Assembly (NCBI GenBank): GCA_019750135.1
Contig: JAIEOV010000055.1
Span: forward strand, 1 to 64,000
Direction of reading: 5' to 3'
Length of the DNA stretch: 64,000 nucleotides
Origin: Reyranella sp.
GTDB taxonomy: Bacteria; Pseudomonadota; Alphaproteobacteria; Reyranellales; Reyranellaceae
Part shown: one piece after another, positions 1 through 64,000 of the stretch
Numbering within the stretch: the stretch's first letter is position 1
Layout: every line of letters starts with the position of its first letter
Notes under the pieces: generated by a model
The model's input: the letters and a program-made list of their open reading frames with translations, nothing else
Databases searched by the model: none
Told to the model about the DNA's origin: nothing
Made by a program: the position numbers and the translations under genes

Positions 1-129
1 GAGCCGCACGACGTGCTGATGTGGGACAACCGCTGCACCGTCCACGCCGTGACGCCGCACGATCCCACCGAGCGGCGAGTGATGCATCGTACGACGATTG
101 TGGGGCGCGAACCGGTGATGGCGGCGTAA
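1..129 (+). CDS. TauD/TfdA-type dioxygenase, C-terminal fragment
   Basis: Only the last 42 codons are in the window; the frame opens at base 1 and stops at TAA 127-129. The peptide carries a W-D-N-R-x-x-x-H segment followed by R-V-M-H-R-T-T-I-x-G. This is the C-terminal signature of Fe(II)/2-oxoglutarate dioxygenases of the TauD/TfdA family, in which the His is the last iron ligand and the following Arg binds 2-oxoglutarate. These cytoplasmic enzymes hydroxylate substrates such as taurine or aryloxyalkanoates; the substrate cannot be told from the fragment. A palindromic repeat island begins two bases after the stop. The family call is fairly secure, the substrate unknown. Confidence 0.75.
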   Translation, partial: EPHDVLMWDNRCTVHAVTPHDPTERRVMHRTTIVGREPVMAA

Positions 130-130
130 T

Positions 131-237
131 CTTGCCGGAGCGCGGACCTCCAGGTCCGCTCAGGAATCATGGGCGAGCCGGAGGCTCGCGGTCCGGAAGA
201 GCATGAGTGGGGTCTGGAACGCCCGCGCTCCGGCAAG
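131..237. repeat. Intergenic palindrome island with 14-bp terminal inverted repeats
   Basis: A 14-bp sequence at 131-144 returns as its exact reverse complement at 224-237. Inside lies the palindrome GCGGACCTCCAGGTCCGC (142-159: 8-bp stem, CC loop) and a second hairpin (174-179 with 183-188, loop GGA). The same palindrome recurs at 17437, 17469 and 17530, so this is a dispersed family. It sits just after a stop codon, as REP-type elements do. The remaining bases to 394 hold no gene; read on the minus strand they contain a weak short stem followed by a T-run that could terminate the CoA-transferase gene. Confidence 0.85.
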
Positions 238-394
238 AATGACAGCACTGCTTGCACTTTGCGCCTAGTTATTGCGTCAAGTACCCCTATCTGGCACGCA
301 AAAATACCCACTATTGATAACGGTGGTTTTCTGTGATAACTTCAGGCGTCGTCTTCACTCTATCTCATCGTTCATCCGTTTATCCGTCGGGCCG

Positions 395-1537
395 CTACGG
401 CAGGTCGCGCAGCACCTCGTCCGTATGCTCGCCCAGCTTCGGCGACGGGCGCGCCGATTTCGGGCGCACGCGGTCGAAGGTGATCGGCAACCCGACCACC
501 GTCGGCCCGCCGCCGGGCAGCTCCTGCACGATCTCGGACGCGGCGAACTGCGCGGTGTTGGCGAGCTCGCCGATGTCGTTGACCGGCGCGCAGGGCACGC
601 CCGCTTTCTCGAAGGCCTCGATCCAGTCGGCGCGCGACTTGCGCTCCATCGCCTGGGCGATCATCGGCAGGAGCTCGTCCTTGTTTTTCACGCGCGCCGC
701 GCTCTTGGCGTACTTGGGATCGGTCTCCCATTCGGGATGGCCCAGTACCCGGGCGCAACGGGCCCACAGGCGGTCGTTGCCCGGCGCCAGGCACAACGGC
801 TTGCCGTCGGCGGTGTCGAAGGTCTGGTAGGGCACGATCACTGCGCCGCCAGTGCCGTGGCGCTTGGGGACGGCGCCGTTGGCGATGTAGTTGTTGACTT
901 GGCCCTCGACCCAGTGGACCGCCGAATCGAACAGTGAGGTGTCGACCAGGCAGCCCTTGCCCGTCTTGTCGCGCATGCGGAGCGCGGCCAGCGCGCCGAT
1001 GGTGCAGAACATGCCGGTCGCCTTGTCGTTGATCGAGGCGCCAGCGAAGGTCGGCGGGTCCTCGGCCCGGCCGGTGACCGACATCATGCCGCCATAGGCC
1101 TGGAGCAGCGGGTCGAAACCCGGCTTCATCTTGAGCGGCCCCTGGTAGCCGAACGCCCAGATCGAGCAGTAGATCAGCCGCGGATGGCGCTTCAGCATCG
1201 CCTCCGGCCCGATGCCGATCTCGTCGACCACGCCCGGCCGCAGGTTCTGGATCAGGATGTCGGCCGTCTCGCAGAGCTTGTGGAGCTTGTCGATGTCAGC
1301 CGCCGACTTGAGGTCGAGCGCGACCGAGCGCTTGTTGCGGTTCTGGCTGTAGAAGTAGAGCGAGGTCACGCCGTCCGGCCCGAACGGAGGGCCCCAGATG
1401 CGGGCATCGTCGCCGCCGTCGGGCTTCTCGATCTTGATCACGTCGGCGCCCATGTCGGCCATCAGGACGCCGGCCAGCGGCCCGGCCAGGGCCTGGCCCA
1501 CTTCGATCACGCGTACGCCTTCCAGCGGCAAGGTCAC
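395..1537 (-). CDS. CaiB/BaiF family (class III) CoA-transferase
   Basis: 380 residues, the usual length for family III CoA-transferases, which move CoA between carboxylic acids through an aspartyl-CoA intermediate. The N-terminus (LEGVRVIEVGQALAGPLAG), the G-A-D-V-I-K-I-E strand, the N-K-R-S-V-x-L-D-L-K segment and the R-P-G-V motif are all typical. The catalytic Asp is probably residue 171, in a D-K-A-T-G-M context like that of formyl-CoA transferase. The start is GTG at 1537, preceded by an AGAGGG ribosome-binding site five bases upstream. It stands alone on this strand, so the acid substrate cannot be inferred from neighbours. Confidence 0.9.
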   Translation of the reverse strand: MTLPLEGVRVIEVGQALAGPLAGVLMADMGADVIKIEKPDGGDDARIWGPPFGPDGVTSLYFYSQNRNKRSVALDLKSAADIDKLHKLCETADILIQNLRPGVVDEIGIGPEAMLKRHPRLIYCSIWAFGYQGPLKMKPGFDPLLQAYGGMMSVTGRAEDPPTFAGASINDKATGMFCTIGALAALRMRDKTGKGCLVDTSLFDSAVHWVEGQVNNYIANGAVPKRHGTGGAVIVPYQTFDTADGKPLCLAPGNDRLWARCARVLGHPEWETDPKYAKSAARVKNKDELLPMIAQAMERKSRADWIEAFEKAGVPCAPVNDIGELANTAQFAASEIVQELPGGGPTVVGLPITFDRVRPKSARPSPKLGEHTDEVLRDLP

Positions 1538-1618
1538 GGCTACCCTCTCGGTTTTCCGACGCTAGGATAGACCGAGCGGGGGAGAGAACGCGATGAAGCT
1601 CAGGCGGCAAAATCCGTC

Positions 1619-2430
1619 ATGAGGAAGGCCTTTCGCATCGTCGGCGCGGTGCTGTCGATCGCCGCCGTCACGCTTTTCCTCGACGGCATCGTCACCGCCA
1701 CGCTTCTGCCCGGGGTGGTCAATACCGATCGCGACGCGGCCGAAGCCGGCAACCGGCGGGCCTATATCCACGCCGACCATCACCACGACATCTTCCCCGG
1801 CCCCTGATGGCCTGCGACGCCGCCAGGCAGCAGAAGGCGGTGTGGAACCTCGGCGTGTCGTCCTATAGCCCGATCATCTACTGGCGAAAGGTGAAGGCAG
1901 CGGCGGAAAAGATCGGCCGCAAGCCCAGCGAGGTCTACGTCTTCCTCGATCTCTCCGACATCGACGACGAAGCCAACGTCTATCGCGAGGGAGCGGACGG
2001 CAAAGTCTATTTCAAGTCGAAGCCCGAGCCCTCGCGCGAGAACTGGGACGTCGATCCCGGGCAGTGGCTGGTCCGTTCGACCAGAAACTGCTGGAGAAGT
2101 GGGGCAGGCAGGGGCTCGAGATCGCCGGCGCCAATCTCGACAAGCTCGTCGGGCTCTGTCGCGAATGGCAATGCCGGGTGACCCCTGGTGGTCCATCCGT
2201 GGCCCGACAACGTCAAGGAGGGCGACCGCGACAGCCTGCAGGTGCGCCACTGGCGCGACTGGTCGGCGGCGCGCGGCGTGCGCTTCGTCGACGGCTTCGC
2301 ACCGTTCTTCAAGGAACCCGTCCAGGCGACGCTGCACCGCTACTACATCGAAGGCGACGTGCACTTCACTGCGGCCGGCAACCGGCTGATCTATGAGACC
2401 GTGCGCCAGGCGGACGACGGCAAATGGTGA
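1619..2430 (+). pseudogene. Decayed SGNH/GDSL-type hydrolase
   Basis: Four collinear pieces lie in shifting frames. 1619-1807 starts with a hydrophobic N-terminal anchor and a Y-I-H-A-D-H-H-H segment. 1807-about 2070 contains a LGVSSYSPIIYW stretch. About 2064-2180 is a helical piece. 2188-2430 ends with D-V-H-F-T-A-A-G-N. The last motif is the Asp-x-x-His block of SGNH hydrolases. The N-terminal block that should carry the Gly-Asp-Ser nucleophile between the first two pieces is missing, consistent with a deletion at about 1805. With the nucleophile lost and at least two further frame changes, I call it a pseudogene. Sequencing error alone would not explain the missing block. Confidence 0.7.
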
Positions 2431-2544
2431 AAGGCCGGCCCGCTCAGCGGAAAATCGCCGTGGCGTCGCCCAGGGGCCGCCCGTACCATGCCGGAAGTCT
2501 GTGCAAGCCCTAAGAACGTCTTCCGAACCGACGGAGCGCGCGCC

Positions 2545-3693
2545 ATGCACCACAAGTTGATTTCCGGCGACAACCACATCGACCTCACCTATTGCCCGGC
2601 CGACCTTTGGTCGTCGCAGGCGCCCGCCAAGTGGAAGCAGAACGCACCGCGCGTCGAGGAGCGCAACGACGGCCAGCACTGGTTCGTCGACGACAAGGAC
2701 CGCGGCATGTGGAACGGCGTCGGACCGGGCTTCCTGCCCTACACCAAGGGCTCGTTCGGGCATGTCGACGAGATGAAGGACGCCGGCTTCGAATGGGACA
2801 GCTATCCCGGCGCCAAGCCGCGCCCGACGACGCCCGAGCTACGCATCGCCGACCTCGATCGTGACGGCCTCGAGAAGGAGATCATCTACGGCTGCCTGAT
2901 GATCAACGACCTGATCGACGATGCCGAGCTGCGCGTCTGGGCCAATGCCCGCTACAACGACTGGGCCGCCGACTTCGCCAAGCGCTCCGATCCTAACCGC
3001 GTCTTCCCGCTCGCCATCATTCCCAACACCGATCCGGTGGCCGCCGCGGCCGAGGTGCGGCGCTGCGCCAAGATGGGCCTGAAGGGTGGCGACCTCGCCT
3101 TCAAGCGCATGGGCCTGCCGCTCTATCACCACGCCTGGTACGCGCTGTGGGAGGCGGCGGCGGAATGCAAGTTCCCGATCTCCTTCCATTCGACCGGCTT
3201 CAAGGCGGTGCGCGCGCCCGACACGCCGGAGATGGAGAAGGAATACGCCGTGCAGCACCGGCTGGTGCGCTCGGCGCTGTTCCAGCTCGACACGATGGAA
3301 GTGCTGGTCTCGCTGCTCGCCTCGGGCGCCTGCGAGAAGTATCCCGACTTCAACTTCGTGCTGGGCGAATCGGGCGTGACCTGGCTTCCTTATGTGTTCG
3401 ATCGCCTCGACACCGAGTATCACGACCGCGCCCGCGCGCTCGGCTTCAAGATGAAGCCGTCGGATTACTTCCGCCGCCAGGGCTACGTCACTTATCAGCA
3501 GGACAAGTACCTCGAGCCGATCGTGCCCTTGATCGGCGAGGACAACATCATCTGGGGCGCCGACTACCCGCATCCCGATTGCATCTGGCCGAAGTCGCGC
3601 GAGACCTTGACCGAGAACCTGGCCGGCTTCTCCGACAGCGTGCAGAAGAAGATCGTGCACGACAACGTGACGAGGCTGTACGGGCTGAACTGA
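2545..3693 (+). CDS. Amidohydrolase family 2 metal-dependent hydrolase/decarboxylase
   Basis: 382 residues from ATG 2545 (M-H-H-K-L-I-S-G-D-N-H-I-D). An upstream in-frame ATG at 2488 lacks the family look. The N-terminal D-N-H-I-D supplies the first metal-binding His. An F-H-S-T-G segment in the middle gives another His, and W-G-A-D-Y-P-H-P-D near the C-terminus supplies the catalytic Asp. This matches the Amidohydro_2 (ACMSD/2,3-dihydroxybenzoate decarboxylase-like) TIM barrel. Such cytoplasmic enzymes hydrolyse or decarboxylate aromatic or cyclic acids; many remain uncharacterised. It is a single gene, with the beta-barrel gene starting five bases after its stop. Confidence 0.85.
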   Translation: MHHKLISGDNHIDLTYCPADLWSSQAPAKWKQNAPRVEERNDGQHWFVDDKDRGMWNGVGPGFLPYTKGSFGHVDEMKDAGFEWDSYPGAKPRPTTPELRIADLDRDGLEKEIIYGCLMINDLIDDAELRVWANARYNDWAADFAKRSDPNRVFPLAIIPNTDPVAAAAEVRRCAKMGLKGGDLAFKRMGLPLYHHAWYALWEAAAECKFPISFHSTGFKAVRAPDTPEMEKEYAVQHRLVRSALFQLDTMEVLVSLLASGACEKYPDFNFVLGESGVTWLPYVFDRLDTEYHDRARALGFKMKPSDYFRRQGYVTYQQDKYLEPIVPLIGEDNIIWGADYPHPDCIWPKSRETLTENLAGFSDSVQKKIVHDNVTRLYGLN

Positions 3694-3697
3694 GCCG

Positions 3698-4846
3698 TTG
3701 CCGACCGGGGGAGGTTTGCGACGAGGCGCGGCGGCCGCGGCATTCTTGGCCGCGGGCTTGGCCTCTGCGGTGCCGACGGCGCGGGCCCAGTCGCCTGTTG
3801 TCCTGCAGCGGGAGTTGCTCTACCTGCTGGCCGAGATCAACTACCAGCTGTTTCTGGCTCGGCGTCAGGACGAGAGGCTGCTGCTGGCACTTGCGGCGCT
3901 TCAGCTGCAGGCCCTCAACCCGACCCTGAGCACCGTCGCCGGGACGGCGATGAACGTCGCCGGCATCAACGAGAGCAGCGAGGCGATGAGCTGTCCCGTC
4001 TTCGTCGGGACAGGCACGCTCCTAGGTGAGGATACGTGCCTGTGGAGCAAGGTGACCGGCCAACGCACCAACCAGTTCTCGACTGATACCGACAGCGTCG
4101 GCCTGCGCATCGGCGGGCAGGCGGAGCTGGCGCCGGGTTGGTTCCTCGGCGGTACCTTGTCGACCGGCACTTCCTGGCAGCAGGCGGAAGGGACGAACAC
4201 CACGGCTCGCGGCCAGTCGGCCGGCGGCAGCGTGGCCGTGAAGCGTGTGCAGGGCCCTTGGCTGTTGGCGGGCGCGCTGGGTTTTTCCACGACCTGGAAT
4301 CGCATGACCCGTCAGGGCGTCGGGCTCGCGAACGGGCAGATGGTCCAAGCCGACATCAATGCGTCGTTCGCCGGCCTCCGTCTGCGCGGCGCCTACGACT
4401 TCGCCTTCGACGGCTGGTATGTGCGGCCGCGTCTGGATGTTGCGGCGAGCTATACCTGGATGCCGGGCTTCACGGAGACCGGCCCGGCCGGCGGCGTGTT
4501 CTCCTATGCAGCGCAGAACAAGATCGGCGCCATGCTGGCGCCCATCGTGGAACTCGGTGGCCGGATCGATCTCGGCGAACGGACGATCCTGCGGCCCTAC
4601 CTTGCCGCCGGTCCCCAGTTCGTGCCGGACAACACTTGGAAAGTCGTGGCGAGCTTCACCGGACCGCTCTCGTATATCGGCAGCTTCTCGCAGACCTTTG
4701 TCGGTCCGAGCGTTCTTGCCACGGTCGAGGCCGGGCTGCAGCTCTACGATGCCCAAGGCCTCGACCTTCGCGCCGAGTACAAGCTCGCGGCCGGCTATTC
4801 CATCCTCAGCCAGACCGCCAGCCTACGGCTGGGCTGGCGATTCTGA
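3698..4846 (+). CDS. Outer-membrane beta-barrel (autotransporter-type) protein without passenger
   Basis: The frame begins at TTG 3698; another TTG at 3716 is only one base from a GGGGGAGG run, so the true start is uncertain. An Ala-rich signal peptide ends near A-R-A-Q-S, then a Leu/Gln-rich helix (about residues 35-70), a short region with two Cys (about 98 and 112), and alternating beta-strands to a terminal W-R-F. Repeated glycine-aromatic strands and the final aromatic residue fit the autotransporter beta-domain superfamily. No passenger long enough to be a classical autotransporter is present. The role is probably structural or a porin-like barrel; I cannot assign a substrate. Confidence 0.7.
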   Translation: MPTGGGLRRGAAAAAFLAAGLASAVPTARAQSPVVLQRELLYLLAEINYQLFLARRQDERLLLALAALQLQALNPTLSTVAGTAMNVAGINESSEAMSCPVFVGTGTLLGEDTCLWSKVTGQRTNQFSTDTDSVGLRIGGQAELAPGWFLGGTLSTGTSWQQAEGTNTTARGQSAGGSVAVKRVQGPWLLAGALGFSTTWNRMTRQGVGLANGQMVQADINASFAGLRLRGAYDFAFDGWYVRPRLDVAASYTWMPGFTETGPAGGVFSYAAQNKIGAMLAPIVELGGRIDLGERTILRPYLAAGPQFVPDNTWKVVASFTGPLSYIGSFSQTFVGPSVLATVEAGLQLYDAQGLDLRAEYKLAAGYSILSQTASLRLGWRF

Positions 4847-4885
4847 CCCCTTGCCGGTTCCAGCTTCAGCGGGCAGAAAGGCGCC

Positions 4886-5146
4886 ATGACGGTTCAGTAT
4901 TTTGCACGCGTGAAATCCGCTTCGGACCACGAACAGTTCCAGAAGATCGTCAGGCACTATCCGTCCTGCACCTTCGAGGAATGGCACTTCCGCGAGGCCA
5001 AGAAGATGGCCGACTGGAAGGCGCGCCGGCATGCGGTGAAGATGGTCGACGTGACGCCGGCCGAGTTCACTGCATACTGCGAGAAGACCAAGGCCAGGCC
5101 TGATCTCACGACCTTCCTGAAATTTCTGACCGACAAGGCCTTTTAG
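4886..5146 (+). CDS. Small hypothetical protein (86 aa)
   Basis: An ATG start follows an AAAGG site at a reasonable distance (about 4876). The protein is charged and probably soluble, with no signal peptide or membrane segment. It opens with a V-Q-Y-F-A-R-V beta-strand and has two conserved-looking Cys. The fold may be a small alpha/beta (ferredoxin-like) domain but I do not recognise a family. It lies 39 bases after the beta-barrel gene and five bases before the LysE exporter gene, so it could be co-transcribed with either. Coding use matches its neighbours. Confidence 0.6.
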   Translation: MTVQYFARVKSASDHEQFQKIVRHYPSCTFEEWHFREAKKMADWKARRHAVKMVDVTPAEFTAYCEKTKARPDLTTFLKFLTDKAF

Positions 5147-5150
5147 GCGC

Positions 5151-5783
5151 GTGGTCGATCTCGCGACGCTCGCGCTGTTCAGCCTCGCCGCCCTGGCGCT
5201 GACAGCGAGCCCGGGCCCCGACATGCTGCTGATCGCCTCGCGCAGCGCCAGCCAGGGCCGCATCGCGGGCTTCGCCACCTTGGCCGGTATCCAGGCCGGC
5301 ACCTATTGTCACGCGCTGGCCGCGGCGCTCGGCCTGTCGCAACTGTTCCTGATCGTGCCGGTCGCCTACGACATCGTGCGCTACGCCGGCGCGGCCTATC
5401 TGCTGTGGCTCGCCTGGAAGACCTTCCGCTCGAACGGCACGATGCTCGCGCCGACCGCCGGCCTGCGCCATCACCCGATCGGCGTCATGTTCCGGCAGGG
5501 CCTGTTCACCAACCTGCTGAACCCCAAGATGGCGCTGTTCGTCCTGGCGCTGTTCCCGCAGTTCGTCCGCCCCGAGGCGGGCTCGGTCGCGTTGCAGATC
5601 ATGGTGCTGGCCACGGTGCTGAACGCCATCGGCATCGTGGTGAACGGCATCGTCATCCTGACGGCGAGCCGACTCGGCCGCCTGTTCGCCGGCAGCGGCC
5701 GCTGGCGGCGCCTGCCGCAGATGGTGCTGGCAACGGTATTCGCCGGCCTCGCCGTGAGGCTCGCCTTCGACTCTCGCCGCTGA
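5151..5783 (+). CDS. LysE/RhtB family amino-acid exporter
   Basis: 210 residues starting at GTG 5151, with about six membrane helices. The N-terminal helix and the T-A-S-P-G-P-D-M motif at its end are the LysE/RhtB hallmark; a second signature is N-L-L-N-P-K-M-A-L-F near residue 120. The family exports lysine, homoserine, threonine or related compounds across the inner membrane with proton exchange. The specific substrate is not evident. It starts four bases after the preceding small gene, implying co-translation. No LysG-type regulator lies beside it. Confidence 0.9.
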   Translation: MVDLATLALFSLAALALTASPGPDMLLIASRSASQGRIAGFATLAGIQAGTYCHALAAALGLSQLFLIVPVAYDIVRYAGAAYLLWLAWKTFRSNGTMLAPTAGLRHHPIGVMFRQGLFTNLLNPKMALFVLALFPQFVRPEAGSVALQIMVLATVLNAIGIVVNGIVILTASRLGRLFAGSGRWRRLPQMVLATVFAGLAVRLAFDSRR

Positions 5784-5822
5784 CTATTGATGCCCGGCGG
5801 CATCGGCCCCATCTGAGGGGCC

Positions 5823-6404
5823 ATGCCCGCCGAGCAACGCCTGACATGGCGCCGTCGTCTGTTTGCGTTCGTGGTCGCGAGTGTCGGCGCGGCGGCTGCG
5901 ACGGCGATCTCGTTCGCCATGACGGTCTACGAGGCGGCGCATCCCAAGCCCGTGCCGATCGCGGCGCCGGGCCAGCCGATCGATACGGGCCGTTGGACCA
6001 TCACCTTCCGCGGTGCGCGCATCGGCTCGATCCCGCCGACCGGCTTTAAGCCATCGACGCCGAAGAAGCTGGTGATGGTCGAGTTCGATCTCGACAACCG
6101 CTCGGCCACGAGCAGCAATGTGTACTCCCGCGTGTTCACGATCGAGCTGCCGATCGCGAATCTGCCGTCGCCCACCTTCTATCTCGCGCGTGACAAATCT
6201 GTGGCCGGCAGTCTGCAGCCCGACATGCCGGAGCGCATGATCGCCGTCTGGGAATGGCCGGCGGCCGTGCCCGTGCCGGAGCAGCTCCGCCTCAAGGTCA
6301 TGAGCCAGATCCACAAGCAGCGCGACAATCTCTATGCCGCGCCGGGCTGGTTCGATCGCGATCCGGCGGCTTTCGTTACGCTCGCCGTCGGCGGCAGCCC
6401 GTGA
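5823..6404 (+). CDS. Membrane-anchored unknown protein 1 of a three-gene set
   Basis: 193 residues: a short basic cytoplasmic N-terminus, one transmembrane helix (about residues 13-33), then an extracytoplasmic domain of mostly beta-strands. The segment K-L-V-M-V-E-F-D-L-D-N-R resembles the first core strand of DUF4352-like immunoglobulin folds, which often read V-V-V-x-x-x-V-x-N. Its stop overlaps the GTG of the next gene (GTGA at 6401-6404), a sign of translational coupling. Genes 1, 2 and 3 share one design (single helix plus a beta domain) with little sequence identity. No function is known to me. Confidence 0.75.
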   Translation: MPAEQRLTWRRRLFAFVVASVGAAAATAISFAMTVYEAAHPKPVPIAAPGQPIDTGRWTITFRGARIGSIPPTGFKPSTPKKLVMVEFDLDNRSATSSNVYSRVFTIELPIANLPSPTFYLARDKSVAGSLQPDMPERMIAVWEWPAAVPVPEQLRLKVMSQIHKQRDNLYAAPGWFDRDPAAFVTLAVGGSP

Positions 6405-6994
6405 ATGCTTTCCTCAAAGGCCTTGGCGGCGTGGCGCTGGCGGCCGCCGTGCTCTACGGCATGCAGCGCACGACGCCCGGCTATGGCGACATCACCGCGC
6501 CGCGTCCGCTCTCGGGGACGCTCGGCCATCGTCTGGAAGGGCGCACTTTTGCCATCGACGTCGTCAAGGTGCAGCTGGCGCGAACGATCGTCACCAGGAG
6601 CGGATCGCGCGACAGCACGTTCACCACATCGGGCGTGTGGGTCGTGGCCGAGGGCACGGCGGAAGCGCTGAACGAGAGCCTGACGCTGCTGTCGGCCGAA
6701 TGGCTCGGCGCCAACGGCGTGCGCTATGCCATGAGCCAGCGCCTGTCGTCGTTACCCGGCATGTTGCCGGGCCAGCGGTTGGAGCCCGGCCTGCCGACGC
6801 CCGTGCTGATGGCCTTCGAGCTTCCGGAAAGCCAGGTGGCCGGAGGCACCCTGCTGATCGCGCGCTCGGCCTGGGCGCCGCTCGCCGAGCAGGCGCGGAT
6901 CGAGATGACGGGCGTGAAGCCGGTCGACATCCATGCGAGCCTCGTCCTCGCGCGCGCGCAAGGTCGCGTGCCCTGGACCTTGACCGTGCAATGA
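6401..6994 (+). CDS. Membrane-anchored unknown protein 2 of a three-gene set
   Basis: 197 residues from GTG 6401, overlapping the upstream stop by four bases. An N-terminal hydrophobic helix (about residues 5-20) anchors a periplasmic domain containing a V-W-V-V-A-E-G-T strand comparable to the core strand of the upstream protein. The C-terminal half has an amphipathic beta pattern. There is no lipobox or cysteine near the N-terminus, so it is not a lipoprotein. The stop overlaps the next ATG (ATGA at 6991-6994). The start was chosen for the overlap and because the helix follows directly. Confidence 0.7.
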   Translation: MNAFLKGLGGVALAAAVLYGMQRTTPGYGDITAPRPLSGTLGHRLEGRTFAIDVVKVQLARTIVTRSGSRDSTFTTSGVWVVAEGTAEALNESLTLLSAEWLGANGVRYAMSQRLSSLPGMLPGQRLEPGLPTPVLMAFELPESQVAGGTLLIARSAWAPLAEQARIEMTGVKPVDIHASLVLARAQGRVPWTLTVQ

Positions 6995-7515
6995 CCGGCG
7001 AGCGACGTCGCTATTGGCTCAGCCTCGCGGCCCTGGCCGTCGTCCTGCCGGCGGCCATCGCCGTCAATTCGTGGCAAAGCCTGACGGAATGGCGCCGCAG
7101 CCAATGGCACCAGCCGATCGCCGTCGCGTCTGGCACGGCGCAGTCCTACGCCGGCGCCGAGTGGCGCCTGACCGGCCTGACGCGCCTGCCGGGTGAGACG
7201 CCGGATACGGCGCTGATCGTCGCCGAGTTCGACGCCACCGTCGACGATCCCGTGCTACTCCAGGCGGGACGTTGCACCGTCGCCATCACCGACGACAAAG
7301 GCCGCCGCTGGCTGCCGACCTTCGCGGCGGGGCGCGCGCTGCGTCGCGGCCGTCCCGCCGCCGCCGACAAGCCGCGCTGCTACGGGCTGACGCAAGCGGA
7401 GAAGGGGAAGACGATCGCCATGGCCGAGAGCTTCACCGTTCCCGAGGGCGCCGCGGGACTGGCGCTCGCGATCGGCATCGGCGGCGCAATGCCCGCCTAT
7501 CTGCTGTTCAAGTAG
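6991..7515 (+). CDS. Membrane-anchored unknown protein 3 of a three-gene set
   Basis: 174 residues from ATG 6991 (M-T-G-E-R-R-R-Y-W), then a transmembrane helix to about residue 26. The beta-rich domain contains A-L-I-V-A-E-F-D-A-T-V-D and a later C-T-V-A-I-T-D-D-K-G-R strand, the arrangement seen in DUF4352-like folds. Two Cys (about residues 92 and 130) could form a disulfide in the periplasm. The gene ends eight bases inside the 3' end of the oppositely oriented polytopic membrane-protein gene. Function unknown. Confidence 0.7.
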   Translation: MTGERRRYWLSLAALAVVLPAAIAVNSWQSLTEWRRSQWHQPIAVASGTAQSYAGAEWRLTGLTRLPGETPDTALIVAEFDATVDDPVLLQAGRCTVAITDDKGRRWLPTFAAGRALRRGRPAAADKPRCYGLTQAEKGKTIAMAESFTVPEGAAGLALAIGIGGAMPAYLLFK

Positions 7516-8746
7516 CCAGCGCCTCGGTGCGGGTGCGCTGGGTCGCGACCGCATGTTCCAGGACCGCCGCCAGCAGCGCGATGCGCGCGGCGTCGAGCAG
7601 GATGCCGCCGTCGAGATCGCTCGGGCTGCCGATGAACACGTCGAGCACGTTGGCGATCACCTGCCAGGTCGCGAGGTCGTCGACACCGATCGTGCGCGTC
7701 GCGCCGTACCACAGCCAGGCGCCGAGCCAGCTCAGCGCGCGATAGGCGACGACGAAGGCGATCAGGGTGGCGAGCCCGCTGCTCAAGGTCAGCCTGAGGC
7801 AGGTCCAGATCGGCTGGTAGCGCGAGCGGTAGCCGCCGACGAAATGCTTAACGAAGTCCTTGAACCACTTGCGCCAGGTATCGGCGCGAGACGTGCCCGC
7901 CGGCAGCGGCGCGGTGGCGGCGGACAGCTCGTAACCGTTGATGATGGCCGCCATCACCAGCCAGACCAGGGGCAGCAACGCATAGAAGAAGAGGCGCTGC
8001 AGCTGGTCGAACAAGGGGGCAGGGCGGAACTCGACCGGCGTGAAGCCGCCGGCGGCGTGGGCGGTCAGGCTCAGCGACTCGCCGAGGCTCTGCAGGATCG
8101 CGCCGGCGCCGATCCAGGTGATGAACTCGTTCTTCCACACGCCGAGCGCATAGAGGCCGATGAAGATCCAGGTCGCGTCGGCGGCGACGACCAGCAAGCG
8201 CCAGTAGGGCCGGCGGGCGCGGGCGTTCATGCGTTTGGCGAACCAGCGGACCGCCCAGCAGGCGGCGATCGCGGCGACCATGGCCTGCGACTGCGCGAAG
8301 TTGAAGATGTTGAGCTTCTCGCCGAACGACACGCGCTGCAGCGCCAGCCGCGAATATTCCCGCACCGTGTCGCCCAGGAAGCCCCATGCCGCGTAGTAGG
8401 CGAAGAACGGCAGGATCGCTGCCGCCGTCACGGCCAGCATGTGGTCGCCCGCCGCCGGGCGGTCCTCGGTCGTGGCCACGGTCGCCTGCTGTCGCAGGGC
8501 CGCCAGCGCCGGCATGCCCGGCCGCAGCGCGGCGAACATCATGACCACGACCATGAGCTTGGTCAGCACCACCAGCGACAGCACGACCATGCCGCCGAGG
8601 GCGTTCTGCTGGCCGACGGCGACCGCCCCCATGAGGAGAAGGTCGCGCACGATGAAGCCCAGGGCGCCGATCAGCAGCAATTGCGGCCAGAAGCGACCGA
8701 GCAGGCTGCCGGCCAGCGCCAGCGGGCGGACGATATCTGCCATCAT
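7508..8746 (-). CDS. Polytopic membrane protein, unknown function
   Basis: 412 residues with about eight to ten hydrophobic segments (for example near residues 20-45, 50-75, 105-125, 150-170, 185-205, 255-275 and 315-345). No ATP-binding, ion-channel or transporter motif is recognisable. A W-x-K-W-F-K-D-F stretch forms a basic amphipathic segment between helices. It converges on the three single-helix proteins, with an eight-base tail overlap, which suggests a linked role such as a membrane complex; this is inference only. A start two codons earlier or later (M-M-A-D) cannot be excluded. Confidence 0.75.
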   Translation of the reverse strand: MMADIVRPLALAGSLLGRFWPQLLLIGALGFIVRDLLLMGAVAVGQQNALGGMVVLSLVVLTKLMVVVMMFAALRPGMPALAALRQQATVATTEDRPAAGDHMLAVTAAAILPFFAYYAAWGFLGDTVREYSRLALQRVSFGEKLNIFNFAQSQAMVAAIAACWAVRWFAKRMNARARRPYWRLLVVAADATWIFIGLYALGVWKNEFITWIGAGAILQSLGESLSLTAHAAGGFTPVEFRPAPLFDQLQRLFFYALLPLVWLVMAAIINGYELSAATAPLPAGTSRADTWRKWFKDFVKHFVGGYRSRYQPIWTCLRLTLSSGLATLIAFVVAYRALSWLGAWLWYGATRTIGVDDLATWQVIANVLDVFIGSPSDLDGGILLDAARIALLAAVLEHAVATQRTRTEALAT

Positions 8747-8758
8747 GCCGTGGCAGCG

Positions 8759-9427
8759 CTATTTCATCTCGTAGCTTTCGATCAGCCAGGGCTCGTTCTT
8801 GGCGGCATCGACCCATTCCTTCATCGGCGGATAGGCCAGCACCGCCTTGCAGTAGGCATCGGTATCGGAATCCATCTGTACGGCGTAGGTCCTGAGCCGC
8901 GTCACCACCGGCGCATACATCGCATCGGCAGCGGTGAAATGGCCGAACAGGAAACCGTCATCCTTGGGGGCGGCGCCGGCAAAGCGCTTGCGGCAATCGC
9001 GCCACATCGAGGTGATGCGCTCGATCTCGGCGCGTACCGCGGGCGTCATGCCCTTGCCCGGATACGATGCGCGGATGTTCATCGGCATGTTGTTGCGCAG
9101 CTCGAGGAAGCCCGCATGCATCTCGGTCGAGAGCGAGCGGGCATGGGCGCGCGCCGCCACGGCGGCCGGCCACAGCAGCGCCTCGGGCTTCAGGTCGTTG
9201 AGGTATTCGCCGATCGCGAGCGATTCCCACACCGCCAAGCCGCGATGCAACAGCACCGGCACGCGCCCAGAGGGCGAATGCTTGCGGATGGTCGGCTGCG
9301 TCTCCGGCAGATCGAGCGGGACCACGATCTCCTCGAACTCGATGCCGGCGGCCTTGGCCATCAGCCAGCCGCGCAGCGACCATGAAGAATAGTTCTTGTT
9401 GCCGATCACCAGCGTGAAGTCGGCCAT
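8759..9427 (-). CDS. Glutathione S-transferase family protein
   Basis: 222 residues from ATG 9427, which has a strong AAGGAGGG site a few bases upstream; the longer frame to 9478 is not needed. The N-terminal thioredoxin-like domain begins with F-T-L-V-I-G-N-K-N-Y-S-S-W-S-L-R, where a Ser is the likely glutathione-activating residue. The S-G-R-V-P-V-L segment holds the cis-Pro, and the W-E-S-L-A-I-G-E-Y motif contacts glutathione. The all-helical C-terminal domain includes F-T-A-A-D-A-M-Y-A-P, typical of the family N-capping box. It is a cytosolic enzyme for glutathione conjugation or reduction, substrate unknown. Confidence 0.9.
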   Translation of the reverse strand: MADFTLVIGNKNYSSWSLRGWLMAKAAGIEFEEIVVPLDLPETQPTIRKHSPSGRVPVLLHRGLAVWESLAIGEYLNDLKPEALLWPAAVAARAHARSLSTEMHAGFLELRNNMPMNIRASYPGKGMTPAVRAEIERITSMWRDCRKRFAGAAPKDDGFLFGHFTAADAMYAPVVTRLRTYAVQMDSDTDAYCKAVLAYPPMKEWVDAAKNEPWLIESYEMK

Positions 9428-9493
9428 ACGCCCTCCTTGCCAGCGCCGTACTTTGGCCGGCAATGTTAACCGTTGCACTACAGATTTGTGAGC

Positions 9494-10891
9494 ATGTCCA
9501 TGGCGCTGCCCTTCGTCGACCGGTCATCTTCTTCATTGCCCATACAGATTGTCGGACAATCGTCGTGGCGTAAGTGGCTCAAGGAGCAGAGCGCGGCGCG
9601 CCGCGGCTGGCTCGAATCGACCGGCGTCATCGGCAAGGCCGGCGATCTCGCCGTGCTGCCCGGCCGCGACGGCAAGGCCGCCGGTGCAGTGCTTGTGCTC
9701 TCGGCCAGGCCCAGCCTCTGGGACTTCGGCGCGCTCGCGACCCGGCTGCCGGCCGGCACCTGGCGGCTCGCTTCCGATACCGCGCCGGTCTCGGCGACCG
9801 ATGCTGCCGTGGCGATCGGTCTTGGCACCTGGCGCTTCGAACGCTATCGGACCAACAAGGGCAAGTCGGGCACGGTCAAGATCCTGTGGCCACAGGGCGT
9901 CGACAAGGCGCGCGCCACGGCGATGATCGAGGCGATCTCGATGGCGCGCGATCTCATCACCACGCCGTCATCCGATATGGGGCCGGCCGAGCTCGCGGCC
10001 GCGGCGCAGGAGCTCGCCAAGACGCACAAGGCCAGGATCAAGGTGATCGTGGGCGACGATCTCCTGAAGCAGAACTATCCCATGGTGCATGCGGTCGGCC
10101 GCGCCAGCACGCGCGCGCCGCGGCTGATCGACCTGACCTGGGGCAAGGACAGCGATCCCAAGGTGACGCTGGTCGGCAAGGGCGTGTGCTTCGACACCGG
10201 CGGCCTCGACCTCAAGCCGGCCAGCGGCATGCTGATGATGAAGAAGGACATGGGCGGCGCCGCCACGGTGATGGCGGTCGCGTCGATGGTCATGGCGGCC
10301 AAGCTGCCGGTACGCCTCAGGCTGCTGGTGCCGGCGGTCGAGAACAGCGTGTCGGGCAACGCCTTCCGGCCGATGGACGTGGTGCCGACGCGCAAGGGCA
10401 TCACCGTCGAGATCGGCAACACCGACGCCGAGGGCCGCCTGATCCTGTGCGACGCCCTCCACGAGGGTGCGTCGGAGAAGCCCACCATGATGGTCGATTG
10501 CGCCACGCTGACGGGCGCGGCGCGCGTGGCGCTGGGCACCGACCTGCCGGCGCTGTTCTGCAACGACGATGCGCTGGCCGACGATCTTGTGGCGGCGGGC
10601 AAGGCCGTGACCGACCCGATGTGGCGCATGCCGCTGTTCGCGGGCTACCGACGTCTGCTCGACAGCAAGGTCGCCGACATCAACAACGCGCCAAGTGTCG
10701 CCTTCGGCGGCGCCATCACGGCGGCGCTCTACCTGCAGGAGTTCGTGCCCGACGACGTGCCGTGGGCGCATTTCGACATGATGGCCTGGAACAACATGAA
10801 CCGCCCGGGCCGGCCGGAAGGCGGCGAGGCCCAGGCCGCCCGCGCGATCTTTGCCGCGATCGAGATGCGGGTCGGCGCTGCCGTCACCTGA
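9494..10891 (+). CDS. Leucyl aminopeptidase family (M17) metallopeptidase
   Basis: 465 residues if the ATG at 9494 is used; ATG 9500 and TTG 9473 are alternatives. The C-terminal catalytic domain carries V-G-K-G-V-C-F-D-T-G-G-L-D-L-K-P, where Lys and Asp bind the two metals, and the diagnostic N-T-D-A-E-G-R-L octapeptide at about residues 309-316. The N-terminal domain is divergent, as in the short M17 members of Alphaproteobacteria. It is a cytoplasmic, dizinc/manganese exopeptidase releasing N-terminal amino acids during peptide turnover. It overlaps the 3' end of the TauE gene by eight bases on the opposite strand. Confidence 0.92.
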   Translation: MSMALPFVDRSSSSLPIQIVGQSSWRKWLKEQSAARRGWLESTGVIGKAGDLAVLPGRDGKAAGAVLVLSARPSLWDFGALATRLPAGTWRLASDTAPVSATDAAVAIGLGTWRFERYRTNKGKSGTVKILWPQGVDKARATAMIEAISMARDLITTPSSDMGPAELAAAAQELAKTHKARIKVIVGDDLLKQNYPMVHAVGRASTRAPRLIDLTWGKDSDPKVTLVGKGVCFDTGGLDLKPASGMLMMKKDMGGAATVMAVASMVMAAKLPVRLRLLVPAVENSVSGNAFRPMDVVPTRKGITVEIGNTDAEGRLILCDALHEGASEKPTMMVDCATLTGAARVALGTDLPALFCNDDALADDLVAAGKAVTDPMWRMPLFAGYRRLLDSKVADINNAPSVAFGGAITAALYLQEFVPDDVPWAHFDMMAWNNMNRPGRPEGGEAQAARAIFAAIEMRVGAAVT

Positions 10892-11588
10892 GCAGCGCCG
10901 CCAGCCCGGCCGCGAACAGCAGCAACAGGGTCGCCCGGCGATAATTCTGCTTCGGCAGGATCTCGAACAGGCGGTTGCCGGTGCGAACGGCCACGATGTA
11001 GGGCAGGCCGACCAGGCATCCCAGCAGCAGCGAGCGCCACGACAGGGCGCCGCCGACGGCGAGGAAGGCCAGGGTCACGAACACCATGCCCGTGATCGCC
11101 GCGATCAGCGATCCGCGTTGCCGCTTGGCTTCGACCGGAGCGGCCATGAAGTAGACAACGGCCGGCGGGCCGCCCTGCCCGGTGGCGCCGGCAAGAAAGC
11201 CGCAGAGCCCGCCGAAGAAGCTGCTGGTCAGCACGGTGCGCGCGCCCTTGTAGGTCCAACCCAGCCCCAGGATGGCTGCCGCCGTGAGCGTGCTCGCGCC
11301 GACGATGCGCCGCAGCAACTCGGCCTCGCTCTTCACCAGCACCATGACGCCGAGGGGCATCGCCACGGCGATGGCGACGATGAAGGGCAGGCACTCGGCC
11401 CACACGGCGTTCCGCACGGCCTGGCGCGCGACCGACAGTTGACCGAACACGGCAGCCACATTGGTCACGGCGACCGCCTCGACCGGGCTGAGGAACAGGC
11501 CCAGCAAGGGCACCATCAAGAGCGCGCCGCCGAAGCCCGAGTAGCCATGCACGACCCCTGACAGCATCACGGTCGCGCCCGTCAGCAA
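10884..11588 (-). CDS. TauE/SafE family sulfite/organosulfonate exporter-like permease
   Basis: 234 residues with seven or eight predicted helices. The first helix holds V-H-G-Y-S-G-F-G-G-A-L-L and the second repeat F-L-A-G-A-T-G-Q-G-G-P-P, the two glycine-rich half-signatures of the TauE/SafE family. Members carry sulfite, sulfoacetate or other small anions across the inner membrane. The frame opens only after a stop inside the upstream gene and has no ATG near its start; TTG 11588 is the best candidate. It starts 28 bases after the dehydrogenase stop, so the two genes may share a transcript. Substrate unknown. Confidence 0.85.
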   Translation of the reverse strand: MLTGATVMLSGVVHGYSGFGGALLMVPLLGLFLSPVEAVAVTNVAAVFGQLSVARQAVRNAVWAECLPFIVAIAVAMPLGVMVLVKSEAELLRRIVGASTLTAAAILGLGWTYKGARTVLTSSFFGGLCGFLAGATGQGGPPAVVYFMAAPVEAKRQRGSLIAAITGMVFVTLAFLAVGGALSWRSLLLGCLVGLPYIVAVRTGNRLFEILPKQNYRRATLLLLFAAGLAALLR

Positions 11589-11616
11589 GAGCAGGGCGGG
11601 GTCGAGCAGGTCCAGC

Positions 11617-12552
11617 TCAGTAGCCCGTCTTCGGGTCGACCGTGTTGATCAGCGCCTGTCCCGAGCGCAGGCGCTTGATGTTCTCGATGATCCCCGGCGA
11701 GGCGGTGCGCGGGTTGGTGGCGCCGGCGATGTGCGGCGTCACATGGACCTTGGGATGGGTCCAGTAGCGATGGTCGGCCGGCAGCGGCTCGGTGTTGAAG
11801 ACGTCGAGCGCCGCACCGGCGAGATGGCCCGAATCGAGCGCCGCCAGCAGCGCCTCGTCGACGACGTGGCCGCCGCGCGCCATGTTGATGAAATAGGCAT
11901 CCTTGGGCAGCCGGGCGAAGGCCGCGGCATCGAGAATGCCGCGGGTGTCGCGCGTGAGCGGCAGGACATCGACCAGGATGTCCGTGCGCGCCAGGAACTT
12001 CTCGAAGCCGTCCTTGCCGTGGAAGGTTTCTATGTTGGGCAGCGCCCGGGCCGTGCGGCTCCAGCCTGCCGTCGGAAAGCCCAGCGCCGCGAATTTCTTG
12101 GCCGTGTCCTGGCCGATCGTGCCCAGCCCCATGACGCCGACGCGACGATGGATGGTGTCGACGAAGTCGAGCTGCTTCCACTCCCTGGCGCGCTGGCTCG
12201 CGGCGTACTTGTCGATGTCGCGATGATGGCGCAGCGCCCAGAAGATCGCGTATTCGCTCATCTGGCCGACCAGCCCGTCGTCCATGATGCGCACGATCGG
12301 TATGTCGGCGGGCAATTTGTCGTCGGCCAGCAGATGGTCGACGCCCATGCCCAGCGACACGATCAGCTTGATGTTCCTGAACGAGGCGATCAGCCCACGG
12401 TCGGGCTTCCAGGCCAGGGCGATCTCGATGTCGTCCGTGTTCCCGAGCTTGTCGAGGGTGCGGTAATCGATGGGCCCGAGCGCCTCTTCGAGAACTTTTT
12501 TCCAGTGCAGGCCGTCGGTATCGCGGCTGATGTAAGCGATTGCGTGTGACAC
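11617..12552 (-). CDS. D-2-hydroxyacid dehydrogenase (glyoxylate/hydroxypyruvate reductase type)
   Basis: 311 residues starting at GTG 12552. The NAD(P)-binding motif is G-L-G-T-I-G near residue 142. The R-G-G-H-V-V-D-E block gives the substrate-binding Arg region, A-A-L-D-V-F-N-T-E-P-L the catalytic Glu, and H-V-T-P-H-I-A-G the catalytic His. These match the GhrA-like branch, which reduces glyoxylate or hydroxypyruvate in the cytoplasm. It lies between the TAXI binding-protein gene (eight-base gap) and the TauE gene, so the three may be co-transcribed; a shared alpha-keto or hydroxy acid substrate is possible but unproven. Confidence 0.92.
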   Translation of the reverse strand: MSHAIAYISRDTDGLHWKKVLEEALGPIDYRTLDKLGNTDDIEIALAWKPDRGLIASFRNIKLIVSLGMGVDHLLADDKLPADIPIVRIMDDGLVGQMSEYAIFWALRHHRDIDKYAASQRAREWKQLDFVDTIHRRVGVMGLGTIGQDTAKKFAALGFPTAGWSRTARALPNIETFHGKDGFEKFLARTDILVDVLPLTRDTRGILDAAAFARLPKDAYFINMARGGHVVDEALLAALDSGHLAGAALDVFNTEPLPADHRYWTHPKVHVTPHIAGATNPRTASPGIIENIKRLRSGQALINTVDPKTGY

Positions 12553-12560
12553 GCCTCACA

Positions 12561-13526
12561 TTACTTCGGCAGCGCCCCCGGGTCGAGCTTGATGCCCTTT
12601 TCCTTGTAGTACTTCACCGCGCCGGGATGGAACGGCAGGAAGGAATTGCGGCTGGCATTGGCCGCTATCGTCTCTTTTGCGGCCGGATGGGCGCGCACCA
12701 TGGCGGCGTTATTCTCCAGGATCGTCTTGGTGATCGTGTAGGCGAGGTTGTCGCTCATGTCCTTGTTGGTGATCGAGAAGTTGAACAGGCCCACTGTCTT
12801 CTGATCGGTCGGTTGCTGCTTGTAGGTCCCCTTGGGAATGACCGCCTCGGTGAATTCCGGCAGGCTCTTGCGGATGGCAGCGATCTCGGGATCGGTCCAC
12901 GCGAAGAAGACGACCTGCTGGGCGGCGTCGAGCTCGCTGAAGGTCGGCACGGGAATGCCGGCGCCGAAGCAGAAGGCGTCGATGACGCCGTCGTTCAACA
13001 GGTTGGCCATGTCGGCGCTCTGGCCGTTGCGCGTCTGCACCTTGAGGCCCAACGCCTCGAAGATCAGCGGGAAATAGGTGCCGGCGGTGCCGGCCTTGGG
13101 GCCGGTGCCGACCGTCTTGCCGTCGAGCTGCTTGAAGCTCGCGATACCCGATTTCTTCAGCGCCACGCACTGCAGCGGCGTGTCGTACATCGGAAAGAGC
13201 GCGCGCACGTTCTCGTATTTCTTGCCGCGGGTCCAGGCGCCGGTGCCGGTCAGGCCCTGCAGCGCCACGCCCATGGTCACCATGCCGAGCGCGATCTTCC
13301 CGTCGTCGATCATGATCATGTTCTGGTTCGGCCCCTGGGTCTGCTGGGGCACGACCTGCAGCTTGGCCTTTTCCGTCAGGATCCTGGCCATCGCTTCGCC
13401 GACGACGAAGTAGGTGCCGCCGCCCGACGCGGTGCCCAGGGTCAGCGTGGTCGATTGGGCGAAAGCGGTTGTGACGCAAAGCAGCGTGGCCGCGATGAAG
13501 GTCGTAGCGAGGCGAACGGCGCCCAT
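12561..13526 (-). CDS. TAXI family TRAP transporter solute-binding protein
   Basis: 321 residues with a Sec signal peptide ending at about T-A-F-A-Q. The mature protein begins L-T-L-G-T-A-S-G-G-G-T-Y-F-V-V-G, the conserved opening of TAXI proteins. The family captures small carboxylates such as glutamate or 2-oxoglutarate in the periplasm for a fused DctQM permease. No TRAP membrane component is in the window, so this receptor is an orphan here, or it works with a permease elsewhere. The gene is eight bases upstream of the hydroxyacid dehydrogenase gene, hinting at a shared substrate. Confidence 0.9.
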   Translation of the reverse strand: MGAVRLATTFIAATLLCVTTAFAQSTTLTLGTASGGGTYFVVGEAMARILTEKAKLQVVPQQTQGPNQNMIMIDDGKIALGMVTMGVALQGLTGTGAWTRGKKYENVRALFPMYDTPLQCVALKKSGIASFKQLDGKTVGTGPKAGTAGTYFPLIFEALGLKVQTRNGQSADMANLLNDGVIDAFCFGAGIPVPTFSELDAAQQVVFFAWTDPEIAAIRKSLPEFTEAVIPKGTYKQQPTDQKTVGLFNFSITNKDMSDNLAYTITKTILENNAAMVRAHPAAKETIAANASRNSFLPFHPGAVKYYKEKGIKLDPGALPK

Positions 13527-13616
13527 CCCTGAATTCCACTCTCGTCAAGCGGCGTGGTTCTTATCGATTTCAGATTCGCCGGAAACCCGGCCCAAGTCCA
13601 CAGCCGCGAATGCAGA

Positions 13617-15259
<1,643 letters not shown>

Positions 15260-15263
<4 letters not shown>

Positions 15264-16279
15264 ACCAGCACCTTGCGCGGATTGAAGGCGTCGCGCACGG
15301 CCTCGCCGATGAATACCAGCAGGGACAGCATGAGGGCGATGATGATGAAGCCGGTGAAGGCGAGCCACGGCGCGTTGAGGTTGTTCTTGCCCTGCAGCAG
15401 GAGCTCGCCCAGCGACGGCGAGCCGACAGGCAGGCCGAACCCCAGGAAGTCGAGCGACGTCAGGGTGGTGACGGAGCCGGCCAGGATGAAGGGCAGGTAG
15501 GTGAGGCTGGCGGTCATGGCGTTGGGAAGGATGTGCCGGAACATGATGCGGGCGTCCATCATACCCAGCGCCCGGGCGGCCCGGACATAGTCGAAATTGC
15601 GCCCGCGCAGGAACTCGGCCCGTACCAGCCCGACCAGGGCCATCCAGCTGAACAGCAGCATGATGCCTAAGAGCACCCAGAAGCCCGGTTGGATGAAGCT
15701 CGCCAGGATGATCAGGAGATAGAGGGTCGGCATGCTCGACCAGATCTCCATGAAGCGCTGGATCGAAAGGTCGGTCAGGCCGCCGAAATAGCCCTGCACG
15801 GCGCCGGCGACGATGCCGATGATCGAGCTCAAAAGCGTGAGCGCCAGGCCGAACAGCACGGAGATGCGGAAGCCGTAGATCAGGCGGGCCAGGACGTCGC
15901 GCGCCTGGTCGTCGGTGCCGAGCGGATGGCGCCACGACGGCGGCTGCAGCGCCTTGCGGTCCTCGCCCTTCAGCACCGTGTTGTAGCTGTAGGGAATCGG
16001 CGGCCACACGATCCAGCCCTTGGCCTCGATCAGCTTCTGCACCTCCTGGTCGGTGTAGACGGTGTTGGTCGGGAAATCGCCGCCGAAGGTCGTCTCGGGA
16101 TAGTCGCGCACCAGGGGCGAATAGAAGCTGCCGTCGTAGTAGATGAGGATCGGCTTGTCGTTGGCCAGGAGTTCGGCGAACAGCGACAGGAAGAACAGCA
16201 ACCCGAAGACCACCAGCGAGTACATGCCGCGCTTGCTCGAGCGGAAGGCGGCCAGCCGGCGGCGATTGAGGGGAGTCAT
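15260..16279 (-). CDS. yejE: Peptide/microcin C ABC importer permease
   Basis: 339 residues. After an N-terminal helix comes a long periplasmic loop (about residues 45-125) typical of YejE, then five helices with the binding-protein-dependent transport motif (E-A-A-like loop: R-A-A-R-A-L-G-M-M-D, near residue 235) that docks the ATPase. The stop of yejB and this ATG share one base (TGATG at 16277-16281), and its stop overlaps yejF by four bases, so translation is coupled. It is an inner-membrane component of the Yej importer. Confidence 0.95.
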
Positions 16280-17382
16280 CAGCCGCGGGCCTCGAAGTCG
16301 ATGCGCGGATCGACGATCGTGTACATGATGTCGCCCAGGATCCCCATGACCAGGCCGATCAGGCCGAAGAAGTAGAGCGTGCCGAACATGATCGGGTAGT
16401 CGCGGTTGAGCGCGGCCTCGAAGCCCAGCAGGCCGATGCCGTCGAGCGAGAAGATGACCTCGATCAAGAGCGAACCCGTGAACAGCACGCCGATGAAGGC
16501 GGCCGGGAAGCCCGCGATCACGATCAGCATGGCGTTGCGGAAGATGTGCCCATAGAGCACGCGCCGCTCCTCCAGCCCCTTGGCGCGGGCGGTCAGCACG
16601 TACTGCTTGTGGATCTCCTCGAGGAAGGAGTTCTTGGTGAGAAAGGTGAGCGTGGCGAAGCCGCCGATAACCATGGCGCCGATCGGCAGGGCCATGTGCC
16701 AGAAATAGTCGAGCAGCTTGTCGATGAGGTTGAGCTCGGACCAGTCGTCCGAGACCAGGCCGCGCAGGGGAAACCACTTGAAATAGCTGCCGCCTGCGAA
16801 CAGCACGACCAGCAGCAGGGCGAACAGGAACCCCGGGATGGCGTTCAGCACGATCAGCGTCGTCGAGCTTGCGACGTCGAAGCGCGAGCCGTCACGCACC
16901 GCCTTGGCGATGCCGAGCGGGATCGAGATGAAGTAGACCAGCAGCGTCGTCCACAGGCCGAGCGAGATCGACACCGGCATCTTCTCGATCACCAGGTCGA
17001 CGACCTTCTTGTTGCGGAAGAAGCTCTCGCCGAAGTCGAACACCAGGTAGTTCTTCATCATCAGCAGGAAGCGTTCGCCGATCGGCTTGTCGAAGCCGTA
17101 CATCTTCTCGATGCGCTCGATCAGCTCCCTCGGGAGTCCGCGCGCGCCGCGATAGGCCGAGCCGCCGCCGCTGCTGTCGCTCGAGGCGCTGCGCACCGTC
17201 TCGCCGCCGCTCGAGCTGCCCGAGAAGCGCTCGGTGGCATCGACGGCGGTCCCCTGGATCTGTGAGATCATCTGCTCGACCGGCCCGCCGGGCGCCGCCT
17301 GGATGACGAAGAAGTTGATGACCATGATGCCGAGCAGGGTCGGCACCACCAGCATCAGGCGTCGCAGGATGTAGGCTAGCAT
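16279..17382 (-). CDS. yejB: Peptide/microcin C ABC importer permease
   Basis: 367 residues, close to the Escherichia coli protein. The first helix ([18 protein letters not shown]) and the T-A-R-A-K-G-L cytoplasmic docking loop near residue 265 are characteristic. A Ser/Gly-rich low-complexity stretch (about residues 50-80) sits in the first periplasmic loop. Between this gene and yejA lie 175 bases filled with nested palindromes, whereas every later junction in the operon overlaps. That break suggests a different expression level for the binding protein. Confidence 0.95.
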
Positions 17383-17390
17383 CAGGTCTT

Positions 17391-17547
17391 TGCTGGGAGC
17401 GCGCCACTCCAGTGGCGCTCATGGTCCTGCCGGAGCGCGGACCTCCAGGTCCGCTCATGACTCATGATGCGGACCTGGAGGTCCGCGCTCCGAAGACGCG
17501 CCACTGGAGTGGCGCGCTCCCAGCAATGAGCGGACCTGGAGGTCCGC
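17391..17547. repeat. Nested palindrome island between yejA and yejB
   Basis: Five 18-bp palindromes are packed here: GCGCCACTCCAGTGGCGC at 17401 (type B), GCGGACCTCCAGGTCCGC at 17437 (type A), then both in the opposite orientation at 17469 (A), 17498 (B) and 17530 (A). Segments 17391-17418 and 17498-17525 form a perfect 28-bp inverted repeat. Nested inside, the A pair forms a perfect 22-bp inverted repeat. Each palindrome has an 8-bp stem and a two-base loop. The island could fold into a large hairpin in the yejA-yejB transcript and stabilise the yejA end, as REP elements do in malE-malF; that role is inference. Confidence 0.9.
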
Positions 17548-17557
17548 GCTCCAATGA

Positions 17558-19408
17558 TCACTTGCGCTCCCCGAGGGCCTTGTCCTTGGCCTCGTCGATC
17601 CACCAGGTGTCGAAGGCGACGGGCGAGTACTTGGCGGCCTTGGCCGGCCGGGCGAAGCGGTTCCAGTAGGCGACGTAGGCGGTGTTGCTGTGCCAGTTGG
17701 GCACCACGAAGTGGCTCCACAGCAGCACGCGGTCGAGCGCGCGGGTGACGTTGATCAGGCTCTCGCGGTCGGGCGCGCCGATCAGCGTCTCGATCAGGCT
17801 GTCGATGGCGGCGTCCTTGATGCCGATGGAATTGCGGCTGCCCTTGGTGTCGGCCGCCTTGGAGCCCCAGAAATCGCGCTGCTCGTTGCCCGGCGACAGC
17901 GACTGGCCGAAGCCTTCGACCATCATGTCGTAGTCGAACTCGTCCTCGCGCCGCTTGAACTGAGCGGTGTCGATGGTGCGCACGTTCATGTCGATGCCGA
18001 TGCGCTCGAGGTTCTGCTTGTAGGGCAGCACGACGCGCTCGAAGCTGGCGTCGTTCAGCAGCATCTCGAAGGCGAGCTTCTTGCCCGTCTTGGTCTCGGT
18101 CATCTTGCCGTCCTTGACCTCCCAGCCGGCCTCCTTGAGGAGCGCCAGCGCGCGCCGGGCGAGGTCGCGAGCGTTGCCGGTGCCATCGCTCTCCGGCAGC
18201 TTGAACTCCTTGGTGAAAACCTCTTCGGGGATCTTGCCGCGCAGCGGCTCGAGGTACTTCAGCTCGGCCGCCGTCGGCAGGCCCGACGAGGCAAGCTCGG
18301 AGTTGCCGAAGAACGAAATGTTGCGCTTGTACATCCCGTAGAACAGGTTCTTGTTGGTCCAGGCGAAGTCGAACATGGTGCCGATCGCCTCGCGCACCCG
18401 CCTGTCCTTGAAGAAGTCGCGCCGCGTGTTGAAAGCGAAGCACTGCATGCCGGTCGGCAGCTCGTGCGGGATCTCGGCGCGCTGGATGCGGCCGTCGCGC
18501 ACCGCCGGGATGTCGTAGGCGGTCGCCCAGTTGCGCGCGATGTTCTCCTGGCGGATGTCGATGTCGCCGGCCTTGAAGGCCTCGAACTGCACGGTCACGT
18601 CGCGGTAGTATTCGTAGCGCATGACCTCGAAGTTGTTGCGCCCGCGATTCATCCAGAGGTCCTTGGCCCACCAGTCGTCGACGCGGCGATAGCTGATCGA
18701 GCGGCCGACATCGAAGGAATCGACCTTGTAGGCGCTGCTGCCCAGCGGGATCTCGAGCGACACCTTCTCGAAGTCGCGGTTCGCCCACCATTTGGACGGC
18801 AGGACCGGCAGCTGGCCGATGATCAGCGGCAGCTCCTTGTTGGTGTTGTCGCGGAAGGTGAACAGCACCTTGCGGTCGCCGACCTTCTCGGCCTTCAGCA
18901 CGTCGCCGTAGTAGAAGGCGTAGTTGGGCAGGCCCTTGGCCTTGAGCGTGTCGAAGGTCCAGATCACGTCCTCGACGCTGATCGGCGAGCCGTCATGAAA
19001 GCGCGCCTGCGGCCGCAGCGTGAAGGCCGCCCACGAGCGGTCCTCCGGCCATTCGATGCTCTCGGCGATCAGGCCGTACTCGGTCGAGGCCTCGTCGCGC
19101 GAATTCCAGCAGAGCGTGTCCCAGATCGCCGAGATGCCGGCGGCCGGCACGCTCTTGATGATGAAGGGATGCAGCGAATCGAAAGTGCCGCGGGCGCCCA
19201 GGCGCACCGAGCCGCCCTTCGGGGCGTTGGGATTGAGATAGTCCGGCGGGCCGGCGTCGGCCGGGTATTTCGGCGTGCCGTGCATGGCAAAGCCATGGCT
19301 GACGTTGATCTTCTGCCCGGCTGCCGGGGTCTGCGCCCGCACGATGGCCGGGGCGCCCAGCCACAGAGCTGTGCTGCCCAACAACAAGCCGCGCCGTTTG
19401 ATCGCCAT
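17558..19408 (-). CDS. yejA: Peptide/microcin C ABC importer substrate-binding protein
   Basis: 616 residues with a signal peptide (M-A-I-K-R-R-G-L-L-L-G to A-R-A-Q). It belongs to the extracellular solute-binding family 5 for oligopeptides, shown by the R-P-Q-A-R-F-H-D-G-S-P-I-S-V-E-D-V segment near residue 140. The family binds peptides or peptide-nucleotide antibiotics such as microcin C in the periplasm and hands them to YejBE. It is the first gene of the operon, followed by the palindrome island and then yejBEF. The twin Arg-like N-terminus (K-R-R-G) is not a full Tat motif. Confidence 0.95.
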   Translation of the reverse strand: MAIKRRGLLLGSTALWLGAPAIVRAQTPAAGQKINVSHGFAMHGTPKYPADAGPPDYLNPNAPKGGSVRLGARGTFDSLHPFIIKSVPAAGISAIWDTLCWNSRDEASTEYGLIAESIEWPEDRSWAAFTLRPQARFHDGSPISVEDVIWTFDTLKAKGLPNYAFYYGDVLKAEKVGDRKVLFTFRDNTNKELPLIIGQLPVLPSKWWANRDFEKVSLEIPLGSSAYKVDSFDVGRSISYRRVDDWWAKDLWMNRGRNNFEVMRYEYYRDVTVQFEAFKAGDIDIRQENIARNWATAYDIPAVRDGRIQRAEIPHELPTGMQCFAFNTRRDFFKDRRVREAIGTMFDFAWTNKNLFYGMYKRNISFFGNSELASSGLPTAAELKYLEPLRGKIPEEVFTKEFKLPESDGTGNARDLARRALALLKEAGWEVKDGKMTETKTGKKLAFEMLLNDASFERVVLPYKQNLERIGIDMNVRTIDTAQFKRREDEFDYDMMVEGFGQSLSPGNEQRDFWGSKAADTKGSRNSIGIKDAAIDSLIETLIGAPDRESLINVTRALDRVLLWSHFVVPNWHSNTAYVAYWNRFARPAKAAKYSPVAFDTWWIDEAKDKALGERK

Positions 19409-19490
19409 GCTGGTCCCCGAAGCAAGCCTTTCACTTCATATATAGCGCGCCCGAGTTGGGCCGCACTATGGCCGCCGGGTCAACTCGGTG

Positions 19491-20474
19491 TCAGGTTTCG
19501 CCCTTGATCCCCGCTTCTTTCACGAGCTTGCCGTAGCGCTCGAAATCGGCCTTCCACATCGCCATCACCTCGGCCGGCGACCGGGGTGCCGGCACCTCGC
19601 ATCCTGCCTTGGTCAATCGGTCGCGGGTCTCCGGCTCCTGCAGCGCCTTCATGGCCGACGCATGAATGCGTTGGACGATCGGCGGCGGTGTGCCGGCCCG
19701 CACGGCGATCACGTACCAGCTCACCACGTTGGCGTCGGCGAATCCCGCCTCGGCGAACGTCGGCACGTCGGGCAGGGTTGCCAGTCGCTTGTCGGCCAGC
19801 ACGGCCAGCGCGCGCAGTTTGCCGCTCTGGACGTGTTGAATGCTGAGCGGTCCGGGCAGGAAGCCGACCTGCAGTCGGCCCTCCAGCAGATCGGGGATGC
19901 CCGGCGGTACGCCGCGATAGGGGACGCCGGTCATGTCGATCTTGTACTGGTTCTTGAGCAGCTCGGTCGCGAGATGGAGCGACGTGCCGTTGCCCGGGTT
20001 CAGGTAGTTGAGCTTGCCGGGATTGGCCCGCGCATAGTCGATCAGCTCCTTCAGCGTCTTCACCGGCAAGGCGGGGTTGACCGTTGCCACCGAGGTCGCC
20101 ACCGCCACCAGGGCGACGGGCTGGAAGTCGGCCAGCGCATCGTACGAGACGGGCTGCAGATGCGGCACCACGACGTGGCTGATCGTGGCCATCACCCAGT
20201 TGTATCCGTCGGCCGGCGCCTGCGGGATCATCGCCGTCGCAAGCGTGCCGTTGGCGCCGGGCTTGGGCTCGACCACCACCGGCTGGCCGAGGTCGGCCTG
20301 CATGGGTTCGACCACCGCCCGGGTCACGATGTCGACGATGCCGCCCACCGGGAAGGGCACCAGGATGCGCATCGGCTTGCCGGGAAAGGCCTGCGCCTGC
20401 GCGCCCGACGCCGCCAGCCACGCGGCGGTGCTGCCGATCGCGCCGATGGCGCTTCGGCGGGTGATGTCGTTCAT
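19491..20474 (-). CDS. Bug/TctC family tripartite tricarboxylate transporter receptor
   Basis: 327 residues from ATG 20474, which has a GGAGG site with a short A-rich spacer; the frame to 20501 adds only a glycine-rich leader. A Tat-like signal (I-T-R-R-S-A-I-G) ends at about A-Q-A. Mature landmarks are I-L-V-P-F-P-V-G-G, K-P-G-A-N-G-T and V-P-Y-R-G-V-P-P-G, the ligand-contact loops of the Bug fold. These periplasmic receptors bind carboxylates or small organics. No TctA/TctB permease is nearby, so it is one of three orphan receptors in the window. It is divergent from the selenoprotein gene. Confidence 0.92.
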   Translation of the reverse strand: MNDITRRSAIGAIGSTAAWLAASGAQAQAFPGKPMRILVPFPVGGIVDIVTRAVVEPMQADLGQPVVVEPKPGANGTLATAMIPQAPADGYNWVMATISHVVVPHLQPVSYDALADFQPVALVAVATSVATVNPALPVKTLKELIDYARANPGKLNYLNPGNGTSLHLATELLKNQYKIDMTGVPYRGVPPGIPDLLEGRLQVGFLPGPLSIQHVQSGKLRALAVLADKRLATLPDVPTFAEAGFADANVVSWYVIAVRAGTPPPIVQRIHASAMKALQEPETRDRLTKAGCEVPAPRSPAEVMAMWKADFERYGKLVKEAGIKGET

Positions 20475-20576
20475 TTTTCCTCCGCCCCCTGTCTTTGCCA
20501 AAAGCTAAGGGGTACCTGCGAAATTGTCATCCTGGGCAAAATTGACATCGCGGCAGGGCAGTCGCAGTTTGGCGCC

Positions 20577-21503
20577 ATGGCCGATACCGCTCAATTCGCG
20601 CCGGATTTCGACGCTCCGATCGAATACATGCGCCGCACCCGCGAGTACTACCTCGCGCTGGGTTACGACAATCCCTATCGCTGGGCGCACTATGTCGATG
20701 CGCCCTTCCAGCCGCTGAAGAAGCCGCTCAAGGACTCGACGCTGGCGCTGATCTCGACGGCCGCGCCCTACCAGCCCGACAAGGGCGACCAGGGGCCGGG
20801 GGCGGCCTACAACGCCGGCGCCAAGTTCTACACCGTCTATTCCGGCGACACCGCGGTCGACCACGACACGCGCATCAGCCACATCGGCTACGATCGCAAG
20901 CACACCACGGCCAAGGATTCCAATACCTGGTTCCCCTTGCCGCTGATGCGCGAGTTCGCCAGCCAGGGCCGTTTCAAGCTCGCCAGGCGTTTCCATGGCG
21001 CGCCGACCAACCGCAGCCAGCGGGTGACGCTCGAGACCGACGCGCCGGAGATCCTGGCGCGTTGCCGGCAGGACCAGGTCGATGCCGCGCTCCTGGTGCC
21101 GACTTGACCCGTCTGCCACCAGACCGTGGGTCTGGTCGCCCGATATCTGGAGAGGAACGGCATCCCCACGGTGATCATGGGGGCCGCCAAGGACATCGTC
21201 GAACATGTCGGCGTGCCGCGCTTTCTGTTCAGCGACTTCCCGCTGGGCAATTCCTGCGGCAAGCCGCACGAACCCAACACGCAGCGCTTCACGCTCGACC
21301 TCGCGCTGAAGGTGCTGGAGAGCGCGGTGGGCCCGCGCACCACGGTGCAGTCGCCGTTGCGCTGGACCGAGGATGGCGACTGGAAGAACGACTACAACAA
21401 CCTCGAGCGCATGCCGCCCGAGGAAGTCGCCAAGCGCCGCGCCGAGTTCGACAAGGTGAAGCAGGTCGCGTTGCAGCAGCGACAGAAGTCGGGCGTCGCC
21501 TGA
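20577..21503 (+). CDS. Predicted selenoprotein, GrdB-like (glycine/sarcosine/betaine reductase B family)
   Basis: One frame runs from ATG 20577 to TGA 21501-21503 and is broken only by TGA 21105-21107 (residue 177). If this codon is read as selenocysteine, the protein has 308 residues with a V-P-T-U-P-V-C-H-Q-T motif (U177, C180). Family members carry Sec or Cys at that spot. Sequence on both sides is clearly one domain: the second half has N-G-I-P-T-V, then D-I-V-E-H-V-G-V-P-R and F-P-L-G-N-S-C-G-K-P-H. The GrdB family forms a selenol redox centre in reductive cleavage of amines in Clostridia; aerobic homologues are unassigned. A hairpin fitting a bacterial SECIS begins 11 nt after the TGA. 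No grdA, grdC or sel gene is in the window. A simple Cys-to-stop mutation is the alternative. Confidence 0.85.
21105..21107 (+). other. Predicted selenocysteine (TGA) codon
   Basis: In-frame TGA at codon 177 of the GrdB-like gene. It stands three residues before a Cys (UxxC), the redox-motif position in this family. The reading frame continues without another stop for 131 codons afterwards. Confidence 0.82.
21118..21136 (+). promoter_or_regulatory. Candidate bacterial SECIS hairpin
   Basis: ACCAGACC (21118-21125) pairs perfectly with GGTCTGGT (21129-21136) across a GTG loop (21126-21128). The loop begins 18 nt after the TGA and its first base is G. The published rule for bacterial SECIS elements asks for about 16-37 nt from UGA to the apical loop and a G among the first two loop bases, and both hold. 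The hairpin lies inside the coding sequence, as bacterial elements must. Confidence 0.78.
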
Positions 21504-21510
21504 TGTCTTT

Positions 21511-21590
21511 GCTGGGGGCGCGCCACTCCAGTGGTGCGATCTTCTCCTTCAACAACAAAGAACGCGCCACTGGAGTGGCGCGCCCCCAGC
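21511..21590. repeat. Type B palindrome pair abutting a start codon
   Basis: Two type B palindromes (21520-21537, with one stem change, and 21564-21581) form a perfect 24-bp inverted repeat at their outer arms (21511-21534 and 21567-21590). The second arm ends one base before the CoA-transferase ATG at 21592. The loop between them (21538-21563) is A/C-rich. It occupies the whole space between the selenoprotein gene and the next gene and could act as a terminator or as the 5' leader of the next gene. Confidence 0.9.
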
Positions 21591-21591
21591 C

Positions 21592-22785
21592 ATGAGCAAA
21601 CCATTTACAGGCGTTAAGGTTCTCGACTTCACGCGCGTCCTCGCCGGGCCCTACGGCTCCTATCAGTTGGCGCTGCTCGGCGCCGACGTCATCAAGGTCG
21701 AAAGCCGCGAAGGCGACGACATGCGCTTCGGCAGCCGCGCCAACGACTGGGAGAAGCGCGGGCTTGCCGCTCCCTGGGTCGCGGTCAACTCGAACAAGCG
21801 CTCGATCACCCTCGACCTCAAGAAGCCCAAGGCGATCGAGGTCGTGAAGAAGCTCGCCGCCCAGGCCGACGTGGTGATGGAGAACTTCCGTCCCGGCGTC
21901 ATGGACAAGCTCGGCATCGGCTACGACGTGCTGAAGCAGATCAATCCGCGCCTGATCTACTGCGCTGTCTCGGGCTTCGGCCAGGTCGGCCCCGACCGCG
22001 AGACCGCCGCGTTCGACGGCATGATCCAGGCGATGTCCGGCCTGATGTCGATCACCGGCTTCCCGACGAATGGCCCGACACGCGTGGGCTTCGCCGGCGC
22101 CGACGTCATGTCGGGCGCCACGGCGGCGCTGGGCGTCGCCTCGGCGCTGTTCCAGCGCACCCATACCGGCAAGGGCCAGCTGGTCGATGTCGCCATGATC
22201 GACGCGGTGATGGGCTATCTCGCCCAGCAGTTCACCGAGCACCTGATGACCGGCCGCGTGCACGAGCAGGCGGCCAACCGCTCGGTGACGCGCAAGCCCA
22301 CCGGCGATCTCTACAAGACCAAGGACGGCTGGATGGTGCTGGCGGTCATGACCGAGCCGCAGTTCCAGCGCCTGATGAAGGATATCGGCCGCGCCGACGC
22401 GGCTGCCGATCCGCGCTTCGTCGACTGGCCGACGCGCATCGCCAACGACAAGGCATTGCACGAGATCATCGAGGCCGAGCTGGTGAAGGAGACGTCGGCC
22501 GCCTGGGCCGAGCGTTTCGCCAAGGCCGACGTGCCGGCCGGCCGCGTGCTCTCGATCCCCGAGACCGTGCAGCTCGACCACTTCGACCGTCGCCAGATCC
22601 TGCAGACCGTCGACACGCCGCACGGCCCGATCAAGGTCGTGGGCTCGGGCTTCCGCCTGGAGCATGGCGGCGGCTCGGTCGACCGCCCGCCGGCAACGCT
22701 CGGCCAGCACACCGACGAGATCCTGCGCGAGGCGGGCTACTCGGACGCCGACATCGCCAGCATGCGCGCCGACAAGGTCGCGTGA
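21592..22785 (+). CDS. CaiB/BaiF family (class III) CoA-transferase
   Basis: 397 residues with the family opening (F-T-G-V-K-V-L-D-F-T-R-V-L-A-G-P-Y-G), then L-G-A-D-V-I-K-V-E, N-S-N-K-R-S-I-T-L-D-L-K and R-P-G-V-M. The likely catalytic Asp is residue 171 in G-A-D-V-M-S-G. It transfers CoA between carboxylic acids in the cytoplasm; the acid is unknown. No Shine-Dalgarno sequence precedes the ATG: the bases before it are the end of a palindromic repeat, so initiation may be leaderless or coupled. Its stop overlaps the transglutaminase gene (GTGA at 22782-22785). Confidence 0.92.
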   Translation: MSKPFTGVKVLDFTRVLAGPYGSYQLALLGADVIKVESREGDDMRFGSRANDWEKRGLAAPWVAVNSNKRSITLDLKKPKAIEVVKKLAAQADVVMENFRPGVMDKLGIGYDVLKQINPRLIYCAVSGFGQVGPDRETAAFDGMIQAMSGLMSITGFPTNGPTRVGFAGADVMSGATAALGVASALFQRTHTGKGQLVDVAMIDAVMGYLAQQFTEHLMTGRVHEQAANRSVTRKPTGDLYKTKDGWMVLAVMTEPQFQRLMKDIGRADAAADPRFVDWPTRIANDKALHEIIEAELVKETSAAWAERFAKADVPAGRVLSIPETVQLDHFDRRQILQTVDTPHGPIKVVGSGFRLEHGGGSVDRPPATLGQHTDEILREAGYSDADIASMRADKVA

Positions 22786-23702
22786 GCTTGGCGATCCTCT
22801 ACGAAGTCGAGCACGTCACGACCTATCGTTACGCCGCTCCCGTCACCTTCGGCGCCCACCGTGCCATGTTCCTGCCGAGGTCGGGCCCCTACGGTCGCAT
22901 GCTGAGCTACTCGGCGACGACTAGCCTGCGCTCGCGCGTGCGCTGGATCATCGACGCCCTGTCGAATGTCGTGACCCTGATCGACATCGACGAGCCGGGC
23001 ACCGAGCTCACCTTCACCTTCAAGCTGCGCGGGATTCATTACGGCGTCGCCGAGGCCGAGGCTTTCCCCGTGGATCAGCGCGCCGAGGCGGTGCCGGTGC
23101 AGTTCACGCCCGACGAATGGAACGACCTCAGCGGCTATCTTCGGCCGCATGCCGAGGATCCCGATGGCGCGGTGGCGTCGTGGGCGAAATCCTTCGTCGT
23201 CGCCGAGCAGAACCATGCCACCGACGTCATCCGGCGTATGCTCGACACGATCGGCGCGACGTTCAACTACCAGGCCCGCGAGAGCGAGGGGACCCAACCG
23301 CCGGGCGAGACGTTGCGCTCGAAATCGGGCACCTGCCGCGATTACGCCTGGCTGATGATCGAGGCCCTGCGCCGCATCGGCTTCGCCTGCCGGTTCATCA
23401 CCGGCTACATCTACGATGCCGCGCTCGACAAGGGCGAAACGGCAGGCATGGCGGGATCGGGCGCGACCCATGCCTGGGTCCAGGTCTACCTGCCGGGCGC
23501 CGGCTGGCTGCACTACGACCCGACCAACCGTATTTCCGGCGGCACCGACCTGATCCCGGTCGCCATCGCCCGCCATCCGGGACAGGCGATCCCTCTGCAG
23601 GGCTCGTGGTTCGGCAGCGCCGGCGACTACCGCGGCATGTCGGTCAAGGTGGCGATCCGCAAGCTGAAGACGCTGTCTGAGGACATCGACGCTGCCAGCT
23701 GA
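22782..23702 (+). CDS. Transglutaminase-like domain protein
   Basis: 306 residues from GTG 22782, overlapping the upstream stop by four bases. The N-terminal region (E-V-E-H-V-T-T-Y-R-Y) matches the bacterial transglutaminase N-domain; the core carries the Cys-His-Asp triad: C185 in S-G-T-C-R-D-Y, H230 in T-H-A-W-V-Q-V and D246 in H-Y-D-P-T-N. The family includes cysteine proteases and amide hydrolases rather than true crosslinkers. No signal peptide is seen. The last codons coincide with a 37-base sequence shared with the giant autotransporter gene (see 23695-23731). Confidence 0.88.
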   Translation: MSLAILYEVEHVTTYRYAAPVTFGAHRAMFLPRSGPYGRMLSYSATTSLRSRVRWIIDALSNVVTLIDIDEPGTELTFTFKLRGIHYGVAEAEAFPVDQRAEAVPVQFTPDEWNDLSGYLRPHAEDPDGAVASWAKSFVVAEQNHATDVIRRMLDTIGATFNYQARESEGTQPPGETLRSKSGTCRDYAWLMIEALRRIGFACRFITGYIYDAALDKGETAGMAGSGATHAWVQVYLPGAGWLHYDPTNRISGGTDLIPVAIARHPGQAIPLQGSWFGSAGDYRGMSVKVAIRKLKTLSEDIDAAS

Positions 23703-23731
23703 GCCGCAGGCCGACGTTCAGCGCATGGTTG
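23695..23731 (-). pseudogene. Remnant of an autotransporter C-terminus
   Basis: 37 bases match 26517-26553, the last codons of the giant autotransporter gene, with two mismatches. Read on the minus strand they encode N-H-A-L-N-V-G-L-R-L-S-W, but the stop is lost (TGG is followed by CAG). Similarity continues weakly with gaps to about 23750. The rest of the interval to 23835 contains no intact gene; its minus-strand frame is short. I read this as the decayed 3' end of a second autotransporter gene. Confidence 0.55.
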
Positions 23732-23835
23732 CAGGCCCGGGCGATCGTGGTGCTGTTGCCTCGATGCTGCCGCCGGACTGATTGATGGTGGTCGCGGTCA
23801 CCAAGTGTTCGGGTCGACGAAGTTGCCGCTCGCGG

Positions 23836-24999
23836 TCACCGCACCGGCGCAGTCGGGCGTCGCTCGGACGACCAGGGAAAGTTGAGGTACTGGTCGCGCG
23901 TGTCGTAGCAGATGTTGCCGTACATCCTGAGATAGGAAGCGCGACGTGTTGCGTCGCGCCACACGGCCGCGGGGTCGGCGAGGTCGGCCTCGTATTGAGC
24001 GACGTTGGCGGCCGAGATCGCGCTGGGCAGGATGTCCATGGCCTGCGGGACGCTGCGGCCTTCCAGCCAGTCGGCGGCATGCTGTCCCAGGGCATAAGCG
24101 AAGACGGGCGAGTTCAGGCTGATGGTTGCCTTGTAAGGCCCGCCGCGCTTGATCTCGGCCACCGCCTCGGGCTCGCCGTCGATGCCGCCGAGAAACTGGT
24201 CGGGGCGCGCCTTGCCGGCGGCGCGCAGGGCGGCCAGCGCGCCCAGCACCACCGTGTCGGCGCCGAGCACGACGTCGACATTGGGATGCGCCAGCAGGAT
24301 GGTGCGCATCGCGGCCTCGCCGCCTTCCTTGTTGACCGTCGCCGGTGAAATGTCGGCCACGATCGTGGCGCCCGGAACCGCCTTCAGCGAATCGCGCATG
24401 GCGGCAAAGCGGGGCGCCAGGAACTGCAGGCTGTCGTGCGTCAGCAGCACCACGCTGGCCCGGCCGCGCAGGCGATCGCGGATATAGGCGGCCGCGGCGT
24501 CGCCCAGCACCTTGCCGGTCAGGTACTGAGGGGCATTCAGGATCTCGGTCGCGGGCGGGGGCACGACGCTGCCGACGAAGGCACCGGACCAGATGACCTG
24601 TTGCAGATGCGGCGCCAGGGCGATGGCATCGACCGGAGCGGAGACCAGCGCTCCCACGCCGGCGGCGCGAAGCTGCCGGACCTGCTCGATCTGGCGCGCG
24701 CCGTCATTGCGCGCCTGGGCGAGGCGGAACTCCAGGCGGCGGTCGCTGGCGGCTGCGGCGAGACCGCGCGCCACGCCGTTCATGAACTCCCGCTCGTTGT
24801 CCTGGGCAAAGGCCAGCACCTTGCTCAGTCCGCTCGGCGGCGCGCAGGCTGCCGCATTGGCGTCGAAGGGCGGCAGGACGCGGGGTACGGTGAGACCGGG
24901 GGGGCCCTGCTGCGCCATTGACGGGCCGCAGGCCATCACCAAGCAAGCCAGCGCCCAAGCATACGGCGCCAGAGCGCGTCCTATCGTTGCCAGCCTCAT
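23836..24999 (-). CDS. Periplasmic sugar-type binding protein (ribose/LacI fold)
   Basis: 387 residues from ATG 24999 (TTG 25017 is an alternative), with a signal peptide ending near S-M-A-Q. The mature protein shows the type I periplasmic-binding fold: a first strand near V-L-A-F-A-Q-D-N, an A-G-V-G-A-L-V-S-A-P-V-D-A block and a V-D-V-V-L-G-A-D block. It contains a G-G-I-D-G-E-P-E-A-V loop typical of Peripla_BP_4 sugar or autoinducer receptors. No ABC ATPase or permease adjoins it. A histidine kinase with a CHASE3 sensor lies upstream on the same strand, so it might serve as its ligand receptor; that is a guess. Confidence 0.85.
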   Translation of the reverse strand: MRLATIGRALAPYAWALACLVMACGPSMAQQGPPGLTVPRVLPPFDANAAACAPPSGLSKVLAFAQDNEREFMNGVARGLAAAASDRRLEFRLAQARNDGARQIEQVRQLRAAGVGALVSAPVDAIALAPHLQQVIWSGAFVGSVVPPPATEILNAPQYLTGKVLGDAAAAYIRDRLRGRASVVLLTHDSLQFLAPRFAAMRDSLKAVPGATIVADISPATVNKEGGEAAMRTILLAHPNVDVVLGADTVVLGALAALRAAGKARPDQFLGGIDGEPEAVAEIKRGGPYKATISLNSPVFAYALGQHAADWLEGRSVPQAMDILPSAISAANVAQYEADLADPAAVWRDATRRASYLRMYGNICYDTRDQYLNFPWSSERRPTAPVR

Positions 25000-25098
25000 G
25001 CCGCGTGGTTCCCCCAACCCTTTGCCGACACCGGTGGGCTGTCCGATGAACCTGCATTACAGCCGCTCGGCGTCGGGAAGTCGACTGCTCAATGGGCC

Positions 25099-25140
25099 GG
25101 CCTCAATCGATCGGCCTCAATCGATCGGCCTCAATCGACC
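25099..25140. repeat. 14-bp tandem repeat at a gene end
   Basis: GGCCTCAATCGATC is repeated three times in tandem (25099-25112, 25113-25126, 25127-25140); the last copy ends CC instead of TC. The third copy contains the histidine-kinase stop codon (TGA on the minus strand, 25131-25133). Two extra copies lie just after the stop. It looks like slippage duplication of the gene end, with no evident regulatory role. Confidence 0.9.
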
Positions 25141-26474
25141 GGCAAGGGGAAGACCAGCCGCGCGGCAGTGCCCGGCTGGCGTCGAAGGTACTCGACCTCC
25201 GCCCGCATGGCCGCGGCAATGCCCTTGACGATCCTGGTGCCGAGGCCCGTGCCCTTGACCGGTGCGTCCTCCCGGCGGCCGACGCCGTCATCCTCGACCA
25301 GCAGCTCGGCGCGTCCGTCGGGCAGCCGGCACAGCCGCACGCGCACACTGCCGGTGCGGTCGGGATAGGCGTATTTGAAGGCATTGGTGACCCATTCCGT
25401 CACGACAACGCCAAGATTGACGCTGGCGTCGGTACGCAGCTTCAACGGCTCGAGTTCGTGGCTGAGCGACGTGCCGCCGTGGCCCTCGGCCCGCATCGAG
25501 GTCTCGAGATGATCGAGCAGGCTCGCCAAGTATTCGTCCAGCTCGACGAAGCGCACGTCGCCCGAGGTGTAGAGGCGCTTGTGGACCAGGGAAATCGCCA
25601 GGATGCGCCCTTGCGTCTCCTCGAGCGCATCCTTCGCGGCCTGGTCACCGAGCGCATTGGCCTGCAGGCGCACCAGGGAGGCGATCAGGGTCAGGCTATT
25701 GGCGACGCGATGGTTGACCTCGGCGAGCAGGACCTCGGCACGATCGCGCGCCTGGGCGAGGTCGGCCGTACGCCGGGCGACACGCTCCTCGAGGCCGGCA
25801 TTGAGGGCGCGGACCTCGTCACGCGCCTGGGCGATGTCGCGAGCGTAGCGCGAGGCCGTGATGATCACGCCGCCCACCACCAGCATGATGACGAGTGCGC
25901 CCACGATCGACGTGATACGCAGCATGGCGGCATTGGCCCGCTGCTCCTCGACACCCTCGGTGAGGCGCCGGTCGGCCGTTCGCACGATGCCGGAGAGAAA
26001 GACATTGGCCTCGTCCATCAGTGCCTTGCCGCGGTTGGTGCGAACGATGGCCTCAGCCTCGGAGTCGCGTCGGTCGGCCTTCAAGGCGATCGTCTGATCC
26101 AGTTCGTCGAGTTTTTCGCGGGTGATGGCCGCCAGGCGTTGCAGCATCGGCTGGATGTCGTTGTCTCCGGCCAGGGCTTGCCGCAGCGTGTCGAGCTGGC
26201 GCTCGGCCTGCGCCTTCGCGCTGTCGTAAGGCGACAGGTATATCTCGTTGCCGGAGAGCAGGAAGCCGCGCTGGCTGGACTCGACGGCTTGCAGGGCCGA
26301 CCGCAGTTCCACGGCCGCGCCCCTGATGTCACGGGCTTCGATGACCTCGCGGAAGTGGGCCTGCGATCGTTCGTTCAGCCAGATCGTCATACCGACGATG
26401 ACGAACAGCGCGAAGAGGCCGACACCCAGCAGAGCGATGGATGTCTGGACGACGAAACGACCCGAAACCGGCAT
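25131..26474 (-). CDS. CHASE3-sensor histidine kinase, HisKA_2 type
   Basis: 447 residues from ATG 26474 (GTG 26492 possible). A first transmembrane helix (about residues 10-33) leads to a periplasmic CHASE3 domain (about 40-185) with the E-S-S-Q-R-G-F-L-L-S-G motif. A second helix follows (about 190-215), then a coiled coil and an E-V-N-H-R-V-A-N-S-L H-box near residue 255, the HisKA_2 phosphoacceptor. The ATPase domain has N-A-F-K-Y-A-Y-P, D-D-G-V-G and G-T-G-L-G-T boxes. No response regulator is beside it, which is common for this kinase class in Alphaproteobacteria, where it often feeds the general stress response. Confidence 0.92.
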   Translation of the reverse strand: MPVSGRFVVQTSIALLGVGLFALFVIVGMTIWLNERSQAHFREVIEARDIRGAAVELRSALQAVESSQRGFLLSGNEIYLSPYDSAKAQAERQLDTLRQALAGDNDIQPMLQRLAAITREKLDELDQTIALKADRRDSEAEAIVRTNRGKALMDEANVFLSGIVRTADRRLTEGVEEQRANAAMLRITSIVGALVIMLVVGGVIITASRYARDIAQARDEVRALNAGLEERVARRTADLAQARDRAEVLLAEVNHRVANSLTLIASLVRLQANALGDQAAKDALEETQGRILAISLVHKRLYTSGDVRFVELDEYLASLLDHLETSMRAEGHGGTSLSHELEPLKLRTDASVNLGVVVTEWVTNAFKYAYPDRTGSVRVRLCRLPDGRAELLVEDDGVGRREDAPVKGTGLGTRIVKGIAAAMRAEVEYLRRQPGTAARLVFPLPVD

Positions 26475-26513
26475 GCGGTCCGGATATACCACATTGCCGC
26501 CGCTTCGGGCGTC

Positions 26514-29500
26514 TCACCAGCTGAGCCGCAGGCCGACATTCAGCGCGTGGTTGTCGGTGCCCGAGCCGATGTCGCCGTCGTAGCGGAAGTAGATCTGCGT
26601 CCCGGCAGCGACGGCGGTGGCGGCCTGGAAGCCGATCGCCGCCGCGTCGCGCTGTGGTGTCGCGCCGTAGACCGTGAAGGCGTTGGCCGGCGCGCCGGCG
26701 AAGGCCGCCGTGATCGGCCGGCCGGTATAGGCATACTCATGCAGCCAGCCCAGCCGCAGGGCCATGTCCAGGGTGCGCGTGTCGCCCAGTCCGATGGCGC
26801 CGTTAAGCTGTGCCCCCAGGGTCGAGCGCACCGAGTTGGTCGTCTGCTGCTGCACGTTGAGGCTCAGGCTGTCGGCGCCCCACTCGTTGAACGCCGACTG
26901 GTTCACGCTCATCACCTGCAGGCGCGCGAACGGCGTGATGCTCGCCGCCGCCGGGGCATAGACCGGCACCTGGTAGCCGATCTCGGCCTGGCCGAGGAAC
27001 TGATTGGCGCCTGTCGAGCCGTTGGCGGTGCGCGGCTGCAGGCCAGGGATCGAGATCTGCCGCTGCAGCTGGTTGTTGGAGTAGGCGTAGCCCGCCAGCA
27101 GGTCGGCATAGAAGCCTGACTGGGTGAAGCTCGCGTATGCGGCGACGCTCACGGCATTGGTCCAGCCCTTGCCTTGGAAGGTGTCGGCCCACTGCGTGCC
27201 GCTGGTGTAGCCGGCGCCGATGCCCAAGAGCAGGCTTGGCAGCACGCGATAGTCGATGCCGGCGGCCGCGCCGCCCATGTTGTAGGTGAAGGTGTTCGAG
27301 TTGCCGTCACCCTGCACCGAGCCGAAGCCGCCGAGCGCACTGCCCCACACGCTGAACGGACTCGCCGCATCGCAGGCCTCGACCTCGCAGGCCTGGGCCA
27401 ACGCCTGGCGTTGGCCGCTGCCGGCTACGCCACGCGCGATCGCCATCTGCTGACCGAGCGCATTCATGAACAGCGTGTTCGACGCGAGGTTCGCCGTGCC
27501 GAAGTCGGCATAGGGCTGCCCGCTGATCTGGTTCAGCGTGTACGGACCCTGCTGAGTGTTGAGGCCAGCCAAGGCGCCGATCACGGTCGCGAAGTCGCCG
27601 GTCGCGCTGGCGTAAGACTGGTCGAGCGCACCGCCGACCGCACGCTGGTTCACCGTGTTGCCGCCAAAGCCCGAGAACGCCGCGCCCTGCAGGGCGAGCG
27701 TCAGGAACACGTTGTTGGCGTTGTAGCTGAGGCTCGGCGTCAGGAAGGCGAAGTTGCTCGTGACACCGGCGTAGACGCCGCTGACGCCGCCGACGGCGTT
27801 GAGGATCGTGTAGGTCGTGCTGGCGCCGTAGTTGCCCGGTGCGGCCAGCACCTGGACGCTGGCGCCGTTGATGGTGGCGGTGCCGGCGACGTTGACGCGA
27901 TCGTTCTGCCCCTGGGCATTGACCTCGACCTGGTAGGTGCCGCCGTTGTGCACCAGGTTGCCGTTCACCGTCATGGTGCCGATCGAGTTGCCCGGCGCCA
28001 GGATGCCGCCGTTGATGATGAGCGTGCCGATGTTGCCGGTGCCGCCCAGGGTACCGCCGTTGCTGAGCGAGACCGGGCTCGCCAAGGTACCGTTCACCAC
28101 CAGCGTGCTGCCATTGACCGTAGTGGCGCCGGTGTAGGTGTTGGTCCCGGTGAAGGTGACCGTGCCGCCGCCCTGGATGCCGACGCCGCCAGTGCCGGAC
28201 ATGCTGCCGGCGTAGGTCCCGTTGGTCGACTGGACGAACGACACCGTGCCGGTGTTGATCAGGATGTTGCCCTGCAGGCTCGACGTGCTGCCGACCAAGC
28301 TGCTGCCGCCGGTCACGGTGGTGCCGCCGGTGTAGCTGTTGGCGCCGCTCAAGGTGAACGTCCCGCCGCCGCCCAAGGTCAGCGCACCCGTGCCCGACAT
28401 GTTGCCGGCGTAGGTGCCGTTGCCCGCCTGGTTGAAGGTCACCGACGCGTTGTTGAGGATGTTGCCCTGCAGGCTCTGCGTTGTGCCGACGAGGCTGCCG
28501 CCCGTCACCGCCGTGCCGCCCGAGTAGCTGTTGTTGCCGGTCAGAAGCACGATGCCGGTGCCGCTCACCAGGAGGCCGCCCGTGCCCGACATGTTGCCGG
28601 CGTAGGTGCCGCCGAAAGCCTGGTTGAACGTCACCTGCGCGTTGTTGAGGATGTTGCCCTGCAGGCTGGTCGTCGTGCCCTGCAGGATGCCGCCCGACAC
28701 CGTCGTGCCGCCGGTGTAGGTGTTGGTGCCGGTGAGCGTGACTGTGCCGCCGCCCTGGATGGTGAGCCCGCCCGTGCCCGACATCGCGCCGGCGTAGATG
28801 CCGCTGCCGCTCTGGCCGAACACCACGGAGGCGTTGTTCAGGATGTTGCCCTGCAGGCTGGTCGTCGTGCCCTGGAGCACGCCGGCCGACACTGTCGTGC
28901 CGCCGGTGTAGCTGTTGGCACCGGTGAGCGTCACCGTGCCGGTGCCGCTCTTGGTGAAGCTGCCGGTGCCCGACATGACGCCGGCATAGGTCCCATTCGT
29001 CGCCTGGTCGAACGCCACCGACGCATTGTTGACGATGGCGCCCTGCAGGCTCGACGTCGTGCCCTGCAGGATGCCCCCCGACACCGTCGTGCCGCCCGTG
29101 TAGGTGTTGGCGCCGCTCAGGATCACCGTGCCGGTGCCGCTCTTGGTGAAGCTGCCGGTGCCCGACATGGCGCCGGCATAGGTGCCGTTCGTCGCCTGGT
29201 CGAACACCACCGACGCGTTGTTGACGATGGCCCCCTGCAGGCTCGCCGTCGTGCCCTGCAGCACGCCGCCCGACACTGTCGTGCCGCCGGTGTAACTGCT
29301 GGCGCCGCTCAGGATCAGCGTGCCGAGGCCGTCCTTGGTGAGCCCGCCGGCGCCGGAGAGATTGCCGGTGACCGTGAGCGTGTTGCCGGCCGTGTCGATC
29401 GTGCCGCCGCCGGTGATCAGGTTGACCGGCCGGTCGACCGAGAAGCTCGCCGTCGCCTGCAGGGTGCCGCCGGCAAAGGTCAGCGTCGCACCCGCCGCGC

Positions 29501-32500
29501 CCAGCGCCGCATCCGACCCGGCTTGCACGATGCCACCGGCCAGGACCGTGCCGCCGGTGTTGCTGATCGTTCCGGTCAGGGTCACCTTGCCCGGGCCCAT
29601 GTAGGCGATCGCGCCCGAGCCGTCGACGTTGCCGCCGAAGGTGATGTCGTCCGAGCGGTTGAAGGCGAGGATGCCGTTGTTCAGCACGTTGCCCGCGATC
29701 ATGCCGGTCGTGCCGCCATTGCCGAGTTGCAGCGTACCGGCCGCGATGGTGGTGAGGCCCGAGTAGCTGTTGTCGGCGGTGAAGATCAGCGTGCCGGCGC
29801 CGAGCTTGTCGAGCGCGCCGTTGCCCGAGATCGTGCCGCCGAAGGTGACATTGTCGGAGCGGTTGAAGGCGAGCGTACCGTTGTTCAGCACGTTGCCGGC
29901 GATCGAGCCGGTCGTGCCGCCGTTGCCGACCTGCAGGATGCCGCCGGAGATCGTCGTGCCGCCGGCGTAGCTGTTGGCGCCGGTCAGGGTCACGGTACCG
30001 GTGCCCGACTTGGTCAGGCTGCCGCTGCCCGACATCGCGCCGACATACGTGCCGTTGGTGTTCTGGTCGAAGGTGACGGCGGCGTTGTTGGCGATGTTGC
30101 CTTGCAGGCTCGAGGTCGTGCCCACCAGCCTGCCGTCGCTCACCGTCGTGCCGCCGCTGTAGCTGTTGGTGCCAGTGAGCGTCACGGTGCCGGTGCCGGA
30201 CTTGGTGAAGCTGCCGTTGCCCGACATGTTGCCGGCGTAGGTGCCGTTGGTGTTCTGGTCGAAGGACACAGCCGCGTTGTTGACGATGTTGCCTTGCAGG
30301 CTCGAGGTCGTTCCCACCAGCGTGCCGCCCGACACCGTCGTGCCGCCGCTGTAGCTGTTGGTTCCGGTCATCGTCACTGTGCCGGTGCCCGACTTGGTCA
30401 GGCTGCCGCTGCCCGACATGGTGCCGGCATAGGTGCCATTGGTGCTCTGGTCGAAGGAGACAGCGGCGTTGTTGACGATGGTGCCCTGCAGGCTGGTCGT
30501 CGTGCCGGCTAGCGTGCCGTCCGACACTATCGTGCCGCCCGTGTAGGTGTTGACGCCGGTGAGCGTGACCGTACCAGTGCCCGACTTCGTCAGGCTGCCG
30601 CCGCCGGACATCACGCCGGCATAGGTGCCGTTGGTGCTCTGGACGAAGATCACGGCGGCGTTGTTGACGATGGCGCCTTGCAGGCTCGTGGTCGTGCCGG
30701 CCAGCGTGCCGGCCGACACGGTCGTGCCGCCGCTGTAGGTGTTGGCGCCGGTGAGCGTGACGGTGCCGGTGCCCGACTTGGTCAGGCTGCCGCTGCCCGA
30801 CATGGTGCCGGCATAGGTGCCGTTGGTGCTCTGGTCGAAGGTGACGTTGGCGTTGTTGACGATGTTGCCCTGCAGGCTCGTGGTCGTGCCGGCCAGCGTG
30901 CCGCCCGACACCGTCGTGCCGCCCGTGTAGGTGTTGGCGCCAGTGAGCGTCACCGTGCCGGTGCCCGACTTGGTCAGGCTGCCGCTGCCCGACATTGCGC
31001 CGGTGTAGGTGCCGTTGCTGCTCTGGTCGAAGGTGACGGCGGCGTTGTTGACGATGGCGCCCTGCAGGCTCGACGTCGTGCCCACCAGCGCGCCGCCCGA
31101 CACTGTCGTGCCGCCCGTGTAGCTGTTGGCGCCAGTGAGCGTCACCGTGCCGGTGCCCGACTTGGTCAGGCTGCCGTTGCCCGACATGTTGCCGGTGTAG
31201 GACCCGTTGGTGCTCTGGTCGAAGGTGACGGCGGCGTTGTTGACGATGGCGCCCTGCAGGCTGGTCGTCGTACCGACCAGCGTGCCGCCCGACACCGTCG
31301 TGCCGCCGCTGTAGCTGTTGCTGCCAGTCAGCGTAACGACGCCGGTACCCGACTTGGTCAGGCTGCCGCTGCCCGACATGTTGCCGGCATAGGTGCCGTT
31401 GGTGTTCTGGTCGAAGGTGACGTTGGCGTCGTTGACGATGTTGCCCTGCAGGCTGCCGGTCGTGCCCTGCAGGACGCCGCCGGTCAGCGTCGTGCCGCCG
31501 GTGTAGCTGTTGGTGCCCGAGAGGATCAGCGTGCCCGGACCGACCTTCGTCAGGCTGCCGCTGCCCGACATGTCGCCGGCATAGGTGCCGCCGCCGGCGA
31601 ACATCACCGCCGCATTGTTGAGAATGTTGCCGCGCAGGCTGTCCGCCGTGCCCTCCAGCGTGCCGGCCGATACCGTCACGCCGCCGGTGTAGGTGTTGGT
31701 GCCGTTCAGCACCAGCGTACCGCTGCCGATCTTGGTGAAGGCGCCGCCCGACAGGGTGCCGCTCAGGGTGAGGATGTTCGCCTGGGTGTCGATCGTGCTG
31801 CTGGCCGCGAGCGTCACGTCATTGGCGATCGACAGACCAGGCGTGGCCGCCTGCAGCGTCGTGCCGTTGGCAAAGGTGAGCGCACCGGCGCCCAGGGCAG
31901 CGTTGTTGCGTACCGCCAAGGTGCCTTCGTTGAGCGCGGTGCCGCCCTGATAGGTGTTGTTGCCGCTCAGCGTCAACGTGCCGGTTCCGGTCTTGGCCAG
32001 CCCGCCGGTGCCTCCGAGGCCGCCGCTGAGCGTCAGCCCATTGGCCTGGGTGTCGACCGTGCTGGTGCCGTTCAGCGTCATGCTGTTGGCGACGTTGAGC
32101 CCGTTGGCGGCCGCCTGCAGCGTCGTGCCGGTCGCGAAGGTGAGCGAGCCGGTGCCCAACGCACTGTTGCTGCCAACGGCCAGCGTGCCGGCGTTGAGTG
32201 CCGTGCCGCCCTGGTAGGTGTTGGTGCCGGAGAGCGTCACCGTGCCGGAGCCCGACTTGGCGAGGCCGCCGGTGCCCCCGATGACGTTGCTCACGGTGAG
32301 CGAGCCGGTGCGATTGAACGCCAGCGTGCCGTTGTTGGTCACGCTGCCGCTGCCCAGCGTGCCGGTCGCGCCGCCGTCGCCGATCTGCAGGGTGCCGGCG
32401 CCGATGATGGTGGTGTCGCTGTAGGTGTTGGTGCCGGTGAGGATGGTGGTACCGCCGGCATTGACGACCGAGCCGCTGCCGCTGATCGCGCTAGCGACCG

Positions 32501-34970
32501 TGACCGTGTCGCTGCGGTTGAAGGTGAGCCGGTCGTTGTTGACGACGTTGCCGGTGCCGAGCGTGCCGCTCGTGCCGCCGTTGCCGACGATCAGGTTGCC
32601 GGCCGTGATGGTCGTAGTGCCGGTATAGGTGTTGTTGCCCCGCAGCGTGAACGACTGGGTACTGTCCAGGGTGAAGCTGCCGTTGCCGGTGATGACGGTG
32701 TCGGTGCCGGCGCCGGCCGAGACCGTTCCCGTGGTCAGGCTGCCGCCGCTTCCCAGGTTGATCGTGCCGCCGATACCGGAGAGCTCGGAGACCGTCTGGG
32801 TGTTGCCATTGAGGTCCAGGGTGCCGCCATTGACGGCAAGCGTGCCGGTCCCGATCGAGGAGCCGGCGCCGAGCCGCAGTGTGCCGGCGCTGACGAGGGT
32901 GCTGCCGGTCAGGGTGTTGGTGCCGGTAAGGGTCGTGGTGCCGCTGCCGATCTGCCGCACCTGGCCCGCGCCGGTGATCGCGTTGCCGACCGCCAGCGCG
33001 CCGGTGCTGTTGAACGACAGGATGGCGTTGTTGGTGACACCGCCGGCGCCATTGCCGAGTGTGCCGCCGGCGCCGAGCTCGAGCATGCCGGCGCTGATGG
33101 TGGTGGCGCCGCTGTAGGTGTTGGCGCCGGTGAGCGCCAGGGTGCCCGTGCCGATCTTGGTCAGCGAGCCGGTGCTGCCGATCACGCCGCTCATCGTCAG
33201 CGTGTTGGCCTGGGTGTCGACCGTGCCCGGTCCCGCCAGCGTCACGGCATTGGCGACATTCAGGTTATTGGCGGCGGCCTGCAGCGTGCCGCCGTTCAGC
33301 GTGACGGTCCCGGTGCCCAGGCTGTCGTTGGCCGAGATGGCGATCGTGCCCGCGGTCGCCGAGACCGCGCCGCTGAAGTTGGCGTTGCTGCCGTTCAGGG
33401 CGAGGGTGCCGGCCCCGCTCTTGGAAAGCCCGCCGGTGCCGGCCACGGCGTTGTTGCCGGCCAGCGTCTGCGTGCCGCTGGCGATGTTCATGGCGGTCGT
33501 GCCGGTGCCGTGCAGGTACATCACCGTGCCCTGCGCCTGGCCCGCCGTCGCGCCGCCGGTGCCGCCGGTCGTGCCGCCGGTCACGCCGTAGGTGCCGGCA
33601 AGGTTGCCGCCATTGATGGTCAGGCTGCCGCCGTCGCGCACGAAGAAGGCGCCGCCCAGCGCCGCGCCGCCGCCGCCATCGGCATCGGTGCCGGTGCCGC
33701 CCTGGCCTCCGAGACCTCCGCTGGGCGCATTCGACCCGGCGCCCCCGCCCCCGCCGCCGCCGAAGCCGCCGGCACCTCCACTTACGCCGCTGTTAACGCG
33801 AGTTCCGCCGCCGCCGCCGCCGAAGCCGCCGGCGCCCCCGGGAGCGGACAAGCTGTTGCCGGAGCCCCCACCACCGCCGAAATCTCCGCCGGCGCCGCCG
33901 GAAGTCGTTTTCCCGCCACCGCCGCCGCCGCCGACACCACCCGCACCGCCGGCCGACGCGACGACTCCCTGACTGCTGCCGCCGCCGCCGCCGCCGGAAA
34001 ACTGGCCGCTGCCACCGCCCCCTGCGCCGTTGAAGCCGCTGCCGCCGCCGCCGCCGCCCACGCCCGCCGCGGCGGTGCCGCCCGACCCGTCATTGCCGCC
34101 GGTGCCTCCCTGGGCACCACCGCCTGCGCCGCCAGTCGCGCCGGTGCCATTGCCGCCGTTTGCGCCGAGTGCGGCACCGCCGCCGCCGCCACCGCCTGCG
34201 GCTGCACCAACGACCAGGGCCCCGTCCCCGCCGTTGCCCTGCTGGCCACCGCCTCCACCGCCAGCACCATTATTGAGGACATTAGAGTTTCCACCGGCAC
34301 CGAATTCGCCGCCGCCGCCGCCGCCGCCGCCGGAGGTGGTGCTACCGCCGTTGCCTTGATAGCCGCCGCCGCCGCCGCCGGCTGTGGCGCCTGCACTGCC
34401 GCCATTGCCGCCGAGGCCGCCGCCGCCGCCGCCTCCCGTGCCGCCGAACCCGGCCTGGGCATTGCCGCCATTGCCGCCAGCACCGCCGGTTGCAGAGGCA
34501 TTGCCGACCGTAACGTTGGTCAGGGCCGCCGCCGCTCCCTGATTGACGAACACCGCGGCACCCGCACCCAACCCGCCGCCGCCGCCGCCGCCTTGAGCAG
34601 CGCTGGGAAGCCGGGCGCCGTTGCCGCCATCGCCGCCCTGGGCGACGGCGTTGTTGATGGTGAGGTTCGAGATCGACACGGTTCCGGCCTGCACGAAGAA
34701 GGCGCGGCCCGCGTTGTTGGCGTCGATGGTGTTGTTGTTGCCGGTGACGGTCACGCTGGCCGTGATCATCGGCAGCGACTGGGTCAACGTGATGTTGCCC
34801 GTGATGTTGATGGTGCTGTCGCCGCCGCTATTGGCCGCGAAGATCGCGTCGCGCAGCTGGGTTTCGGTGCTGACGTTGACGGCCCAGGCGGTCACCGGCG
34901 ACAGGCAGGTGCCGGCCAACAAAAAAGCGGCCAGCCGTCCCGGCTGCCGCGTCACGCTGATGAACGCCAT
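26514..34970 (-). CDS. Giant autotransporter adhesin with PATR repeats
   Basis: 2818 residues. A signal peptide ends near T-A-W-A. Residues 31-105 form a short beta-helix start (polymorphic outer-membrane type), followed by a Gly-rich segment of roughly 320 residues (about 107-430) with many G-G-G-G-G runs. From about 500 to 2400 come passenger-associated transport repeats (L-T-K-S-G-T-G-T-V-T-L-T-G), which build a long beta-helix. The C-terminal beta-barrel starts near residue 2545 with S-V-W-G-S-A-L-G-G-F and ends in L-R-L-S-W. It is a type V secreted surface fibre, probably for adhesion or biofilm. Two runs of repeats are spaced exactly 192 bp. It is transcribed away from the AraC-type regulator. 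Confidence 0.95.
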   Translation of the reverse strand: MAFISVTRQPGRLAAFLLAGTCLSPVTAWAVNVSTETQLRDAIFAANSGGDSTINITGNITLTQSLPMITASVTVTGNNNTIDANNAGRAFFVQAGTVSISNLTINNAVAQGGDGGNGARLPSAAQGGGGGGGLGAGAAVFVNQGAAAALTNVTVGNASATGGAGGNGGNAQAGFGGTGGGGGGGLGGNGGSAGATAGGGGGGYQGNGGSTTSGGGGGGGGEFGAGGNSNVLNNGAGGGGGGQQGNGGDGALVVGAAAGGGGGGGAALGANGGNGTGATGGAGGGAQGGTGGNDGSGGTAAAGVGGGGGGSGFNGAGGGGSGQFSGGGGGGSSQGVVASAGGAGGVGGGGGGGKTTSGGAGGDFGGGGGSGNSLSAPGGAGGFGGGGGGTRVNSGVSGGAGGFGGGGGGGAGSNAPSGGLGGQGGTGTDADGGGGAALGGAFFVRDGGSLTINGGNLAGTYGVTGGTTGGTGGATAGQAQGTVMYLHGTGTTAMNIASGTQTLAGNNAVAGTGGLSKSGAGTLALNGSNANFSGAVSATAGTIAISANDSLGTGTVTLNGGTLQAAANNLNVANAVTLAGPGTVDTQANTLTMSGVIGSTGSLTKIGTGTLALTGANTYSGATTISAGMLELGAGGTLGNGAGGVTNNAILSFNSTGALAVGNAITGAGQVRQIGSGTTTLTGTNTLTGSTLVSAGTLRLGAGSSIGTGTLAVNGGTLDLNGNTQTVSELSGIGGTINLGSGGSLTTGTVSAGAGTDTVITGNGSFTLDSTQSFTLRGNNTYTGTTTITAGNLIVGNGGTSGTLGTGNVVNNDRLTFNRSDTVTVASAISGSGSVVNAGGTTILTGTNTYSDTTIIGAGTLQIGDGGATGTLGSGSVTNNGTLAFNRTGSLTVSNVIGGTGGLAKSGSGTVTLSGTNTYQGGTALNAGTLAVGSNSALGTGSLTFATGTTLQAAANGLNVANSMTLNGTSTVDTQANGLTLSGGLGGTGGLAKTGTGTLTLSGNNTYQGGTALNEGTLAVRNNAALGAGALTFANGTTLQAATPGLSIANDVTLAASSTIDTQANILTLSGTLSGGAFTKIGSGTLVLNGTNTYTGGVTVSAGTLEGTADSLRGNILNNAAVMFAGGGTYAGDMSGSGSLTKVGPGTLILSGTNSYTGGTTLTGGVLQGTTGSLQGNIVNDANVTFDQNTNGTYAGNMSGSGSLTKSGTGVVTLTGSNSYSGGTTVSGGTLVGTTTSLQGAIVNNAAVTFDQSTNGSYTGNMSGNGSLTKSGTGTVTLTGANSYTGGTTVSGGALVGTTSSLQGAIVNNAAVTFDQSSNGTYTGAMSGSGSLTKSGTGTVTLTGANTYTGGTTVSGGTLAGTTTSLQGNIVNNANVTFDQSTNGTYAGTMSGSGSLTKSGTGTVTLTGANTYSGGTTVSAGTLAGTTTSLQGAIVNNAAVIFVQSTNGTYAGVMSGGGSLTKSGTGTVTLTGVNTYTGGTIVSDGTLAGTTTSLQGTIVNNAAVSFDQSTNGTYAGTMSGSGSLTKSGTGTVTMTGTNSYSGGTTVSGGTLVGTTSSLQGNIVNNAAVSFDQNTNGTYAGNMSGNGSFTKSGTGTVTLTGTNSYSGGTTVSDGRLVGTTSSLQGNIANNAAVTFDQNTNGTYVGAMSGSGSLTKSGTGTVTLTGANSYAGGTTISGGILQVGNGGTTGSIAGNVLNNGTLAFNRSDNVTFGGTISGNGALDKLGAGTLIFTADNSYSGLTTIAAGTLQLGNGGTTGMIAGNVLNNGILAFNRSDDITFGGNVDGSGAIAYMGPGKVTLTGTISNTGGTVLAGGIVQAGSDAALGAAGATLTFAGGTLQATASFSVDRPVNLITGGGTIDTAGNTLTVTGNLSGAGGLTKDGLGTLILSGASSYTGGTTVSGGVLQGTTASLQGAIVNNASVVFDQATNGTYAGAMSGTGSFTKSGTGTVILSGANTYTGGTTVSGGILQGTTSSLQGAIVNNASVAFDQATNGTYAGVMSGTGSFTKSGTGTVTLTGANSYTGGTTVSAGVLQGTTTSLQGNILNNASVVFGQSGSGIYAGAMSGTGGLTIQGGGTVTLTGTNTYTGGTTVSGGILQGTTTSLQGNILNNAQVTFNQAFGGTYAGNMSGTGGLLVSGTGIVLLTGNNSYSGGTAVTGGSLVGTTQSLQGNILNNASVTFNQAGNGTYAGNMSGTGALTLGGGGTFTLSGANSYTGGTTVTGGSSLVGSTSSLQGNILINTGTVSFVQSTNGTYAGSMSGTGGVGIQGGGTVTFTGTNTYTGATTVNGSTLVVNGTLASPVSLSNGGTLGGTGNIGTLIINGGILAPGNSIGTMTVNGNLVHNGGTYQVEVNAQGQNDRVNVAGTATINGASVQVLAAPGNYGASTTYTILNAVGGVSGVYAGVTSNFAFLTPSLSYNANNVFLTLALQGAAFSGFGGNTVNQRAVGGALDQSYASATGDFATVIGALAGLNTQQGPYTLNQISGQPYADFGTANLASNTLFMNALGQQMAIARGVAGSGQRQALAQACEVEACDAASPFSVWGSALGGFGSVQGDGNSNTFTYNMGGAAAGIDYRVLPSLLLGIGAGYTSGTQWADTFQGKGWTNAVSVAAYASFTQSGFYADLLAGYAYSNNQLQRQISIPGLQPRTANGSTGANQFLGQAEIGYQVPVYAPAAASITPFARLQVMSVNQSAFNEWGADSLSLNVQQQTTNSVRSTLGAQLNGAIGLGDTRTLDMALRLGWLHEYAYTGRPITAAFAGAPANAFTVYGATPQRDAAAIGFQAATAVAAGTQIYFRYDGDIGSGTDNHALNVGLRLSW
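28200..29300 (-). repeat. Autotransporter repeat block 2 (about six units)
   Basis: The same landmark (a Ser-Leu-Gln-Gly codon group, CCCTGCAGGCT on the plus strand) recurs at about 29230, 29038, 28846, 28654, 28462 and 28267. Spacings are 192 bp except the last, which is 195 bp because of one added serine codon. Confidence 0.9.
30000..31640 (-). repeat. Autotransporter repeat block 1 (about nine units)
   Basis: The landmark recurs at 31629, 31441, 31249, 31057, 30865, 30673, 30481, 30289 and 30097. All steps after the first are exactly 192 bp, so each unit is 64 codons. Units are close to identical in protein, differing mainly at a few variable positions. Such a block can expand or contract by recombination. 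Confidence 0.92.
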
Positions 34971-35110
34971 CCCCCCGAAGGCTCCCCCGACCCTGCAACG
35001 CTATGCAACTATAAGGACGGTGCGCAAATCTTACCAGCAAAGCACCGACTTGCCGGTGTAGATCACCGCAGCTGGTACCTCGTACGCTTCCCATTTGCAC
35101 TTTGGTTGAT

Positions 35111-35123
35111 TTCCAATTTGGAA
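35111..35123. promoter_or_regulatory. Dyad in the autotransporter/AraC divergent region
   Basis: TTCCAATTTGGAA is a perfect dyad around one central base, overlapping a second symmetric pair (CAATT and AATTG). It sits in the 311-base gap between the autotransporter start (34970) and the AraC-type gene. The rest of that gap shows no other gene. It could be an operator for the adjacent regulator; this is inferred from position only. Confidence 0.3.
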
Positions 35124-35281
35124 TTGAAGTCGAACGACGTGGCGGCGGCAATCTCGCCGGGTTGTGGGGGGCGGCCGATATTGTGCGCGATTGCACCTCG
35201 CCTGCTTCCGGCGATAAGACGGGTGCGGCAGGACGGGTGGGAGAGTGTGGTGTCGGGCGTGCGCGTTTTTCTTGTGAGCCG

Positions 35282-36271
35282 GTGGTCGAGGTCGTGACGG
35301 GCAGGGGCGTAGCCGACCTGGATTGGTTGCTGTCGGAAAGGTCGCCGGATTTCGCGATGCCGCCCGGCACCCTGTTCGAGGCCGACGACGACAACTGGCG
35401 TTGCTCCGTCGAACGCGTGGCGCTGGCGCCCAACCTCCAGGTTTATCTCAACGACGTCGAGGCACGGCGCGATTTTCGGGTCGAGCCGATGACGCTCGGC
35501 ATGCCGGTGCTCGTGGGCCAGGTTCCCCTGGAGGGCCGGCTCGACCTGCGCTTCGGTGATGGCGAAATAGTGAGGGCGACGCCGCAGTCGGCCGTGCTCT
35601 ATCGCCCGGTGGCGCCGGCGGTCCATGGCTTCCACGCCGACATTCGCTATCGCTCGGTCGGCTATGCGCTCTCGGTGCAGAGGGCCGAGCGGCTGCTCGA
35701 CGGCAATGTGCCTTCGGTGCTGCGGTCCCTGGTCGACGACGCGCAGCCTTCGGGCGGGCACGTCATGACGCGCATGCGACGCGCCCTGCGGGCGTCCGCC
35801 CTCGGCATGTTCGACCGATCACTGACCGGCGTGCTGCGCAACATCATGCTTGAAGGTCTCGCGCTGCAGCTTTTCGCCCTGCAGGTGGCGGCCTCGTCAT
35901 CCGTCCGTTCGGACGAGACGTTGAGCCGCCGCGAACGGTCGCTGGTGGACGAGGCGCTCGAACGGCTGCTGGCGGACATGCGCCGGCCGCCGTCGCTCGG
36001 CGAGCTCGCCGAGGCGACGGGCATGAGCGAGAAGCGGCTCAATGCCTGCTTCCGCAAAGCCTTTGGCACGACGATCTTCGAGACCCTGCGCAATCACCGG
36101 CTGGACCATGCGCGCCAGGCGCTGGAAGCCGGCTCCCTGTCGTTGAAGGAGATCGCCTGGCGGGTGGGCTACAGCAACGTCCCCAATTTCGTGAACGCCT
36201 TCCGGGCGCGCTACGGCGAGCCGCCGCGGCAGTTCACTGAGCGGCGTCGCGAGGCAGCGAAACGCAGTTGA
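35282..36271 (+). CDS. AraC family transcriptional regulator
   Basis: 329 residues if the GTG at 35282 is the start; GTG 35294 and an upstream TTG (35102) are alternatives and no clear ribosome site decides. The N-terminal part is an unknown effector domain. The C-terminal 100 residues hold two helix-turn-helix motifs: L-G-E-L-A-E-A-T-G-M-S-E-K-R-L near residue 240 and L-K-E-I-A-W-R-V-G-Y-S-N-V near 290, with the A-R-Q-A-L-E-A linker. It probably controls the divergent autotransporter gene. Its 3' end is followed by the TPP riboswitch of thiC. Confidence 0.88.
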   Translation: MVEVVTGRGVADLDWLLSERSPDFAMPPGTLFEADDDNWRCSVERVALAPNLQVYLNDVEARRDFRVEPMTLGMPVLVGQVPLEGRLDLRFGDGEIVRATPQSAVLYRPVAPAVHGFHADIRYRSVGYALSVQRAERLLDGNVPSVLRSLVDDAQPSGGHVMTRMRRALRASALGMFDRSLTGVLRNIMLEGLALQLFALQVAASSSVRSDETLSRRERSLVDEALERLLADMRRPPSLGELAEATGMSEKRLNACFRKAFGTTIFETLRNHRLDHARQALEAGSLSLKEIAWRVGYSNVPNFVNAFRARYGEPPRQFTERRREAAKRS

Positions 36272-36324
36272 TCTGAAGCGCTTCATCGTTGCCTCGTGAG
36301 CCCGCAGGTATAAAGTCGCTTCCG

Positions 36325-38306
<1,982 letters not shown>

Positions 38307-38315
38307 TATCGACGA

Positions 38316-38336
38316 GCGCGGGCTTTCGGCCCGCGC
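38316..38336 (+). terminator. Candidate terminator after thiC
   Basis: GCGCGGGC (38316-38323) and GCCCGCGC (38329-38336) form a perfect 8-bp stem with a five-base loop, ten bases after the thiC stop. The following bases have only a loose T content, so it is a weak intrinsic terminator or a stabilising hairpin. Confidence 0.5.
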
Positions 38337-38388
38337 ATGAACATTATCTTCTCCTGCTCATCTACTCCTGTTCATCTCCCTTCATTCT

Positions 38389-38410
38389 CCTCTCCCCCAA
38401 GGGGGAGAGG
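38389..38410. repeat. C/G-run hairpin CCTCTCCCCC-AA-GGGGGAGAGG
   Basis: A 10-bp perfect stem with an AA loop in the thiC-porin gap. Elements of this spelling are common between genes in Rhizobiales and relatives. No function is certain; the 219-base gap otherwise holds only the terminator-like stem at 38316. Confidence 0.85.
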
Positions 38411-38525
38411 AACATGAGGCGGAGGGCGCGCTCACGCTGCGTCGCGCGCTGTAAACAAACCTTCGCCAGCCTGTAGCGATTCCTCAGCCATCGGACCGAA
38501 CACTGCGGCCGGAGGGGTTCGTTAC

Positions 38526-40154
38526 ATGTCGTTCGAAGTCTCGGCGCGCCGTGCGGTCTTGCCGGCGGTCACTGCTGTCGTCGTGCTGGTTCTAGCGAGC
38601 CCGGCTTTTGCCCAACAATCACCGTCGACCCAGGAACTGCTCGACCAGATCCGCCTGCTTCAGAAACGCATCGAGCAGCTCGAAGCGGCCGAGAAGCAGC
38701 GGCAGGCGACCGACTCGAAGGTGCGTGCGGCCGCCCAACAACCCGCGCCGTCGCCGAAGCCGGTGAAAGTGGAGGCGGCAACGCAGCCGCCACAAACGCC
38801 ATCGGCAACGACATCGGCCGACGCTGCACCAGCACCACCACCGGAATCGGACAAGCCCAACGGCACCTTCACGCTGGGCTCGGTGAAGCTGACCCTGGGC
38901 GGCTTCATCGATCTCACCGGCTACTATCGCAGCCGCAACGAGAATCGCGGCACGGGCACCGGCTACGCCACCATCCCGTTCTACGGACCGAACCCGCAGG
39001 GCAACTCCGGCGAGTTCGGCTTGAGCGCCCAGCAGACCCGCCTGTCGCTGAAGGCGGAGACCCCGATCGGTACGGACTCGCGCCTCATCGGCTACGGCGA
39101 GATCGACTTCAACAACGGCGCGGGCGGCGCCAACAACACCGAGACGAGCAGCTACACGCCGCGCCTGCGCCAGGCCTTCGCCCAGTACGTGGACGACTCA
39201 TGGCAGGCCTACTTCCTGGCGGGCCAGGCCTGGACCCTGGCGAGCCCCTTCAAGAAGGGCCTCGATCCCTTCACCGTGTGGCAGCCGCCGACCGTCGATC
39301 ACAACTACATGGTCGGCTACAACTACCTGCGCGTGCCGATGGTGCGAGCGGTGAAAGGCTTCGGCGACTTCTGGATGGGCATCGAGGCCAACACGCCGCA
39401 GACGATCTTCGGCGGTACGGCCGCGGTGCCGACCGGCGAGACGGTGTTCACGGGCTATCCGGGCGCCACCGGCCTCAATCCTCAGGTCAACTACAGCGTC
39501 AACACCGCGCCGGATATCGTCGCCAAGCTGGCGCTCGATACCAGGTTCGGGCACTTCGACGTCTTCGGCGTGGCGCGCTGGTTTCGTGACCAGGTCTCGT
39601 TCGGCACCAACAGCGTGAACTACGACGCCTTCGGCGGTGGCGTCGGCGGCAGCGCCTTCGTCCCCCTCGGGCGATGGGTCGACCTGATGGGCAACTTCAT
39701 GTACGGCAGCGGCGTCGGCCGGTATGGCGCCGCGCAGCTGCCGGACGTCACCTATCTCTCGAACGGCGGCGTGACGCCGCTGCCGCAGGCATCTGGCATG
39801 GTCGGCGGCGTCGTCCACGCCGTGCCCGACGTTTTAGACCTCTACGGCTTCTGGGGCTGGAACTGGATCGGCGCCAGCTACTTCCCGGGCGGCGGCTACG
39901 GCAACCCGACCTTCGACAACACCGGCTGCTTCAATCCCAACGCCGGCGGCTCTGCCTGTGCCGGCAACAACCAGATGCTCAGCGAACTGACCGTCGGCGT
40001 GAACTGGAACATGCTGCGCGGCCGCTACGGAACGCTGCGCAGCGGACTGCAGTACGGCAACATCGTCCGCACCGCCTACCACGGCACCGGCGGCACCCCC
40101 AGCGCCACCGAGAACCTGTTCATGTTCAACTTCCGCTATCTTCCGTTCGAGTGA
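38526..40154 (+). CDS. DcaP-like outer-membrane porin with N-terminal coiled coil
   Basis: 542 residues. A signal peptide ends near P-A-F-A-Q. Residues about 35-65 (L-L-D-Q-I-R-L-L-Q-K-R-I-E-Q-L-E) form a coiled coil, then a Pro/Ala-rich linker to about 115. From there the beta-barrel begins with V-K-L-T-L-G-G-F-I-D-L-T-G-Y-Y and closes with F-M-F-N-F-R-Y-L-P-F-E. This layout matches trimeric DcaP-type porins, where the coiled coil extends into the periplasm. The barrel lets small acids pass the outer membrane. It is three bases from the convergent hydratase gene. Confidence 0.8.
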   Translation: MSFEVSARRAVLPAVTAVVVLVLASPAFAQQSPSTQELLDQIRLLQKRIEQLEAAEKQRQATDSKVRAAAQQPAPSPKPVKVEAATQPPQTPSATTSADAAPAPPPESDKPNGTFTLGSVKLTLGGFIDLTGYYRSRNENRGTGTGYATIPFYGPNPQGNSGEFGLSAQQTRLSLKAETPIGTDSRLIGYGEIDFNNGAGGANNTETSSYTPRLRQAFAQYVDDSWQAYFLAGQAWTLASPFKKGLDPFTVWQPPTVDHNYMVGYNYLRVPMVRAVKGFGDFWMGIEANTPQTIFGGTAAVPTGETVFTGYPGATGLNPQVNYSVNTAPDIVAKLALDTRFGHFDVFGVARWFRDQVSFGTNSVNYDAFGGGVGGSAFVPLGRWVDLMGNFMYGSGVGRYGAAQLPDVTYLSNGGVTPLPQASGMVGGVVHAVPDVLDLYGFWGWNWIGASYFPGGGYGNPTFDNTGCFNPNAGGSACAGNNQMLSELTVGVNWNMLRGRYGTLRSGLQYGNIVRTAYHGTGGTPSATENLFMFNFRYLPFE

Positions 40155-40157
40155 GGC

Positions 40158-40949
40158 TCAGCCATACGTCGCCGTCACCGTGCCGAACGGTCCGAAGTCG
40201 GCGACGTAGGTCTCGCCGGCCTTGGGCTGCAGCATGCCGGTCAGCGTGCCGGTGCTGATTATCTGCCCCGCCTTGAGCCCGATACCGGTGCGCGAGAGCT
40301 CGTTGGCGAGCCACGTGACGGGCGCCATGGGATGATCGAGCGCGGCTGCCGCCGTGCCCTTGCGCCGCTCGACGCCGTTGCACGAGAGCACGACCTCCTG
40401 GTTCGCGATGTCGCGCATCTTCCAGTCGTCGATCGCCGGGCCGTAGCAGATCGTGCCGCCGCCCGCGCCGTCGGCCAGGATCGCCGGCAGAGCCGGGAAG
40501 GCCGCGTCATGGACGAACCGGCATTCGGCGAGCTCGATGCCGGGATGCAACGAGGCGACCGCCTCGGTCACTTCTTCGACCGTGTAAGGTTTCGCCCGCG
40601 GCGGCAGGTCGGCGCCGAGCCGCGCCATGTACTCGACCTCGGGGATCGGGCTGCATTGCCGGGCATGCTCGACACTGGTCGGCGAGGGCCTGACGTGGCC
40701 AGCGAAGACGCGGCCGTAGATCGGAGAGTCGGTCCGCAGCGCCTTCTGCATCTCTTCCTTCGCGGCGGCAATCTTCCAGCCTGCGACCGTCCAGCCCAGC
40801 TCCTCTTCGACCATGCGGGCGATGCGATAGGCGCTCTGCTTGTCGGCCGGCACCAGGCGTGCCTCGAGGCCGCTCTGCTGGCGACTGTCGCGGCGCAGGG
40901 TGGCGAGCAGGCGGGCGAGGTCGCGTTGGGCGTCGGTATCCATCGTCAT
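40158..40949 (-). CDS. 2-keto-4-pentenoate hydratase (MhpD) family protein
   Basis: 263 residues. The family hydrates 2-hydroxypenta-2,4-dienoate or decarboxylates oxalocrotonate in meta-cleavage of aromatics, using a divalent metal. The protein has the V-A-G-W-K-I-A-A segment near residue 55, the P-E-V-E-Y metal-binding acidic pair near 103, and the G-T-L-T-G-M-L-Q-P-K-A-G-E-T loop near the C-terminus. Neighbouring catabolic genes are absent, so its pathway is not shown. It runs toward the porin and ends three bases from it. Confidence 0.87.
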   Translation of the reverse strand: MTMDTDAQRDLARLLATLRRDSRQQSGLEARLVPADKQSAYRIARMVEEELGWTVAGWKIAAAKEEMQKALRTDSPIYGRVFAGHVRPSPTSVEHARQCSPIPEVEYMARLGADLPPRAKPYTVEEVTEAVASLHPGIELAECRFVHDAAFPALPAILADGAGGGTICYGPAIDDWKMRDIANQEVVLSCNGVERRKGTAAAALDHPMAPVTWLANELSRTGIGLKAGQIISTGTLTGMLQPKAGETYVADFGPFGTVTATYG

Positions 40950-41153
40950 GGCGAGGTACTAGGCTCGCCCTGGAAGTCCGGCAAACGACTTGTAGGCCCG
41001 ACGCCTTGAGGCGCACTCAGCGCAGGCCCTTCGGAAACAATTCCCAGCGGGTGACGGGTCGTAGCGTGCATCGGACCGTCATCGACCCCATATGTTGTGG
41101 CCTACGGTGTATTTTGGTGCCCGTATGGCACGAAAGAATTAGGCATCCGGGAC

Positions 41154-41182
41154 TTGCAACAGGCGATAACCAAAGTTATCAT
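41154..41182 (+). promoter_or_regulatory. Candidate promoter and operator of the RND operon
   Basis: TTGCAA (41154-41159), a 17-base spacer and TATCAT (41177-41182) fit a sigma-70 promoter. The spacer contains GATAAC-CAAA-GTTATC (41165-41180), a perfect dyad, which could be a repressor site. The rest of the 407-base gap 40950-41356 has no gene that I can support. Confidence 0.35.
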
Positions 41183-41356
41183 ATCAAACGCTCGCGACGG
41201 CTGTTCCTCGCCATGCGACCTTTGTGGGCGGCTGCGCGTTTCATCGAATGGCCGCTATCGGCGACTACCTTGCGCCTATCGGACCCGCGGGGGAGATTTT
41301 GGCGAAACGGTCCGTATTGGTAAGCAGTTAGCGCGCGTTTGGGGCATAGGGACACG

Positions 41357-42655
41357 ATGAAAAGGCTGCGGACCCTGCTCGGGATCGGCTTGGGGCTCGC
41401 CATTGTGGCGGGCGCCGGCTGGTATATTTCGCAGAACGGAACTTCGCCGCCGCGCCAAGCCGCCCGGTTCGGCGCCGGCGTGCCGACGCCGGTCGGCATA
41501 GCGACTGCCGCCAAGGGCGAAGTCCCGGTGGTGATCCGCGCGCTCGGCACCGTGGCGCCGCTGCAGACCGTCAACGTGAAGACGCAGATCACCGGCCAGC
41601 TCCTCAAGGTCGACTTCAAGGAAGGCCAGATGGTGAAGCAGGGCGACATGCTCGCGCTGGTCGATCCGCGGCCCTACGACGTCGCCCTGCAGCAGGCGAT
41701 CGGCGCGCAGCAGAAGGACGAGGCGCTGCTCAAGAACGCCCAGGTCGACCTCGAGCGCTATCGCAAGCTGGTCGCCCAGGATTCGATCGCGCGCCAGCAG
41801 CTCGACACCCAGCAGTCGCTGGTCCGCCAGTACGAGGCCGCCCTGGTGATCGACCAGGCCGCGGTCGACGCCGCCAAGCTCAACGTCACCTACACGCGGA
41901 TCGTGGCGCCGATCACCGGCCGCATCGGCCTGCGCACCGTCGATCCCGGCAACTACGTGACGATGGGCGACGCCACCTCGATCTGCATCATCATCCAGAT
42001 CCAGCCTATTTCCGTGCTGTTCACCATCCCGGAGGACACGCTGCCGCAGGTGCGCGAGCGCCTGAAGGCCGGCGCCAAGCTCGAGGTGCGCGTGCTCGAC
42101 CGCGCGCAGAAGAACGAGCTCGCGATCGGCAAGCTCGACACGCACGACAACATCATCGATCTCACGACCGGCACCGTGAAGCTGCGCGCGGTGTTCGACA
42201 ACAAGGACGACGCGCTGTTCCCCAACCAGTTCGTCAATGTCCGCCTGCTGGTCGACACGGTGAAGGACGCGACGGTCGTGCCGGTGGCCGCCATCCAGCG
42301 CGGCCAGCCCGGCACCTTCGTCTACCTGGTGAAGGCCGACGATACGGTCGAGATCCGCGTCGTCGAGCTCGGCGCCACCGACGGCGACAAGGTGCAGATC
42401 GTGAAGGGCCTGCAGGTGGGCGACCAGGTCGTGATCGACGGCACCGACCGCCTGCGCGACGGCGCCAAGATCCGCCGCCCCGGTGGCGGTCCGCCGCGCG
42501 CCGCGTCGGGCCCGCCGATCGCCAACGCGCCGGATCCTGCCGCCCAAGGAGGTGGCCAGCAGCAGCAGAGGCGACGCCAGGCCAATGGCGGCGGGACTGG
42601 CAGCAGTCCTGCCAGCAGCCCTGGCGGCGCGGCCGCCGCTCAGCCCAACCAGTAA
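41357..42655 (+). CDS. mdtA: RND efflux periplasmic adaptor (MdtA-like)
   Basis: 432 residues from ATG 41357. One transmembrane helix or uncleaved signal (about residues 8-25) anchors it in the inner membrane. The lipoyl half-motifs surround [12 protein letters not shown] near residue 75 and D-P-R-P-Y near 112; a coiled-coil hairpin of Gln/Lys-rich helices follows (about 115-175), then the beta-barrel with [13 protein letters not shown]-terminal Pro/Gln-rich tail is unusual. It links two RND pumps to an outer-membrane channel encoded next. Confidence 0.9.
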
Positions 42656-42668
42656 TCCCGCCCGCGAC

Positions 42669-45600
42669 ATGAATCCGTCGCGGATCTTCATCGAACGTCC
42701 GGTGGCGACCTCGCTGCTGATGGTCGCAATCATGCTCGTGGGCGCGATCGCCTACCGGTTCTTGCCCTTGTCGGCGTTGCCGCAGGTCGACTACCCGACC
42801 ATCCGCGTGCTGACGCTCTATCCCGGCGCCAGCCCCGAGGTCATGACCTCGTCGATCACCGCGCCGCTCGAGCGCCAGTTCGGCCAGATGCCGGGCCTGA
42901 ACCAGATGACGTCGACCAGCTCGGCCGGCGCGTCGTCGATCGTTCTGCAGTTCGAGCTCAAGCTCGGCCTGGACGTCGCCGAGCAGCAGGTGCAGGCCGC
43001 CATCAACGCCGCCAGCAACCTCCTCCCGTCCGACCTGCCGTCGCCGCCGGTCTACGCCAAGATCAATCCCGCCGACGCGCCGGTGCTGACGCTCGCCGTC
43101 ACGTCGAAGACCGAGCCTCTGACCAAGGTTTACGACTACGTCGACACGCGGCTGGCGCAGAAGATCTCACAGCTGCCCGGCGTCGGCCTGGTCAGCCTGG
43201 ACGGCGGCCAGAAGCCCGGCGTGCGCATCCGCGCCAACCCGACGGCGCTCGCGGCCTATGGCCTGAACGTCGACGACCTGCGCACCACCATCGCCAATGC
43301 CAACGTCAACACGCCCAAGGGCAATTTCGACGGCCCGGCGCGCGCCTATACCATCAACGCCAACGACCAGATCCTCGATCCCAAGCAGTTCAAGGACGTC
43401 GTCGTGGCCTACCGCAACGGCGCCCCGGTGCGCTTGTCGGACGTTGCCACGGTCGAGGAGGCACAGGAGAACAACCGGCTGGCTGCCTGGACGAACACCA
43501 CCCAGGCCGTGATCATCAACGTCCGCCGCCAGCCCGGCGCCAACGTCATCGAGGTGGTCGACAGCATCAAGAAGCTGCTGCCGCAGCTGCGCGAAACGAT
43601 ACCCGCCTCGGTCGACATCGCCGTCCTGACCGACCGCACGACCACCATCCGCGCCTCGGTGCGCGACGTGCAGATCGAGCTCACCTTCGCCGTGATCCTG
43701 GTCGTCGCCGTGATCTTCCTGTTCCTGGGCGACTGGCGGGCGACCCTGATCCCCAGCCTGTCGGTGCCCCTGTCGCTGGTCGGCACGCTGGCGGTGATGT
43801 ATCTCGCGGGCTTCAGCCTCAACAATCTGTCGATCATGGCGTTGACCATCGCCACCGGCTTCGTGGTCGACGACGCCATCGTCATGATCGAGAACATCGC
43901 CCGCTACATAGAACGCGGCGAGGATCCCAAGGAGGCCTCGCTGCGGGGCAGCAAGCAGATCGCCTTCACCGTGGTTTCGCTGACCGTGTCGCTGATCGCC
44001 GTGCTGATCCCGCTGCTGTTCATGAGCGACGTGGTCGGCCGCCTGTTCAGCGAGTTCGCGGTCACGCTCTCGGTCACCATCCTGATCTCGGCCGTCGTGT
44101 CGCTGACGCTGGTGCCGATGATGTGCGCTCAGCTCCTGCGCCAGCGGCCGGGGCACGCCGAGCAGACGACGGCGCATCCGCATCCGGAAGCAGAAGCGTT
44201 GGGTGCCGGCTGGTTCGGCCGCCTGATCGGCCTGTACGACCGCTGTCTGGTCGTGGTGTTTCGCCACCAGCCGCTGACCCTGCTGATCGCTGTCGGCACG
44301 ATCGTGCTGACCGTGATGCTTTATGTCGTCATCCCGAAAGGCTTCTTCCCGGTGCAGGACACCGGCCTGATCCAGGCCGTGACCGAGGCGCCGCAGTCCA
44401 TTTCCTTCGAGGCCATGGCCAAGCGCCAGAACGCGCTGGCGGCGGCCATCCTGGAGGATCCTGACGTCGAGAGCCTCAGCTCCTTCATCGGCGTCGACGG
44501 CACCAATGCGACGCTGAATTCGGGCCGCATGCTGATCAACCTCAAGCCGCGCAGCGAGCGCAGCCTGACGGCCAGCCAGATCATCCGCCGCATCCAGCGT
44601 GACACGGCGTCGGTACAGGGCATCTCGCTCTACATGCAGCCTGCCCAGGATCTCACCATCGATTCGACGGTGAGCCGCACCCAGTACCAGTTCGTCCTGC
44701 AGAGCCCCAAGCTCGAGGATTTCGACACCTGGGTGCCGCGCCTGATGGATCGCCTGCAGCGCCTGCCCGAGATCGTCGACGTCACCACCGACATGCAGGC
44801 CAAGGGCCTGTCGCTGTTCATCAAGCTCGACCGCGATGCCGCGGCGCGCTTCGGCATCACTGCCGCCTCGGTCAACAACGTGCTGTACGACGCCTTCGGC
44901 CAGCGCATCGTCTCGACGGTCTACGGCCAGTCCAACCAGTACCGCGTGATCTACGAGGTCGAGCCGTCGATGGGCCGCTCCATCGATTCGCTCGCCAATC
45001 TCTATCTGCCCGGCGCCGGCGGCAAGCAGGTGCCGATGTCGTCCATCGCCACCTTCGAGGAACGCACCGCGCCCTTGCGCCAGGACCGGCTGGGCCAGTT
45101 CCCGGCCACCACCATCTCCTTCAACCTGGCGCCGGGCTATGCGCTGGGCCAGGCCGTCGATGCCATCCAGGCGGCGCAGCGCGAGATCGGCATGCCGCTG
45201 TCGATGACCACGCACTTCCAGGGCGCCGCGCTCGCCTTCCAGAAGTCGCTCGACAGCCAGCTGCTGTTGATCCTGGCCGCCATCGTCACGGTCTATATCG
45301 TGCTGGGCGTGCTCTATGAGAGCTACATCCATCCCATCACGATCCTGTCGACCCTGCCGTCGGCCGGCATCGGCGCGCTGCTGGCGCTGATGCTGGCCGG
45401 CGCCGATCTCAGCGTCGTCGCCATCATCGGCATCGTGCTGCTGATCGGCATCGTCAAGAAGAACGCCATCATGATGATCGACTTCGCGCTGGACGCGGAG
45501 CGCAATGAAGGCAAGACGCCGCAGGAGGCCATCCACCAGGCCTGCCTGCTGCGCTTCCGGCCGATCCTCATGACCACCGTGGCCGCCCTGGTGGGCGCGT

Positions 45601-45830
45601 TGCCGCTGATGCTGGGCAGCGGCACCGGCTCCGAGCTGCGCTCGCCGCTCGGCATCACCATCGTCGGCGGCCTGATCGTCAGCCAGGTGCTGACGCTCTT
45701 CACCACGCCGGTGATCTACCTCGCCTTCGATCGCCTGGGCCGCCGCCTGCGCGGCGTGCCGCTCGACACGCCGGCCAATCCGGTGCCGCGGACAGGCCCG
45801 GACCCGACGGCTGAGAGGCCGCTGACATGA
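42669..45830 (+). CDS. mdtB: RND multidrug efflux pump, MdtB-like subunit
   Basis: 1053 residues with 12 helices and two large periplasmic domains. The first helix starts [12 protein letters not shown]. The proton-relay Asp pair is in G-F-V-V-D-D-A-I near residue 405, and the Lys in [12 protein letters not shown] near 930. MdtB and MdtC pair as a heterotrimer in Escherichia coli. Its last bases overlap mdtC by four, so both are made together. Confidence 0.92.
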
Positions 45831-48800
45831 ACCTGTCGGCGCCCTTCATCGCCCGACCGGTGGCGACGACGCTCTTGACCATCGGAATTGCGCTGGCGGG
45901 ACTGGTCGCCTTCCTGAAGCTGCCGGTGTCGCCGCTGCCCAAGGTCGATTTCCCGACCATCCAGGTCTCGGCCAGCCTGCCGGGCGCGTCGCCCGAGACC
46001 GTGGCGACCAGCCTGACCACGCCGCTTGAGCGCGCATTGGGCGCCATTGCCGGCGTCACCGAGATCACTTCGATGAGCACGGTCGGCAATGCGCGCATCA
46101 CGCTGCAGTTCGACCTCTCGCGCAGCATCGACGGCGCGGCACGCGACGTGCAGGCGGCCATCAACGCCGCGCGCATGGAGATGCCGAGCGACCTGCCGAG
46201 CAATCCGCAGTATCGCAAGATCAATCCGGCCGACGCGCCGGCCGTCGTCCTGGCCGTCACATCGGACACGCTTGGGCAGGGCCGCCTGTTCGACGCCGCC
46301 TCCAATATCCTGCAGCAGAAGCTGAGCCAGGTGACGGGTGTCGGCCAGGTGGTGTTGGGCGGCAGCTCGTTGCCGGCAGTACGCGTGGAAATCAATCCGA
46401 CGGCGCTGAACAAGTACCAGATCGGCCTCGAGAGCGTGCGCGCCGCCCTGGCCGCCGCCAATGCCAACTCGCCCAAGGGCGCGCTCGAGGATGGCGACCG
46501 GCGCTTCCAGATCTATTCCAACGACCAGGCACGCACGGCAGAGGAGTATCGGCCGCTGATCATCGCCTGGCGCAACGGCGCGCCGGTCCGCCTGTCCGAG
46601 GTCGCCGAGGTCATCGACGCCACCGAGAACATCCGCAACGAGGGCCAGGCCAACGGCAAGCGTTCAGTGCTGGTGATCATCTACCTGCAGCCCAATGCCA
46701 ACGTCATCGAGTCGGTCGACGAGGTGAGGAGCCTGCTGCCCGAACTGCAGGCGGCCCTGCCGAACGACGTCGACCTGCAGGTCGTCAGCGACCGCACCGT
46801 CACCATCCGCGGCTCGCTGAAAGAGGTCGAGCATGCGCTGCTGATCAGCATCATCCTGGTCGTGCTGGTGACCTTCGCCTTCCTGCGCTCGGCCCGGGCC
46901 GGCTTCGTCGCCGCCGTCGCCGTTCCGGTATCGCTGATCACCACCTTCGGCGGCATGTACCTGCTGGGTTACAGCATCAACAACCTGTCGCTGATGGCCA
47001 TGGCGATCGCCGCGGGCTTCGTGGTCGACGACGCCATCATCGTGCTTGAGAATGTCTCGCGGCACATCGAGGCCGGCATGTCGCGCGTCGACGCCGCCCT
47101 GCAGGGTGCTCGCGAGGTCGGCTTCACCGTGGTGTCGATGAGCGTGTCGCTGATTGCGGTGTTCATCCCCATCCTGCTGATGCAAGGCATCGTGGGCCGC
47201 CTGTTCCGCGAGTTCGCCGTCACGCTGTCGATCGCCATCGTGATCTCGATGGTGGTGTCGCTCACCACCACGCCGATGATGTGCGCCTATGTGCTGCAGC
47301 CGCACGACAGCACGCGGCCGGAGGGCCGTTTCTTCCGCTGGAGCGAACGCGGCTTCGCCGCCCTGCAGCGCTGGTACGGCGGCAGCCTGCGCTTCGTGCT
47401 GCGTCATCCGCTGGCGACCATGCTGGTGTTCCTGGCGACGGTGATCCTGAACATCGACCTCTACGTCACCATCCCCAAGGGCTTCTTCCCGCAGCAGGAC
47501 ACCGGCCGAATCGTCGGCGGCATCCGCGCCGACCAGAGCATCTCCTTCCAGGCGATGCGCCGGAAGTTCCGCCAGTTCATGGAGATCGTGCGCCAGGATC
47601 CGGCGATCGAAAGCGTGGCGGGCTTCACCGGCGGCTTCTCGACCAACTCGGGTTTCGTGTTCGCGACGCTGAAGCCCCTGAACGAGCGCAAGATCTCGGC
47701 CGACCAGGTGATCGCCCGCCTGCGTCCCAAGCTCGCCCAGGTGCCAGGCGCCAACCTGTTCATGGCGGCGGTGCAGGATATCCGGGTCGGTGGCCGCCAG
47801 GGCAACGCGCAGTACCAATTCACCCTGCAGGCCGATTCGCTGCCCGACCTCTACACCTGGGCGCCCAAGCTCACCGAGGCGTTGCGCCAGGACCAGTCGG
47901 TCATCACCGACGTCGATTCCGACCAGCAGCAACGCGGCCTGCAGGTCAACCTCACCATCGACCGCGACGCGGCGGCGCGGCTCGGCGTGTCGACGCGCTC
48001 GATCTCCTCGACCTTGTACGACGCCTTCGGCCAGCGCCAGGTCTCGACCATCTACAACGCGCTGAACCAGTATCACGTCGTCATGGAGGTGGCGCCCGAG
48101 TACTGGGAGAATCCCGAGCGGCTGAAGGACATCTATGTCAGCACCACGGGCGGCGCGATCAGCGGCGCCCAGGCGACGGCCGCGACTGTCTCCACCACGC
48201 CACTGGCGACAGGCGCCGCCGATCCGACGGCGGCGGTGCGCAACCAGCGCACCAACGCGATCGCCGTGTCAGGCCGCGGCTCGGCCTCGACGGGGGCGGC
48301 GGTCAGCACCACGGCCGAGACGATGGTCCCGCTGTCGCAGCTCGTGAAGTACGAGTACGGCACGACTCCGCTCGCCGTGAACCACCAGGGCCTGTTCGTC
48401 GCCAGCACGGTCTCCTTCAACCTGGTGCCGGGCAAGACGCTCTCCGATGCCGTCGCCTATGTGAACGCGACCATGCACGAGATCGGCATGCCGGCCACAA
48501 TCCATGGATCGTTCCAAGGCACGGCGCGCGCGTTCCAGCAGAATCTCAGCAGCCAGCTCCTGCTGGTGCTGGCGGCGCTCGCCGCCGTCTATATCGTGCT
48601 CGGCATCCTCTACGAGAGCTACATCCATCCCATCACCATCCTGTCGACCCTGCCGTCGGCCGGCATCGGTGCGCTGCTGGCGCTCAAGATCACCAATGTG
48701 GAGTTCAGCCTGATCGCCATGATCGGCGTGCTGCTGCTGATCGGCATCGTCAAGAAGAACGCCATCATGATGATCGACGTGGCGCTCGATCGCGAACGCA

Positions 48801-49117
48801 GCGAAGGACTGGTTCCTGCCGAGGCGATTCATCAGGCCGCCGTGCTGCGCTTCCGACCCATCCTGATGACGACCATGGCCGCGATGCTGGGCGCCCTGCC
48901 GCTCGCCATCGGCTTCGGCGACGGCGCCGAGTTGCGCCAGCCGCTCGGCATCTCGATCATCGGCGGCCTGTTCGTCAGCCAGATCCTGACGCTCTATACG
49001 ACGCCGGTGATCTACCTTTATCTCGACCGCTTCCGTAAGCGCGACCGCGACAGGCCCAGCCGCGTCGCCCGTGCCATGGGGACGTCGGGGGGGGCGACCG
49101 GTCCGGCAACAGCATGA
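45827..49117 (+). CDS. mdtC: RND multidrug efflux pump, MdtC-like subunit
   Basis: 1096 residues, about 70 longer than Escherichia coli MdtC (1025). Helix 1 is [11 protein letters not shown], and the relay residues are in G-F-V-V-D-D-A-I and L-I-G-I-V-K-K-N. Most of the extra length is one Ala/Ser/Thr-rich insertion (bases about 48150-48320, residues about 775-832) in the second periplasmic half, just before M-V-P-L-S-Q-L. MdtB lacks it. The stop overlaps the next gene in ATGA. It drives drug or bile-salt efflux powered by protons. Confidence 0.92.
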
Positions 49118-50682
49118 TGTCATCGCGTAACGTTCTGGCCTTTACCGCGGCCCTGGCCGCCAGCGGCTGCATGGTCGGCCCCGACTACAAGCGGCCGCCG
49201 CCGGCCGATCCGCCGTCGGTCGCCTTCAAGGAGACGACGGGGCCGGTCGTCGGCGTGGCGGCCAATTTCCAGCCGGCGCAGCCGCGCGATGCCATCGATC
49301 GTGGACCGTGGTGGTCGATGTACGACGATGCGACGCTCAATGGCCTGGCGTCGCAGATCGACATCTCCAACCAGACGCTGATCCAGGCGGAGGCATCGTA
49401 TCGCCAGGCCCAGGCGCTGGTGCGGCAGGATGCGTCCGGCCTCTATCCCACGGTCACGGGCAGCGGCGGCTACACGCAGAGCGGTTCGGGCAGCGGCAGC
49501 GCCCGTGCCGTGCAGGGCACCGTGGTCAATGCCAGCACGGGCAGCGTCGGCCAGTACAATCTCGGGCCGTCGCTCTCCTGGCAGCTCGACGTGTGGGGCC
49601 GCATCCGTCGCCAGATCGAAAGCGATTCGGCCGCCGCCCAGGCCAGCGCCGCCGACCTGGCCAATGCCCGGCTGTCGGCACAGGCCAACCTCGCCATCAA
49701 CTACTTCTCGATGCGCATCTCCGAGCAGCGCATCAAGGTCTTCCAGGCGTCGGTGGCGGCCTTCACGCGCTCGGTCGTGATCGTGCAGAACCAGCTCGAT
49801 GCCGGCGTGGTGAGCCGCGTCGACCTTGCGCAGGCGCAAGCCCAGCTCGAGCAGACGCGCGCCACGCTGGTCGCCGAGAACATCACGCGCGCCCAATTCG
49901 AGCATGCCGTGGCCATCCTCGTCGGCAAGGCGCCGGCCGAGTTCAGCGTCGAGCCGGCGCCGCTGCCCAACGACGTGCCGACGGTCGAGCCCGGACTTCC
50001 CTCGACGCTGCTCGAGCGGCGGCCTGACATCGCTGCGGCCGAGCGGCTGATGGCCTCGGCCAACGCCCAGATCGGCGTGGCGCAGGCCGCCTACTACCCC
50101 AACATCTCGCTTGCCAGCACCGTCACCCTGGTGGCGAGCAGCCTCAATGCGCTGGCCATGCTCTCCAATGCGGTGTGGTCGGTCGGCCCGGCCTTCAGCG
50201 GGACGCTGTTCGACGGCGGCGCGCTCAAGGCGCAGGTCGAGGGCGCTCGCGCTCGCTACGATTCGCAGGTCGCGGCTTATCGCCAGACAATTCTGGTCGC
50301 CTTCCAGCAGGTCGAGGACGCGCTGGTCCAGCAGCGCGTGCTGATCGAGCAGGAGAAGGTGCAGCGCGCCGCGGTCGCCGCCTCGCGTGAGGCCGAGCGC
50401 CTGTCGCTCAACCAGTACCTTCTGGGCACGGTCCCCTATACGACGGTGGTGCAGACCCAGACCGCGGCGCTGACGGCAGAGCAGACGCTGCTCTCCATTC
50501 GTCTCAACCGGCTCACGGCCAGTGCCAATCTCGTCCTGGCGCTGGGCGGCGGCTGGCGCGACACCGACCTGCCGTCGCCCTATCCGGTCGGCGGCCTCGA
50601 CCAGAAGCCGCAGCCGCCGATGCCGACGCCGCAGAGCCTCGAGCCGGGAAAGCCGTGGTGGAGGTTCTGGGGCCGCTCGTAG
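49114..50682 (+). CDS. RND efflux outer-membrane lipoprotein channel (OprM/NodT family)
   Basis: 522 residues. The lipobox is A-A-S-G-C with the acylated Cys near residue 19, followed by M-V-G-P-D-Y-K-R-P, the usual start of this family. Two repeats of outer-membrane-efflux domain follow, with the L-D-V-W-G-R-I-R-R-Q-I segment and the E-R-R-P-D-I-A-A-A-E-R motif typical of NodT/OprM. It forms a trimeric tunnel joining the adaptor. A Pro-rich C-terminal tail ends the protein. It is the last gene of the four-gene operon (ATGA overlap). Confidence 0.93.
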   Translation: MMSSRNVLAFTAALAASGCMVGPDYKRPPPADPPSVAFKETTGPVVGVAANFQPAQPRDAIDRGPWWSMYDDATLNGLASQIDISNQTLIQAEASYRQAQALVRQDASGLYPTVTGSGGYTQSGSGSGSARAVQGTVVNASTGSVGQYNLGPSLSWQLDVWGRIRRQIESDSAAAQASAADLANARLSAQANLAINYFSMRISEQRIKVFQASVAAFTRSVVIVQNQLDAGVVSRVDLAQAQAQLEQTRATLVAENITRAQFEHAVAILVGKAPAEFSVEPAPLPNDVPTVEPGLPSTLLERRPDIAAAERLMASANAQIGVAQAAYYPNISLASTVTLVASSLNALAMLSNAVWSVGPAFSGTLFDGGALKAQVEGARARYDSQVAAYRQTILVAFQQVEDALVQQRVLIEQEKVQRAAVAASREAERLSLNQYLLGTVPYTTVVQTQTAALTAEQTLLSIRLNRLTASANLVLALGGGWRDTDLPSPYPVGGLDQKPQPPMPTPQSLEPGKPWWRFWGRS

Positions 50683-51031
50683 CTTTGCACAGAGGTTGCC
50701 GAGTCGGAGCGAGGCCGAGGGGGCTGCCAGCACCGCTGGCACCGGTGCTCGACCCGAACATTTTTGCGCCCTTTAACCTCTTATGGCGCGCAAAAACTCG
50801 AACCTCAGTTGGTTCTGAAGAGCACCTCAGTTATATTGCATCGCGTGTCGTTTCGCAGCGGCTCCGCTCTATGCATCGTTCATTCGCTACCCATCGCGCC
50901 CGACCGCAGCCGGGCCGGCCTGTCCGGCCGAGCGAAAATCGGTAGCGATAATAGCGGAAATGTCTCGGAAATGCCGACAATGCCGGAAAATCATCTCGCC
51001 CGCCGAGGAACGATCATCGTCCTTTTAGGCG
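50683..51031. other. Intergenic region after the RND operon
   Basis: About 350 bases between two convergent genes, with no supported gene. It contains the stem pair at 50726-50749 near the operon end and some short direct repeats (AATGCCG- and GGAAA-type) near the end of the Bug gene on the minus strand. Confidence 0.6.
50726..50749 (+). terminator. Possible terminator of the RND operon
   Basis: Two mutually exclusive stems overlap here: GCCAGC/GCTGGC (50726-50740, loop ACC) and AGCACC/GGTGCT (50729-50749). A run of five T follows at about 50760, a little too far for a classic intrinsic terminator. Confidence 0.3.
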
Positions 51032-52006
51032 CTATTCCAATTTGATGCCGGTGCGCTTGATGAAGGCCTGCCAGCGGTCGACCTCGGCGCGGATGGTGGC
51101 CATGAAGGCCTCCGAGCTGCCGCCGACGGGGACAACGCCGTCGTCGGCGAGGCGGCCCGAGACTTCCGGGCTTTTGAGCACGGCGTCGAGTTCGCCGTTC
51201 AGGCGGCTTACGATCTCGGCGGGAATGCCCTTGGGCCCGATCATGCCGTGCCAGAGCCCGAAGTTGACCGTCGGGTAGCCCTGCTCGGTGTACGACGGAA
51301 TGTCGGGCGCAGCGGCGAGTCGCGTGGTCGTGCTGATGGCGAGGCCGCGCAGCTTGCCGCTCTTGATGTAGGGCAGCATGGTGGTCGTGCCGCCGCTCAG
51401 CATGTCGACGTTGCCCGCCAGCAGATCGGCGAGGGCGGGCGCAGTGCCGCGATAGGGCACATGGGTCGCCTTGATGCCCGCGGCATCGAGGAAGAACTCG
51501 GTGGCGAGATGCACCAGCCCGCCCGCGCCGCTCGAGCCGTAGCTGAGCTTGCCCGGTTCGCGCCTGGCGAGCGCCACCAGGTCGCCCAGTGTCTTCATCG
51601 GCGACGCGGCGCCGACGCAGAGCACGCTCGGCTCCTCGGTGAACTGGCCGATCGCTACGATGTCGCCCAGCGAATCGAACGACGGCTTGTGCAGGAGCGA
51701 GTTGATGGCGTAGCTGCCCGAGATGGTGAGGTAGGTGTAGCCGTCGGGCGGCGACTTGATGGCAGCCTCGGCGCCGAGGTTGCCGCCGGCGCCGGGTTTG
51801 TTCTCGACCAGCATGGTCTGGCCGAGCCGCGCCGTGAGCTTTTCCGCGATCAGCCGGCTGGTGAAGTCCGAGCCGCCGCCCGGCGCGAAGGGCGCAATCA
51901 GCTTGATCGGCCGCGACGGCCAGGCCTGCGCCTCGGCGCGTCCGGCGAGCGCCAGCGTCGCGCCGGCCAGCAGCGTGCGCCGGCCGATCATGATGCGGGC
52001 CCTCAT
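51032..52006 (-). CDS. Bug/TctC family tripartite tricarboxylate transporter receptor
   Basis: 324 residues. A signal peptide (I-G-R-R-T-L-L-A-G to A-E-A-Q) precedes the Bug fold with L-I-A-P-F-A-P-G-G-G-S-D, K-P-G-A-G-G-N-L-G and H-V-P-Y-R-G-T-A-P. The receptor binds a carboxylate in the periplasm. ATG overlaps the DUF4387 stop by four bases, so it is the last gene of the AtuA-DUF4387-Bug operon. That linkage suggests it captures the substrate that AtuA processes. Confidence 0.92.
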   Translation of the reverse strand: MRARIMIGRRTLLAGATLALAGRAEAQAWPSRPIKLIAPFAPGGGSDFTSRLIAEKLTARLGQTMLVENKPGAGGNLGAEAAIKSPPDGYTYLTISGSYAINSLLHKPSFDSLGDIVAIGQFTEEPSVLCVGAASPMKTLGDLVALARREPGKLSYGSSGAGGLVHLATEFFLDAAGIKATHVPYRGTAPALADLLAGNVDMLSGGTTTMLPYIKSGKLRGLAISTTTRLAAAPDIPSYTEQGYPTVNFGLWHGMIGPKGIPAEIVSRLNGELDAVLKSPEVSGRLADDGVVPVGGSSEAFMATIRAEVDRWQAFIKRTGIKLE

Positions 52007-52335
52007 GATTCAGGCCACGGCACGCGGATCTCCTGCAGCGGCACGTGCTGCTGGGCCGCATGCATGTCGGTCTCGCCGATGCCGCCCTGGGCGCGCGGCC
52101 GCGGCAAAGTGATCTTCACCGCGTTCACCAGCTCGAAGAAGCCGAAGGTGATGATGGCCTGCGTCGGCACGTTGTAGAGCTCGGACACCAGCTCCTTGGT
52201 GATGACGCCGCTCTTCTTCACGGCGTCGAAGTCCTCGCGGGTCTTGAACACGATATCGAGGGTGATCTCGAAGGGGCCCGCGTTCTTGCTGCGGATCACC
52301 TTGGCGATCTCGCGCAGGGGTGTGTCGACGGCCAT
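52003..52335 (-). CDS. DUF4387 family protein
   Basis: 110 residues. The sequence (I-A-K-V-I-R-S-K-N-A-G-P-F, then F-G-F-F-E-L-V-N-A-V-K-I-T) fits DUF4387, a small domain found next to or fused with AtuA-like proteins. The biochemical role is unknown. It is three bases downstream of the AtuA gene and overlaps the Bug gene. Probably a small subunit of an AtuA complex in the cytoplasm; that is an inference from gene order. Confidence 0.85.
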   Translation of the reverse strand: MAVDTPLREIAKVIRSKNAGPFEITLDIVFKTREDFDAVKKSGVITKELVSELYNVPTQAIITFGFFELVNAVKITLPRPRAQGGIGETDMHAAQQHVPLQEIRVPWPES

Positions 52336-52338
52336 GCC

Positions 52339-53706
52339 TCAGATCTCCTCGACCTTGATGGGGAACAGCGCCGTCGGGCTGTCGACCTGCATCAGGTGAT
52401 AGACGTTGAACGCGCAGGCCTCGCCCAACGGGATCTCCAGCGGCGTGAAGGGCGAGGCGAGATTGCCCGCGGTGGCGATTCGACCGGGATAAGGCGCATG
52501 CATCAGGCTGGTGCGGGTCTTGCCGCAGATCGCGGTGGCGAGCGACTGGGTCGCCGCGGCGACCTCGACGATGATGCAAAGCTCGTGCGCCGGCGTCTTC
52601 ACCGGCTCGAGCTCGCCCATCACGCCGTTCTTGCCGTAGATGTGGGGGATGATGCGGTAGCTCTCCTCGGGCACCTCGGCGAAGTAGGCGCGCGTGGCGG
52701 CGATCACCTTGGCCAGGATCTCGTCGATCTGGCCGATGAAGATCGGATCGCGGGCGCCGGCGATGAAGATGCTGCGATAGCCCGAGGTTCGCGCCCCCTC
52801 GAGCTTCACCGTGTAGTGCTTCGACGGCTCGAAGCGGCTGCCCGAGACGCGCACGCGGCGGTCGGTGACCTGCTCGTACTTGCATTGCGACAGGTCGAGC
52901 GTGCCGCCCGGTCCCGCCAGCAGGAAAGGATGGGTCTTTTCGTAGAGCGTGTGGGCCGCCACCGAGGCCGTCGTGCAGCGCTCGTTGGGATTGAGCGGCT
53001 CGATCTCGAAGTGATCGCGCCTGAGCCAGCCCATGACGTTGCGTCCGACCGGCTCGGCGCAGAGGGCTCCGCATTCCATGATCTTGCCCATGTGCCAGGC
53101 CAGCGCCGGATCGAAGCCGGCGCGGATCGCCATCGCCGCGGTGGGCGAGGGGTCGTAGGAGCGGCCGCTCACCACGACGTCGACGCCTTCACTCTCGTCG
53201 AGCGCCTTGAGGAACGGCTCGGCGCCCATCTGCGCCACGACGACGGTCGCGGCATCGACCTCGCGCGGATCGAGCGGCGGCACCGGGCCGAGCGGCTCGA
53301 CGCGGCCGGCCTGCATCTCCTTCTTGATATGGCCCTTGTCGATGTCGGCGTAGATCGAGGCGAGCTTGAAGTTCCAGCCGCGCTTCTTCGCGATCTCGAC
53401 GATGATGTCGCGGAAGACGTCGACATGCAGATTGGTGCCGTCGCCGCCGGCCGACGAGATCAAGAGCGGCACCTTGGCGGCGCGCTGGCCCTCGAGCAGG
53501 ACCTCGATGTCCTTCACATAGGCCTCGCGGCTGCAGGTCATCTCGCCCAGCCCGAGCTTCTGCGGGCCCGAATCGGTCGAGCCCGAATCGATGGTGATGG
53601 CGTGCGGCTTCTGCGCCAGCCCGAGCTTGAAGTGATCGACCGGGAAACCGTAGCCCAGCATCCCCGACGGCGTGAGGATGCGGATTTCGTCGTTGCTGGC
53701 GGCCAT
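52339..53706 (-). CDS. AtuA-like (DUF1446) acyclic terpene utilization family protein
   Basis: 455 residues from ATG 53706. The frame stays open far upstream, but that part is antisense to gntR and dinB, so it is not coding. The protein shows V-V-V-S-G-R-S-Y-D-P-S-P-T and C-G-A-L-C-A-E-P-V-G near the middle. AtuA is required for citronellol/geraniol breakdown in Pseudomonas, though its chemistry is unsettled; many homologues act on other branched acids. It starts the operon. A GntR gene is divergent, with an operator between them. Confidence 0.85.
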   Translation of the reverse strand: MAASNDEIRILTPSGMLGYGFPVDHFKLGLAQKPHAITIDSGSTDSGPQKLGLGEMTCSREAYVKDIEVLLEGQRAAKVPLLISSAGGDGTNLHVDVFRDIIVEIAKKRGWNFKLASIYADIDKGHIKKEMQAGRVEPLGPVPPLDPREVDAATVVVAQMGAEPFLKALDESEGVDVVVSGRSYDPSPTAAMAIRAGFDPALAWHMGKIMECGALCAEPVGRNVMGWLRRDHFEIEPLNPNERCTTASVAAHTLYEKTHPFLLAGPGGTLDLSQCKYEQVTDRRVRVSGSRFEPSKHYTVKLEGARTSGYRSIFIAGARDPIFIGQIDEILAKVIAATRAYFAEVPEESYRIIPHIYGKNGVMGELEPVKTPAHELCIIVEVAAATQSLATAICGKTRTSLMHAPYPGRIATAGNLASPFTPLEIPLGEACAFNVYHLMQVDSPTALFPIKVEEI

Positions 53707-53730
53707 TTTCCGGACTTCGTCTGGTGGAAT

Positions 53731-53750
53731 GCCGGTGGTATACCATTGGC
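53731..53750. promoter_or_regulatory. GntR-type operator between the divergent AtuA and GntR genes
   Basis: TGGTATACCA (53736-53745) is a perfect 10-bp palindrome; flanking GCC/GGC extend it to a 20-bp imperfect dyad with 16 symmetric positions. It sits 24 bases from the AtuA start and 3 bases before the regulator ATG. FadR-subfamily GntR regulators usually bind short dyads of the TGGT-ATACCA kind, so this is likely an autoregulatory and operon operator. Confidence 0.7.
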
Positions 53751-53753
53751 ACA

Positions 53754-54416
53754 ATGGACACGCTAGCCCCCGACGATCTGGAGCCGGGCGAGGGCCAGAA
53801 GCTTTCGGTCGTGGCCTATGGTGCGCTGCTCGACATGATCCTGCGCGGCGCCATCGGTGCGGGCGAACCGGTGACGGAACGGCTGATCGCGGCGCGCCTC
53901 GGCATGTCTCGCACGCCCGTGCGCGAAGCCGTGCGCCGCCTGGAAGGGGAGGGCACGTTGCTGCGCCAGCGCAACGGCGCGCTGGTGGTGCAGCCCTATT
54001 CCATGGAGACGTTCCTGCACGCCCTGGCGGTGCGGCGCCTGCTGGAAGGAGAGACCGCGCGCCTGGCGGCGGGCAAGATTGCCCCGGCCGTGCTCGCCGC
54101 GTTGCGCGAGCGCATCGAGCGCCTGCGCCGCGAGGGGCTGGGCGACGGCGGCCGGCAGGACGACCGCGACTTCCATGCCGCCATCGCCCAGGCCTCGGGC
54201 AATCCCGTGCTGGCGACCACGATCGCCGACCTGCGCAAGCGCACCGCCATGTTCCGCCTCGGCCGCCTGCCCGAGCGCCTCGACCAGGTCTGCGACGAGC
54301 ACCTCGCCATCGTCGATGCCCTGCAGAGCGGCGACGGCGAGACGGCGCGCGCGGCCATGCAGAGCCACATCGACAACGTCCGCGCTCATCTTCTGCAACG
54401 GCTGACGGCGATCTAA
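53754..54416 (+). CDS. GntR family transcriptional regulator, FadR (FCD) subfamily
   Basis: 220 residues from ATG 53754; the earlier ATG at 53724 overlaps the operator. The N-terminal winged helix reads L-I-A-A-R-L-G-M-S-R-T-P-V-R-E-A-V-R-R-L, the GntR signature. The C-terminal FCD helical domain contains D-D-R-D-F-H-A-A-I-A-Q-A-S-G-N and D-E-H-L-A-I-V-D-A-L, where His and Asp bind a metal and carboxylate effector. It probably represses the divergent AtuA operon in the absence of its acid. Confidence 0.93.
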   Translation: MDTLAPDDLEPGEGQKLSVVAYGALLDMILRGAIGAGEPVTERLIAARLGMSRTPVREAVRRLEGEGTLLRQRNGALVVQPYSMETFLHALAVRRLLEGETARLAAGKIAPAVLAALRERIERLRREGLGDGGRQDDRDFHAAIAQASGNPVLATTIADLRKRTAMFRLGRLPERLDQVCDEHLAIVDALQSGDGETARAAMQSHIDNVRAHLLQRLTAI

Positions 54417-54426
54417 GATCGCCGGC

Positions 54427-55503
54427 ATGGCGGAGGAGATCCGCAAGATCATCCATATCGACATGGACGCCTTCTATGCGTCCGTGGAGCAGCGTGACGA
54501 CCCGGCCTTGCGCGGCAAGCCGGTGGCCGTCGGCGGCCGCCAGCGCGGCGTGGTCATGGCCGCGTCGTACGAGGCGCGCAAGTTCGGCGTGCGCTCGGCC
54601 ATGCCGACCGCGACGGCCCGGCGGCTCTGTGCCGAGCTCCTGCTCGTGAAGCCACGCTTCGACGTCTACAAGGAGGTGTCGCGCCAGATCCGCGAGATCT
54701 TCCTGGAATACACCCCGCTGGTCGAACCGCTGTCGCTCGATGAGGCCTATCTCGACGTCACGACGAACCTCAAGAACATGCCGCTGGCCAGCGATATCGC
54801 CCGCGAGATCCGCGCCCGCATCCTGGAGCGTACCGGCCTCACCGCCTCGGCCGGCATCTCCTACAACAAGTTTCTGGCCAAGCTCGCCTCCGACCATCGC
54901 AAGCCCAACGGCCAGACGGTGATCCCGCCTGACAAGGGCCCGGCCTTCGTCGAGGACCTGGCCGTGGGCAAGTTCCACGGCATCGGCCCCAAGACGGCAG
55001 AAAAGATGAATCGCCTGGGCATCCATACCGGCGCCGATCTCAGGGCGCAGTCGCTGGAGTTCCTGGAGCAGTATTTCGGCAAAGCCGGCACCTGGTACTT
55101 CGCCATTGCCCGCGGCCAGGACGATCGCCGAGTGGTGCCCAACCGGCCGCGCAAGTCCGTCGGCTCGGAGACGACGTTCATGGAGGACCTCGGCCGACCG
55201 AGCGACATCGAGCACGGCGTGGCGTCGGTGCTCGACGACGTGTGGTCATACTGCGAGCGCACCGGCATCCTCGGTCGTACCGTGACGGTGAAGATCAAGT
55301 ATGCCGACTTCCAGATCGTGACCCGCAGCCGCACTCTGAACGAGCCGGTGGCGAGCCGCGCCGTGCTCGAACAGACCAGCATCGGTCTCGTGCGCTCGAT
55401 CTACCCGCTGCAAAAGAACGTGCGTCTGCTCGGCGTCTCGCTGCACAACCTCGCACCGCGCGGCGAGCCCGTGACCGAACCGCAGATGACGTTGGAGTTT
55501 TAG
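54427..55503 (+). CDS. dinB: DNA polymerase IV (Y family)
   Basis: 358 residues. The catalytic acidic residues are D12/D14 in I-H-I-D-M-D-A-F-Y-A-S-V-E and D105/E106 in L-S-L-D-E-A-Y-L-D-V. The little-finger domain follows after residue 240. The C-terminal hexapeptide Q-M-T-L-E-F matches the Q-x-x-L-x-F beta-clamp-binding motif. It copies damaged DNA with low fidelity. It begins ten bases after the GntR gene, so the two may be on one transcript; no LexA site was sought in detail. Confidence 0.96.
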   Translation: MAEEIRKIIHIDMDAFYASVEQRDDPALRGKPVAVGGRQRGVVMAASYEARKFGVRSAMPTATARRLCAELLLVKPRFDVYKEVSRQIREIFLEYTPLVEPLSLDEAYLDVTTNLKNMPLASDIAREIRARILERTGLTASAGISYNKFLAKLASDHRKPNGQTVIPPDKGPAFVEDLAVGKFHGIGPKTAEKMNRLGIHTGADLRAQSLEFLEQYFGKAGTWYFAIARGQDDRRVVPNRPRKSVGSETTFMEDLGRPSDIEHGVASVLDDVWSYCERTGILGRTVTVKIKYADFQIVTRSRTLNEPVASRAVLEQTSIGLVRSIYPLQKNVRLLGVSLHNLAPRGEPVTEPQMTLEF

Positions 55504-55526
55504 GTGGGCGTCGATCCACGCACCCT

Positions 55527-55555
55527 GTCATCCCGAGCGTGGCGAGGGACCTTTC
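55527..55555. repeat. Left inverted repeat flanking the GIY-YIG gene
   Basis: 29 bases that reappear in inverse orientation at 55840-55868 with one mismatch. The repeat ends six bases before the GIY-YIG start codon and its GAGGGACC part may act as ribosome-binding region. Confidence 0.9.
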
Positions 55556-55561
55556 AGCCCA

Positions 55562-55867
55562 ATGCATGCCTACTACGTCTACATTCTCACTAACGTGAAG
55601 CGGAACGTGATGTATGTCGGCGTGACCAATGATCTTGAGAATCGCGTCGCCGACCACTGTGATGGCAGAGGTGGTGCCTTCACGCGAAAATACCGCGTCA
55701 ACACGCTCGTTCACGTTGAAGAGTTTCAATACGTCGACGAGGCGATTGCTCGCGAGAAGGAAATCAAAGGCTGGCGCCGATCAAAGAAGAATGCGCTTGT
55801 TGAAGCGTCGAATCCGACTTGGGCTGACCTGACTGGTCCGAAAGGTCCCTCGCTACGCTCGGGATGA
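55562..55867 (+). CDS. GIY-YIG nuclease domain protein
   Basis: 101 residues with Y-V-Y-I-L (GIY-like strand) and Y-V-G-V-T-N-D-L (YIG-like strand), then R-V-A-D-H and the E-K-E-I-K-G-W-R-R-S-K-K segment with the catalytic Glu/Arg pattern. This is the small single-domain URI/YhbQ type that cuts or nicks DNA. The final codons, K-G-P-S-L-R-S-G and the stop, lie wholly inside the right-hand inverted repeat. Flanking repeats suggest a mobile or repeat-associated gene. The base composition is lower in GC than its neighbours. Confidence 0.88.
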   Translation: MHAYYVYILTNVKRNVMYVGVTNDLENRVADHCDGRGGAFTRKYRVNTLVHVEEFQYVDEAIAREKEIKGWRRSKKNALVEASNPTWADLTGPKGPSLRSG

Positions 55868-55868
55868 C
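55840..55868. repeat. Right inverted repeat flanking the GIY-YIG gene
   Basis: Inverse copy of 55527-55555 (28 of 29 bases match). It encodes the last eight residues and stop of the GIY-YIG gene, so the gene end is set by the repeat. Confidence 0.9.
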
Positions 55869-55896
55869 AACGTCGTCGTGTCTACCGCAGTGCGAC

Positions 55897-56820
55897 CTAA
55901 ACCCCGACCTCGGCCACCATCTTCTTCAGCAGCGCGGCATCGGGATATGCGCCCAGCCCGGCCTGCACGTTGTCGCGCATGTGCTCGGGCTTGCCGGTGC
56001 CGGGGATGACGCAGGTTACGGCGGGATTGGCCAAGACGAACTTCAGCAACAGCTGCGCCCAACTCGTGCAGCCGATCTCGCCGGCCCAGTCCGGCAGCTT
56101 GCGCGACAGAAGCTTGCGCAAAAGGCCACCACCGCCGAACGGCTGGTTGACGAGCACGGCGATGCCGCGCTCGGCCGCGAGCGGCAGCAGGCGGCGTTCG
56201 ACGGCACGGTCGTCGAGCGCGTAGTTCAATTGCACGAAGTCCCACTTCTCGGCGCGCATCACAGCTTCCAGCTCATCGTGGGCGCTCTGCGTGTAATGCG
56301 TGATGCCGAGATAACGGATGCGCTTGTCGGCCTTCCAGGCCCGCAAGGTCGGCAGATGGGCGCGCCAGTCGAGCAGATTGTGGATCTGCATCAGCTCGAC
56401 ATGGTCGGTCTTGAGCAGCGACAGCGAGCGCGTCATCTGCTCGATGCCGCTGTCGCGGCCCGACGTCCACACCTTGGTGGCGATGAAGGCCTTGTTCCGC
56501 GTGCCCCCATCTCGGCCACTAGGGGCGGCCAGCAGGTCGCCGACCACGCCTTCGGCCGCGCCGTACATCGGCGAGGTGTCGATCACCGAGCCGCCCGCCT
56601 CGAACAGGACGCTCAGCACCTCGGCGAGCGGCGCGCGCTCCTCGGCCCGGCGGCCGACATCGAAGGTCCGCCAGGTGCCGCAGCCGACGACGGGCAGCAT
56701 CTCGCCGGAAGAGGGGATCTTGCGTTGATGCATGCGGGCTCCCGTTTGCGCGTTCGCGCGGCCGGCGGCCAGAACGGTGGCGCCGGCAAGTCCGAGCAGG
56801 GCGGAGCGCGTCAAGGTCAT
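55897..56820 (-). CDS. Aldo/keto reductase with export signal
   Basis: 307 residues from ATG 56820. A hydrophobic leader (M-T-L-T-R-S-A-L-L-G-L-A-G to A-Q-T) precedes the barrel, which is unusual since most aldo/keto reductases are cytosolic. The catalytic set is seen: Asp and Tyr in V-I-D-T-S-P-M-Y-G, Lys in I-A-T-K-V-W, His in M-Q-I-H-N. The NADPH loop is near G-T-G-K-P-E-H-M. ATG is separated by one base from the stop of the 1079-residue gene upstream, so the two are probably one operon. Substrate unknown. Confidence 0.85.
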   Translation of the reverse strand: MTLTRSALLGLAGATVLAAGRANAQTGARMHQRKIPSSGEMLPVVGCGTWRTFDVGRRAEERAPLAEVLSVLFEAGGSVIDTSPMYGAAEGVVGDLLAAPSGRDGGTRNKAFIATKVWTSGRDSGIEQMTRSLSLLKTDHVELMQIHNLLDWRAHLPTLRAWKADKRIRYLGITHYTQSAHDELEAVMRAEKWDFVQLNYALDDRAVERRLLPLAAERGIAVLVNQPFGGGGLLRKLLSRKLPDWAGEIGCTSWAQLLLKFVLANPAVTCVIPGTGKPEHMRDNVQAGLGAYPDAALLKKMVAEVGV

Positions 56821-56821
56821 G

Positions 56822-59800
56822 TCACGCCAGTGAGATCTGATAGGCCTGTCCGGCGACCCGGACATCAGCGGGACGCCCATTCAGTGTCACGCGCGGCGCC
56901 TCTGCAAGTCCCGAGATCGTGAAGGATCGGGCGGCCTCGCCCTCCTGCCCGCGCTTCAGGACATGGCTGATGTCGCAAGCTTTCTCCCAAGGCCGGTACT
57001 CGACGCGCAGCAGCCCGACCTTGCCATCGGCCTGCAGCACCGCACCGTCGCGGGCCGTGAGGTGGAAGACCTGCAGGTCGGGCAGCGGGTTGTAGCCCAC
57101 CACCGCGCCGCTCAGCGGATCGGCGATCAGATAGGCCTTGCGGCCGGGCTCGGTGACCAGCACGGCGCCTGCCTTCTCCAGCCGTCCGCTGGTGCCCTGC
57201 TGTGCCCAGCTCGTGTCGCGCTCGAGCCCGGCCGCCAGGTACGGCCAGGCGCCGTTCAGCCGCCGGTAGGGGATGGCGCGCTGCTGGGCGCCGGGATCGA
57301 TCGGGAAATGCTCGAGGCTGGTCTGCCTGAAATCGGTCGTGAAGCCCGCTTCCAGAAGGTCGCCGCCGCTGCGATAGACGACGTCGAGCTGGCGCTTGCC
57401 GTCGTTCCAGTCGGCGTTGAGCGTGGCCGCCTCGATGTGACGTACGAAGCCCTCGAAGCTGCCATGCTGCTCCGCGTCGCCCATCTCCAGCACCAGCCCG
57501 CCATAAGTGCGCGTGGTGATCGCCCTGAGGTCGAGGTTCCTGGGCGCGATCGGCTGCCCGCGCCTGAGATTGAATATCGAGATCGTGAGCGCGGGCGCCA
57601 CCATCGCACCGGTCGGCTCGGCCTTGCCGGCGATGCCGGCCGCGATCTCGATCTCGACGTCGCGGCCGAGATCGGACGCGGGCAACGGCAGGATCGCGAG
57701 GTAGCTCACGCCGTCATGTATCAGCATGCGCTGACCCGCTTTCAGGCGATGCGGGAAGGCCTCGATCTTCTTGCCGTCGGCATACAGCGTCCAGGTCCTG
57801 GGCTGCGAGAAGTTCCAGAGCCCGACGACGGTCGCAAGCCGGGTGACGGCCTGGTCGCCCAGTGTTGCCAAGAACTTCTCGAGGTTGGTGTACGGCTTGG
57901 CGAAGATGATGGCGCGGTTGCGGCTCTGGAAGGTGAGGGTCAGGCCGGCCGCATTGGGGACGCCGCCGCTTGTCGTCGTGAGGTCGGGGCCGTTGGCCAC
58001 ATAACGCACCGTGAATGTGCCGAGATCCTCCAGACGCGTCGCAGCCTTGGGCTCGCGCACCCACTGGCCCAAGACAGGGACGGTGTGGCTGCGGATGTCG
58101 GTGCTGGCGAGACCGTGCCAGGCGCCGAGCCAGGCGCGTCGCCACAGCGGCGGCTTGAAGTAGCCGCGGATGGTCTCGGCCGATGTCTCCTCGAACGGCA
58201 CCGGCTTGTCGTCGATCAGCCCCGCCGCCCAGTCCGGCGTCCACGGCGAATGCAGGGTCTGGATGGCTGTGCGTCCCGGCGGGAAGTCGTAGCCCCAGAC
58301 CGGCATGCCCTCGACCGTCGCGTTCGCCGCCTTGTCGAGGTAGTTCGCCGTTCCCTTGCGCGACGAGGCATGCACCGCGCCGTAGACGCCGTCCTGCTCG
58401 ACCAGCACGCCGCTGATGCGCGAGCGGCCCGACGAGGAGACGAAGCGGCGCAGCTTGGGATGATGGACGCTGACAAGCATCTCCATGGTGCGGTCGACCA
58501 GGATGCGGCCCATCAGCCGGTCGATCGGCAGCGGCGCGTAGTCGGCGAACATCTTCTGCGCGCTGAGTGTGATCGAGAGATAGTAGTGGTCGAGCATCTC
58601 CTGCGACGTGCCGTCCAGGAACGCCCAGAAGCGCAGCGGCAGCATCTCCAGCCCATGCCGTCCGTCGGCCATCGGATGGGCGCCGTCGATTATGGCGCCG
58701 CCAAGCAGAGCGCCCATGGCGGCAGTGTGGTTGAAGTTCTGGGTGCTGACCGCGAAGTTGTAGCCGTCGCGGAAGAACGACGCGCGGCCGCGCCAGTCGT
58801 GATTGCGCCGCCAGTAATCGATGGCGTCGGGGCTCTGCGGATGGACGAAGGCGCTGGTCTCGAGGTCGGGCTGCAGCCAGGCCCGCCAGTAGTTCTTCAT
58901 GTGGTCCTGGACCGGCGCCGGCAGCAGGTCGCGGTAGATGTGCCAGACCAGGAGCTCGTCGGCGATGCTCCAGCCCACCCAGTAGCGCGGCGGCATCGCC
59001 AGCACCTCGCGCAGCCGGCTTTGGTAGGCCTTGTATCCTTCTTCGCCCGCGACATTGGACCAGTTGCTGACCTGATCGCCGCCGACCTTCTGCAGTTCGC
59101 CGACGCGTGCGCGCTGCCATGCGAGCTGCGAGTCGGCCCGTCCCTGCAGGCCGGGTGCGAGGACGCGTGTCGCCCGCTCGACGATCTCCTGCGGCGTGAA
59201 CATCAGCGCGGTCGGTCGCGAACCGTCGGCCGTCAGCAGCGCCTTGCGGTCGAGCCGCGCCGGCACGGTGGCGGCGACGGTGCCGCCGCCCGTGATCGGC
59301 CGGCACGTCAGGACCAGGCGCGGATTGGTGAAGCGAAGCCCATGGCCGCCGGTCGGCATGGCCCATTCGTAGGCATCGGCCTGGCGATAGCGCGAATCGT
59401 AGGTCTCGACCTTGCGCAGCAGGAACCCGCACTGTTCGAGCGACAGCAAGCGAGCACCGGCCTCCTTGGCCAAAACGTCGGATGCCAGCAGGCGGGTGAT
59501 GTCGAAGCGCGCCTCTCGCGCCGACACTGACAGCTCCTGCGGCTCCAGCAGGTCGCCATGGCGGTCGCGCTCGGGATCGGTCGCACCATAGCGTGCCCAG
59601 TAGCGGCGGCCGTTGACGCTGGCATTGAAGGTGGGGCCCGTCGCCTTGTCGGCCATCCACGGCCGCCGCAGGGGCCAGGCGCGGACATGCCAAGTGGGCG
59701 GGTCCTCGGTCCATAGCTTCTTGCCCAACCCGTCACGACAAGTGTAGCCGGTCGGTACGATCTCATAGCCGTCGTACTGCAAGGCCAGTTCCGCCTTGAG

Positions 59801-60061
59801 CAGGACCTTTCCCTTGCGCAGCAGGATGGCGATGGCGTCGGCTGCGCCGGGAAAGCGCAGCAGCACCGAGCGATGCACGGCATCGACGGTGCGACCGCCC
59901 ATGATCGGCGTATCCCAGTCGCGTCCATCGATGGTCGCGGTCTCGCTGTCAGTGATATCGAACAGGTCCTCGCCGCGTGCTTGCACTGACGACGGCAGGG
60001 CGCTCGCACCTGCTGCAGCGGCAGTGCGCAGGAACATTGCCCGGGTCAGTCGAAGGGTCAT
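56822..60061 (-). CDS. Large secreted protein of unknown function (1079 aa), possible polysaccharide-active enzyme
   Basis: 1079 residues. A leader (M-T-L-R-L-T-R-A-M-F-L-R-T-A-A-A-A-G) suggests export. Residues about 35-190 look like a DNRLRE/CBM-type beta-sandwich. The middle (about 320-560) is Trp-, Tyr- and His-rich and helical, with N-F-A-V-S-T-Q-N-F-N-H-T and F-L-D-G-T-S-Q-E-M-L-D-H-Y-Y, reminiscent of alpha/alpha-toroid heparinase or alginate-lyase folds. The last 400 residues are beta-rich. I could not place it in a named family. It is followed one base later by the exported aldo/keto reductase. Confidence 0.7.
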   Translation of the reverse strand: MTLRLTRAMFLRTAAAAGASALPSSVQARGEDLFDITDSETATIDGRDWDTPIMGGRTVDAVHRSVLLRFPGAADAIAILLRKGKVLLKAELALQYDGYEIVPTGYTCRDGLGKKLWTEDPPTWHVRAWPLRRPWMADKATGPTFNASVNGRRYWARYGATDPERDRHGDLLEPQELSVSAREARFDITRLLASDVLAKEAGARLLSLEQCGFLLRKVETYDSRYRQADAYEWAMPTGGHGLRFTNPRLVLTCRPITGGGTVAATVPARLDRKALLTADGSRPTALMFTPQEIVERATRVLAPGLQGRADSQLAWQRARVGELQKVGGDQVSNWSNVAGEEGYKAYQSRLREVLAMPPRYWVGWSIADELLVWHIYRDLLPAPVQDHMKNYWRAWLQPDLETSAFVHPQSPDAIDYWRRNHDWRGRASFFRDGYNFAVSTQNFNHTAAMGALLGGAIIDGAHPMADGRHGLEMLPLRFWAFLDGTSQEMLDHYYLSITLSAQKMFADYAPLPIDRLMGRILVDRTMEMLVSVHHPKLRRFVSSSGRSRISGVLVEQDGVYGAVHASSRKGTANYLDKAANATVEGMPVWGYDFPPGRTAIQTLHSPWTPDWAAGLIDDKPVPFEETSAETIRGYFKPPLWRRAWLGAWHGLASTDIRSHTVPVLGQWVREPKAATRLEDLGTFTVRYVANGPDLTTTSGGVPNAAGLTLTFQSRNRAIIFAKPYTNLEKFLATLGDQAVTRLATVVGLWNFSQPRTWTLYADGKKIEAFPHRLKAGQRMLIHDGVSYLAILPLPASDLGRDVEIEIAAGIAGKAEPTGAMVAPALTISIFNLRRGQPIAPRNLDLRAITTRTYGGLVLEMGDAEQHGSFEGFVRHIEAATLNADWNDGKRQLDVVYRSGGDLLEAGFTTDFRQTSLEHFPIDPGAQQRAIPYRRLNGAWPYLAAGLERDTSWAQQGTSGRLEKAGAVLVTEPGRKAYLIADPLSGAVVGYNPLPDLQVFHLTARDGAVLQADGKVGLLRVEYRPWEKACDISHVLKRGQEGEAARSFTISGLAEAPRVTLNGRPADVRVAGQAYQISLA

Positions 60062-60235
60062 CTCATGTTCATTGTTTCGTCATGTCGACGACAGCGCCAG
60101 AGCGTAAAAAATCCAGCCGCCATATTGATGCCGTACGAGCGTTATTTGCTCGCTGTACCGAGAGATTCGGCAGCCTTCGCCATTGCCTGATCGTCGCATC
60201 ATGACCATGTAGAGATCGAGCAGGAGGTTCAGCCT

Positions 60236-60496
60236 ATGATGCAGCCCATCGCCGAACCATTCGTCGTTGAAGTGTGGGGCAAGCTCGCCGGCGTCGTCCT
60301 GAAAGAGGGCGGTGCGTTCCGCTTCCATGCCGTCGCTCCGCCGTTCCGCGAGCTCGATGGCGCGGAGTTCTCCATCCCCGGCTTTGCCCGGCTGGCTGCG
60401 GCGCGGCTCGATCCTCATACGCGTGACCCTCATACCCTCGATGGCGGTCGTTCCTTGGGCAGCGCCAGCCATTCGGCCAGCAGCTTGCCGTTGTGA
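60236..60496 (+). CDS. Small conserved-looking protein (86 aa)
   Basis: Starts at ATG 60236 after a perfect AGGAGG (60222-60227) with an eight-base spacer, the best ribosome site in this region. The body reads F-V-V-E-V-W-G-K-L-A-G-V-V-L, then G-A-F-R-F-H-A-V and L-D-G-A-E-F, a short beta-rich unit that I recall from small proteins in Rhizobiales. Function unknown. The last 22 codons overlap the end of the WYL regulator gene on the other strand and look low-complexity. Confidence 0.6.
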   Translation: MMQPIAEPFVVEVWGKLAGVVLKEGGAFRFHAVAPPFRELDGAEFSIPGFARLAAARLDPHTRDPHTLDGGRSLGSASHSASSLPL

Positions 60497-61125
60497 TCCT
60501 GGAAGTGCGCCGCCAGCAGGCGTGAGCTGGCGATGCGCTCGACGCGGAAGTTGCGCAGGTCCTTTCTCAGCTCGCACCAGGCGCCCACCAGGCTGACATC
60601 GACGTAATAGGCCATGGCCAGCGGCCAGATCGTGCGCCGCGTGCGACGGCGTTTCTCGTCGACATAGACGATGCGCAGCTTGCGCCGGTCGCGGATTGCG
60701 GCACGCATGTGCGCCATTTCGACCTTCGGTGCAACAGCATCGCCGCGCGACACATAGACCGGCGCATCGGCGACATGGCCGCGCAGGCTTTCCGGCAAGA
60801 CCACGGTCACCTTGTCGAGTACGCGTGCCGCCGCATGTTGCAATTCGGAGTCGCGCACGCGCTGCACCATGCGCGCACCCACCGCGATCGCCTCGATCTC
60901 GTCGATGGTGAACATCAGGGGCGGCAGGTCGAAGCCCTTGCGCAGCACGTAGCCCAGGCCGGGCGCCCCCTCGATCGGCACGCGCCGCGCCTGCAGGGTC
61001 GCCACGTCGCGATAGATCGTGCGCACCGTGACTTCCAGTTCCTCGGCAAGCGCCGCCGCGGTCACCGGCTTCCTGGCGGTGCGGAGGACCTGGATGACGT
61101 CGAACAGGCGATCGGCGCGGCGCAT
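60430..61125 (-). CDS. YafY-type transcriptional regulator (HTH + WYL)
   Basis: 231 residues. The N-terminal winged helix (R-R-A-D-R-L-F-D-V-I-Q-V-L, then L-A-E-E-L-E-V-T-V-R-T-I-Y-R-D) is the HTH_11 type. The WYL domain from about residue 140 has I-V-Y-V-D-E-K-R-R-R and W-P-L-A-M-A-Y-Y-V-D-V-S-L-V-G-A-W-C-E-L-R. Such regulators sense nucleic acid or small ligands. A perfect 10-bp dyad lies four bases upstream of its start and before the divergent DMT gene, so autoregulation and control of the transporter are likely. Confidence 0.92.
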   Translation of the reverse strand: MRRADRLFDVIQVLRTARKPVTAAALAEELEVTVRTIYRDVATLQARRVPIEGAPGLGYVLRKGFDLPPLMFTIDEIEAIAVGARMVQRVRDSELQHAAARVLDKVTVVLPESLRGHVADAPVYVSRGDAVAPKVEMAHMRAAIRDRRKLRIVYVDEKRRRTRRTIWPLAMAYYVDVSLVGAWCELRKDLRNFRVERIASSRLLAAHFQDHNGKLLAEWLALPKERPPSRV

Positions 61126-61128
61126 GCT

Positions 61129-61154
61129 GCTCCTGACATAACGCTGTCAGGAGC
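61129..61154. promoter_or_regulatory. WYL-regulator operator dyad
   Basis: GCTCCTGACA (61129-61138) and TGTCAGGAGC (61145-61154) are perfect inverse copies across a six-base centre. The dyad lies between the divergent WYL regulator (start 61125) and DMT transporter (start 61175). CCTGACA-N6-TGTCAGG arrangements are usual for YafY-like regulators, as I recall them. Confidence 0.75.
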
Positions 61155-61174
61155 GCTCCGCTAGGGTCTTCGCC

Positions 61175-62068
61175 ATGAGCATAGCAGCGGATGGCGTCAT
61201 GACGCGGCGCGAGGCGGCGCCCCCATGGCACGGCACGGTCGTGGTGCTGCTGTCGGCCTTCGCCTTCAGCACTGCCGGCCTGTTCACCCGCCTGGTCGAG
61301 ACCGACGTCTGGACCATGCTGTTCTGGCGCGGCCTGTTCGGCGGACTGCTGATCGCGGCCTATGTCCTGTGGCGCGACGGCGCCGGCACGGTGGCCGCGA
61401 TCCGTCGCATCGGCCGGCCCGGCCTGGTCGCGGCCGGCTGCTCGACCGCGGCCACCATCTGCTTCATCAACGCCTTGCGCGAGACCTCGGTGGCCGACGT
61501 GCTGGTGATCAACGCCACCGCGCCGTTCACCACTGCGGCCATGGCGTGGGCGTGGACCGGCGCGCGCGAGCGGCGCACCACCTTGCTGGCGAGCGCCGTG
61601 GCGCTGCTGGGCGTCGTCGTCATGGTCGTGCCCACGCTCGGAACCGGCCGGCTGCTGGGCAACCTGCTGGCCTTCGCCATGACCGTCCTGATCTCGGGCA
61701 TGATGGTGGTGATGCGGCATCACCGCGATGTCGACATGCTGCCGGCGGCGTCGCTGTCGGCCTTCCTGTGCGCCCTGGTCGTGTGGCCGTGGGCATCGCC
61801 CCTGGGGGTGACCGTTACGGACTTCGGCTGGCTGGTCCTGTTCGGCACGACGCAGTTCGGGCTCGGCCAGCTCCTGCTCACCATCGGTCTGCGCTCGGTG
61901 TCGGCGACGCGCTCGGCCCTGATCGGCGCGCTCGAGACGCCGCTGGCGCCGGCCATCGTCTGGATCGTTCTGGGCGAGGTACCGGCCGTCATGACCGGCA
62001 TCGGCGGCGCCATCGTGCTTGCGGCCGTGGTCGGTGATCTACTGGCAACCTGGGAGAGGCCGCGATGA
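61175..62068 (+). CDS. DMT superfamily (EamA) transporter
   Basis: 297 residues with ten helices in two EamA halves. The first helix has F-A-F-S-T-A-G-L-F-T-R, and the later repeat ends with G-A-L-E-T-P-L-A-P-A-I-V-W-I, an EamA signature. It exports or imports metabolites such as amino acids across the inner membrane; substrate unknown. The stop overlaps the RidA ATG (ATGA at 62065-62068), and the WYL dyad lies upstream, so this operon is probably regulated by that protein. Confidence 0.9.
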   Translation: MSIAADGVMTRREAAPPWHGTVVVLLSAFAFSTAGLFTRLVETDVWTMLFWRGLFGGLLIAAYVLWRDGAGTVAAIRRIGRPGLVAAGCSTAATICFINALRETSVADVLVINATAPFTTAAMAWAWTGARERRTTLLASAVALLGVVVMVVPTLGTGRLLGNLLAFAMTVLISGMMVVMRHHRDVDMLPAASLSAFLCALVVWPWASPLGVTVTDFGWLVLFGTTQFGLGQLLLTIGLRSVSATRSALIGALETPLAPAIVWIVLGEVPAVMTGIGGAIVLAAVVGDLLATWERPR

Positions 62069-62528
62069 CTGCCGAGCAACGTGTGAAGGAGCTCGGCCTC
62101 GACCTGCCACCGCCCCCCCCCCAGCCGCCGGCAACTACGTGGCCGGCGTGCAGACCGGCGATCTCCTGTTTCTCTCGGGCTGCGGCCCGCAGCGCACCGA
62201 CGGCAGCTATGTGCGGGGCAGGCTCGGCGCCGACCTCGATGTCGCGCAGGGCTATGATGCGGCGCGCGTCGCAGGCCTCGCCATGCTCTCGCGCATCCGC
62301 CAGCTCGCGGGCTCGCTCGATCGCGTGGCCCGTGTCATCAAAGTGCTGGGCATGGTCAACGCGGCGCCCGACTTCATCGAGCAGCCCAAGGTGATCAACG
62401 GCTTCTCGGATCTCATGGTCGAGGTCTTTGGCGAGGCTGGGCGTGGCGCGCGTGCCGCCGTCGGCATGTCGACCTTGAGCGGCGGCATGGCGATCGAGAT
62501 CGAGATGGTGGTCGAGCTCAAGCCGTGA
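62065..62528 (+). CDS. RidA/YjgF family protein with a frameshift in a poly-C run
   Basis: ATG 62065 starts M-T-A-E-Q-R-V-K-E-L-G-L-D-L-P-P-P-P, the usual RidA start, but the rest (G-N-Y-V-A-G-V-Q-T-G-D-L-L-F-L-S-G-C-G, then G-R-G-A-R-A-A-V-G-M-S-T-L) is in another frame. The switch lies in ten consecutive C after a G (62113-62122). Eleven or eight C would restore one frame. RidA enzymes hydrolyse reactive enamines/imines to ammonia and keto acids. The gene may be broken, read by -1 slippage, or a sequencing miscall. It is coupled to the DMT gene. Confidence 0.7.
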
Positions 62529-62600
62529 TGCGGAAGGCGAGGAGTCGCCTCCGCCGCTCGACGCGCTAGATTATCGGTTCTGTATCGATGGAGGACACCG

Positions 62601-63155
62601 GTGATCAAGCGCAAGCAGCGCATTCCCATGCGCGATCTCTCGACCATGCCCGCGGAGGACCGCGCTAATGTCGAGAAGAACGCCATGAACGGCGAGGTCT
62701 TCAACATCTTCAAGGTGCTGGCGCATCATCCGCAGCTCGTGAAGCGTTGGACGCCGTTCGCCGGTCATATCCTCAGCAAGCAAACCCTGCCGTTCCGCGA
62801 CCGCGAGCTCCTGATCCTGCGCATCGGCTGGCTGAACCAGGCCGAGTACGAGTTCGCCCAGCACGAGCTCATCGCCAGGCGCGGCGGCGTCTCCGACGAG
62901 GACATCGCGCGTCTCAAGGAAGGACCCAAGGCCAAGGGCTGGAGCGAGCATGAATCGGCGCTGCTGCAGGTCGCCGACGATCTCCACGAGAACTCCGTCG
63001 TCTCCGACGCGACCTGGGCAACACTCTCGAAGAAGTATTCGACCGAGCAGCTGATGGACGCGGTCTTCACCGTCGGCCAGTACAATCTGGTGTCGTGGGC
63101 GCTGAATAGCTTTGGTGTGCCGCTCGACGATTTTTTGCCGAAAAGCGGGCCTTAG
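62601..63155 (+). CDS. Carboxymuconolactone decarboxylase family protein
   Basis: 184 residues from GTG 62601 after a GGAGG site. The sequence has the CMD helical fold, with P-F-R-D-R-E-L-L-I-L-R-I-G-W and a Y-E-F-A-Q-H-E-L segment where the His could act in proton transfer. It lacks the AhpD-type CxxC, so it is not a peroxidase of that kind. Members act on gamma-carboxymuconolactone or related lactones. It stands alone between the RidA gene and the Bug gene; its specific role is unknown. Confidence 0.88.
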   Translation: MIKRKQRIPMRDLSTMPAEDRANVEKNAMNGEVFNIFKVLAHHPQLVKRWTPFAGHILSKQTLPFRDRELLILRIGWLNQAEYEFAQHELIARRGGVSDEDIARLKEGPKAKGWSEHESALLQVADDLHENSVVSDATWATLSKKYSTEQLMDAVFTVGQYNLVSWALNSFGVPLDDFLPKSGP

Positions 63156-63181
63156 GCTGAACTGTCCGGTAGAGTAGTTGG

Positions 63182-64000
63182 ATGAATACAACCCGACGTC
63201 GAGATTTTCTCGGCGGCGCTGCCGCGCTTGCCGCTCTACCCCTCTCGGCGCGTGCCCAGGCGGGCCCGACCCGCATCCTGGTCGGCTCGTCGCCCGGCGG
63301 CGGCCAGGACATGGTCGCCCGCATGGTCGCGGAGAAGCTCAACGGAGGTCCGATCGGCGCGGTCATCGTCGACAACAAGCCCGGCGCCAGCGGCATGATC
63401 GCCGCCGACCTGCTGGCGAAGGCGCCGGCCGACGGAACGACGCTGATGTCGGCCACGCAGACAGCCTATGCGGTCGCCCCGCAGCTCTACAAGAACGTCG
63501 GCTTCGACGCGCAACGCGACGTGACGGGGGTGGCCATGCTGGGCTTCAACCCGTTCGTTCTCGTCGTCCATCCCTCGTTCGAGGCGAAGACGCTCCAGGA
63601 GCTGCTCGACCTGGCCCGGGCCAAGCCTGGAACCCTCAATTACGGCTCGGGTGGCGTCGGCAGCGCGCCGCACATGGTCGTCGAGCTGCTGCAGCTCAAT
63701 GCCGGCATCAAGCTCGTGCATGTGCCCTATCGTGGCGAGGCCCCCGCGGTGGCGGATGTGCTGGCCCGGCAGATCGCCCTCACGTTCAACAACGTCGCGG
63801 TCGTGGCCGGCCACGTGAAGTCGGGCGCCTTACGCGCCCTCGCCGTGACCTCGCCGAAGCGGCTGGAGCTGCTGCCCGACGTGCCGACGATGGCCGAAGC
63901 GGGCGTGCCCGATGTCGAGGTCGAGACCTGGTTCGCGCTCACCGCGCCCAAGGCCACGCCGCGCGACATCGTGCGCGGGTTGAACGCCGAGGTGGTGAAG
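63182..64000 (+). CDS. Bug/TctC family receptor, N-terminal part
   Basis: ATG 63182 opens a frame that runs off the window after 273 codons. A Tat-like leader (T-R-R-R-D-F-L-G-G) ends near A-R-A-Q, then I-L-V-G-S-S-P-G-G-G-Q-D, K-P-G-A-S-G-M-I and V-P-Y-R-G-E-A-P, the Bug-fold landmarks. It is the third such receptor in the window and has no permease beside it. It begins 26 bases after the CMD gene, so co-transcription is possible. Confidence 0.92.
   Translation, partial: MNTTRRRDFLGGAAALAALPLSARAQAGPTRILVGSSPGGGQDMVARMVAEKLNGGPIGAVIVDNKPGASGMIAADLLAKAPADGTTLMSATQTAYAVAPQLYKNVGFDAQRDVTGVAMLGFNPFVLVVHPSFEAKTLQELLDLARAKPGTLNYGSGGVGSAPHMVVELLQLNAGIKLVHVPYRGEAPAVADVLARQIALTFNNVAVVAGHVKSGALRALAVTSPKRLELLPDVPTMAEAGVPDVEVETWFALTAPKATPRDIVRGLNAEVVK

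Follow-up and report, generated by a model that had tools for sequence, protein, structure and literature searches.

A PrdB/GrdB-like gene of Reyranella with a probable in-frame selenocysteine codon and a conserved CoA-transferase neighbour

Results

Gene organization at the locus

The window analysed here is a 64,000-nucleotide stretch of a Reyranella sp. contig. The gene of interest (Table 1) opens with ATG and closes with a TGA stop at 21501-21503, and, as had been proposed from the sequence, it forms a single frame split only by one TGA, at codon 177. C180 is encoded by TGC (21114-21116), so that the motif would read U-P-V-C if codon 177 specifies selenocysteine (Sec); reading of the codons places the TGA at the first residue of a UxxC motif, as predicted. 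Both halves of the frame belong to one domain, because the match to the NCBIfam model TIGR04483 (PrdB) runs through the TGA, from residue 43 to residue 250. The gene lies between a divergent gene for a solute receptor and a CoA-transferase gene.

Table 1 Features of the selenoprotein locus (window coordinates)
Feature	Position	Strand	Basis
Predicted PrdB/GrdB-like selenoprotein gene, 308 residues, Sec at 177	20577..21503	+	Frame, profile matches, orthologues
In-frame TGA, proposed Sec codon (U177 of U-P-V-C)	21105..21107	+	TGA or Cys in 139/139 homologue rows
Apical stem-loop of proposed bacterial SECIS; six pairs, 21119-21124 with 21130-21135, loop 21125-21129	21119..21135	+	Covariation
125-residue ORF with GTG start inside the SECIS loop; separate protein in databases (relatives)	21126..21503	+	Tail search
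Class III CoA-transferase, conserved as a neighbour and proposed as functional partner	21592..22785	+	PF02515, 399.1 bits; synteny
TctC-type solute receptor, divergent neighbour, in some relatives only	19491..20501	-	PF03401, 215.5 bits

Family assignment

The protein barely passes the threshold of PF07355 (GRDB superfamily; 22.5 bits against a cut-off of 22), and the match reaches the last position of the profile at residue 176, immediately ahead of U177. TIGR04483 is the best NCBIfam model, with 81 bits, and its equivalog cut-off of 300 is far from reached. The GrdB-type models TIGR01917, TIGR01918, NF040794 and NF040795, which describe protein B of glycine, sarcosine and betaine reductases, score 39-43 bits, all below cut-off (39.3 against 602.2 for TIGR01917 and 41.5 against 65.45 for TIGR01918), and these profiles of 431-435 positions are matched from position 222 or later only. 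The label "GrdB-like" given in the original prediction holds for PF07355 only, PrdB being the better match. No solved relative was found by sequence up to E 10, and a fold search of the predicted model (pLDDT 78) against PDB and viral libraries gave no match at E ≤ 0.001.

The gene might encode a true subunit of D-proline or glycine reductase, with its partners encoded at other places in the genome. The rank of PrdB as best NCBIfam match speaks for this, but none of the NCBIfam models of characterised reductases reaches its cut-off with this protein. Moreover, PF04723 (GrdA) and PF09338 (a component B subunit, and a family that we take PrdA to match as well) were each found in 0/65 genus genomes, and PF09338 in 0/398 genomes of the phylum, although no control genome matched either profile and absence is not thereby established. 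We regard a true reductase subunit as improbable, and the family has probably been misnamed as D-proline or glycine reductase.

Alternation of TGA and cysteine at codon 177

Homologues were aligned and counted where at least 180 columns were aligned and codon 177 was covered. The 139 rows so obtained, which include some genomes twice, once from each of two collections, and closely related rows that do not count as independent, carry TGA in 108 cases, TGC or TGT (Cys) in 31 and nothing else, in agreement with the U or C expected at this position. Within the genus, orthologues with at least 82% identity and codon 177 covered occur in 60/65 genomes. Exactly one internal TGA is present in 54 of the 60, its place having been confirmed by direct reading for the fetched loci, and the six stop-free orthologues all have Cys at 177. 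The remaining five genomes hold a fragment only (one) or lack a close orthologue (four). The nearest named records belong to R. soli NBRC 108950 (95% identity), R. massiliensis 521 (91%) and R. aquatilis (91%). Substitutions 3' of the TGA are as protein-like as those 5' of it, because the share of third-position changes is 66.4% after the TGA and 68.3% before it (57 unique Sec orthologues).

Among database proteins, the best 120 of at least 8000 scored all have C at both 177 and 180. At residue 176, all of these best 120 Cys forms have Asn just ahead of the Cys, and Sec forms have Thr, Ser, Ala, Val, Leu, Met or Asn. Two individual assignments were rejected: a UAG-Sec form considered for two TAG-bearing loci (G145:C321 and G165:C22), where the codon is TGC in both, and the counting of G466 as a "one TGA" form, where the Sec position is actually Cys.

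A quick tree of 133 rows (90 Sec, 43 Cys), built with long-branch warnings, needs nine Sec/Cys changes, of which its starred branches force two, and it cannot separate gain of Sec from loss. A ten-row Cys set (support 96) falls inside the Sec rows of the genus, with the surrounding forks unsettled.

A covarying hairpin behind the TGA

The stem of the proposed SECIS starts 11 bases behind the TGA, and its five-base loop is closed by six pairs. In distance and shape the hairpin matches bacterial SECIS elements. Across 44 distinct Sec rows, which include paralogues at 29-49% identity, 99.6% of cells are paired, and two-sided changes occur in four of the six pairs. Cells changed on both sides number 18, against 2.3 in shuffles; the observed signal was reached by 0/500 shuffles for four measures and by 1/500 for a fifth, in a control that takes no account of kinship among rows. 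Pairing falls to 60% in Cys rows (n = 10). In the 57 unique Sec orthologues, synonymous divergence is lowest, among all 302 six-codon windows, at codons 182-187 (0.007, the mean being 0.28); four of these six codons vary in the six Cys orthologues. An Rfam search at the site returned no SECIS family, and folding of single sequences was weakly unusual (z of -1.19, -0.45, -1.90 and -2.05 in four windows).

Selenocysteine machinery

All of selA, selB, selC and selD were sought in the same genome (8.46 Mb) and found. A tRNA-Sec with anticodon TCA (72.4 bits) lies close to SelB (456 bits, cut-off 242) and SelA (564 bits, cut-off 268), and SelD (374 bits, cut-off 125) is encoded on the window's own contig (C135:77004-77948). 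The selABC contig also carries fdhA (formate dehydrogenase) with one TGA. Across the genus, tRNA-Sec scores at least 68 bits in 61/65 genomes, the four without a match being 60-89% complete; all six genomes with the Cys form have it as well. The nesting of tRNA-Sec in selB of Alphaproteobacteria is the subject of an earlier paper (PMC8124441), and a term search of its main text found no mention of Reyranella, GrdB or proline reductase.

Truncated entries in databases

Of the best 120 matches to the 125-residue tail, 93 are exactly 125 residues long and none contains P-V-C-H-Q, the residues encoded right after the Sec codon, in a search that took in proteins of about 69-219 residues, with full-length ones outside that range. 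Those that are named are mostly "hypothetical protein", with two labelled "D-proline reductase (dithiol) PrdB". For the tail, these entries bear out the expectation that automatic annotation would give two truncated genes, and since they begin behind the Sec codon, the Sec residue is invisible in databases.

Such calls fit a reading in which the TGA truly ends translation, or results from faulty sequencing, and the locus contains a pseudogene or two separate genes. Against it stand the one TGA of 54/60 genus orthologues, found in many assemblies and at the same codon wherever it was read, together with protein-like substitution after the TGA, covariation of the SECIS and the presence of the Sec machinery, and we consider it scarcely tenable. 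With Sec machinery, SECIS covariation, alternation of TGA and Cys and truncated database entries all in agreement, there is strong support for Sec at the redox position. On this comparative evidence, TGA 21105-21107 is very likely read as Sec, inserted at residue 177, and the gene product is almost certainly a selenoprotein of the PrdB/GrdB superfamily.

Paralogues

The genome contains two further paralogues, each with one TGA, which score 103 and 69.8 bits against TIGR04483 (cut-off 300). The second (P0123; C121; L086:7211-8080) has 289 residues with Sec at 163 and no PF07355 match; it adjoins Rid-family and formamidase-like genes, and a biuret-amidohydrolase-like gene lies upstream at a distance of some kilobases. 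The third (P0122; C137:21552-22715; L087:7553-8719) has 388 residues, Sec at 155, a longer C-terminus and a PF07355 score of 34.5 bits. One TGA is present in 43/43 of its genus rows (at least 54% identity, Sec codon spanned), and it stands at the Sec codon in 20/20 loci read directly. P0122 loci have a different, GC-rich stem, fully paired in the copy of the window genome. The best 120 of 1079 database matches to P0122 are without exception 227-233-residue fragments starting inside its hairpin, mostly unnamed or "hypothetical protein"; no full-length protein is among these 120, though such lengths were admitted. The near-identical hairpin found in distant paralogues suggests, without proof, that Sec is the older state.

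Conserved CoA-transferase neighbour

Conservation of gene order was counted at loci with more than 800 bases of room, many of them close kin, and a CoA-transferase was scored when next downstream on the same strand. This is the case in 56/58 loci at 80% identity or above, in 14/19 loci among L166-L185, where L178 lacks the room and is left out, and in 9/15 loci L191-L205 (missing in two, five and six, respectively). In the last two sets, mostly Cys forms, the transferase is 50-56% identical, and neither TctC nor SBP neighbours were found. The CoA-transferase is also missing at L061, L066, L072, L074-L076, L078, L079, L081, L082 and L084 (some of them the same genomes), lies on the opposite strand at L083 and is only 33% identical at L073 and L080. 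The neighbour is kept in both Sec and Cys lineages. It occurs in two Rhodospirillaceae bins (L170, L171) whose protein is 68% identical, with a TGA and the same hairpin; the title of one bin includes ERR599097, presumably an ocean sample.

Gene order points to a pathway shared by the selenoprotein and the CoA-transferase. Because an inverted repeat (21517-21534 / 21567-21584) sits between the two genes, a single transcript for both is unsure. The same repeat recurs at 17398-17415 / 17501-17518, with one mismatch in the second pair.

Discussion

Known and new

The original prediction had further suggested that a Sec form in an alphaproteobacterium-like genome would be a new context, which stands in part. 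Sec forms outside clostridia are not new, because the Sargasso Sea (2005; 42 sequences; PMC1088965) and GOS (2008; 235 sequences; PMC2398784) had already yielded UxxC "PrdB" selenoproteins, according to the accessible text of both papers. A 2006 study lists FdhA as the sole selenoprotein family of Alphaproteobacteria (PMC1794560). A 2026 review counts GrdB and PrdB among UxxC families (PMC13188914). The marine metagenomic proteins likewise have UxxC, PF07355 and both Sec and Cys forms; they were named proline reductase in papers whose accessible text mentions neither a host genus nor a partner gene or a set of paralogues, and were compared here by description. Among the papers listed by literature searches, mostly outside subscription journals, none deals with a selenoprotein of Reyranella or with its pairing with a CoA-transferase; the one that names Reyranella (PMC12740848) is, by its title, a fish-feeding study. 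Within the reach of these searches, three points are new: the Reyranella set, the association with a CoA-transferase and the switching between Sec and Cys.

Possible function

The closest known system by profile is D-proline reductase PrdB, from which this locus differs in its score and in having a CoA-transferase as neighbour. In clostridial PrdB and GrdB, the substrate is activated by a pyruvoyl subunit. We tentatively propose, by analogy with the superfamily and from gene order, that the Reyranella protein catalyses reductive cleavage of an alpha-substituted acyl group held as a CoA ester. SelB carrying Sec-tRNA-Sec very probably binds the hairpin 11 bases behind the UGA, and Sec is put in at residue 177 instead of a stop. 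The protein may then act together with the adjacent class III CoA-transferase, which would convert an acid to its CoA thioester. The U177 selenolate would attack the alpha carbon and expel the substituent, C180 would free the reduced acyl product by way of an Se-S bridge, and a cellular thiol system would reopen that bridge. CoA activation would take the part of the pyruvoyl subunit. Reyranella grows in air. A wider version, which we put forward as doubtful, is that these proteins form an orphan, oxygen-tolerant branch of the glycine/proline reductase selenoenzymes that relies on a class III CoA-transferase, and activation as a CoA thioester, in place of the pyruvoyl subunit; Sec would be the ancestral state, from which the many Cys relatives derive.

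FarB of Cloacibacillus is likewise a GrdB-like Sec protein, proposed, in the accessible text of its description, to defluorinate monofluoroacetate by attack on a carbon where a Schiff base cannot form (PMC10838667). It differs in its strictly anaerobic host and its GrdE-like partner subunit, and the likeness is one of description.

A different possibility is that Sec is inserted into an enzyme of general thiol-disulfide or peroxide reduction, one that does not reduce a CoA-activated substrate. UxxC occurs widely as a redox motif, thiol-based oxidoreductases are said to be the homologues of most predicted prokaryotic selenoproteins (PMC9312934, accessible text), and the paralogues have other neighbours. 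Against such a role stand the superfamily, which is one of substrate reductases, and the steady pairing with a single CoA-transferase family.

The selenoprotein is common to most of a genus with cultured strains, and its database tails start behind the Sec codon. The pairing with a CoA-transferase offers a first testable clue to a large family, of which at least 8000 relatives were scored. The genus has both Sec and Cys forms, with tRNA-Sec retained alongside the latter, and is well suited to asking why Sec is kept or lost.

Other features of the window

Elsewhere in the window, a gene on the minus strand (26514-34970) encodes a 2818-residue protein with 23 stretches of PATR (autotransporter passenger) repeats, and a TPP riboswitch (71.3 bits) lies at 36319-36438 on the plus strand.
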